Below are positions 1 to 35,859 of a stretch of 35,859 bases of DNA, piece by piece. Position 1 is the stretch's first letter, and each line of letters starts with the position of its first letter. The stretch covers positions 1 to 35,859 of the forward strand of contig CAMVIN010000008.1 of the NCBI GenBank assembly GCA_947167565.1, given 5' to 3'. The stretch comes from an uncultured Clostridia bacterium (GTDB lineage: Bacteria > Bacillota > Clostridia > Lachnospirales > Lachnospiraceae). Made by a program: the position numbers and the translations under genes. Below the pieces are notes generated by a model, which ran no database searches, was not told where the DNA came from, and worked only from the letters and a program-made list of their open reading frames with translations.

Positions 1-2
1 CA

Positions 3-536
3 AAGGATATTGAAGAGGCGACAGGGCACTTTATGATGTTTAATGAAATGTTAGCAACGTATGAGGAAGAACTGACACAGGAATTGATAAAAAGGTATCA
101 TTTTCGTTTAAAGTCAGGGGTATGGGAAGACATGGCGAATGGATATCCCTGTGGGGAGTATAAAAATCGTATCAACAGGGTGAGTGACATTGCGGTGGTT
201 CATCCACTTGAGGTTGAAGGGGAAATGAGACATCTACTTGACTGGTATAATACTGAGGAAAAAACACTTAAAACGATTAGTGTTTTTCATGCCTGTTATG
301 AAAGGATTCATCCGTTTCAAGATGGAAATGGTCGCACCGGCAGAATGATTTTGTTTAAAGAAAGTTTGAAAAACGGAATTGTTCCCGCCATTGTAAATGA
401 GGAAGACAGGAATATATATATGCAGTCTTTACACCTTGCTCAGACGGAAAAAGATTATGAAGAATTAGTTGATTTTTTAAAGAAGAAACAGGCAGATTAT
501 TATAAAGATATAAGAGATTTTTTGTGGGAATATTGA
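3..536 (+). CDS. Fic domain protein, 3' part (runs off left edge)
   Basis: This is the C-terminal part of a Fic-family protein. Known members usually transfer AMP from ATP to a hydroxyl group on a target protein. The catalytic loop reads HPFQDGNGRTGR, a complete match to HPFx(D/E)GNGRxxR, and contains the catalytic His and the phosphate-binding Gly-Asn-Gly-Arg. The frame is open from the first bases of the window through the ATG at 33 with no stop, and the residues before that Met (KDIEEATGHF) look like Fic sequence. The true start is therefore upstream and the ATG at 33 is internal. Any N-terminal inhibitory helix (S/T-x-x-x-E) is outside the window, so its regulatory class cannot be judged. 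The helicase gene begins 4 bp after the stop, which suggests a shared transcript. The family call is firm; the target is unknown. Confidence 0.9.
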   Translation, partial: KDIEEATGHFMMFNEMLATYEEELTQELIKRYHFRLKSGVWEDMANGYPCGEYKNRINRVSDIAVVHPLEVEGEMRHLLDWYNTEEKTLKTISVFHACYERIHPFQDGNGRTGRMILFKESLKNGIVPAIVNEEDRNIYMQSLHLAQTEKDYEELVDFLKKKQADYYKDIRDFLWEY

Positions 537-540
537 AAAA

Positions 541-2412
541 ATGAAAACAAATACAAACGATGTACAGAACCGGGCAATCCGGCACTACGAGGGGCCGTTT
601 ATGTGTCTGGCGGGGCCGGGGGCCGGAAAAACCTACGTGATTACGAACCGGGTAAAAAATCTGATCGAAGAATATGGGACGGAGCCGGAGAAAATTCTGG
701 TTGTGACTTTTTCCAAAGCGGCGGCCATTGAGATGAAGGAGCGTTTTGAAGAGTTGATGGAGGGGCAGCGTGCGCGCGTCCGTTTTGGGACGTTTCACTC
801 TGTCTTTTTTCAGATTTTGCGGGCCGCTTATCACTACGAGGCGAAGGATATTGTGACGCAATCTTTGAAATATCGTTTTTTAGAGGAGACCTTAGACGAT
901 ATTGAATATGAGATTGAGGACCGCAAAGAATTTCTGGAAAATATCGAGAAAGAAATCAGCAAAGTGAAGGGTGAGGGCATTGATGTGGACTGTTACTATT
1001 CCGCTAACTGTCCGGAGCAGGTGTTCCGGGACATGTTTCAGGGTTATCAGAACCGGCTTCACAGTCACCGTGCGCTTGACTTTGATGATATGGTCGTGTA
1101 TACTTATGAACTCTTGCGTGCCAGAAAGGATATACTGGCAATGTGGCAGCGGCATTTTACTTTTATTCTGATTGATGAGTTTCAGGATATCAATCGTCTC
1201 CAATATGAGACAATCCGCATGCTGGCAGAGCCGGAGAACAATCTTTTTATTGTGGGGGATGATGATCAGTCGATTTATGGATTCCGGGGTTCGCGACCGG
1301 ATATTATGCTCTCATTTCCGAGACAGTATCCACGGGCGGAACAGGTTACTCTTGATGTCAACTACCGATCCTCCTCGCAGATTCTCATAGCGGCAGGGAA
1401 ACTGATTGCTCATAATAAAAAGCGTTACGAGAAACATATTACTTCACATGCCGGGAAATTTGAGGGAGTACACATCAGTCGATGCCGTGATTTGTCCTCG
1501 GAGTCGGAGAGGATTGTCAAACAGATAAAATCCTATCACGAAGCGGGAATTCCCTATGAGGAGATGGCAATACTTTTCCGCACCAATATGCAGATGAGAA
1601 CGCCGGCCGGGAAATTAATGGAGCACGGAATTCCCTTTACCATGAAGGAGAGTATCAACAATATTTTTCACACATGGCTTGCCAAAGATATTTTGTGCTA
1701 TGTTGAGTTGGGGATGGGTGATAAAAGCCGGGACAAAATTTTAAAAATCTGCAACCGCCCGGTGCGTTATCTGAGCCGTGCGGCATTTCACGAACCACAG
1801 GTGGATTTTCGAGATATAAAATCCTATTATGCGGCGAAAAATCAATTTTGGATGTTGGAGCGGATTGATGATTTTCAAAATGAACTCCATGTGATTGGAA
1901 CGATGTCGCCTTACTCGGCGATTAACTACATCCGAAAGGGAATTGGATACGATGAGTGGCTCGCAGAGTACGCTAAGGAGAGAAATGTGAGCGTCGATGA
2001 CTGGCTTGAAGTGTTGGAAGAAGTTCAGGAGACGGCAAGAGACTGTAAGAGCCTTACCGAGTGGCTTGCCTTTGTCGAGAATTACGGGGAGACTTTGGAA
2101 CAGATGCAAAGGGAACAGCAGGATAACCGGGAAAAAACAGGTGTGCAGCTCATGACCATGCACGGGGCAAAAGGACTGGAATTTACGGCTGTCTTTGTTC
2201 CGACAATCAATGAGGATGTCTGCCCGTACCGCAAGGCGGTTCAGTCCGGGGATATTGAGGAAGAGAGGCGCATGCTGTATGTGGCGATGACGCGGGCAAA
2301 AAAATATCTGCATCTGTCGTTTGTAAATTACCGTTTTAATAAATCGGCGGAACTATCGAGATTTCTTACGGAGATTAGTCCGGAACTGGAGAAGCAGGAG
2401 GTGAGACGATGA
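541..2412 (+). CDS. UvrD/Rep/PcrA-type superfamily 1 DNA helicase
   Basis: A 623-residue ATP-dependent 3'-5' DNA helicase of the UvrD/Rep superfamily, acting in the cytoplasm on DNA repair or replication intermediates. Visible motifs in order: Walker A AGPGAGKT (about residues 24-31) just after the Q-motif Gln; Walker B variant DEFQDIN (about 211-217, where PcrA has DEYQDTN); motif III GDDDQSIYGFRGS (about 239); motif IV VNYRSS; motif V TMHGAKGLEF (about 540); motif VI EERRMLYVAMTRAKK (about 575). It is roughly 100 residues shorter than PcrA/UvrD and lacks their long C-terminal tail, so it is probably a secondary helicase and not the housekeeping PcrA. The start lies 4 bp after the Fic stop with only a weak purine-rich ribosome site, consistent with coupled translation. 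Its stop overlaps the next start (ATGA). Confidence 0.93.
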   Translation: MKTNTNDVQNRAIRHYEGPFMCLAGPGAGKTYVITNRVKNLIEEYGTEPEKILVVTFSKAAAIEMKERFEELMEGQRARVRFGTFHSVFFQILRAAYHYEAKDIVTQSLKYRFLEETLDDIEYEIEDRKEFLENIEKEISKVKGEGIDVDCYYSANCPEQVFRDMFQGYQNRLHSHRALDFDDMVVYTYELLRARKDILAMWQRHFTFILIDEFQDINRLQYETIRMLAEPENNLFIVGDDDQSIYGFRGSRPDIMLSFPRQYPRAEQVTLDVNYRSSSQILIAAGKLIAHNKKRYEKHITSHAGKFEGVHISRCRDLSSESERIVKQIKSYHEAGIPYEEMAILFRTNMQMRTPAGKLMEHGIPFTMKESINNIFHTWLAKDILCYVELGMGDKSRDKILKICNRPVRYLSRAAFHEPQVDFRDIKSYYAAKNQFWMLERIDDFQNELHVIGTMSPYSAINYIRKGIGYDEWLAEYAKERNVSVDDWLEVLEEVQETARDCKSLTEWLAFVENYGETLEQMQREQQDNREKTGVQLMTMHGAKGLEFTAVFVPTINEDVCPYRKAVQSGDIEEERRMLYVAMTRAKKYLHLSFVNYRFNKSAELSRFLTEISPELEKQEVRR

Positions 2413-2591
2413 ATAGTATTGTCAGTATTCTTATTGTGGCAGTAATTTTGATTGCCTGTGTCTGTATGCTTGTGTATGCGGCGCATGACAAAGCGGAGCA
2501 AAAGGAGGGGGAGGATTGTGCGGACAGCGGTTGTGATGGGGATTGTTTTCACTGTGGGAGAGCGTTTGAGCGGAAAGAAGAAGGGAAGTAA
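2409..2591 (+). CDS. Small Cys-rich single-pass membrane protein
   Basis: A 60-residue protein whose ATG overlaps the helicase stop by 4 bp, with a GAGG ribosome site inside the helicase end, so it looks translationally coupled and real despite its size. Residues about 4-24 form one hydrophobic helix. The rest is polar and holds four cysteines in the order C-x4-C-x3-C-x2-C (CADSGCDGDCFHC). This layout resembles the small Cys-rich membrane proteins often found near FeoB, but no iron-transport gene is nearby, so that is only a resemblance. The cysteines could bind a metal. Function unknown. Confidence 0.65.
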   Translation: MNSIVSILIVAVILIACVCMLVYAAHDKAEQKEGEDCADSGCDGDCFHCGRAFERKEEGK

Positions 2592-2625
2592 GTATCGTTT
2601 ACTTTAATTTGAAGGAGGAAGAGGT

Positions 2626-4215
2626 ATGGGAATTTATATTAATCCCGGATTGAGCGGGTTCGCAGAAATTCTTAATTCTGATTATGTAGATATGACGGCT
2701 CTTATTGATCTTGTCAATCAGACGATTGGAACAACGGGCAAACTTACATGTGTCAGTAGACCGCGTCGATTTGGCAAATCATATGCTGCGAAGATGTTGT
2801 GCGCATATTATGACTGTTCCTGTGCTTCTCATGATTTATTTGCGAAGAAAAAGATTACAGGAACAAAATTATATGAAAAGTATTTAAACAAATTTAATGT
2901 GATATATCTTGATATCACAAGTTTTATTTCTGTTGTGAAGAGAAAGCGTAAATCTATCAGTGATGTTCCGGATATGATTGTCAGAACGCTGCATGATGAA
3001 ATATGTTCTCTGTTTGACTATCTTCCCAAAGATAGCAGTCTTATGGAATGTATTCTTTCGTGTGTTGAGAGGGAGAAAAAGCAATTTGTGTTTATTATAG
3101 ATGAGTGGGATGCCATAATCCGTGAAGCCAGGAATGATGATGTGGCACAGCAGGCATATTTAAATCTGCTTCGGGAGTGGTTCAAAAACAGCAATTTTAC
3201 GCCAAAAGCAGTGGCGGCTGCTTATATGACCGGCATTTTGCCTTTAAAGAAAGATGGTACACAGTCAGCAATTTCCGATTTTAAGGAATATTCGATTCTT
3301 TATCCGGGGAAATTTGCTCAATATACAGGTTTCACTGAAAATGATGTCAGAACACTTTGCCAAAAATATAATATGCCTTTTGAAAAGGTTAAATCATGGT
3401 ATGACGGATATGATTTTTCTGATGCAGGTGCAATCTATAATCCATACTCGGTTATGCGGTCAATAGAAGAGAAAGAATGCCGTTCTTTTTGGAAGGAAAC
3501 CTCAGCGGCGGAATCTCTGAAGACTTACATCAATATGGATTTTGATGGGATGCAGAAGGTGATTGTTGAATTGATTATGGGGGAAGAAAAAAACATTGAT
3601 GTCAGCGATTTTCAAAATGACTTTGAAACATTTAATAACAGGGATGATGTTCTGACTTTGTTGATTCATCTCGGGTATCTGACCTTTAATAAAGACGAGT
3701 GTACCGTTCGTATTCCGAATGAAGAAGTTCGAAGTGAATTTCGCGGTATTTTAAAAGGAAAAGGTGTAAATGCGAAATGGATGGAACTTATCAAGCGGTC
3801 ACGTAAGTTGCTGGATGAAACACTTGCAGGGAATGGCGGAGCAGTTGCATCTATTTTAGAAGAAATCCGGTTGGAAAACTATGCACCTCAGTTCTATAAT
3901 AATGAACAGAGCCTTCGCTCGGTAATAAAATTCGGCTATCTCGCTGCTTGTGATGACTATATAAAAATGGAGGAAGTTCCGTCAGGAAAAGGTATTGCGG
4001 ACGTAATCATGATTCCGAAAAGGTTGTCTGTGTTGCCGGCTCTTGTAATTGAGTTAAAATGGGATAAAAGTTCCGGGGGAGCCATAGAACAGATTAAAGA
4101 TAGAAATTATCCATCCGTTTTGAAAGAATTTGGAGGAGAGATTTTACTGGTGGGAGTAAATTATAATTCCCAAACCGGTGAGCATGCGTGCTTGATTGAG
4201 CGGATGAAGAGTTGA
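2626..4215 (+). CDS. AAA-type ATPase with C-terminal PD-(D/E)XK nuclease-like domain
   Basis: A 529-residue protein of the large AAA-ATPase-like/DUF1703 family that is expanded in gut anaerobes. The N-terminal half has the family's unusual P-loop, RPRRFGKS, near residue 50, and a Walker B strand FVFIIDEWDAI near residue 160. The C-terminal part (about 430-529) carries a PD-(D/E)XK-like core: an Asp in GIADVIMIP, then the E-x-K pair in VIELKW, then a Gln-containing helix. The role of the family is not settled; nuclease-linked defence or mobile-element functions have been suggested, and none is shown here. The start is supported by GGAGGAAGAGG directly upstream. It follows the small membrane protein by 34 bp and is probably part of the same transcript. 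The gene appears intact. Confidence 0.85.
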   Translation: MGIYINPGLSGFAEILNSDYVDMTALIDLVNQTIGTTGKLTCVSRPRRFGKSYAAKMLCAYYDCSCASHDLFAKKKITGTKLYEKYLNKFNVIYLDITSFISVVKRKRKSISDVPDMIVRTLHDEICSLFDYLPKDSSLMECILSCVEREKKQFVFIIDEWDAIIREARNDDVAQQAYLNLLREWFKNSNFTPKAVAAAYMTGILPLKKDGTQSAISDFKEYSILYPGKFAQYTGFTENDVRTLCQKYNMPFEKVKSWYDGYDFSDAGAIYNPYSVMRSIEEKECRSFWKETSAAESLKTYINMDFDGMQKVIVELIMGEEKNIDVSDFQNDFETFNNRDDVLTLLIHLGYLTFNKDECTVRIPNEEVRSEFRGILKGKGVNAKWMELIKRSRKLLDETLAGNGGAVASILEEIRLENYAPQFYNNEQSLRSVIKFGYLAACDDYIKMEEVPSGKGIADVIMIPKRLSVLPALVIELKWDKSSGGAIEQIKDRNYPSVLKEFGGEILLVGVNYNSQTGEHACLIERMKS

Positions 4216-4220
4216 CAATG

Positions 4221-4253
4221 ATAAAAGAAGTGCCGGCATAACACCGGCACTTC
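4221..4253 (-). terminator. Intrinsic terminator, best on the minus strand
   Basis: A perfect 10-bp stem, GAAGTGCCGG with CCGGCACTTC, encloses a 7-nt loop at 4227-4253. Read on the minus strand it is followed by TTTTAT, so it should terminate the DUF1292 transcript. On the plus strand the downstream sequence is only mildly T-rich, so it may also act weakly for the AAA-nuclease gene. Confidence 0.8.
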
Positions 4254-4260
4254 CTGCTTC

Positions 4261-4668
4261 TTAATCCAGTTTCTTATTGATGAACTGATCCCACTTGCTG
4301 TCGTCATCGTCATCTTCATCGTCGTCGGAATCCTGTTCCCCGCCGTCGATGGAAATGCCCTCGAGTCCCTCATCCTCGTCTTCCGCCTCTTCATTGATAA
4401 TCTGCTGGAAAATATCGAGCAGGTCTTCGAGTAAATCATCGTCTTCAACAGGCGTGAATTCAAACTCAATTTCCTTTTTCTTTGTCTCTTTTGTCTGAAG
4501 TGAGAAGAAATAAACGCTTGGTTCCTCCTCATCTTCTTCAATCATTGCCGCGTAGTCCTGGTCATTATACTCAAAAATACACTGCATTGTCACTTCTGTT
4601 TCGTTCCCGTCTTCGTCCTCCAGCGTAAGTACTGCGTCCTCCAATGGGCTGTAATCAATATCTGCCAT
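4261..4668 (-). CDS. DUF1292 family acidic protein
   Basis: A 135-residue, very acidic protein with the DUF1292 (YrzB-like) layout: a strand with DEDGNETEV, then CIFEYNDQDYAAM, then an acidic strand with VYFFSL. DUF1292 proteins are small, widespread in Firmicutes and of unknown function. The second half is extended by a helix and an Asp/Glu-rich tail (residues about 95-130) encoded by a repetitive GAC/GAT/GAG tract that is low-complexity at DNA level. I chose the ATG at 4668 because AGGAGG lies 5 bases upstream. The frame is open further upstream to an ATG at 4785 that overlaps the stop of the beta-propeller gene (TAATG), which would give a 174-residue form; it has no good ribosome site and DUF1292 similarity starts after it. 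Confidence 0.85.
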   Translation of the reverse strand: MADIDYSPLEDAVLTLEDEDGNETEVTMQCIFEYNDQDYAAMIEEDEEEPSVYFFSLQTKETKKKEIEFEFTPVEDDDLLEDLLDIFQQIINEEAEDEDEGLEGISIDGGEQDSDDDEDDDDDSKWDQFINKKLD

Positions 4669-4784
4669 GGTAACCTCCTGATTATTCAAATTCGTAACTG
4701 CCGGACAATCCTCGTTTGTGCAATAGATTGCATTGGCAACTAATAGAACAACTGTACCATGTTTTTCTGAAAATTGCAAATACA

Positions 4785-6797
4785 TTATTTTGCTTTTTTC
4801 CACGTATTTATATCAAAAACAGTTACTCCCGACTCTACATCCACGACGTAGAAATATTCTCCGATACGAAGTCCTCTCACATTTTCCAGTGATTCGTAAG
4901 AGTACAGAATCGGGCAGGAGAGAACTTTTGTAAATTTTTTATCTTTATATTGATAGACTTCATAGGTATAGGTTTCACTATAAATATCATTCTCATCCAA
5001 TTTCTCTGACTCGACACCAAGCCCTACGAGACCGCACTCTTCATCAATAAATACAGCATGGTGGTTGCTTCCGGCAAGGCAGTAAGTGCCTCCACTTAGT
5101 TTAGTTTTGGCAATTTCATTTAATTCCTTATCATCGCTGATGGAGAACAGAGAGAATTTTATGCTGCTCTCATTTTTACCTCCCCTGCCGATTCCTAATA
5201 GCGTATTGTCTCTAAAGGAGTGAAGATAATCAGAGAAGCCCGGAAGTTTTAACTCGGATTTCAGCACTGGTTTTTTCGGGTCGCTGATGTCTACTGCGAA
5301 AACAGGGTCAGTATTTCGGTATGTGACAAAGTAAGCCATGTTATCTATATAGTAGGAGGAGTAAATCGTTTCATTTTTTCCGAGCCCGTCAATCTCTCCC
5401 GTCAGTTTCAGGTTTTCGTCCATAATGCAGAGACCGTTGTTTGTCTTGCCGGTTTTTCCGTATTTTGTGTAGACGAAGATAAAATTTCCCTGATACTCAT
5501 GCATATAGTAGGAATCGCTGATTTCGCCGCGCACCTTTGTGTCAGCAACGTAGGTAAATTTCCCTTTGTCATAGGAGTATTTGAGAATGGAAGTCTTGTC
5601 GTCCTGTCTGCCGTCTTTCGCTACACTGAATATACTGTAGCCGCGATTAACAAAGTAAATGTTGTTATTGCTCATATAATAGACATCCGATCCGCCAAAC
5701 GCTGCGCCCTTGTCGGCAAAGGATTTGTTGTCGCTAACGTTGAGAGAGGTCATTACCATATAGGAATTGTGGGCGCTTTTTTCCATGAGTAAAATCTCGT
5801 CCTCTTTAAGTGCTTTACCGTCCGTTAGAGGAACATAATCCTCCGGATGTTTGGGGTCACATTCACTGTTGCCTGTGGAAAAGTAACTGAAGGTGTAGAG
5901 GAAATCATCTGTCAGCCGTGAGGTTTCAAAGTACCCGTCCTGTGTGTGGTGGCAGATTTCCTTTGGAGAGGATGCATCAGAGATGTCATACAGGTAAATA
6001 ACAGTCTGCGGTCCGATGGATTCTGCCTTTTCATTTGCATTACTTTCCGTATATCTCAGACTGTCCCAGTTCTGACAGACAAGAATGAGTATTGTTCCCT
6101 TGACATACATCTCCTTACAGTCCATCTGGTCTACTAAAAGCGTCTCAGCTTTTTTGACATTTGCCCCATTCACATCATAGATTTTTATCTGAAAGCCCGT
6201 AGTCGCGCTTTTTACGGCAAAAATGTGAGAGCCATCTGTTTTGACGATATCTCCCTCCATCACACCATCTACCTGTGTGTCGGTCTCCGAGTAGGATGGA
6301 GAAGCGGTCCCGGAGGAAGAACTTGATGTAGAGTTGGAATTTTTTTTTGCCATGTCTCCGGTGTTTTCCTGAAGGTCAGCACTGTCTTCCACCTCAGCGC
6401 CCTCAGGAATAGCGCCATCCACACTTTTTACTATAGAAAAACGGTCCTCGTTATTGTACTCATTAATTAATTCACTGATTTCCTTATAACTTGTGTCGGA
6501 ACTATCCTTCGTGCCGGACTCGGCGACTGCGTTGCTGCCTGACTGTGGAGAAGAGCCCGAACGGGTGCTGTCCGTTGTAAAAAAGCGCTGTGAGAGCGCA
6601 AAGGTTCCCGCAGATAAGAGAACGACAAAGGCGGCACAGGCGGCAATCAGTCCTTTTTTTCGGTTGCCGGCAAAAAAACGTTTCCGCTGCTTTGTGTGTT
6701 CCAATTTTTTTTCTACTTCTTCCGGTGATAGAGAATCAGGAACGTCAAAAGCGTCCATGTCCTGTCGGATTTTTTCTTTTATTTCATTATTTTCCAT
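4785..6797 (-). CDS. Membrane-anchored secreted beta-propeller protein, likely anti-sigma partner
   Basis: A 670-residue protein. Residues 1-45 form a charged cytoplasmic segment, about 50-70 a transmembrane helix, about 75-165 a Ser/Thr/Asn-rich linker, and about 165-670 the secreted C-terminal beta-propeller family (PF09826 type), recognisable from TDTQVDGVMEGDIVKTDGSH and the repeated D-I-S-D/P-K-K-P strands. The gene directly follows an ECF sigma factor gene (50-bp gap). A short cytoplasmic N-terminus plus one membrane helix is the usual arrangement of sigma-factor-sequestering proteins, so it may sense the envelope and restrain the sigma factor; that role is inference from layout. AAAGGA lies about 10 bases before the ATG. 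Confident on family, moderate on regulatory role. Confidence 0.85.
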   Translation of the reverse strand: MENNEIKEKIRQDMDAFDVPDSLSPEEVEKKLEHTKQRKRFFAGNRKKGLIAACAAFVVLLSAGTFALSQRFFTTDSTRSGSSPQSGSNAVAESGTKDSSDTSYKEISELINEYNNEDRFSIVKSVDGAIPEGAEVEDSADLQENTGDMAKKNSNSTSSSSSGTASPSYSETDTQVDGVMEGDIVKTDGSHIFAVKSATTGFQIKIYDVNGANVKKAETLLVDQMDCKEMYVKGTILILVCQNWDSLRYTESNANEKAESIGPQTVIYLYDISDASSPKEICHHTQDGYFETSRLTDDFLYTFSYFSTGNSECDPKHPEDYVPLTDGKALKEDEILLMEKSAHNSYMVMTSLNVSDNKSFADKGAAFGGSDVYYMSNNNIYFVNRGYSIFSVAKDGRQDDKTSILKYSYDKGKFTYVADTKVRGEISDSYYMHEYQGNFIFVYTKYGKTGKTNNGLCIMDENLKLTGEIDGLGKNETIYSSYYIDNMAYFVTYRNTDPVFAVDISDPKKPVLKSELKLPGFSDYLHSFRDNTLLGIGRGGKNESSIKFSLFSISDDKELNEIAKTKLSGGTYCLAGSNHHAVFIDEECGLVGLGVESEKLDENDIYSETYTYEVYQYKDKKFTKVLSCPILYSYESLENVRGLRIGEYFYVVDVESGVTVFDINTWKKAK

Positions 6798-6847
6798 TAA
6801 AAATCATTCCTTTCTGGTTCGCTGTGGGATAGAAAAGTTTGCAGAGG

Positions 6848-7372
6848 CTACATCTCAAGCTGTTCTCTCAGCCTTGCAAATGCCCGGCTTTTAATCGAGC
6901 GCACACTGCCCTCTTTTTTGTGTACGACACTGGCAATTTCTCTGCTGCTGTATCCGGCAAAAACGGAGAGTGTGATAATCAGACGTTCTTCCTCTGACAA
7001 GAGGGCGAGAAGTTCTGCTATCTCTGATTTTTCATAGCCGCTGTCCTCAGCAGACGGTTCTTCGTAATCAGAATCTGTCGTGTTCACCCCATATGTACGG
7101 TACGCCGTGTTTTTTTTCAATGCATTGCGGCACTCGTTGGCAGTAATCTGAAACATCCAGCTCTTGAAGGAACTGTCTTTTTTCAGGCTGCCAATTCGCT
7201 CGTAGGCTTTCAGAACCGCCGTGCTTACTGCATCCTCTGCGGTGTATTCGTTTTTCGTCATACAGAGCGCAAAACGATATAAATCTTTATAATATTTTTC
7301 ATAGAGTCGGGCAAAGGCGTGAGTGTCACCGTTTTTTGCCTCGCCGACCAGCATCCATTCTGTATTTGTCAT
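6848..7372 (-). CDS. ECF-type RNA polymerase sigma-70 factor
   Basis: A 174-residue alternative sigma factor. Region 2 spans about residues 15-85 (LYEKYYKDLYRFALCMT, then FKSWMFQITANECRN) and region 4 about 115-172 with the helix-turn-helix YSSREIASVVHKKEGSVRS. There is no region 1 or 3, as expected for an ECF factor that directs RNA polymerase to a small set of promoters, often envelope stress genes. AAAGGAAG lies upstream of the ATG. It is first in a two-gene operon with the membrane beta-propeller protein. Its upstream region contains dyads and a 10-base sequence (AGCGAACCAG on this strand) that recurs before the second gene, which could be part of autoregulation. Confidence 0.92.
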   Translation of the reverse strand: MTNTEWMLVGEAKNGDTHAFARLYEKYYKDLYRFALCMTKNEYTAEDAVSTAVLKAYERIGSLKKDSSFKSWMFQITANECRNALKKNTAYRTYGVNTTDSDYEEPSAEDSGYEKSEIAELLALLSEEERLIITLSVFAGYSSREIASVVHKKEGSVRSIKSRAFARLREQLEM

Positions 7373-7389
7373 ATAATAATCTTCCTTTC

Positions 7390-7433
7390 GCGAACAGGAG
7401 TAAAACTGTTTTACAGTAATTAGACTGGTTCGC
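7390..7433. promoter_or_regulatory. Nested inverted repeats in divergent sigma-operon/helicase intergenic region
   Basis: A perfect dyad GTAAAAC-T-GTTTTAC at 7400-7414 is nested inside a second, imperfect pair: GCGAACAG at 7390-7397 and CTGGTTCGC at 7425-7433, the latter with one extra G. The region separates the ECF sigma gene from the divergent helicase gene and is a plausible operator. The protein that might bind is unknown. Confidence 0.4.
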
Positions 7434-7444
7434 TACATAAGGTG

Positions 7445-7473
7445 TTGCAAGAAATTTTTCAATGTTTTATACT
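7445..7473 (+). promoter_or_regulatory. Sigma-A-type promoter for nuclease-helicase gene
   Basis: TTGCAA at 7445-7450, a 17-bp spacer and TATACT at 7468-7473 fit a housekeeping promoter. Transcription would start near 7480, at or next to the ATG at 7481, implying an mRNA with no or almost no leader. Confidence 0.55.
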
Positions 7474-7480
7474 AAATATT

Positions 7481-9889
7481 ATGAGTGAAGAAATAGAAAT
7501 CGTCAAGATATCGGTGCGGAACCTGGTGGAATTTGTGTTTCGCACCGGAGATATAACCTCCGGCACGACAGGTGCGCCGAACATAGAGGCGATGCAGCTG
7601 GGGAGTAAAATTCATCGTAAAATACAAAAGAGCATGGGACTCGGTTATGAGGCGGAGGTCCCTTTATTTACTGTACAAAAAATGCAGAGTACAGAGTACG
7701 GCAATGAGTTTTATTTGAAAATCGAGGGGCGGGCAGATGGCATTTATCGTGAGAAGGACGAAGTGACGATTGATGAGATTAAGGGTGTTTACCTCGATGT
7801 CAATGAACTGAAACAACCAATTTATGTCCATCAGGCGCAGGCGATGTGTTATGCCTATATTATGGCGGAGCAGGAAAATCTTTCCCATATCAATGTTCAG
7901 ATGACATACTGTAATATGGAGACAGAGCAGATACGTCGGTTTCAGGAGAAGTTTGAGCGAAAAGAAATTGTGACGTGGTTTCTGGAACTGATGGCTTCCT
8001 ATGAGAAATGGGCGGTTTATGAATATGACTGGAGAAAAAAACGCAACGCATCCATTCAAAAACTCGTGTTTCCTTTTCCCTACAGAGAGGGGCAGAAGGA
8101 ATTGGCGGCGATGACTTACCGCACGATTGAAAATAAGAAAAAACTCTTTATTCAGGCACCGACCGGTACGGGCAAGACAATTACGACAGTATTCCCGGCA
8201 GTGAAGGCGATGGGAGAGGAGATTTGTGACCGGATTTTTTATCTGACGGCAAAGACAATTACGAGGACGGTGGCAGAAGAATGTTTTGACCTGCTCGGTC
8301 AGCAGGAACTTTTTTTTAAGCCAATTACGATTACGGCAAAAGAAAAGATGTGTGTGCTGGAAAAAGTATCGTGCAATCCGGTGGACTGTGAGCGGGCGAA
8401 GGGACATTTTGACCGGGTTAATGAGGCCGTTTATGATATGCTCACACATGAGGATAAGATGACGAGGGAAATTATTCTGCGGTATGCCGAAAAACATAAG
8501 GTCTGTCCCTTCGAGATGGGGCTTGACGCAGCGCTTTATGCAGATGCGGTCATCTGTGACTACAACTATGCATTTGATCCGAATGTGTATTTGCGTCGCT
8601 TTTTTTCAGAAGAGAAAAAGGGAAACATGGTTTTTCTCATCGATGAGGCGCACAATCTGGTAGAACGGGCGCGGGAGATGTACAGCGCAAGATTAGTAAA
8701 GGAGGACTTTCTTGCGGCAAAGAGAATAATTCAGTCGGTGAGGCGGCACGAACAGCGGCCGGAAGTTCAGTACAATATGCGCAAATACGAGCGCTCTTTG
8801 GAGGCGGCAAACCGAACCATGCTGAACTGGAAGCACGAGTGCGATGAGTTCTCTGTAATCCCGGAGGTGGGGATGTTTCAATTTCATCTGTTGAGGGTGC
8901 TGGCAGATCACGAGCTTGTAATGGCAGACAATCCTGCCTTGTCAAAGGAAGATTCCGATGTCGTCCTTCAGTTGTATTTTGAAGTGAGAAATTTTTGTAT
9001 GGTTTTAGAGTGGCTGAATGACAAGTACCGGATTTATCTGGATTATGACAGTGAGAAGAAGTTTCGGATAAAACTGCAGTGCATGGACCCCTCCGATCGG
9101 TTGAAGGAAGTGATGGAGCGTGGGCGAAGTGCGGTGATGTTTTCGGCGACCATGCTGCCAATCCGCTACTACAGGGAGCAGCTTGCCGGAGAACCGGAGG
9201 ACACAGCGGTTTATGCAAAATCCTCTTTTTTGCCGGAGCAGCGCAAGGTTCTGATTGCGCGGGATGTCACGACGAAGTACACGAGGAGAGGCGCAGAAGA
9301 ATATGAGAAAATTGCCCATTATATTGAGACATTTGTGTCGGCGAAGAGGGGCAATTACCTGATTTTCTTTCCTTCCTATTCGTTCATGGATGAGGTTGTG
9401 ACAAGAATTCATGTGAGGGAAAATGAGCGTATGCTGGTTCAGGAGAGCAATATGCGGGAACATGAAAAAGAAGAGTTTTTGAGCGCATTTGATAATCAGT
9501 CGGAAGAGAGTGTCATTGGCTGCTGCGTGATGGGTGGAATTTTTAGTGAGGGAATAGATTTGAAAGAGGATCGCCTCATCGGGGCGGTTATTGTGGGAAC
9601 CGGACTTCCGATGGTCTGCCACGAGAGGGAACTGTTTAAAACCTATTATGACGAGAAAAAAGGGCGGGGATTTGACTATGCCTATCTGTATCCCGGCGTG
9701 AATAAGGTGTTTCAGGCGGGAGGACGCGTGATTCGGACGGTGTCGGACAAGGGAGCGATACTTTTGCTTGATGAACGATTTCTGCAGAGACAATATCTGG
9801 ACTTGTTTCCAAGAGAGTGGAATCCGTATTCTGTGGTAGATTGTCAGAGTATGAGAAAAGAATTGGAATATTTTTGGAATAAATCATGA
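7481..9889 (+). CDS. PD-(D/E)XK nuclease fused to Fe-S DinG/XPD-type helicase
   Basis: An 802-residue protein. The first ~170 residues look like a RecB/Cas4-type nuclease: GRADGI (Asp about 86), DEIKG (Glu 99, Lys 101), then a QAQAMCYAY helix. The rest is an XPD/DinG superfamily 2 helicase: Walker A APTGTGKT (226-233), four cysteines at about 291, 298, 303 and 342 placed to bind a 4Fe-4S cluster, DEAH at 388-391, and motif VI QAGGRVIR near the C-terminus. It should unwind DNA 5'-3' and perhaps cut it, acting in repair. The frame is open back to a GTG at 7442, but that start lies before the promoter -10 and no homologous sequence is visible there. The ATG at 7481 has no ribosome site, only a promoter ending just before it. 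No terminator follows. Confidence 0.9.
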   Translation: MSEEIEIVKISVRNLVEFVFRTGDITSGTTGAPNIEAMQLGSKIHRKIQKSMGLGYEAEVPLFTVQKMQSTEYGNEFYLKIEGRADGIYREKDEVTIDEIKGVYLDVNELKQPIYVHQAQAMCYAYIMAEQENLSHINVQMTYCNMETEQIRRFQEKFERKEIVTWFLELMASYEKWAVYEYDWRKKRNASIQKLVFPFPYREGQKELAAMTYRTIENKKKLFIQAPTGTGKTITTVFPAVKAMGEEICDRIFYLTAKTITRTVAEECFDLLGQQELFFKPITITAKEKMCVLEKVSCNPVDCERAKGHFDRVNEAVYDMLTHEDKMTREIILRYAEKHKVCPFEMGLDAALYADAVICDYNYAFDPNVYLRRFFSEEKKGNMVFLIDEAHNLVERAREMYSARLVKEDFLAAKRIIQSVRRHEQRPEVQYNMRKYERSLEAANRTMLNWKHECDEFSVIPEVGMFQFHLLRVLADHELVMADNPALSKEDSDVVLQLYFEVRNFCMVLEWLNDKYRIYLDYDSEKKFRIKLQCMDPSDRLKEVMERGRSAVMFSATMLPIRYYREQLAGEPEDTAVYAKSSFLPEQRKVLIARDVTTKYTRRGAEEYEKIAHYIETFVSAKRGNYLIFFPSYSFMDEVVTRIHVRENERMLVQESNMREHEKEEFLSAFDNQSEESVIGCCVMGGIFSEGIDLKEDRLIGAVIVGTGLPMVCHERELFKTYYDEKKGRGFDYAYLYPGVNKVFQAGGRVIRTVSDKGAILLLDERFLQRQYLDLFPREWNPYSVVDCQSMRKELEYFWNKS

Positions 9890-10039
9890 AAATTGTGGAA
9901 AGTGAATAAAAATTACCAGACGATATTAATAAATTTGGTAAAAATGACGATATGTATTACAGATAAAATGGGGGGATAGTGAAATATAATAATGTACTGG
10001 GGACAAAATTAATGATATCGTAGAATGGGGATGATGAAG

Positions 10040-10696
10040 ATGAAAAAGGAATATAAGTACAGGGCAAAAGATGGATTTTCCTTGGTAGAATTGATTATTG
10101 TGGTTGCGATTATGGCGATATTGGTTGGTGTGGTAACACTGGCTGTTCTTCCGTATATTTCTAAGGCTAGGAGAGCCTCTGATGTTGCAGCAGCTGACAC
10201 AATTGGTCATACGGTGGAGAGTGCGCTGATGGATGGTGAAGCCAGAGCAATACCTGTAAAAAGAATAAATCCTTTGACTGGTGTTCTTGAGAATGTTTAC
10301 GAGGTATACTATGCCAGTGAGTCACTTACCAGATACAATACAACCCACTTTACGGTTCATCCTGAGGAGGAGTCTCCGTATCAGCTTACTGTAGTTATGA
10401 AGAGCAATAGCAATGGGAAGTGGGTAAAGGGCAATGATGAATCGCAGGCTCTTGTGGAGGCAGTTATTGCCGAAGTTGGAGCAGATGCACCAAAACTAAA
10501 GTATACTGAACCGCAATGGGCGTCACTGGATAATTCGTCAAAGATTATTACACCGAATGTGTGGCTGATTTGTCTGAGAAAAGGAACTACAAATGTTGAG
10601 ATATGGAGTGGTTCCAGCAACGGAAAATGGGGATGTCAGCCAATGTATCGCTACTATCCTTCGATGGCTGGATTGACAGAATTGCCGACGACATAA
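10040..10696 (+). CDS. Type IV prepilin-like protein (orphan)
   Basis: About 218 residues. The N-terminus has a short basic leader and a classic prepilin peptidase site, KDG|FSLVELIIVVAIMAIL, with Glu at +5 and a hydrophobic helix that both anchors the protein and packs in pili. The rest is a soluble domain I do not recognise, ending in a C-terminal GCQPMYRYYPS segment. Four in-frame ATGs occur (10025, 10031, 10034, 10040); the last has GGGG about 9 bases upstream and gives a leader of usual length, but the choice is uncertain. No pilus ATPase, platform protein or prepilin peptidase is in the window, so it must use machinery encoded elsewhere. Its stop codon abuts the stop of the convergent sugar transferase gene with no intervening base. 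Confidence 0.82.
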   Translation: MKKEYKYRAKDGFSLVELIIVVAIMAILVGVVTLAVLPYISKARRASDVAAADTIGHTVESALMDGEARAIPVKRINPLTGVLENVYEVYYASESLTRYNTTHFTVHPEEESPYQLTVVMKSNSNGKWVKGNDESQALVEAVIAEVGADAPKLKYTEPQWASLDNSSKIITPNVWLICLRKGTTNVEIWSGSSNGKWGCQPMYRYYPSMAGLTELPTT

Positions 10697-12127
10697 TTAA
10701 TACGCATTCTTGTTGACAAATCCTTTGAATATTGTGAGGAACAGGATTTTAATATCCAGTCCGAAGGTCCAGTTTTCAATATAATAGAGATCACAATCAA
10801 TGCGCAGGCGAATGGAAGTATCTCCCCGGTATCCGTTTACCTGCGCCCATCCGGTTATACCCGGACGAACCTGATGTTTAACCATATAGCGGGGGATGTC
10901 TTCTTTGAACTTCTCAACCCAGAACGGCCGCTCCGGTCTCGGACCGACAAGGCTCATCTCACCTTTCAATACGTTGAAAAATTGTGGAAGTTCGTCCATG
11001 CTTGTCTTGCGGATAAATTTACCGACCGGTGTGACGCGTGGGTCATTTTTCGTAGTCCAGGCATGCTTTTCTTTGGAGTCATCCTGAACTTCCATCGAGC
11101 GGAACTTGTACATCTTAAATGGTTTGTTGTGCAGTCCGACGCGCTCCTGTTTGTAAATCAGTGGTCCTTTTGATGTTGTCTTGACCAGGATGGCGACAAT
11201 CAGCATAGGGATTGAGAAAAGAATAATCAGGATAATGGAACCGATAATATCAAACAATCGTTTAATTACCCGGTTAAAGGAAACAGAGAGAGGAACCGTT
11301 CTCACGTGAATCACCGGAAGGCCGTCCAGATCCTCTGTATATGGTCTTGTCGGGATGATATTGTTGTAATCCGGGATGAACTTTGTGTGCACGCCGGATT
11401 TTTCGGTTGTGGCAACAATCCGTTCCAAAACATCATAGTAATTCAAACCAAGAGTGATAATAATCTCATCAAAATCATTTTCTGCAAGAATCTGCTCTAA
11501 CTCATCCAGTCTGCCGATAATATTGATGTTGCGGTAGACTTGTCCCATTGGCTTGTTGTTGTCAAGAATGCCGTGAATTTTGTATCCCCACTCCGGGTGT
11601 GCGAGAAGGCGGTCAATATAACCTTCCGCTGCACGGCTGTAGCCGACGAGAAGGACATGCTTCTGATTAAACCCTTTTCGGCGCATTTTTCGTAAAATTG
11701 TAGTTAAAAAGAACCGAAAACAACTATCAAAAAAGCAGTTCAAGGTAACAAAAATGACAATGAACAGACGGGCATAACTGGCATTTCGGATGAAGAACAG
11801 TACTGCTGTACAATACAGAATGCCAACTATATTAGATAAAACAATATTATAGAGTTCTGTTTTCCGGCTCCGCACTCTTTTGGGATCATATAAGTGGAAA
11901 AAGTAGTAGGAAAGCAGATAGAGAGGAACCAGCATGAACAGAATCATGGTGTAGTCCTTTAAACTGCCATACAATCCGAATGGCGGCTTAATAATCCCAT
12001 ATATGATCAGTGGACTCCAGTTGTCGTTAAATCGAAGTTGATAAGCGGCATAAAAAGAGCCAATCAGAATGAGGGTGTCAATGACAATCCGCAAAAAATT
12101 CAGTAATTTTTGATTCTCTTTAATCAA
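10697..12127 (-). CDS. Polyprenyl-phosphate sugar-1-phosphate transferase (WcaJ/WbaP type)
   Basis: A 476-residue membrane enzyme that probably starts exopolysaccharide or capsule synthesis by moving a sugar-1-phosphate from a nucleotide sugar to undecaprenyl phosphate. The N-terminal third has four or so transmembrane helices; about 145-260 is a Rossmann-like domain ([19 protein letters not shown]); the C-terminal ~200 residues form the bacterial sugar transferase domain with a hydrophobic re-entrant helix, [44 protein letters not shown] and [16 protein letters not shown] chose the TTG at 12127 because GAAAGGA precedes it by about 8 bases; the frame is open to another TTG at 12160. Sugar specificity is not visible. 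Its partners may be the polysaccharide genes at 21.9-25.4 kb. Confidence 0.92.
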
Positions 12128-12192
12128 AACAGAACATCCTTTCTCTGTCAGAATTTGCAAAAAAATCTGTACAGTTAAAAATTCTTCCTCTT

Positions 12193-12221
12193 AGTATATA
12201 CCATTTTAGTAGTTTTCACAA
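12193..12221 (-). promoter_or_regulatory. Sigma-A-type promoter for the sugar transferase
   Basis: On the minus strand TTGTGA (12216-12221), a 17-bp spacer and TATACT (12193-12198) make a near-consensus promoter. The start would be about 60 bases before the TTG start codon at 12127. Confidence 0.65.
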
Positions 12222-12315
12222 GTTTTTTCACAATCTAAACACAATTCATTATTATAATGGTTAATAACTTAGGAAAGCGCTGCTTTCGAACAGATAAGAG
12301 GAAAGGGTGTTAATC

Positions 12316-13845
12316 ATGGATGAAAATAATATGAATCAGGGAAATGGATTTATTATGCAGGATGCCACAAAGGTTGGCAGTGAGCCGAGTCAGGCATATT
12401 CACAGTCGCAGACCTACTCACAGTCGCAGACCTACTCACAGCCGGATCCGATGCCTGCAGATAATACGTATCGGTTTCAGAATACAGATGCAGTAAAAGA
12501 AGAACGGCCAAAGAAAGAGAAGAAGAGTAGTTCCGGCGCATCGGTTCCCAAGATTATTCTCAGTGCGGCGGTATTTGGAGCAGTGGCAGCAGTCTGCTTT
12601 TTTGGATTGAATACTGTTTTTAACAAAATATCCGGAAAGGATACAGCGATAGAACGAGTGAATACGGCAGATACAAAGATTCCGATAACGACAGTATCCG
12701 GTGGGGCGGTAGGAGTCAGTGACGTGTCCGGTATTGTAGAGAACGTTATGCCTTCGATTGTGGCCATTACAGAGAAGAGCACACAGACCTCCTTTTTTGG
12801 ACAGACATACTCTTCTGAGGGAGCCGGTTCCGGTTTTATTGTAAAACAGGACAACGACCAGCTGCTCATTGTAACGAACAATCACGTTGTGGCAGATGCG
12901 GATGAGATTTCTGTCCAGTTCAATGATGGAGAATCGGTCAATGCTCAAGTGAAAGGGACCAGTCAGTCCAATGACCTGGCCGTTCTGATTGTCAAGCTGA
13001 AGGATATGAAGGACAGTACAAAGAAGAGTATTAAAGTGGCATCTCTTGGAAGTTCCGATGAAGCAAAAGTGGGACAGATGGTGATTGCAATCGGTAATGC
13101 ACTTGGATATGGGCAGTCGGTGACCGTCGGATATCTCAGTGCCAAGGACAGAGAGGTAACTTCTTCTGATGGTACCGGAGCAGGAGGTACGACACAGGTT
13201 CTGCTTCAGACAGATGCAGCGATTAATCCGGGTAACAGTGGCGGTGCTTTGATTGACACCAACGGCAATGTGATTGGTGTCAACTCTTCCAAATATATGT
13301 CGTATGGACAGACGACAGTTGAGGGAATGGGATATGCAATTCCGATGAGTGATGCGATTTCTGTTATTAATGATTTGATGGATCGCACCGTGCTGAAAGA
13401 TGAGGAGAAAGGTTATCTCGGTATCACCGGCCGTTCCATCGATGAGACAGTGAGCAAGACTTATGGGATTCCGGTCGGTGTCTATGTGGCAGCAGTTTCC
13501 GATACAGGAGCAGCTTATAAGGGTGGAATCAAACAGGGCGATGTTATCACTGCAATCAACGACCGCAAAGTTAAAACAATTAATGAAGTTCAGGAAATTG
13601 TAAATAATACAAAGGCGGGAACAGAGATTACGGTTACGCTTCAGAGAAGCGATGACGGTGAATACAAAGAGAAGAAAGTAAAAGTTACTCTGAAGGGAAA
13701 GGATACGCTCGAAGGTCTTGACGATGAGAGCGAAGAGGGCAGCGGTTCCGGCAATCAGCGTCCGGGCAATGGTTATGGCGATGACAGTTATGGTTATGGC
13801 TACGATGATGAGTCCGAGATATTCCCTTGGAGAGGTTCATATTGA
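12316..13845 (+). CDS. htrA: HtrA/DegP-family membrane-anchored serine protease with PDZ domain
   Basis: A 509-residue protease that degrades or refolds damaged envelope proteins. Residues 1-77 are a cytoplasmic Gln/Ser-rich tail, about 78-100 a transmembrane helix, then an extracellular trypsin-like domain with His190 (TNNHVVADADE), Asp220 (SNDLAVL) and Ser308 (INPGNSGGALI), then one PDZ domain (about 385-475, GVYVAAVSDTGAAYKGGIKQGD) and an acidic Gly/Tyr-rich C-terminus. The catalytic triad is complete. I chose ATG 12316 because GAAAGGG lies about 8 bases upstream; the frame is open to a GTG at 12307 that would overlap the ribosome site. A TATAAT at 12253-12258 without a good -35, and a GAAAGC-GCT-GCTTTC hairpin at 12273-12287, lie upstream. 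A clpX-like gene follows after 28 bp, so both proteases are probably co-transcribed. Confidence 0.94.
   Translation: MDENNMNQGNGFIMQDATKVGSEPSQAYSQSQTYSQSQTYSQPDPMPADNTYRFQNTDAVKEERPKKEKKSSSGASVPKIILSAAVFGAVAAVCFFGLNTVFNKISGKDTAIERVNTADTKIPITTVSGGAVGVSDVSGIVENVMPSIVAITEKSTQTSFFGQTYSSEGAGSGFIVKQDNDQLLIVTNNHVVADADEISVQFNDGESVNAQVKGTSQSNDLAVLIVKLKDMKDSTKKSIKVASLGSSDEAKVGQMVIAIGNALGYGQSVTVGYLSAKDREVTSSDGTGAGGTTQVLLQTDAAINPGNSGGALIDTNGNVIGVNSSKYMSYGQTTVEGMGYAIPMSDAISVINDLMDRTVLKDEEKGYLGITGRSIDETVSKTYGIPVGVYVAAVSDTGAAYKGGIKQGDVITAINDRKVKTINEVQEIVNNTKAGTEITVTLQRSDDGEYKEKKVKVTLKGKDTLEGLDDESEEGSGSGNQRPGNGYGDDSYGYGYDDESEIFPWRGSY
12403..12438 (+). repeat. 18-bp tandem duplication inside htrA
   Basis: The 18-base unit CAGTCGCAGACCTACTCA is repeated exactly at 12403-12420 and 12421-12438, with partial copies on both sides. 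It encodes a QSQTYS repeat in the cytoplasmic tail of the HtrA protein. Slippage could change the copy number without shifting the frame. Confidence 0.85.
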
Positions 13846-13873
13846 TGATATAATCAGATAAAGGAAAGAGGAT

Positions 13874-15265
13874 ATGAGTGAAGAGATAAGAGATGCTGTA
13901 GACAAGAAAGATGATAACTCAAAAAATGGTGACAGAAGCGGATATGAGAAAGTCTGCTATATGTGTCATCGTCCGGAGAGTAAAGTAGAGAAAATGATGA
14001 CGTTTCCGAACAATATTACCATTTGTTCGGACTGTATGCAGAAAACATTTGACCAGATTGGTATGTATGGCATGCCGCAGATTCCGGGGATGGAATTTAT
14101 CAATCTGACACCGATGGGCATGGAACCGCCGGAGGAATTTCAGGAGAGACATCAGGTTAAGACGAAGAAAAAAGAGAAAAAAGAAAAGCCGGTGCTGGAT
14201 GTCAATGCACTCCCGGCTCCCCACGTAATCAAAGGAAATCTTGATGAATATGTGGTTGGGCAGGAGCATGCGAAAAAGGTGCTGTCGGTTGGCGTGTACA
14301 ATCATTATAAGCGCGTTCTCGCAGAGAAAAATCCAAGTGATGACGGTGTGGAGATTGAGAAATCCAATATGCTGATGCTCGGACCGACGGGAAGCGGAAA
14401 GACCTTTATGGTCAAGACTATGGCGAGACTTTTACAGGTACCGCTTGCGATTACGGATGCTACGGCTCTTACCGAGGCTGGATATATCGGCGATGATGTA
14501 GAGAGCGTGATTTCCAAGTTGCTGGCAGATGCCGGCAACGATGTGGAACTGGCAGAGCGAGGTATCGTCTACATTGATGAGATTGATAAGATTGCCAAAA
14601 AGCAGAATACCAACAGTCGCGATGTCAGCGGTGAATCTGTGCAGCAGGGGCTTTTAAAGCTGCTTGAGGGGGCGGACATTGAGGTGCCGGTAGGCGCCAC
14701 GAACAAGAATGCCATGGTACCGATGACGACGGTAAATACGAGCCACATCTTATTTATTTGCGGTGGCGCGTTTCCGGGACTTGAGGATATTATTAAGCGC
14801 CGTCTTACCAAGCAGGGGACGATGGGATTTGGCTCAGAACTCAAAGACAGGTATGATGATGACAAGGATATCTTTGCCAAAGCGGAGACTTCGGACATTC
14901 GTGAGTACGGTCTGATTCCGGAGTTTATTGGAAGGCTTCCAATTATGTTTTCTTTGCAGGAGATGGATGAGGAACTTCTCGTACAGGTGTTGACAAAGCC
15001 GCGCAATGCGATTACCAAGCAGTACCGCAAGCTTCTCAACATGGACGAGGTAGACTTGGAGTTTGAGGAAGATGCGCTGTATGCCATCGCGAAGAAAGCC
15101 CATGAGAAAAAGACCGGTGCGAGAGCACTGCGCTCCATCATCGAGCAGTTCATGATGGATATCATGTATGAGATTCCGAAAGATGATATGATTGGAAAAG
15201 TAATTATTACAAAGGATTATATAGAAGGCAAAGGTTCTCCGACGATTATTATGAGGGGGAACTAA
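13874..15265 (+). CDS. clpX: Divergent ClpX-like AAA+ unfoldase
   Basis: A 463-residue AAA+ protein of the ClpX family, which unfolds tagged proteins and feeds them to ClpP. It has an N-terminal zinc-binding domain (Cys28, 31, 51, 54, with 19 residues between pairs where standard ClpX has 18), a 45-residue Met/Pro-rich then Lys-rich linker, Walker A GPTGSGKT (170-177), pore-1 loop GYIG (203-206, usually GYVG), Walker B DEIDK (235-239) and MGFG (317-320) where the ClpP-docking IGF loop normally lies. The second pore loop, usually GGRKHP, is replaced by GATNKNAMVP. It is therefore recognisably ClpX but altered at the substrate-entry and docking loops, and may be a second, specialised copy. An AAAGGAAAGAGG ribosome site precedes the start. 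It lies 28 bp after htrA and is followed by a strong terminator. Confidence 0.92.
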   Translation: MSEEIRDAVDKKDDNSKNGDRSGYEKVCYMCHRPESKVEKMMTFPNNITICSDCMQKTFDQIGMYGMPQIPGMEFINLTPMGMEPPEEFQERHQVKTKKKEKKEKPVLDVNALPAPHVIKGNLDEYVVGQEHAKKVLSVGVYNHYKRVLAEKNPSDDGVEIEKSNMLMLGPTGSGKTFMVKTMARLLQVPLAITDATALTEAGYIGDDVESVISKLLADAGNDVELAERGIVYIDEIDKIAKKQNTNSRDVSGESVQQGLLKLLEGADIEVPVGATNKNAMVPMTTVNTSHILFICGGAFPGLEDIIKRRLTKQGTMGFGSELKDRYDDDKDIFAKAETSDIREYGLIPEFIGRLPIMFSLQEMDEELLVQVLTKPRNAITKQYRKLLNMDEVDLEFEEDALYAIAKKAHEKKTGARALRSIIEQFMMDIMYEIPKDDMIGKVIITKDYIEGKGSPTIIMRGN

Positions 15266-15308
15266 AGTTCAATATTGTGGAGTAAAGAACATCGAAGTTG
15301 TTCTTTGG

Positions 15309-15338
15309 ATGCGCACGGTTTTCAGTGCGCATTTTTTT
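15309..15338 (+). terminator. Intrinsic terminator of htrA-clpX operon
   Basis: A perfect 8-bp stem, ATGCGCAC (15309-15316) with GTGCGCAT (15325-15332), has an 8-nt loop and is followed by a run of seven Ts. It is a textbook rho-independent terminator 43 bp after clpX. Confidence 0.93.
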
Positions 15339-15370
15339 CGCCACTTTTTGCGTTATTTTTTGGAGATTAA

Positions 15371-15994
15371 ATTAGAATTTACCCTTTGTCCTTTGCTGAG
15401 TATTTCAATGCTTACGATGGAGATTATGATGATGCATGGGAGGAATATATGACTTATGGAGGACTTCCGCAGGTTGTCCAATTTTCTGATGAGCGTCAAA
15501 AAACAGAGTATTTAAAAAATATTTTTTCCAATGTTTATATTAGGGATGTGGTAGAGAGAAATAAGCTTCATGATATATTTTTGATTTCTAAAGTGCAGCG
15601 GTATGATATAAAAGGACGAAAATATGTAGGTGCAAATCTCAAATATTATTTTTCAGATGTAGGACTTAGAAATGCCAGATTGAATTTTAGACAGCAGGAG
15701 CCTACTCATATTATGGGGAACATTGTTTATAATGAGCTGATGATCAGAGGGTATAATGTGGATGTTGGTATTGTAGTGAATCAGGGAAGTCAAAGGTATT
15801 ATATTCAAGTTGCATATGATATGACTTCTGAGGAAAAGCAGACACAGGAGTTACGTTCGCTTAGAAATATACCGGATTCATTTAAAAAGATTGTGATAGT
15901 GAACGGAACGAAGAAACCGTGGAGAAATGAGGAAGGATTTGTGATTATGGGAATGAAGTATTTTCTTCTTAATGCGGACAGTCTGGAGTTTTAG
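15371..15994 (+). pseudogene. Decayed AAA ATPase/DUF4143 protein
   Basis: About 205 codons resembling the C-terminal half of the ATP-binding/DUF4143 family: PLSFAEYFNAYDG, EYMTYGGLPQVV, FSNVYIRDVVERNKLHD, then FLISKVQRYDIKGRKY and YYFSDVGLRNARLNFRQ. The N-terminal ATPase domain with its Walker motifs is absent: the frame opens after a stop at 15368-15370 in the middle of what should be coding sequence. Sequence between RNKLHD and FLISKV is also missing relative to the family as I know it (roughly 50 residues), an in-frame deletion. There is no ribosome site. It sits between the clpX terminator and the subtilase gene and is most likely a non-functional remnant; its AT-rich composition differs from its neighbours. 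Confidence 0.75.
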
Positions 15995-16089
15995 GGTAGA
16001 AAAAGGCCCAATAATCCTTGATTCAAAAAGTGTCGAATAGAGGTTTTTATCATATCATAGTACTGAGCAGAATAAAACGTGGTGCTATC

Positions 16090-17754
16090 ATGGAGTGCAG
16101 GGAAATTATTTACGAAGAGAATGTGTTGAGTTATATTATAGGAAATTACATAAGTGAAGAGTATCTGACAGATTTATATGAACCGGATTGTTTTATCCCC
16201 TTTGATGCCAATCAGGCAGTTGTCTTTCGAACTGTTGATTCGGTGGAGAGTGTGGAGATTGAACGATTCGGTTTTTCTGCAATTCCCAATGTCTACGGCT
16301 TGATGAGTGTTGAGGCGCTGGAGGCGAGCGGGGTTCTCCGCATACGCCGGCAGCCGTTTTTGGATTTGTTTGGTCAAGGAGTATTGATTGGTTTTGTGGA
16401 TACGGGAATTGACTACGGACATGAGGCGTTCCGCAATGCAGATGGAACGACGCGTATTGTCTCTATCTGGGATCAGACGGTGCAGGAGGGGGCCGGGCCG
16501 CAACCCTTTTTTTATGGGGCGGAATATACGAGAGAGCGGATTGATGAGGCACTATTGAGTGAAAATCCATCCGAAATTGTTCCGCAGCAGGACGAGGTGG
16601 GACATGGGACTTTTCTTGCCGGGATTGCCGCCGGAAACGAAAAGCGGGAGAGGGAGTTTGGCGGTGTTGCGCCATTGGCGGAACTGGTCATCGTAAAATG
16701 CAAGCCGGCAAAGGCGGCATACCGGAATTATTACGGAATCAGAGCGGATGTTCCTGCCTTTCAGGAGGATGATGTGATGGCGGGCGTGACATACTTATTG
16801 GAAGTGGCAAGGCGCGAATTAAAACCGATTGTCATCTGTGTCGGAATGGGGACGAGCATGGGAAGTCACAGAGGTGCCTCCAATCTTTCTGTGTTCATGG
16901 ACCGCTATGCGACCTATCAGGGAGTCGGGATGTTTACCTGTGCGGGCAATGAAGGGAACGCCAGACATCATCACCATATTCAGAAGCAGGAAGATACAAT
17001 TAGTATCAATGTGGAGCAGAACATAAGCGGATTTATGGCACAGCTCTGGTGGCAGACGCCGGGGAATCTCATGATAGACATTACAGCGCCCGGCGGCGAG
17101 GAGGTAGAGGGAATACGTGCTGTGTCCGGAGGGCGTTTTCAGCATCGCTTTATTCAGGAAAATACGACAGTGGAATTGTTTTTCGGTGTGTCACAGGAAA
17201 TTACGAGAGAACAGGTCGTGGTGTTTCGGTTTCTGCTTCCCAAAACCGGCCTGTGGAAAATCCGAACCCGTTTTGATTATGAGAACCCCGATTTTCACAT
17301 CTGGCTTCCGATTCGGCAGTTTTTGGAGGCAGACGTCTTTTTTCTCACGCCGGATCCCAACACGACGATCACCAATCCGGGAACCGGGGAAAATGTTGTG
17401 ACAGTGTCGGCGTATGATTCCATGACCGATTCCCTGTATCTGCGCTCGGGGCGCGGATTTTCCATGGAGGGAGCAGTTAAACCCGAGGTGGCAGCGCCTG
17501 GAGTAGAGTTGGTCGGCACCTATCCGGGCAACCGCTATGGCACAATGTCCGGCACCAGTGTGTCGGCTGCTCTTGCGACAGGAATCGGAGCTCTTTTTAT
17601 GGAGTCCCTGTTTGATATCGGGATGACCGGGGCAACGGGGCTTACCATCAGTGAGATGTTTATCCGGGGAGCTGTTCCGAGAGGAATGCCGAGACCGAAT
17701 GCTGAGTGGGGCTATGGGATGGTGGATGCCTATGCCAGTTTAACGATGGAGTGA
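16090..17754 (+). CDS. S8 family (subtilisin-like) serine peptidase
   Basis: A 554-residue subtilase without signal peptide or membrane helix, so probably cytoplasmic or spore-associated. The triad is complete: Asp104 (GFVDTGIDYGH), His172 (DEVGHGTFLAG) and Ser490 (MSGTSVSAA), with the oxyanion Asn in TCAGNEGN. A long insert (about 300-450) between the Asn and Ser regions forms a beta-rich domain, as in the Csp-like proteases of clostridia; CspB of that group activates a germination hydrolase, but I cannot assign that role here. I take ATG 16090 because family-like sequence begins there; the frame is open to a TTG at 16018 and no clear ribosome site supports either. An inverted repeat after the stop may terminate it. 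Confidence 0.9.
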   Translation: MECREIIYEENVLSYIIGNYISEEYLTDLYEPDCFIPFDANQAVVFRTVDSVESVEIERFGFSAIPNVYGLMSVEALEASGVLRIRRQPFLDLFGQGVLIGFVDTGIDYGHEAFRNADGTTRIVSIWDQTVQEGAGPQPFFYGAEYTRERIDEALLSENPSEIVPQQDEVGHGTFLAGIAAGNEKREREFGGVAPLAELVIVKCKPAKAAYRNYYGIRADVPAFQEDDVMAGVTYLLEVARRELKPIVICVGMGTSMGSHRGASNLSVFMDRYATYQGVGMFTCAGNEGNARHHHHIQKQEDTISINVEQNISGFMAQLWWQTPGNLMIDITAPGGEEVEGIRAVSGGRFQHRFIQENTTVELFFGVSQEITREQVVVFRFLLPKTGLWKIRTRFDYENPDFHIWLPIRQFLEADVFFLTPDPNTTITNPGTGENVVTVSAYDSMTDSLYLRSGRGFSMEGAVKPEVAAPGVELVGTYPGNRYGTMSGTSVSAALATGIGALFMESLFDIGMTGATGLTISEMFIRGAVPRGMPRPNAEWGYGMVDAYASLTME

Positions 17755-17778
17755 GCGGTAATAGGGACAAAGAGAGCC

Positions 17779-17807
17779 TTGTCAATCTCCTGAAATTATT
17801 GTATAAT
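17779..17807 (+). promoter_or_regulatory. Sigma-A promoter for hisC
   Basis: TTGTCA (17779-17784), a 17-bp spacer and a perfect TATAAT (17802-17807) lie upstream of hisC. The -10 element sits inside the loop of an inverted repeat that spans 17782-17820. Confidence 0.8.
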
Positions 17808-17820
17808 TTTAGGAGATTGA
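17782..17820. promoter_or_regulatory. 10-bp inverted repeat bracketing the hisC -10 element
   Basis: TCAATCTCCT (17782-17791) and AGGAGATTGA (17811-17820) are perfect complements 19 bp apart. The repeat overlaps the -35 and encloses the -10, so it could be a repressor site. Followed by TTTTAT, it could instead, or also, terminate the upstream subtilase transcript. Confidence 0.6.
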
Positions 17821-17843
17821 TTTTATAGTTGGAGGAAGTTATT

Positions 17844-18905
17844 GTGAAGTCTTGGGAGCAGAATATACGAAAGGTTGAACCCTATGTACCGGGGGAGCAG
17901 CCACAGGAACAAAATATAATAAAACTCAACACCAATGAGAACCCTTACCCGCCATCACCGGGGGTGTACGAGGTTCAGAAGAGCATTGATGTCAACCGGT
18001 TTGCACTCTATCCGGATCCGTCAGCGGGGAAATTGGTGAGAAAATTAGAACAGTATTACGGTCTGGAAGAAGGGCAGGTATTTGTCGGTGTCGGCTCGGA
18101 TGATGTGCTGTCGATGGCATTTCTGACCTTTTTCAATTCCGATAAGCCGATTTTATTTCCGGATATTACATATTCTTTTTATCCGGTCTGGGCAGATGTT
18201 TACCGGATACCGTATGAGTGCCCGCCGTTGGATGAGAATTTTCATATCCGACCGGAAGATTATAAAAGAGAGAATGGCGGTGTTGTGATTGCCAATCCGA
18301 ATGCGCCTACCTCCATCGGGATGGGACTTCAAGAAATCGAAGAGATTATTAAGGCCAATCAGGATGTCATTGTCATTGTCGATGAGGCCTATGTGGACTT
18401 TGGGGGAGAGACGGCTCTGCCGCTCCTTGAAAAATATGAGAATCTGCTTGTCATCCGCACCTATTCCAAATCCCGCTCTCTCGCCGGTATGAGAATCGGG
18501 TTTGCCATGGGGAATAAGCGGCTGATACGGGCGATGATGGATGTGAAGGAGTCTATTAATTCCTATACGATGACGCAAGAATCTATTGAGATAGGGGCAG
18601 CGTCGCTGGAGGACGAGGACTATTTTCAGGAAAATCTTCAAAAAGTGATAGCGACCAGACAGCGCTGTAAGTCAGAATTGGAAAAGAGAGGGTTTTTTGT
18701 ACTTGATTCCCGGACCAATTTTCTTTTTGCCAGACATGAGACAGTATCTGGTGAGATCTTGTTTGAAGAATTGAGAAAGAAAAAAATATATGTGAGACAT
18801 TTTGGGGGAGAGCGCATTAAGGAGTATCTTAGAATTACAATAGGAACAGATGAGCAGATGAATCAGTTCCTTTGTGCGATAGATGAAATAATTGAAAGCC
18901 TATAA
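17844..18905 (+). CDS. hisC: Histidinol-phosphate aminotransferase
   Basis: A 353-residue PLP-dependent class I/II aminotransferase that converts imidazole-acetol phosphate and glutamate to histidinol phosphate in histidine synthesis. Visible: the N-terminal [12 protein letters not shown] motif, the Asp-Tyr PLP contact region ([11 protein letters not shown]) and the PLP lysine in [14 protein letters not shown], and the C-terminal arginine in YLRITIG. I chose GTG 17844 because GGAGGAAG lies 6 bases before it; the frame is open to a TTG at 17829 that would include the ribosome site itself. It stands apart from any other his gene and is followed after 22 bp by a chemoreceptor gene. Some members act on aromatic amino acids, so substrate range is not fully certain. 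Confidence 0.92.
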
Positions 18906-18927
18906 TTATGAGTCAAGGAGGAATATA

Positions 18928-20637
18928 ATGAGAGTCCGAAAAATATCTATCAGCGTAAAAATTATTATTGCAATGGCGATAATACTGCTTTTATCAGATG
19001 CTATTCTTGGCGTGGTCTTGTATAACCGCTCCAAATCAGCGATGATGGAACAGATTCGCACCAATGCTATGAATGTAGCGCAATGTGCGGCAGCATCAGT
19101 TGATGGCAACGCGATTTCAAAGGTTCAGTCCGGCGATGATGGCAGCAGCAGTGACTATCAGGCAGTGTTAGAAGCTCTCACACTTTTTCTGGAAAATGGC
19201 GGTGTGGAATATGTCTATACAGTTCGTAAGGAAGACGGAAAGAATGTTTTTGTTGTTGACTCCGATCCGGAAGAGCCGGGAATGCCGGGAGATGATTTCG
19301 GAGATGATTCAGAAGAGATTGATTCTGCATATGCCGGAAATACAGTGGCGGGTGCACCGTATACGGATGAATGGGGAACACATATCAGTGCGTACAGCCC
19401 GATTTATGCAGACAATTCTGTGGTTGCCCTCGCGGTTGTCGATGTCAGTGTTGCCTATGCTAATCAGAAGACAACAGCGTTGTTGATTACTATTATCATT
19501 GTCTGTGTGATTTTGTTTGCTGTAGGTATTTTTATTTCGCTCGCTTTGGGGCTTTCTATTCGCCGGGGATTTGGCTCTCTGAATCAGAAAGTTGTAGATC
19601 TTACTGACGGTTCGGGAGATTTGCGGAAAGAGATTGAAATTCACAGTGGCGATGAGTTAGAAGTGATTGCCGGTAACATGAATTTGTTTATCAGACAGAT
19701 TCGTGAATTGGTGCAGAACGTGGCGTCTACTTCATCCGATATAGTCAATGCGGGCAGTGAACTCTACGAGACTTTGGATCATAATTCCCAGTCCATCTAT
19801 TCTATGAATGATAACATTAATACAATTAGCGCCAACATGGAGGAGTGCAGTTCTACGAGTGAGAGTGCTAGTGAAAACCTGAGTATGGCGGCAGAGGAAG
19901 TGGGAAATTTTGCTGCTAAGGTGGATGAAATTGCAGATATGGTAAATGTAGAAAATGAGCGTGCCGCAAAAGCGGAGAAACTTGCCGACAATCATAAAGA
20001 ACTTGCTATGAAGAAGATTGAGCAGATTCACAAAGATATGGCAGTTGCGATAGAAGGTGCGAAAAAGATTAAGGCAGTTAATGAGATTGCCACTCAGATT
20101 TCTGATATTGCGGAGCAGACAGAAATGCTCAGTCTCAATGCTCAGATTGAGGCGGCGAGAGCCGGTGAACAGGGACGGGGGTTTGCCGTTGTTGCCACAG
20201 AGGTATCGCGTCTGAGCAGTTATATTGGAGAGTCTGTGCAGGAAATCGAGACAATCAGCAAGGAGACAACGCGTTCTGTGGATTCTCTGCTTTCCTTGAC
20301 AGATGAGATGAATGTTTTTATGAGTGAGCAGGTTGCGGAAGATTATAATGCATTTCTCGAATTGGGGAGGCAGTATGGAACTTCTACAAAAGAGTTGCAG
20401 GAAAGTATGTCAACCTTGAAAGTTCAGGGAGATGATATGGCTGTTCGCGTCAAAGAGGTAGATATTAATATTAAGGAAATAACTCAGGCAATGAATGACA
20501 GCACTAGTCAGGTTGGAAGAATGAGTGATGTCAGCCGGGATATGGTGAGCAGTATGGATCATCTGCAGGAGATTTCCAATCAGAACACGATTGAGTCTGA
20601 ATCTCTTCACAAACAGGTGGAGAAGTATCGCTGTTAG
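18928..20637 (+). CDS. Methyl-accepting chemotaxis protein
   Basis: A 569-residue chemoreceptor. It has one transmembrane helix near residues 8-30, an extracellular sensor domain of about 150 residues (Cache-like in size, containing a Pro/Asp-rich [12 protein letters not shown] loop), a second helix near 184-208, a HAMP-like linker, and a long coiled coil whose hairpin tip reads [28 protein letters not shown], slightly altered from the common LLALNAAIEAARA form. The tip binds CheA/CheW and controls flagellar or other motility; the ligand is unknown. The start is fixed by AAGGAGGAATATA directly before the ATG. It follows hisC by 22 bp and probably shares its promoter. No chemotaxis genes lie nearby. 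Confidence 0.93.
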
Positions 20638-20663
20638 TAAATACCAGAGGTGAATCGTTAATA

Positions 20664-21767
20664 CTATAGAATTAGAATATTAGCGAGAGAGAGATCCTCA
20701 GCCAGATTATAAATGGTTCCGCTTTCCAGTCCGACGACAGTCGGGCGGAGAACGGAGCCCGTTTTGTTTTCTACGACTTTTGCCTCTTCGCCGTTGCTCA
20801 ACTGTACAATAGAATCAACCGGATAGAGGATGACCGTATCCAAAAATGTGCGCATGGCAGTAATGTCCAGTTCTTCTGTCATGGACATAATGAGTTCTAC
20901 AGCGTTTCGCTGGGTAAAAGGTTTTTTGTAGGGACGTTCTGTGACAAGGGCATCATACACGTCGCTGACAGAGAGTATTTTGGCATAAGGGTGAATTTTA
21001 TCACTCTTTACACCGAGAGGATATCCTTTGCCGTTCATCTTTTCATGATGCTGGAGAACAGCGAGAGAAATTGCGCCTTTAAATTCTTCTTTATTCTTCA
21101 GAATATTGTAACCAAATTCGGAATGTTTCTTCATGATAGCAAATTCATTGTCGTCTAAACGCCCCGGCTTATTCAGAATACCGAGAGGAATTTTGGATTT
21201 GCCCATGTCGTGAAGGAGACCGGCAATGCCGATGTTGTATACATCCTGTTTGCTCATTCCCTGACGTTTGGCAATAATCATAGACATTGTGGCAACGTCA
21301 ACACTGTGTTTGAAGGTGTATTCGTCACTGGTTTTGAGTGTGCTGATATCTACGGCAAGCGCACTGTTGTCGTCGATTGCTTTCATGAGATCTGAAGTAA
21401 TCTGAGAGGAGGTGCTGGCAAATTCCGGTGATTCGGAATTGCTATATAGATATTGGATTCCCGCAGAGATGCGTTTCTTAACGCTGGCGGACAACTGTAC
21501 TTTGACAGGATCTTCTACGCGGGCTTTTTCAATATTGTGGCGCACTAAAGGAGAGAGAGGCCTTTCCGGTTCATTTTTCTTTGTTTCGTCCTCTCCGTCC
21601 CCAATATAGACAGCGCGAATTCCGCGCTTTTTAATTCCTTCGATGACATATTCATCTAAAATTGTGCCGCGCCCGACTAAGGTGCGATCCATGCGGTCCA
21701 TAATTGCCTGGTCAATCCGCATCCCCGGCTTTAACTGACGCACACTGATAAGCTGTCTTTTTGCCAC
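20664..21767 (-). CDS. HD-GYP domain protein, probable cyclic-di-GMP phosphodiesterase
   Basis: A 367-residue cytoplasmic protein. Residues 1-120 form a DUF3391-like N-terminal segment (LKPGMRIDQAI, GRGTILDEYVIEGIKKRG); about 150-310 is an HD-GYP domain with HSVDVATMS, the metal pair in LLHDMGK, HSEFGYNIL, HHEKMNGKGYP and SVSDVYDALVTERPYKK. All catalytic residues that I know for the family are present. Such enzymes split cyclic-di-GMP and so favour motility over matrix production. GTG at 21767 follows CAGGAGG by 6 bases. It converges on the chemoreceptor gene and diverges from the polysaccharide genes, both of which are processes commonly controlled by this messenger. Confidence 0.93.
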   Translation of the reverse strand: MAKRQLISVRQLKPGMRIDQAIMDRMDRTLVGRGTILDEYVIEGIKKRGIRAVYIGDGEDETKKNEPERPLSPLVRHNIEKARVEDPVKVQLSASVKKRISAGIQYLYSNSESPEFASTSSQITSDLMKAIDDNSALAVDISTLKTSDEYTFKHSVDVATMSMIIAKRQGMSKQDVYNIGIAGLLHDMGKSKIPLGILNKPGRLDDNEFAIMKKHSEFGYNILKNKEEFKGAISLAVLQHHEKMNGKGYPLGVKSDKIHPYAKILSVSDVYDALVTERPYKKPFTQRNAVELIMSMTEELDITAMRTFLDTVILYPVDSIVQLSNGEEAKVVENKTGSVLRPTVVGLESGTIYNLAEDLSLANILIL

Positions 21768-21805
21768 AATTTTCCTCCTGTTATTTCCCCATAACCTTGT
21801 CTTAT

Positions 21806-21834
21806 ATTATATATGAATTATGAAAATTAAGCAA
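21806..21834 (-). promoter_or_regulatory. Sigma-A promoter for the HD-GYP gene
   Basis: On the minus strand TTGCTT (21829-21834), a 17-bp spacer and a perfect TATAAT (21806-21811). The -35 lies only 5 bp from the -35 of the divergent promoter at 21840, so the two probably compete or share control. Confidence 0.75.
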
Positions 21835-21839
21835 TAAAA

Positions 21840-21868
21840 TTGACGGTTTTTTTTCATTGTGTTATAAT
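21840..21868 (+). promoter_or_regulatory. Sigma-A promoter for polysaccharide genes
   Basis: TTGACG (21840-21845), a 17-bp spacer and a perfect TATAAT (21863-21868) precede the O-antigen polymerase/ligase-like gene. Confidence 0.82.
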
Positions 21869-21902
21869 CTTCGGAGATTATCAGAAAGATTGGAGAGGAA
21901 AA

Positions 21903-23297
21903 ATGAACAAAAAGGCGCGAATTGCGGTTATGATATACATGGTTTATCTCACAATTTATCTGCTGGGAAACCGGATCGGTATCTTCATGACCGGCTTTGA
22001 CATGATTTCAGATTGGGTTTATGGAGTAACTCATGTGATTGAATCTTACCGGATTATGATGGTGGGCGGACTGTTGATGGCGGGGTATCTTGTGTTTTGC
22101 GCGAGAAAGACACTGGTGCGCATGGATACCGTGATTCTTGGCGTATACATGCTTGCTTTGATGCTCAGCGTGGTTGCTAACCGGGATTTGGGATTCAGTG
22201 AGAATTTTATGGAGTCTGCCAAAATCGGCATGGTGATTGTTGATTTTTACCTCCTTGCAAGAATATGTGGAAAAAAAGACTGGTATTATATTATCAAAAG
22301 GGTTCTCTTTTGGGCGTGCTACATATGGGATATTGGCTGTCTCATTTCCATGGGGATGTATCTTTTCAATTATAAAGGGTACTACTATTTTTCCGGGTTT
22401 AACCGGCCGAGCAGACAGGGGATTATGTCAGGAAGATTATTCGGTATTTTCTCCGATCCGAACTATGCGGCATTTATTTCATTTCTGTTAATAGGAGGAA
22501 TTCTGTACCTCTATCACAGAGTGAGACCCAAATGGCTGCGCATATATCTTTTGATCAGCGGTGTAATTCAGGCATGTTATATTGTGCTGGCGGTTTCGCG
22601 CTCCACCTATGTTACTATTTTCTGTACTCTGGTTTTGGTATTTGTATTCAATGCCTATCGGATGAAAGAAAAATTTATTTCGTGGGATGCGATAAAATAC
22701 ATGGTAACGAGAATACTTGCCGGAATCGCGATTCTGGTTGCCACCTATTTTGTGATTTTGTTTGCGTTTCAGGGGTTGGGATATGTCATTACACCAAACA
22801 GAGATGTAGAGACAGAATTTGAAAGAGATGATGTGTCGGAGGATAATATTTCCAACAGCCGGTTCCGTATCTGGATGGATTATCTGGAGCTCTGTAAGGA
22901 CAGACCGGTCACAGGATTTTCTGCGAGAGGCGCATTGACCTATGCGCAGAAACTGGATGCTCACTCCTATCTGTCAAATCGGCAGTACAATACCCACAAT
23001 ATGTATTTGCTTGTGCTGGTTCAGACGGGACTGCTCGGCGTGTTAACGATGGTTTGCTTTTTCGGCTATTTGCTATGGCAGACAATTCTGGTCCTTAGAA
23101 AGAAAAAATATACAAAATTGTTTTTACTTAGTCTGTTCTGGACTGTGACGGGATTTGTGTTCTACTTCTTTAACGTAGGAGTATTTACCTCGTACCGTTT
23201 TGAGACGATGTTGTTTTGGTGCGCACTTGGATTTATAGGTGAGTTTTGTTATGAAAAGAACGGGAAAAAAAGTATCGGTCATCGTGCCGGTGTATGA
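21903..23297 (+). CDS. O-antigen ligase/polymerase (Wzy/WaaL-like) membrane protein
   Basis: A 464-residue protein with about ten to twelve hydrophobic helices and one larger external loop (about 300-370) between the later helices, the layout of Wzy polymerases and WaaL-type ligases. The segment around YPPILGVYM-like helices is not diagnostic, but SGRLFGIFSDPNYAAFISFLL and, in the loop, the SRFRIWMDYLELCKDRPVTGFSARG plus the His in NTHNMYLLVLVQTGLLG are typical of the O-antigen ligase domain. It would polymerise or attach polysaccharide repeat units on the outer face of the membrane. ATG 21903 follows GGAGAGGAAAA. The next gene starts 47 bp before its end, so the two are translationally linked. 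Confidence 0.85.
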   Translation: MNKKARIAVMIYMVYLTIYLLGNRIGIFMTGFDMISDWVYGVTHVIESYRIMMVGGLLMAGYLVFCARKTLVRMDTVILGVYMLALMLSVVANRDLGFSENFMESAKIGMVIVDFYLLARICGKKDWYYIIKRVLFWACYIWDIGCLISMGMYLFNYKGYYYFSGFNRPSRQGIMSGRLFGIFSDPNYAAFISFLLIGGILYLYHRVRPKWLRIYLLISGVIQACYIVLAVSRSTYVTIFCTLVLVFVFNAYRMKEKFISWDAIKYMVTRILAGIAILVATYFVILFAFQGLGYVITPNRDVETEFERDDVSEDNISNSRFRIWMDYLELCKDRPVTGFSARGALTYAQKLDAHSYLSNRQYNTHNMYLLVLVQTGLLGVLTMVCFFGYLLWQTILVLRKKKYTKLFLLSLFWTVTGFVFYFFNVGVFTSYRFETMLFWCALGFIGEFCYEKNGKKSIGHRAGV

Positions 23298-24213
23298 TTG
23301 TGAAAAATATCTGGATGGTTGTATCCGCAGTATTCTGGCTCAAACTTATGATAATCTTGAAGTGCTGCTGATTGATGACGGAGCAACAGATGACAGTGGC
23401 ACCGTCTGTGAGCGCTATCAGGGGGATGAGAGGGTAAGAGTCTGGCACCGGGAGAATTCCGGAGTCAGTGCTACAAGAAATTTTGGCATCGCTGAAGCCA
23501 CAGGGGAGTATCTGGTTTTTGTGGACAGTGATGATACGATAGAGCCGGATATGGTTTCTTCGCTTGTAAATAATATAGAGAAGAATCAGGCGGACTGTGC
23601 CGTGTGTGGGATGATTTATGATTACGCTGATGGGCACAGCCGGAATTATCCCGAGGAACCGGTTTGTTTTGAGACAGACGGGCGGGGCGCAATCCGGGAG
23701 ATTCTTCTCGACCGGATTACCATGGCGGGACCGGTCTGCAAGATTTTTCGCAGGGAGTCAGTTCCGACAAATGTATTTCCGGCAGATATCACGCTGGCAG
23801 AAGATGCTATTGCCATGATTACAATTTTGATGAAAATGCAGACCGTTATATTTGACATGAAGCCATTTTATCACTATAACAGGCGCGAGGGAAGTCTGAC
23901 AACCTCTTCCTATTCGAAGCGTGATTTTGATGTGATTATTGCCTATGAGAGAATTGCGGAACTGCTGCGTGATTTTCATTTGGAGAGAGAAGTGGAATTT
24001 CGGCAGATTGTTGCGCACTTTCGCGTCTATGATAAATTCGTCCGTGACTGCGGTGTGGGCAAGGGCAAAAAAGAAGAACAGTACCGGTGGTTTGCGGAGC
24101 ATTTTTCGGATATCCTGCGCAATCCCTATGTGGGGCGAAACAGAAAGATAGCCACATTTTTTTTGAGAATTCATCCGGCACTCTATCAAAAAATCATTGT
24201 TGTGAGGTCTTAA
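23251..24213 (+). CDS. Family 2 glycosyltransferase
   Basis: A 320-residue GT-A glycosyltransferase that adds a sugar from a nucleotide donor to a lipid-linked glycan. The N-terminus shows VSVIVPVYDCEKYLDGCIRSIL, the region LLIDDGATDDSG, NSGVSATRNFGI and the metal-binding VDSDDTIEPDMV. The acceptor half ends in an amphipathic basic helix near the C-terminus. The start overlaps the upstream gene by 47 bp; AGGTGAG precedes ATG 23251, and an in-frame GTG at 23239 is possible. The donor sugar cannot be read from the sequence. Confidence 0.92.
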   Translation: MKRTGKKVSVIVPVYDCEKYLDGCIRSILAQTYDNLEVLLIDDGATDDSGTVCERYQGDERVRVWHRENSGVSATRNFGIAEATGEYLVFVDSDDTIEPDMVSSLVNNIEKNQADCAVCGMIYDYADGHSRNYPEEPVCFETDGRGAIREILLDRITMAGPVCKIFRRESVPTNVFPADITLAEDAIAMITILMKMQTVIFDMKPFYHYNRREGSLTTSSYSKRDFDVIIAYERIAELLRDFHLEREVEFRQIVAHFRVYDKFVRDCGVGKGKKEEQYRWFAEHFSDILRNPYVGRNRKIATFFLRIHPALYQKIIVVRS

Positions 24214-24217
24214 TGCT

Positions 24218-25351
24218 ATGACATGGATAAAAAAACTGCTGTTATGTTTTTTCCGGCTGCTTCCCCTAAAAGACGATGTTATTTTGGAGAGTCATCCGGA
24301 TTTTTCTGATAACGCCGGTGCGGTATATCAATATCTTTTGAAAAACGGATTTAACAAAAGACACAGAATATACTGGCTGATTCGGGGAACTGTACCGGAA
24401 GAACTGCCACAGAATGTGTATGCTGTTCCGAGGGAGAGCAGTTCTTTTTCGCAAGAGATAAAAAGACTTCGGGTTCTTTATGGCTCCCGTTTTATTCTGG
24501 ATTCCAATTCTTATATCCAAAAGCGAAGAAAGGGGCAGGTGCGCTTTCATCTGGGGCACGGCATGCCGATTAAATATGTTCCGGAATATACCTGCCGGGA
24601 AGAAATTGGCGAGTGCGAGGCGTATTTAACACTGGGAAAATACTGGGATACGTTTTATACGGAAAAAGCGGGGCTGCCATCTGAGATTCTAAAACCGTTT
24701 GGGTATCCGAGAAATGATATTCTGGTAAAAAAGAGAAAAGAAAAAATTTCTGAGCGATTTATTATCTGGATGCCGACATATCGTCAGCATCGCAATCACC
24801 GCACACAGACGGATACAAAATATCCTTTTGGTATGCCGGAAATTGGAGATGAAAAGCAACTGCTCCGCCTCAATGATGTGCTGGGCGCGCAGGGGCTCAT
24901 GTTATATTTCAGACCTCATCCGGCGCAGGATTTGACAGTCTTTCAGTCAAGAGAACTCTCACATGTTGTAATTGCCAATGATGAGTATTTGAAAAAGAGA
25001 GGAGTTACTCTCTATGAACTTCTGGGATGCTCGACGGCTCTGATTACAGACTACTCTTCCGTCTATTTTGATTATCTTCTCACCGGTCAGCCGATTGGAC
25101 TCACGATGGGAGACAGGGAGGATTTTTTCAGGCATAACAGTTTAGCGTTTGATAATTTAGAGGAGCTTGGCGGTTATCGGATTGATTCCTTTGACATGTT
25201 GTTGGAATTTGTCAGGTTTGTCTGTAATTTTTCCGAAACAGAGAGGGTACAGTACAGGAATATAATGAAAAAATTCCATGATAATACGGATGGAAATTCT
25301 TCGTGTAAAGTTATTGATTTTTTGCGGGAAAACTATGGATTTGATAAATAG
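24218..25351 (+). CDS. CDP-glycerol glycerophosphotransferase-like protein
   Basis: A 377-residue protein of the TagB/TagF-like family (PF04464), which moves glycerol phosphate or a related polyol phosphate from a CDP donor to a wall or capsule polymer. Visible motifs: a hydrophobic/basic N-terminal anchor (WIKKLLLCFFRLLP), HLGHGMPIKY with the catalytic-type His, FGYPRNDIL, WMPTYRQHRNH, YFRPHPAQD and LITDYSSVYFDYLL. It follows the glycosyltransferase by 4 bp. Together with the preceding two genes it suggests a phosphopolyol-decorated surface polysaccharide; the exact polymer is inference. Confidence 0.9.
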   Translation: MTWIKKLLLCFFRLLPLKDDVILESHPDFSDNAGAVYQYLLKNGFNKRHRIYWLIRGTVPEELPQNVYAVPRESSSFSQEIKRLRVLYGSRFILDSNSYIQKRRKGQVRFHLGHGMPIKYVPEYTCREEIGECEAYLTLGKYWDTFYTEKAGLPSEILKPFGYPRNDILVKKRKEKISERFIIWMPTYRQHRNHRTQTDTKYPFGMPEIGDEKQLLRLNDVLGAQGLMLYFRPHPAQDLTVFQSRELSHVVIANDEYLKKRGVTLYELLGCSTALITDYSSVYFDYLLTGQPIGLTMGDREDFFRHNSLAFDNLEELGGYRIDSFDMLLEFVRFVCNFSETERVQYRNIMKKFHDNTDGNSSCKVIDFLRENYGFDK

Positions 25352-25406
25352 TGCCTTGTGGTGAAAAAAATTCATCTTTAAAATGAATAAAATTAACTAC
25401 TTTCTC

Positions 25407-25434
25407 TTTACTTTTTTCTATTCTGCGCTATAAT
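25407..25434 (+). promoter_or_regulatory. Sigma-A promoter for the por operon
   Basis: TTTACT (25407-25412), a 16-bp spacer and a perfect TATAAT (25429-25434) lie 95 bp before porG. They predict a leader of roughly 88 nt that includes the dyad at 25451-25476. Confidence 0.65.
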
Positions 25435-25450
25435 AGGTATTGTCAGTTGA

Positions 25451-25476
25451 GTTATTGATTGCTTTCTCTCAATAAC
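25451..25476 (+). promoter_or_regulatory. Dyad/hairpin in the por operon leader
   Basis: GTTATTGA (25451-25458) and TCAATAAC (25469-25476) are perfect complements around a 10-nt spacer, placed at about +10 to +35. It could be an operator, possibly for the LysR regulator at the operon end, or an mRNA hairpin. Confidence 0.5.
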
Positions 25477-25528
25477 GAACAACGTTGGATTATGATTATT
25501 TTGATAAAGAGAATAGGAGATTAGGAAA

Positions 25529-26140
25529 ATGAAGAATGGAATTGAGATCAGATGGCATGGACGTGGCGGTCAGGGCGCAAAGACAGCAGCTCTGTTACTG
25601 GCAGATGTGGCATTCAAGACGGGAAAGAACGTGCAGGGATTTCCGGAATACGGTCCGGAGAGAATGGGTGCGCCGATTACGGCATACAACCGCATTAGTT
25701 CTGACAAGATTCGTGTTCATTCTAACATTTACCATCCGGATTATGTCGTAGTTGTTGATGAGACACTGCTCACATCCGTTGATGTGACTGCCGGACTAAA
25801 GGATACCGGAGCGATTATTGTCAACACACCAAAAGACAGAGAAGAAATCCTTGATAAATTACGCGGATACAAAGGAAGTGTTTACACCGTAGATGCCAGA
25901 AAGATTTCTGTTGAGAATCTCGGCAAGAACTTCCCGAATTCACCGATGTTAGCGGCAGCGGTTGCCGTGAGCGGTGTTATGGACAGAGATGAGTTCATTG
26001 CGGAGATGAGAGCATCCTATGAGCACAAGTTTGCAAAGAAGCCGGAAGTGATTGACGGCAACATGAAGGCACTTGAGACGGCTTATGATGTGGTTGCCAA
26101 GTCCATTCACAAAGATGAGAAAGAGCGGATGTCTGCGTAA
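25529..26140 (+). CDS. porG: 2-oxoacid (pyruvate):ferredoxin oxidoreductase, gamma subunit
   Basis: A 203-residue subunit of the four-subunit oxidoreductase that oxidises pyruvate or a related 2-oxoacid with CoA and reduces ferredoxin. The gamma-domain signature is at the N-terminus: WHGRGGQGAKTAALLLADVAF, followed by FPEYGPERMGAPITAYNRIS. In related enzymes this domain helps bind CoA. The ribosome site AGGAGATTAGG precedes ATG 25529. It heads an operon in the order gamma, delta, alpha, beta, the same as Thermotoga porGDAB. Branched-chain (ketoisovalerate) enzymes look similar, so substrate is not certain. Confidence 0.92.
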   Translation: MKNGIEIRWHGRGGQGAKTAALLLADVAFKTGKNVQGFPEYGPERMGAPITAYNRISSDKIRVHSNIYHPDYVVVVDETLLTSVDVTAGLKDTGAIIVNTPKDREEILDKLRGYKGSVYTVDARKISVENLGKNFPNSPMLAAAVAVSGVMDRDEFIAEMRASYEHKFAKKPEVIDGNMKALETAYDVVAKSIHKDEKERMSA

Positions 26141-26166
26141 AGCAAAAAGAGATTGAGTGATTCTTT

Positions 26167-26196
26167 GAAGCGGCGGATTTTAACGCCGCTTCTTTT
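26167..26196 (+). terminator. Terminator-like hairpin between porG and porD
   Basis: A perfect 9-bp GC-rich stem, GAAGCGGCG (26167-26175) with CGCCGCTTC (26184-26192), and an 8-nt loop are followed by only four Ts. As it lies inside an operon whose subunits are needed together, it may be a partial terminator or an mRNA stabiliser instead of a full stop. Confidence 0.65.
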
Positions 26197-26221
26197 GATG
26201 AATGAAGTATGGAGGATTATC

Positions 26222-26527
26222 ATGAGAACAGATATTACGAAGATTAATGAAAAGACACCTCACGGCGAACTGACAGAAGGACTGATGACATTTGCCGGTG
26301 GGACCTCTCGTCTGTTCAATACCGGAGAGTGGAGAACCAATACACCGGTATTTGACGCGGAGAAGTGCAAACAGTGCCTGTTGTGTACACCGGTTTGTCC
26401 GGACAGTAGTATTCCGGTTAAAGACGGCAAGAGACTGGATTTTGATTATGATCATTGTAAGGGCTGCGGCATTTGTGCCAGTGTGTGCCCGTTTGACGCA
26501 ATACAGATGAAGGAGGGAAATATCTAA
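26222..26527 (+). CDS. porD: 2-oxoacid (pyruvate):ferredoxin oxidoreductase, delta (ferredoxin-like) subunit
   Basis: A 101-residue iron-sulfur subunit. Two 4Fe-4S ligand sets are visible: C-x2-C-x2-C-x3-CP (CKQCLLCTPVCP) and a second C-x2-C-x2-C-x3-CP (CKGCGICASVCP). It passes electrons from the TPP site in the beta subunit towards external ferredoxin. ATG 26222 is supported by GGAGG 7 bases upstream; the open frame extends to 26153 across the hairpin, but that part does not look coding. The stop TAA overlaps the alpha-subunit ATG (TAATG), so the two are coupled. Confidence 0.93.
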   Translation: MRTDITKINEKTPHGELTEGLMTFAGGTSRLFNTGEWRTNTPVFDAEKCKQCLLCTPVCPDSSIPVKDGKRLDFDYDHCKGCGICASVCPFDAIQMKEGNI

Positions 26528-27705
26528 TGGCTATCAAAGAAAGAATGTCCGGAAATGAGGCAGTGGCTTACGCAATTCGTCAGATTAATCCTGATGTTAT
26601 GCCGGCATTTCCGATTACTCCTTCCACCGAGATACCGCAGATGGTATCCACCTACATTTCCAACGGAGAGATTGATACGGAATTTATTCCGGTCGAGAGT
26701 GAGCACTCGTCCATGAGTGCGACGATTGGAGCCGAGGCAGCAGGCGCAAGAAGTCTGACGGCAACTTCCTCAGCGGGGCTCGCCCTCATGTGGGAAGAAC
26801 TTCTGTTGGCGGCTTCGAACCGCCTTCCGCTTGTACTGGCACTGGTAAACCGTACCTTGTCCGGTCCGATTAACATCAACTGCGACCACACCGATGGGAT
26901 GGGCGCGCGTGATACCGGCTGGATTCAGATTTATGCGGAGAACAATCAGGAGGCCTATGACAATTTCCTGCAGGCGTACCCGATTGCCGAGGACCCACGG
27001 GTGCATCTGCCGATTATGATTTGTCAGGATGGTTTTATCACGAGCCACGCCGTAGAAAATATCGAACTCTTAGAAGATGATAAAGTGAAAAACTTTGTCG
27101 GCGAGTACAAGCCGGAAGAATTTCTTCTGAATCCGGGCAAGCCGATTGCGGTTGGCCCGTACTCTGTTTCCAACTATGTCATGGAGGCGAGAAAAAATCA
27201 GGAGCTGGCTCTTGAGAATTCCAAAGAAGTCATTCTTGAAGTGGCTAAAGAATACAAAAAGCTGACCGGAAGAGGATTTGGGTTGTTTGAGGAATACCGC
27301 ACAAAAGATGCGGATTACATTATGATAATCATCGGTTCTGCGGCAGGTACGGCAAAGCAGGCAGTAGATGAATTGCGAGAGAAGGGCAAGAAAGTAGGCG
27401 TTCTCAAACTCCGCGTATTCCGCCCGTTCCCGGCAAAAGAGATTGCCGAGGCGCTGAAGAACTGTAAGGCAGTGGCAATTATGGACCGCTGCGAGAGTTA
27501 CAACGGCAATGGAGGACCGCTCGGAAGTGAGGTGCCGGCAGCTCTGTTCCGTCACAAGGTGATGATTGAGGCTGTCAATTATATTTACGGTCTTGGCGGC
27601 CGCGATTTTACAATCAGTGATGTTGTCGGAGTGTTCAAGGAACTCGATGAAATGATAACCAAGGGCAAAGAAGTTGAGCAGTTTAAATACATACGATTGC
27701 GCTAA
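26527..27705 (+). CDS. porA: 2-oxoacid (pyruvate):ferredoxin oxidoreductase, alpha subunit
   Basis: A 392-residue subunit holding the pyrimidine-binding half of the TPP site. Diagnostic stretches are NEAVAYAIRQINPDVMPAFPITPSTEIPQ near the N-terminus (with the conserved ITPST), the Glu/His-rich FIPVESEHSSMSATIGAEAAGARS, and the later domain II with IMIIIGSAAGTAKQAVDELR and VLKLRVFRPFPAKEIAEAL. GGAGGG precedes the ATG, which overlaps the delta-subunit stop by one base. No residue expected for the family appears lost. Confidence 0.94.
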   Translation: MAIKERMSGNEAVAYAIRQINPDVMPAFPITPSTEIPQMVSTYISNGEIDTEFIPVESEHSSMSATIGAEAAGARSLTATSSAGLALMWEELLLAASNRLPLVLALVNRTLSGPININCDHTDGMGARDTGWIQIYAENNQEAYDNFLQAYPIAEDPRVHLPIMICQDGFITSHAVENIELLEDDKVKNFVGEYKPEEFLLNPGKPIAVGPYSVSNYVMEARKNQELALENSKEVILEVAKEYKKLTGRGFGLFEEYRTKDADYIMIIIGSAAGTAKQAVDELREKGKKVGVLKLRVFRPFPAKEIAEALKNCKAVAIMDRCESYNGNGGPLGSEVPAALFRHKVMIEAVNYIYGLGGRDFTISDVVGVFKELDEMITKGKEVEQFKYIRLR

Positions 27706-27720
27706 GAGAGGGAGGTCAAA

Positions 27721-28662
27721 ATGAGCGATTTAAGTTTAAAGACAATGATGGAAAAACCTGAGAGACTGAATCCCGGACATCGTATGTGTGCCGGCTGTGG
27801 GGCAACGATTGCTGTCCGCGCAGTGCTTCGTGCGCTTCGCGAAGAAGACCATGCGGTTATCGGTAATGCTACAGGATGCCTTGAGGTTTCTTCCTATATG
27901 TATCCGTATACAGCATGGGAGGACAGTTATATCCACAACGCATTTGAAAATGCGGGAGCAACCCTGAGTGGTGTGGAGACTGCCTACAAAGTTTTGAAAA
28001 AACGTGGCAAACTCCCGGAGGATGAGACATTTAAATTTATCACGTTTGGCGGTGACGGTGGAACCTATGACATTGGTTTTCAGTCTTTGTCCGGTGCGAT
28101 GGAGCGTGGACATGACATGGTGTATGTCTGCTATGACAATGGCGCGTACATGAATACCGGTATTCAGCGCTCATCGGCAACACCGATGTTTGCGGATACG
28201 ACGACAACACCGGTCGGCAAAGAATCTGTCGGAAAAATGCAGAACCGCAAGGATTTGGCGAGCATTATTGCAGACCATGATGTTGCCTATGTCGGTCAGA
28301 CGACATTTACAACAGATTTTAAGGATATTCACGCCAAGGCAGAAAAGGCGATTTATACAGAGGGGGCAAGTTTCCTGAATATCATGACACCGTGTCCGAG
28401 AGGATGGCGCTATGATACGCCGGATATCATGAAGATTTGTAAATTGGCGGTAGAGACCTGCTACTGGCCGCTGTTTGAGGTAGACCATGGCAAGTGGACA
28501 CTTTCCTATGAGCCGAAGAAAAAACTGCCAATCGAAGATTTTCTGCGCCCGCAGGGAAGATTCAAGCACTTGTTCAAAAAGGGCAACGAGGCATTGATTG
28601 AGCAGTTCCAGGCAGAGGTTGACCGCCGCTGGGAGGACTTGCTCTACAAGTGTGCAAGATAA
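27721..28662 (+). CDS. porB: 2-oxoacid (pyruvate):ferredoxin oxidoreductase, beta (TPP) subunit
   Basis: A 313-residue subunit binding thiamine pyrophosphate and one 4Fe-4S cluster. Cysteines at the N-terminus (RMCAGCGATIAVRAVLRAL), in NATGCLEVSS and late in the chain (KICKLAVETCYW) fit the cluster ligand pattern of pyruvate oxidoreductase beta subunits. The TPP motif is FGGDGGTYDIGFQSLSGAMERGHD with YDNGAYMNTGIQRSSATP, a stretch closest in my memory to pyruvate enzymes. GGGAGGTCAAA precedes the ATG. It completes the complex; the LysR gene starts 12 bp later. Confidence 0.94.
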   Translation: MSDLSLKTMMEKPERLNPGHRMCAGCGATIAVRAVLRALREEDHAVIGNATGCLEVSSYMYPYTAWEDSYIHNAFENAGATLSGVETAYKVLKKRGKLPEDETFKFITFGGDGGTYDIGFQSLSGAMERGHDMVYVCYDNGAYMNTGIQRSSATPMFADTTTTPVGKESVGKMQNRKDLASIIADHDVAYVGQTTFTTDFKDIHAKAEKAIYTEGASFLNIMTPCPRGWRYDTPDIMKICKLAVETCYWPLFEVDHGKWTLSYEPKKKLPIEDFLRPQGRFKHLFKKGNEALIEQFQAEVDRRWEDLLYKCAR

Positions 28663-28674
28663 GGAACAGATTAT

Positions 28675-29565
28675 ATGACATTATTGAGTTATCAGGTATT
28701 GAAGTCGGTGGCAGACCAGGGGAGTTTCCGCAAGGCGGCAGACTTACTCGGTCTCACGCCTTCTGCCGTCAGCCATGCGATATCTGCGCTGGAAAAAGAA
28801 CTTGGATTTACACTACTTAATAGAGGGAAAAATGGTGTGACGCTCACGAATTACGGGGAGCGTCTTCTTCCTTATGTCAATGCAGTGCTGAACAGTGATG
28901 AGAGTTTACAACAGGTAATTGCAGAATTTAACGGATTAAAGCAGGGGAAAATAAAAGTCGGCTGCTTTTCCAGTGTCTGTACAAACTGGCTTCCGGATAT
29001 CATGCATTCTTTTCAGGAAAAATATCCTGCTATCACGATTGAATTGTTTCAGGGAACATATGATGATGTCGTCTACTGGATCAAAAACGGCGTGGTCGAT
29101 TTGGGGTTTTTGTCAGTCTCGAGTGCGGAGGATATACCGATTCAGCCACTCTACAAGGACCCTTTGATTTGTGTGATGCCAAAGGATATGAAGCGAACAG
29201 AGAGCGGAGATTCCATTACCGTTGAAGAACTCAGAAATTATGAATTTGTCACGCAGAGGGAGAGTACTGATGCGGACATACAGAATTTTTTGAAAGAACA
29301 CAATCTCAATGTAAAGTCCAATTATCATGTGGTGGATGACCTCTCCACGATTGCCATGGTGGCAAATGATTTTGGGATTTGTCTGATGCCGGAAATGGTT
29401 ATGAATGATATTCCATATGAAGTAGACTGCTATCCTCTCGAAGAAGAGGCGTATCGGATTATTGGAATAGCAACCCTCACTCCGGACAGTATGGCGCCCG
29501 CAGTGAGGACATTTTACAATCATGTTTTGAAATACTATCGACAGGAAGAGTATGGCAACGATTAA
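28675..29565 (+). CDS. LysR-family transcriptional regulator
   Basis: A 296-residue regulator. The N-terminal helix-turn-helix is clear (SYQVLKSVADQGSFRKAADLLGLTPSAVSHAISALEKELG), followed by the linker helix and a periplasmic-binding-like co-inducer domain from about residue 90 (KIKVGCFSSVCTNWLPDIMHSF). It lies 12 bp after porB with AAGGAAC upstream, so it is probably the last gene of the por operon and may sense a 2-oxoacid or acyl compound and control the operon, perhaps at the leader dyad. That target is inferred from position. Its stop overlaps the convergent lipoprotein gene by 4 bp. Confidence 0.93.
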   Translation: MTLLSYQVLKSVADQGSFRKAADLLGLTPSAVSHAISALEKELGFTLLNRGKNGVTLTNYGERLLPYVNAVLNSDESLQQVIAEFNGLKQGKIKVGCFSSVCTNWLPDIMHSFQEKYPAITIELFQGTYDDVVYWIKNGVVDLGFLSVSSAEDIPIQPLYKDPLICVMPKDMKRTESGDSITVEELRNYEFVTQRESTDADIQNFLKEHNLNVKSNYHVVDDLSTIAMVANDFGICLMPEMVMNDIPYEVDCYPLEEEAYRIIGIATLTPDSMAPAVRTFYNHVLKYYRQEEYGND

Positions 29566-30323
29566 TCCTCTGTCGTATCAGATGCCTCCACATCGTCGTC
29601 TTCATCTTCTACATCTTTATCCCACGCACTAAAATCTACCAGAGCTTCCTGAAGAGAACCAAGAGTCTCCGGATCATAATCGTAGACATTCGGATTGGAA
29701 GAAGAAGGTGTCAATGTAATGTTGACAATTGTGGCATCCTTGTACTGTGGATTCTGAAGTGCCTCTTTACAGCCGTCAATGACATAATCCATGAATTTGT
29801 CTGTGAGTACCAGTTCATCGGTATCTTCAGGCTGTTTTTTTGACCATTTTTCATATTTTTCATTGGCGGTATGAATCGCCTTTTTGAAGACAACCAGTTT
29901 TTTTACTTCGACCGGTACTGTACAGGTGCCGTCACTGTTTTCTACATATTCTTTTACCGTGTAGTCACATTTGCTGAAAATTTCTTTTAATTCCTCGCGG
30001 AATTTGTCGCGCTCTGTGTCGCTGAATTCGTAGGTCAGGAATAAATCAATCACGTTGTCAAGAAAATCCGGATAGTCTTCCTCTACTTCGCTGACAGTAA
30101 AGCCGCAGGCATTGGCATATTGTTTGAAATCTTGTTTGCATAGAAGGTCAAGATAACACTGGACAAATAATTCCTGATTCGAGCGTGCGGTCTCTACGGC
30201 AGCAGATGATACGGTGTCAGTGCTCTCTTCCTGTTTTCCGGAAGAACAGGCGGTTGTACTCATAGTCATTCCGGCAATCAGACCGAGACATAAAATGCGT
30301 GATGATAGATGTGTGATTTTCAT
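29562..30323 (-). CDS. Putative lipoprotein of unknown function
   Basis: A 253-residue protein. The N-terminus has a lysine-containing start, a hydrophobic stretch and a plausible lipobox around MTMSTTAC|SSG; the -3 position is Thr, which is unusual, so lipidation is likely but not certain. A Ser/Thr/Glu linker follows, then a helix-rich domain of about 150 residues (FVQCYLDLLCKQDFKQYANACG; FSDTERDKFREELKEIF) of the kind found in DUF5105/DUF4878-like lipoproteins, and an Asp/Glu-rich tail. GGAGG precedes ATG 30323; the frame is open upstream to 30353, inside the leader hairpin. Function unknown. Confidence 0.8.
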   Translation of the reverse strand: MKITHLSSRILCLGLIAGMTMSTTACSSGKQEESTDTVSSAAVETARSNQELFVQCYLDLLCKQDFKQYANACGFTVSEVEEDYPDFLDNVIDLFLTYEFSDTERDKFREELKEIFSKCDYTVKEYVENSDGTCTVPVEVKKLVVFKKAIHTANEKYEKWSKKQPEDTDELVLTDKFMDYVIDGCKEALQNPQYKDATIVNITLTPSSSNPNVYDYDPETLGSLQEALVDFSAWDKDVEDEDDDVEASDTTED

Positions 30324-30349
30324 AACTACCTCCAAAGCTATCATATTCA

Positions 30350-30390
30350 GCACCCTGCGGTAACTGCGAAGCAGCTACGAATGTGGGTGC
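30350..30390 (-). promoter_or_regulatory. Nested hairpin in the lipoprotein gene leader
   Basis: An outer stem GCACCC (30350-30355)/GGGTGC (30385-30390) encloses an inner stem CTGC-GAA-GCAG at about 30364-30374 that extends outward with one mismatch. It ends about 27 nt before the ATG at 30323 on the minus strand. It has no T-run, so it is more likely a leader structure than a terminator. Confidence 0.4.
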
Positions 30391-30834
30391 GGAACAGTTT
30401 AATCAATATTTTTTAATTATACACTAGTATTGTGTTTTTTTTGTGTTAGCAGATTCTTATCGTGGATGAGTTGGATAGCAGTATTCACTTTAAACTCACC
30501 AGTCAATGCCGGTGGTAATGGAAATATTCCGGCGAGATATCAGGATCGTTATTAGAACGGAACGTATGAGGTGGTGCTTGTACAGAAAGCCCTTACCGGG
30601 CGAATGCAGATACCATCAGCAGCACATGTGGACCAGATGGAGGGAGGCTGGGATGCCGGTAAGAAGAATCGAAGCACACTGGTAGGAAAGACAATGCTGG
30701 CGGGAATGGAGAAAAGCATCATTCATAACTTTTTTTGTCACAAACGATAAAAGTGTGTTATACTGGAAAAAAATTCTTTTAGGATTTAAAGGAAGAATAC
30801 AGGGAAATAGTTGGGAATGATGATTATCATCAAG
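30391..30834. other. Region of decayed coding fragments
   Basis: No intact gene lies between 30391 and 31001. At 30453-30503 on the plus strand the frame reads ILIVDELDSSIHFKLTS, close to the Walker B region of overlapping-repair-like (OLD/AAA) ATPases, then stops. From about 30505 another frame reads for about 80 codons (NIPARYQDRY, a stop, then YEVVLVQKALTGRMQIPSAAH and GGWDAGKKNRSTLVGK) and looks like former coding sequence of a family I do not recognise. A promoter at 30735, the palindromic element at 30834 and a dyad at 30925 occupy the rest up to gene A. Confidence 0.5.
30735..30764 (+). promoter_or_regulatory. Sigma-A-type promoter upstream of gene A
   Basis: TTGTCA (30735-30740), an 18-bp spacer and TATACT (30759-30764). 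Transcripts would carry a leader of about 230 nt through the palindromic element and the dyad before reaching gene A at 31002. Confidence 0.55.
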
Positions 30835-30908
30835 ACATTGGTACCGTGTATCATTACAAAACAATTAAATTTAGTTAATATTTTCTTAAAGGTACACGGT
30901 ACCAATGT
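30834..30908. repeat. 75-bp palindromic element, copy 1
   Basis: The ends are perfect 16-bp inverted repeats, ACATTGGTACCGTGTA (30835-30850) and TACACGGTACCAATGT (30893-30908), around an AT-rich core of 42 bp that itself contains a short ATTAA/TTAAT dyad. It is identical over 75 bp to the copy at 31954-32028, while flanking sequences differ, so the element ends coincide with the inverted repeats. It has no coding capacity of its own. It resembles a MITE or a REP-type palindrome. Confidence 0.85.
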
Positions 30909-30924
30909 CGATTCAACATTTTAT

Positions 30925-30971
30925 AGTATCATATCCTAAAATAACATAACATATGAGAATAATATGATACT
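30925..30971. promoter_or_regulatory. 10-bp inverted repeat before gene A
   Basis: AGTATCATAT (30925-30934) and ATATGATACT (30962-30971) are perfect complements 27 bp apart, ending 30 bp before the TTG start of gene A. It could be an operator or a leader hairpin. Confidence 0.5.
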
Positions 30972-31001
30972 GTCATTTGATTAAGAAGGGAGAAATTAAA
31001 A

Positions 31002-31946
31002 TTGTATAATAAAACGGTATTGAAAGTGTTTATTTCAGGTCTGTTTCTTATATTAATATGCATAGTAGGAATTATAATAAACTGGATTGGGGGGGATGAT
31101 GAAGAAAAAGTTTTGATTAATTTACTTACAAATCCTGAAAATATGTCGCTAAATACTACTAGAGAAAAAAATAAGTATTGTTCTTATCAAATAGTGAATG
31201 GAATTTTATATTGGGATGGGAAAGACGGGTTTTGCCAATATGATTTTGCGGAGAAAAAATGGGAAACATTATGGACAGGAGAAATTTATAATTATAAAGT
31301 TGTGGATAAGAAGGTATTTACTACAGAACCTAGTGATGATTCCGGAGATGAAAATTCATGGAATATTTTATCGAGAAATTTGAATGATTTTAATCAAAAG
31401 AAAGTTTTGGTTGAAAAAGTTTATGATGAGATATTTGGTGAAGATTATATTTATTATTCTCGCATTGATGAAAAATCAGATAAAAGATACATTTTGCAAT
31501 TTGATGCAAATACTATGAAAAGTACAGAGGTTTTTTCTATTGATTTAAAGAGCGATAATAAAATTAAATACGAAGAGATGATAGCTGCATCTGAAAAATA
31601 TTTTGTTTTTTGTGAAAATGACTGTGTTTGGATATATAATAGAGAAGTTGGTCAGTGGAATTGTTTTACGATGCAGTTTAAAGAAAACAATTTATATCTT
31701 TGGATTCATGATATACAGATAGGGAAAACGGAATTATATATTCAGGGGCTGGTGTGTAATAATAATAAATCTAGTATAGCAGGTTATTATGTTGAAAAAA
31801 AATCGGATAAAAATGGTATTTGGAAGATTGATTTGGATACAGGACAAGGAAAGCAGATGATAAAAAAAATATATTATGGTGGAATATATATACTGAATAA
31901 TGTAGTATACGCAATTGACAAGGGAAAGTGTGAAGCGATAACTTGA
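31002..31946 (+). CDS. Gene A: membrane-anchored beta-propeller-like protein, possible immunity protein
   Basis: A 314-residue protein with one N-terminal membrane helix (about 6-28, VFISGLFLILICIVGIIINW) and an extracellular domain of repeated short strand pairs, such as NGILYWDGKDGFCQYDF, DYIYYSRIDEKSD and YILNNVVYAID, as in beta-propellers. Its C-terminal NGIWKIDLDTG segment resembles WNGLWKISLSD of gene B and WNGVWVFNYSE of gene C, so all three are probably distant paralogues. The TTG start has AAGGGAGA about 9 bases upstream and the next Met is deep in the protein. GC is low, unlike the RHS fragments next door. It may protect the cell against an RHS toxin; this rests only on position and paralogy. 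Confidence 0.7.
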   Translation: MYNKTVLKVFISGLFLILICIVGIIINWIGGDDEEKVLINLLTNPENMSLNTTREKNKYCSYQIVNGILYWDGKDGFCQYDFAEKKWETLWTGEIYNYKVVDKKVFTTEPSDDSGDENSWNILSRNLNDFNQKKVLVEKVYDEIFGEDYIYYSRIDEKSDKRYILQFDANTMKSTEVFSIDLKSDNKIKYEEMIAASEKYFVFCENDCVWIYNREVGQWNCFTMQFKENNLYLWIHDIQIGKTELYIQGLVCNNNKSSIAGYYVEKKSDKNGIWKIDLDTGQGKQMIKKIYYGGIYILNNVVYAIDKGKCEAIT

Positions 31947-31953
31947 ATTGAAG

Positions 31954-32028
31954 GACATTGGTACCGTGTATCATTACAAAACAATTAAATTTAGTTAATA
32001 TTTTCTTAAAGGTACACGGTACCAATGT
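31954..32028. repeat. 75-bp palindromic element, copy 2
   Basis: Identical to copy 1 at 30834-30908, in the same orientation, starting 8 bp after the gene A stop and ending 70 bp before the likely start of gene B. The two copies bracket gene A exactly, so recombination between them would delete it. Confidence 0.87.
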
Positions 32029-32098
32029 GGTTAAACCACAATATCAAAAAGAAAGGAATATGGTATATATTTGCTTCTATATATCATACAAGGTTTAT

Positions 32099-32980
32099 AT
32101 GAAAAATAAAAAATATATATCTCATATGATTATCACATGTTGTATAGTTTTATTATTTGTGACTGGATGTAAAAGTGAAAGTGATAGTTATTTGCAATTT
32201 ATGCAGCGCCAGGGAGTTACCGATAATTCACAGAGCCATTGGCAGAATAGTAACTTTGAGAGTGTACAGATTTCATCAAATGTGGCTTTCGTGTGTGGCG
32301 TTAAAGATGAATATGATAAGACTCTTTATCAATTAAAAAATGGAAGTTATAAAAAAATATCGGACGAGGCATATGATTTCTTTGAATTTGATGGAAAAGT
32401 ATACTATTTTAACAGTGAATATAAGGTTTGTTGCTATGATATGGGGACAGAGAGTACTACGGTAATTTTTTCCGCGCCAATGGGAATTCAATGGATTAGT
32501 TTGTACAATGGAAAAATTTTATGTGCTAGGTTGAATGAAAAATTTAATTATGTTTTAGAATTATATGATTTGAACGGTATATGTAAAAAAACATATTTTG
32601 AACGAAAGGGTATTATTACTCGTGCGGCTTGGATAGGGAATTTTGTTGTTATTCTGGAAGACCTTACAGCAGAGGTTTATGACTTAGAGAATCTAAAGAG
32701 CCATTATTTAATAAAAGAAGATGGATTATCTGATTCATATATGGTAAGTGATAAGGAAAATTTGTATTTAAGTTTTGGAAGATATATGATTGAAGGTAAT
32801 TATGATACGACAAAATCAGATTCACAATGGAATGGTCTATGGAAAATTAGTTTGAGTGATATGGAAAAAGATGAATGGAAAATGACGAAGATATCAGATA
32901 AATCGTATAATAAATTTTATTGTGTAGATGGCAAGCTATATGATGCAAAATTCAACTTAATAAAGTTGTCAAACAGTTGA
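32099..32980 (+). CDS. Gene B: beta-propeller-like lipoprotein, possible immunity protein
   Basis: A 293-residue lipoprotein. From ATG 32099 the N-terminus is basic, then hydrophobic, with a good lipobox LLFVTGC|KSESD. The mature part consists of repeated strand pairs (FDGKVYYFNSEYKVCCYDMG; LYNGKILCA) and is clearly homologous to gene C: YYFNSEY/YYLKSDY, IQWISLYNGKI/VQWFTVYNSKI and YMIEGNYDTTKSDSQWNGLW/YQIDANYNHVKLDKEWNGVW. The open frame extends to 31958, through the palindromic element, but AAGG before 32099 and the signal peptide fix the start. The stop lies 9 bp before the first RHS fragment and in its frame. A role in immunity to an RHS toxin is inferred. Confidence 0.78.
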   Translation: MKNKKYISHMIITCCIVLLFVTGCKSESDSYLQFMQRQGVTDNSQSHWQNSNFESVQISSNVAFVCGVKDEYDKTLYQLKNGSYKKISDEAYDFFEFDGKVYYFNSEYKVCCYDMGTESTTVIFSAPMGIQWISLYNGKILCARLNEKFNYVLELYDLNGICKKTYFERKGIITRAAWIGNFVVILEDLTAEVYDLENLKSHYLIKEDGLSDSYMVSDKENLYLSFGRYMIEGNYDTTKSDSQWNGLWKISLSDMEKDEWKMTKISDKSYNKFYCVDGKLYDAKFNLIKLSNS

Positions 32981-32989
32981 TATAAAAAT

Positions 32990-34341
32990 GTGAAGCAAGC
33001 ACTCTATATTGAAGTGACCGAGGCGGCGGAATCTGCAGAAAATTCTGCTACAGAAAACACAGACGAAACTGAGGATGATTCCGCTAATAAGGAAGCAGAG
33101 GAGCCGGATACCTTCACCTACGGCGACAAGAACCAGTTGATTTCCTATACCGACCCGGAGGGCAGGACAGAAAATTATACGTATGATATCAACAGCAACC
33201 TGACCAAGACGGTAGATAAGAATGGGAATACACATAAAAATACATATGATGGCGAATCCAAGCTGACATCGGTAACGGATGAAGATGGAGAAGAAGTCGT
33301 GGGCTACGCTTATGATACCGACGGTAATTTATCGGAACGAACAGTGGCGGGCAATGGCATGACAACAAGTTACGTCTATGATTACCAGAAACGGCTGACA
33401 ACGCTAAAGAACAGCACCGGCTCCGGCGTGATTTCAGAATATACGTCAGAATATCTGGCGAACGGTCAAAAGTCAAAGAAAATATCGAAAGTACAGAACA
33501 AGGACGGTAAGACCGAAGAGAAGACAGTCTTTGTCTGGGACGGAGATCAGCTGGTGATGGAATTGTCCGAGGGTGGAAAAGTAAAGAAACGTTATATAAG
33601 AGGAAATGACCTTGTGTTTGCTGATAAGGGGAATTCTTCAGAGAAAACGTTCTATGTGACGGACACTCATGGAAATGTGGTACAGCTGACGGATGACAGT
33701 GGTAAGGTGACGAAGACGTATGAGTATGACTCCTTTGGCAATGAAGTAAAACCGGAAAAGAAGGATGAAAACCCGTTCCGCTACTGCGGGGAATACTATG
33801 ATAAGGAGACGGAGGAAGTCTATCTCAGAGCAAGGTACTATCAGCCGGCAGTGGGAAGATTTTTGACAAGAGATAGTTATACCGGGGAGAGTGATGAGCC
33901 GGAGAGCCTGCATCTGTATACGTATTGCGAGAACGATGGGGTAAACTGTGTTGATCCGAGTGGGCATGATGCGATATGGTTGCAATATAAACATGGGGCA
34001 GCAGAACAGGGACATACAGTTTTGCTTATTCAAAATAGAAAATTGAAATGGTTTTATTTTTACTGGGGAGCACAAAGCGGAGTGATTGAAAAAGTTTTGG
34101 GTCCCTATGACAAAATAGTAAAGTTGGCAAATGTTAAAATAAAGCGAAATTTGTATGCTTTAAAGGTGATTTTAATAAAAGTTTGAAAAAAGCAAGACAA
34201 CTACATGGGCCATATAGTATAATTTTTAGTAATTGTTATCATGAATCGTTTAAAAGACCGAATAAAGCGTTTGAACGGTTGATAGAATTAATAAAGATAA
34301 ATGGAAGTGGTCAGCAAAAAAAGTGGTGTATATCGGATTGA
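32990..34341 (+). pseudogene. RHS/YD-repeat core with C-terminal toxin module, frameshifted, no N-terminus
   Basis: About 320 codons of YD repeats (DPEGRTENYTYD, DKNGNTHKNTYDG, YAYDTDGNLSERTV) lead into the RHS core end, RYYQPAVGRFLTRDSYTGESD and LHLYTYCENDGVNCVDPSGHD, which marks the point where toxin tips are exchanged. The tip follows: GHTVLLIQNRKLKWFYFYWG, then the frame ends at 34186. The sequence continues in the next frame as KGDFNKSLKKARQLHGPYS and IIFSNCYHESFK, ending at 34341, so one base was lost near 34158-34166, most simply an A in TTAAAGG. The tip layout, GHT then NCYH, resembles permuted papain-like (LRAT/NlpC-P60) enzymes. There is no ribosome site and no RHS N-terminus, so it looks like a displaced cassette. 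Confidence 0.8.
33797..33940 (+). repeat. RHS core-end repeat, copy 1
   Basis: This 144-bp segment matches 35344-35487 at 140 positions. The four differences are all at third codon positions and silent, so both encode the same 48 residues, from YDKETEEVYLRARYYQP to TYCENDG. It is the homology block that allows RHS tips to be swapped. Confidence 0.9.
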
Positions 34342-34386
34342 TTTGGTAAAGATAAGAGAATATTTGATTTGTTGAAAGGAGTTTTT

Positions 34387-35307
34387 ATGCGGAAAAAAAT
34401 TGTGGTCCCGGTAATTATTTGTAGCAGTGCTATTATACTTGGGTTATGCATATTTTTTATTTACCTATTTTTGAATAATAATCACAAGAAAGACCAATTT
34501 TCTGAATTATTGGAATTAAAAACGTTAGACACAGAGATACAGCATTGTCATAATATGGATGAAAAATACCAATTGACAGATGAGCATTTGCTGTATTTAG
34601 ATTCATCTAATTATAAATCTGATTTATATTGTGTCAACCGCCAGGACAAGTCTTCGAAAATTATAATTAAGCAGGTGTTGAGTTTTATTGAATCTGATGA
34701 AAAAATATATTACTTAAAATCAGATTATGGTGGTTCGGTAGGTGGAATCTATTGCTATGACACAATAACGGGTGAGAACCGAACGATAGTTTCTGAAGAG
34801 TTATGTGTGCAGTGGTTTACTGTTTATAATAGCAAGATTTTTTTATATTATTACGATGATGATGATGAGAATTTCGCGATAGGGCGATGTGGGGTGAATG
34901 GCGGAAAAATTAAGGAACTTATGATGTATGATGCGGATATACCTTTTAAAGCGATATTATGTGACGATGCAATTGTTTTTTTTAAATTAGATGCAATTGA
35001 TATCGTCTCATGGGCGGACACAGAGGTTAAAACATTATTGAGTATGGATTCTTTTGTGGATTACAATATAGCATATCTTGATGGACAAATACTCATTTCT
35101 GTAGAAGGGTATCAAATAGATGCAAATTATAATCACGTAAAATTAGATAAGGAGTGGAATGGTGTCTGGGTATTTAATTATTCGGAGTGGAAAAGTAAGC
35201 GAAATGATTATGAATTGAGTAAAATAGCAGAGAAACCTGTGAATAAGATGGTTATTAAAGATAATAAATTATATGATCAAAATGATGAAAAGATTGAAAT
35301 TAAATAG
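34387..35307 (+). CDS. Gene C: membrane-anchored beta-propeller-like protein, possible immunity protein
   Basis: A 306-residue protein with a basic N-terminus and one membrane helix (about 6-29, VVPVIICSSAIILGLCIFFIYLF), then an extracellular domain of strand pairs. It is clearly homologous to gene B along most of its length (YYLKSDY, YCYDTITGE, VQWFTVYNSKI, YQIDANYNHVKLDKEWNGVW, DNKLYD). AAAGGAG lies 5 bases before ATG 34387; the TTG at 34369 would overlap the ribosome site. It lies directly after the first toxin module, the usual place for its immunity gene, and directly before the second RHS fragment. Its intact state beside two broken RHS pieces suggests selection to keep it. Confidence 0.78.
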   Translation: MRKKIVVPVIICSSAIILGLCIFFIYLFLNNNHKKDQFSELLELKTLDTEIQHCHNMDEKYQLTDEHLLYLDSSNYKSDLYCVNRQDKSSKIIIKQVLSFIESDEKIYYLKSDYGGSVGGIYCYDTITGENRTIVSEELCVQWFTVYNSKIFLYYYDDDDENFAIGRCGVNGGKIKELMMYDADIPFKAILCDDAIVFFKLDAIDIVSWADTEVKTLLSMDSFVDYNIAYLDGQILISVEGYQIDANYNHVKLDKEWNGVWVFNYSEWKSKRNDYELSKIAEKPVNKMVIKDNKLYDQNDEKIEIK

Positions 35308-35337
35308 ACATGCGGTTCATGACCAATGCGGACGGTG

Positions 35338-35808
35338 ATGACGTATGATAAGGAGACGGAGGAAGTCTATCTCAGGGCAAGGTACTATCAGCCGGCAGTG
35401 GGAAGATTTTTGACGAGGGATAGTTATACCGGAGAGAGTGATGAGCCGGAGAGCCTGCATCTGTATACGTATTGCGAGAACGATGGGATGTTGGGGCGGC
35501 AATTGTACCTTTTATTCCAGGCTCATATACAGCAAAGGCGGTTAAAGGTGGCGTTAAAATTGCTACAAAAATACGGAAGGTTGATAAAGTTGTAAATAGT
35601 GGCAAAGTTATTGTAAAATTTCAAAAAAATGCTAAAGCAAAAAAAATCAAAAATTTTAGTAAACTTATTAAGAACGGTAAAATCACGATTAAGGTGGCAA
35701 GCAAAGCATCTGATTTTAGAAAAGAGAATGTATAAAGCATTTAACAATAATGCAGTGAAGAAAAACAACATGCTTTCAATACCGCTTGGAAAAGGCAATT
35801 TACATTAG
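35338..35808 (+). pseudogene. Truncated RHS core joined out of frame to a pre-toxin region
   Basis: The fragment starts abruptly within the RHS core at about 35344 and reads 48 residues identical to copy 1 up to YCENDG. It then switches at about 35487-35490 to a different frame that reads DVGAAIVPFIPGSYTAKAVKGG and a Lys/Val-rich stretch to a stop at 35735. DVGAAIVPFIPG is typical of the segment between RHS core and toxin in other proteins. A further frame continues after 35728 as MYKAFNNNAVKKNNMLSIPLG to a stop at 35808; MLSIPL faintly recalls HNH-type RHS toxins, which is weak. At least two frame changes and a 5' truncation make it non-functional as it stands. Confidence 0.7.
35344..35487 (+). 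repeat. RHS core-end repeat, copy 2
   Basis: Second copy of the 144-bp block described at 33797-33940, with four silent differences. Recombination between the copies would remove the first toxin tip and gene C and join the first RHS core to the second pre-toxin segment. Confidence 0.9.
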
Positions 35809-35859
35809 GAGCTTCCTGTATAATTTAAATATAGGAAGTTCACAAGAAGGAAGTTGATA

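What the first reader, a model, noticed from the sequence alone, without database searches (positions are those of the whole stretch)
30834..35859. RHS toxin graveyard in which three paralogous propeller membrane proteins survive as likely immunity genes
Gene A, gene B, an RHS core plus tip, gene C and a second RHS fragment follow one another. Both RHS pieces lack an N-terminus, a ribosome site and an intact frame, whereas A, B and C are open, start properly and carry signal or anchor sequences. B and C are clearly related and A more distantly. In known polymorphic toxin loci, displaced tips trail the main gene and immunity genes stay intact to protect against sister cells. Membrane-anchored propellers are an unusual immunity type and would suit a toxin acting on, or entering through, the envelope.
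Basis: partly seen in the sequence, partly recalled or inferred. Interest (0 to 1): 0.75.

Follow-up and report, generated by a model that had tools for sequence, protein, structure and literature searches.

The report
Surface propeller immunity to RHS toxins
At the end of this contig, broken pieces of a secreted RHS toxin lie among three intact, membrane-tethered, probably propeller-shaped proteins; relatives of two of these sit right behind toxins of the same kind in related bacteria, so they most likely protect the cell surface against toxins that attack the cell envelope.

Summary
Genes A (31002-31946), B (32099-32980) and C (34387-35307) are open and predicted membrane-tethered. The RHS pieces (32990-34341; 35326 on) lack roughly the first 1,240-1,390 of 2,041 residues; the tip is split between frames. 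B and C are related (E 1e-18); A joins them by profile comparison (E 1.8e-9). All 7 loci found with this tip class, 2 in another genus, are followed by a propeller-like gene (anchor intact in 6). The tip is weakly TseH-like (cysteine hydrolase). For RHS of this type in the genus, 8 of 20 tips match phospholipase C, lysozyme or chitosanase families, and the next gene is predicted lipoprotein/TM in 23 of 24 cases (22 of 103 control ORFs). No intact RHS was found in this assembly. Best reading: C is the cognate surface immunity protein of the decayed tip; A and B are orphan immunity genes.

The parts
30834..30908 (+). 75-bp palindromic element, copy 1 (upstream of A)
   Evidence: identical to copy 2; 7 copies in the own genome; exact pattern in 1 of 397 family genomes
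31002..31946 (+). Gene A: TM-anchored propeller-like protein, likely orphan immunity protein
   Evidence: homologue immediately after intact RHS in G022; dN/dS 0.28 and 0.34 against two relatives
31954..32028 (+). 75-bp palindromic element, copy 2 (between A and B)
32099..32980 (+). Gene B: propeller-like lipoprotein, likely orphan immunity protein
   Evidence: lipobox LFVTGC; 27% to C; relative without RHS beside a probable restriction system in G031 C14 (by eye), dN/dS 0.12 with high dS
32990..34186 (+). RHS core plus first part of the tip, no N-terminus
   Evidence: TIGR03696 2.7e-21; tblastn with intact RHS
33956..34183 (+). Tip, first part: GHDAIWL...GHTVLL motif of the tip class
34183..34341 (+). 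Tip remainder in another frame, carrying an NC motif
   Evidence: compared by eye with intact tips
34387..35307 (+). Gene C: TM-anchored propeller-like protein, likely cognate immunity protein of this tip
   Evidence: G034 pair
35326..35487 (+). Second RHS core fragment; 35344-35487 is 97% identical to 33797-33940
35472..35735 (+). Start of a second, different tip in another frame, decayed; contig ends at 35859
   Evidence: reading by eye

Best explanation
The region is a decayed RHS polymorphic-toxin locus of a Lachnospiraceae-type bacterium. RHS-core-plus-tip cassettes were displaced from a main gene that is not found in the assembly and have decayed, while their immunity genes stayed intact. 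C is the cognate immunity protein of the adjacent tip; A and B are orphan immunity proteins for related tips. The tip is a papain-like (TseH-like) cysteine hydrolase delivered to the outer face of neighbouring cells, where it would cut an envelope component (peptidoglycan peptide is my guess). The membrane-tethered, probably beta-propeller ectodomain of A, B or C stands at the membrane surface, binds the tip and plugs its active site before it acts. Shown by computation: relatedness of A, B and C, predicted anchors, decay of the RHS pieces, repeated tip-propeller adjacency, agreement of tip subclass with immunity subclass. Inferred: propeller fold, direct binding, active-site plugging, delivery and target.
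For: Adjacency in 7 of 7 loci of the tip class, two of them in another genus; gap -4 to 34 bp in the five loci with an intact tip. Tip subclasses agree with immunity subclasses: own and G034 with C type; G022b and G002 (tips 46-49%) with p2 type (23-25%); G022a with A type. Genus-wide, RHS of this type are followed by predicted lipoprotein/TM genes in 23 of 24 tabulated cases, against 1 of 8 for other RHS types and 22 of 103 control ORFs (Fisher p 7e-12 against ORFs, 2e-5 against other RHS). Of 20 such tips scanned, 10 pass a Pfam cut-off: Zn phospholipase C 4, phage lysozyme types 3, GH75 1, DUF4474 (unknown function) 2. One intact tip of the window's class matches TseH at E 7e-4; best PDB match of the tip profile is 6v98 'Cysteine hydrolase', E 0.085. 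Profile links: A-BC E 1.2e-8, A-PLC immunities 1.7e-6, A or BC to DUF5050-matching proteins 1e-5 to 1e-4; 0 of 20 window proteins and 0 of 8 next genes of other RHS types link at probability 30. dN/dS of A 0.28-0.34.
Against: B/C relatives in G012, G035, G037 and G020 sit in a conserved housekeeping locus without RHS. A homologues without visible RHS in G032, G028, G031, G030 (all near contig ends) and G002 (weak match). Pfam finds DUF5050 in only 2 of 24 next-gene proteins at E 0.01 and in none of A, B, C. No structure could be predicted. TseH and PDB scores are weak, and a third intact tip (G022a) matches no Pfam family. In G034 the neighbour's anchor is interrupted by a stop. The other-genus propellers link to B/C only at E 7.5e-5 and to A at E 0.006. 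dN/dS is between species and averages over the lineage. RHS outside the genus mostly have cytosolic-looking next genes.
Confidence: 0.76

Rival explanations
1. A, B and C are ordinary resident surface propellers (sensing, regulation or envelope maintenance) and lie beside RHS debris because this is a recombination-prone region; they do not neutralise the toxin.
For: Relatives of C in four genomes lie between housekeeping genes with no RHS in view; surface lipoproteins that look propeller-like by eye, though without a Pfam propeller match, also occur elsewhere in this genome (C26).
Against: All 7 loci of the tip class are followed by such a gene, at -4 to 34 bp in the five with an intact tip, and tip subclass agrees with propeller subclass.
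Confidence: 0.14
2. The tip-propeller pair acts together: the propeller is a surface receptor or an accessory part of the toxin rather than immunity.
For: Propellers are common binding modules; in G022 and G033 the RHS gene has further secreted-looking genes upstream.
Against: Position directly after the tip, change of type with tip class, and occurrence without a toxin as orphans or in runs are the usual marks of immunity genes.
Confidence: 0.06
3. The 'graveyard' is partly an assembly artefact: the genome has an intact RHS gene whose parts were lost or split at repeats.
For: 271 contigs; RHS-system pieces and the 75-bp element lie at or near contig ends in C8, C86 and C212.
Against: The frame split in the tip and the B-RHS and C-RHS joins are inside one contig; residues 1-1008 of the RHS query are not found in a 95% complete assembly.
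Confidence: 0.25

Closest known systems
Rhs/WapA-type polymorphic toxins with displaced tip cassettes and orphan immunity genes
   Same: RHS core, variable tip, immunity gene directly downstream, displaced core-tip-immunity modules sharing conserved core sequence (general picture recalled and from PMC3482391, passages)
   Different: Here a group of RHS proteins in one genus has mostly surface-type next genes, many with envelope-type tips
Tse1/Tsi1 (type VI peptidoglycan hydrolase and its immunity protein)
   Same: Hydrolase acting outside the cytoplasm, blocked by a partial beta-propeller (PMC3391265, passages); XAC2610 and PliI-Ah are described with a similar fold (PMC10933484, one passage)
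   Different: Tsi1 works in the periplasm of a Gram-negative; no Tsi1 chain is among the PDB matches of the A or B/C profiles up to E 10; the present proteins are predicted membrane-anchored and belong to RHS loci
TelC/TipC (type VII lipid II phosphatase and immunity protein)
   Same: Gram-positive toxin acting in the wall zone (PMC6193138, search listing only), countered outside the cytoplasm (PMC12419801, passage)
   Different: TipC is not a propeller (recalled); different toxin chemistry and delivery
DUF5050 (PF16472) beta-propellers, e.g. TsgL of T7SSg
   Same: Profile links, and direct Pfam hits in related surface proteins; TsgL is called a DUF5050 beta-propeller in PMC11217815 (passage)
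   Different: A, B and C themselves do not match the Pfam model
TseH-like cysteine hydrolases (PF25218)
   Same: Pfam match over most of one intact tip of this class (E 7e-4)
   Different: Below the curated cut-off (20 against 27 bits); only E 0.02 for a second tip and nothing for a third

Membership tests
RHS polymorphic toxin system | RHS/YD repeats and Rhs-associated core before a variable tip | tested here: met
   PF05593 8.5e-22, TIGR03696 2.7e-21
RHS polymorphic toxin system | Secreted full-length protein with N-terminus | tested here: not met
   Pieces lack the N-terminus; none found in the assembly. The window holds remnants; relatives are intact
Polymorphic-toxin immunity protein | Gene directly downstream of the tip, repeated across loci | tested here: met
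   7 of 7 loci of the tip class
Polymorphic-toxin immunity protein | Type of immunity changes with type of tip | tested here: met
Polymorphic-toxin immunity protein | Family found mainly with toxins | tested here: inconclusive
   B/C: RHS-adjacent in 1 of 10 other places, housekeeping locus in 4; A: RHS nearby in 2 of 7 other genomes, contig ends in 4
Polymorphic-toxin immunity protein | Binds and neutralises the cognate tip | not testable with these tools
   needs experiment
Beta-propeller (DUF5050-related) | Significant family match | tested here: not met
   A, B and C: no relevant Pfam hit, no significant PDB match
Beta-propeller (DUF5050-related) | Profile homology to proteins that do match | tested here: inconclusive
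   E 1e-5 to 1e-4 to DUF5050-matching proteins; controls low; single-comparison E-values from small alignments
Beta-propeller (DUF5050-related) | Propeller structure | not testable with these tools
   structure prediction switched off
TseH-like cysteine hydrolase | H and NC motifs in a papain-like fold | tested here: inconclusive
   GH and NC columns invariant in four intact tips; Pfam below cut-off

The most novel reading that the evidence does not exclude
A membrane-tethered, DUF5050-related beta-propeller is a general, diversifying surface immunity scaffold of secreted RHS toxins in this Lachnospiraceae group, recruited from a resident chromosomal propeller and paired with several unrelated envelope-attacking tips (TseH-like hydrolase, zinc phospholipase C, GH75-like chitosanase). 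[quoted passage not shown]
Probability: 0.43. Interest if true: 0.72.

Novelty: new variant of a known kind. Interest (0 to 1): 0.57.

Why it matters
[quoted passage not shown] Here a set of RHS toxins in one genus appears to use surface-tethered, probably propeller-shaped proteins against several enzyme classes, which would mean that these toxins act at the envelope and not in the cytosol. It offers testable natural pairs and a possible function for many unannotated surface proteins.

Tried and rejected
PDB sequence searches with the A and B/C profiles gave nothing significant. Rfam found nothing in the window at gathering scores. Promoter-like sites are near chance (32 found, 25.2 +/- 3.8 in shuffles), so own promoters of A, B, C are not established. 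The 75-bp palindrome as a toxin-specific recombination site: rejected as the leading idea, because copies also lie in or beside unrelated genes (labels by eye), it is not found in 38 other genomes of the genus, in 396 other sampled family genomes as an exact pattern or in viral contigs; a private MITE-like insertion fits better. No consistent target duplication was seen, though the base before it is G in 7 of 7. The named genome-collection scan with the A family gave only 4 loci. HHalign between the other-genus propellers (G248) and A is weak (E 0.006), to B/C E 7.5e-5, so common descent there is not claimed. The tip-class search of 397 family genomes (one of them, besides the own, from the genus) found only the own genome and G248. 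RHS outside the genus mostly have cytosolic-looking next genes: 11 none, 4 TM, 1 lipoprotein in the 16 of 29 loci that my script could parse. Of the 11 of 24 next-gene proteins with a profile link, 7 were members of the alignments used; 4 were not. In one search gene B was translated in a wrong frame, so that table says nothing about B.
Full report
What is there. The window is the whole of contig C8 of a 3.08-Mb, 271-contig assembly (95% complete). In the named collection the A family has four loci: three titled uncultured Lachnospiraceae MAGs ('Lapin' isolates) and one titled Eubacteriaceae; that these are rabbit and mouse gut bacteria is my reading of the names. From 30834 to the end the order is: 75-bp palindrome, gene A, the same palindrome, gene B, RHS core plus tip, tip remainder in another frame, gene C, a second RHS core fragment, and the start of another tip. 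GC falls to 28-31% in the kilobases that hold A, B and C, against 38-51% in the others. A and C have an N-terminal TM-like segment and good ribosome sites; B has a lipobox.

The RHS pieces are remnants. Against an intact 2,041-aa RHS protein of the same genus, piece 1 covers residues from 1387 (1241 in a weaker alternative register) to 1880, piece 2 residues 1789-1837; no RHS remnant was detected upstream of A. The 144 nt shared by the two pieces (97%) end about where the tips diverge. The assembly holds three Rhs-core matches, all in short open frames (90-401 aa); a query with residues 1-1324 of the intact RHS finds only one middle fragment and a 30-residue scrap. A second contig, C212, looks like a similar chain of displaced tips with small downstream genes (by eye), and C9 holds a run of probable orphan genes, with an anchored protein matching DUF5050 at 2.8e-10. 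Caveat: short contigs end at repeats, so an intact gene elsewhere cannot be excluded.

Relation of A, B and C. B-C: 27% identity, E 1e-18. A to B or C by BLASTP: E 0.027 and not significant. Profiles of the A family (5 rows) and the B/C family (4 rows) align over 278 columns, E 1.8e-9, anchors included. The A family has members in 8 of 39 genomes of the genus, own included, B/C in 9 of 39; a two-row B/C profile rings in 2 of 397 family genomes, own included.

Propeller fold. Not shown. A, B and C match no Pfam or NCBIfam family of note and no PDB sequence significantly (best E 0.36). Support is indirect: profile links of A and B/C (E 1e-5 to 1e-4) to proteins that match the DUF5050 propeller model (C9 protein 2.8e-10, L158 5e-22). 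Controls: 0 of 20 window proteins and 0 of 8 next genes of other RHS types reached probability 30 (best 9.1); shuffled or unrelated sequences stayed below 5. Only 2 of 24 next-gene proteins match DUF5050 at E 0.01.

Neighbourhood test from the immunity side. A homologues in 7 other genomes: G022, 17 bp after an intact RHS gene; G033, in a run of surface proteins behind an RHS gene with a 2,160-aa open frame; G030 and G031, in runs of propeller-like genes (by eye; some DUF5050 hits) near contig ends; G032 beside a GNAT-like gene and G028 at a contig start; G002 a weak match among propeller-like genes without RHS. B/C homologues outside the own genome, 10 places in 8 genomes: G034 right after a tip; G030 in the propeller run; G031 C14 beside a probable restriction system; G031 C17, G012, G035, G037 and G020 among housekeeping genes (the last four in one conserved locus); G011 twice, short pieces at contig ends. 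So the B/C family is mixed; a resident propeller may be the source from which immunity genes were recruited (inference).

Neighbourhood test from the toxin side. The window tip belongs to a class with GHDAIWL...GHxxxL and a later NC motif. Seven loci were assigned to it by these motifs: own, G034, G022 (two) and G002 from a search of 39 genus genomes (other hits there cover mainly the shared core and have other tips), and two in G248, another genus. All seven are followed by a propeller-like gene, with an N-terminal TM segment in six. In G034 both the tip and the neighbour's anchor are interrupted; the G022b propeller gene is cut by an insertion sequence; the G002 gene contains a run of N. For G248 'propeller-like' rests on reading by eye and the weak B/C link. 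Tip pairs and propeller pairs agree: own/G034 (tips 59% over 37 aa, propellers 35%), G022b/G002 (tips 46-49%, propellers 23-25%), G022a alone with an A homologue. The G248 locus repeats the architecture of the window: tip and propeller, displaced toxin pieces, displaced core-tip and propeller, then orphan propeller genes, one broken.

Genus-wide pattern. The Rhs core is found in 18 of 39 genomes, 50 rows, 47 over the cut-off. I tabulated 32 core-next gene pairs (one is a below-cut-off row). The other 18 rows were left out: 3 own, G034 treated above, 2 copies of one locus, 1 with an insertion sequence, 1 at a contig end, and 10 second fragments or rows without a clear next gene. By eye on the core motif (L[HN]LY.YC), 24 are of the window's type and 8 of other types. 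A simple lipobox/TM predictor of 24 next genes lipoprotein (17) or TM (6), against 1 of 8 for other RHS types and 22 of 103 control ORFs, which are mechanical ORFs of 100 aa or more and not verified genes (Fisher p 7e-12 and 2e-5). The one exception (L151) looks multi-TM by eye. Of 20 tips of this type scanned, 10 pass a Pfam cut-off: Zn-dependent phospholipase C 4, phage lysozyme types 3, GH75 1, DUF4474 2; the rest are weak or unmatched. Outside the genus most parsed RHS next genes look cytosolic (11 of 16), and two next genes of other RHS types in the genus match Imm40 and DUF6985. The surface pattern is therefore tied to this RHS type.

Nature of the tip. TseH (Pfam) E 7e-4 for one G248 tip (20 bits against a cut-off of 27) and 0.02 for G022b, which also gives PPPDE peptidase at 0.008; Lnb_N 0.05 for G002; nothing for G022a. 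Best PDB sequence match of the profile: 6v98 'Cysteine hydrolase', E 0.085; that this entry is TseH is recalled. A permuted papain-like hydrolase acting on the envelope is the best guess, not a demonstration.

Selection. A against two species relatives: dN/dS 0.28 and 0.34; B against a relative without RHS: 0.12 with dS 2.4. That the genes are still under selection in this species is inference.

Literature. Zhang et al. 2012 (PMC3482391; [quoted passage not shown] Tsi1 is a partial beta-propeller that blocks Tse1 (PMC3391265, passages); XAC2610 and PliI-Ah are described with a similar fold (PMC10933484, one passage). [quoted passage not shown] In seven searches of open PMC papers (one found none, 79 and 87 listed only part of their hits) I saw no title or abstract start that describes membrane-tethered propeller immunity for RHS toxins. 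Subscription papers are not covered.

Verdict. Observation confirmed; interpretation supported with caveats: C is the probable cognate surface immunity protein, A and B probable orphans. New variant of a known kind.

Noticed in passing
window 30834-30908 and 31954-32028; own genome C26, C86, C171, C212 (two): A 75-bp near-palindrome (GACATTGGTACCGTGT...ACACGGTACCAATGT) in 7 copies, not found in 38 other genus genomes; the base before it is G in 7 of 7, and in three ORFs that run into it (C86, C212 twice) it adds the same C-terminus (RHWYRVSLQNY). By eye it interrupts two RHS-system genes and a NUDIX-like gene. Probably a MITE-like element; its mobiliser is unknown.
   Followed up: partly
L018 4855-7723 (own genome C26): Two tandem related surface lipoproteins (36% identity; propeller-like by eye, no Pfam propeller match) with no RHS seen in the fetched stretch; possible further orphan immunity genes.
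   Followed up: partly
L050 2910-6668 (own genome C9): Run of probable orphan immunity genes: relative of a C212 downstream gene, ADP-ribosylglycohydrolase-like, SUKH-like (labels by eye), and an anchored DUF5050 protein.
   Followed up: partly
L085 3-3740 and L051 231-3416 (G022): The RHS gene of this group is preceded by a roughly 1,000-aa secreted-looking partner and a small TM-like protein; a similar large partner lies upstream in G033 (L053). They may be part of delivery.
   Followed up: no
L102, L103, L106, L107: A C-family membrane propeller-like gene sits in a conserved housekeeping locus (near dGTPase-, primase- and epoxyqueuosine-reductase-like genes, named by eye) in four species; function unknown, possible ancestor of the immunity genes.
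   Followed up: partly
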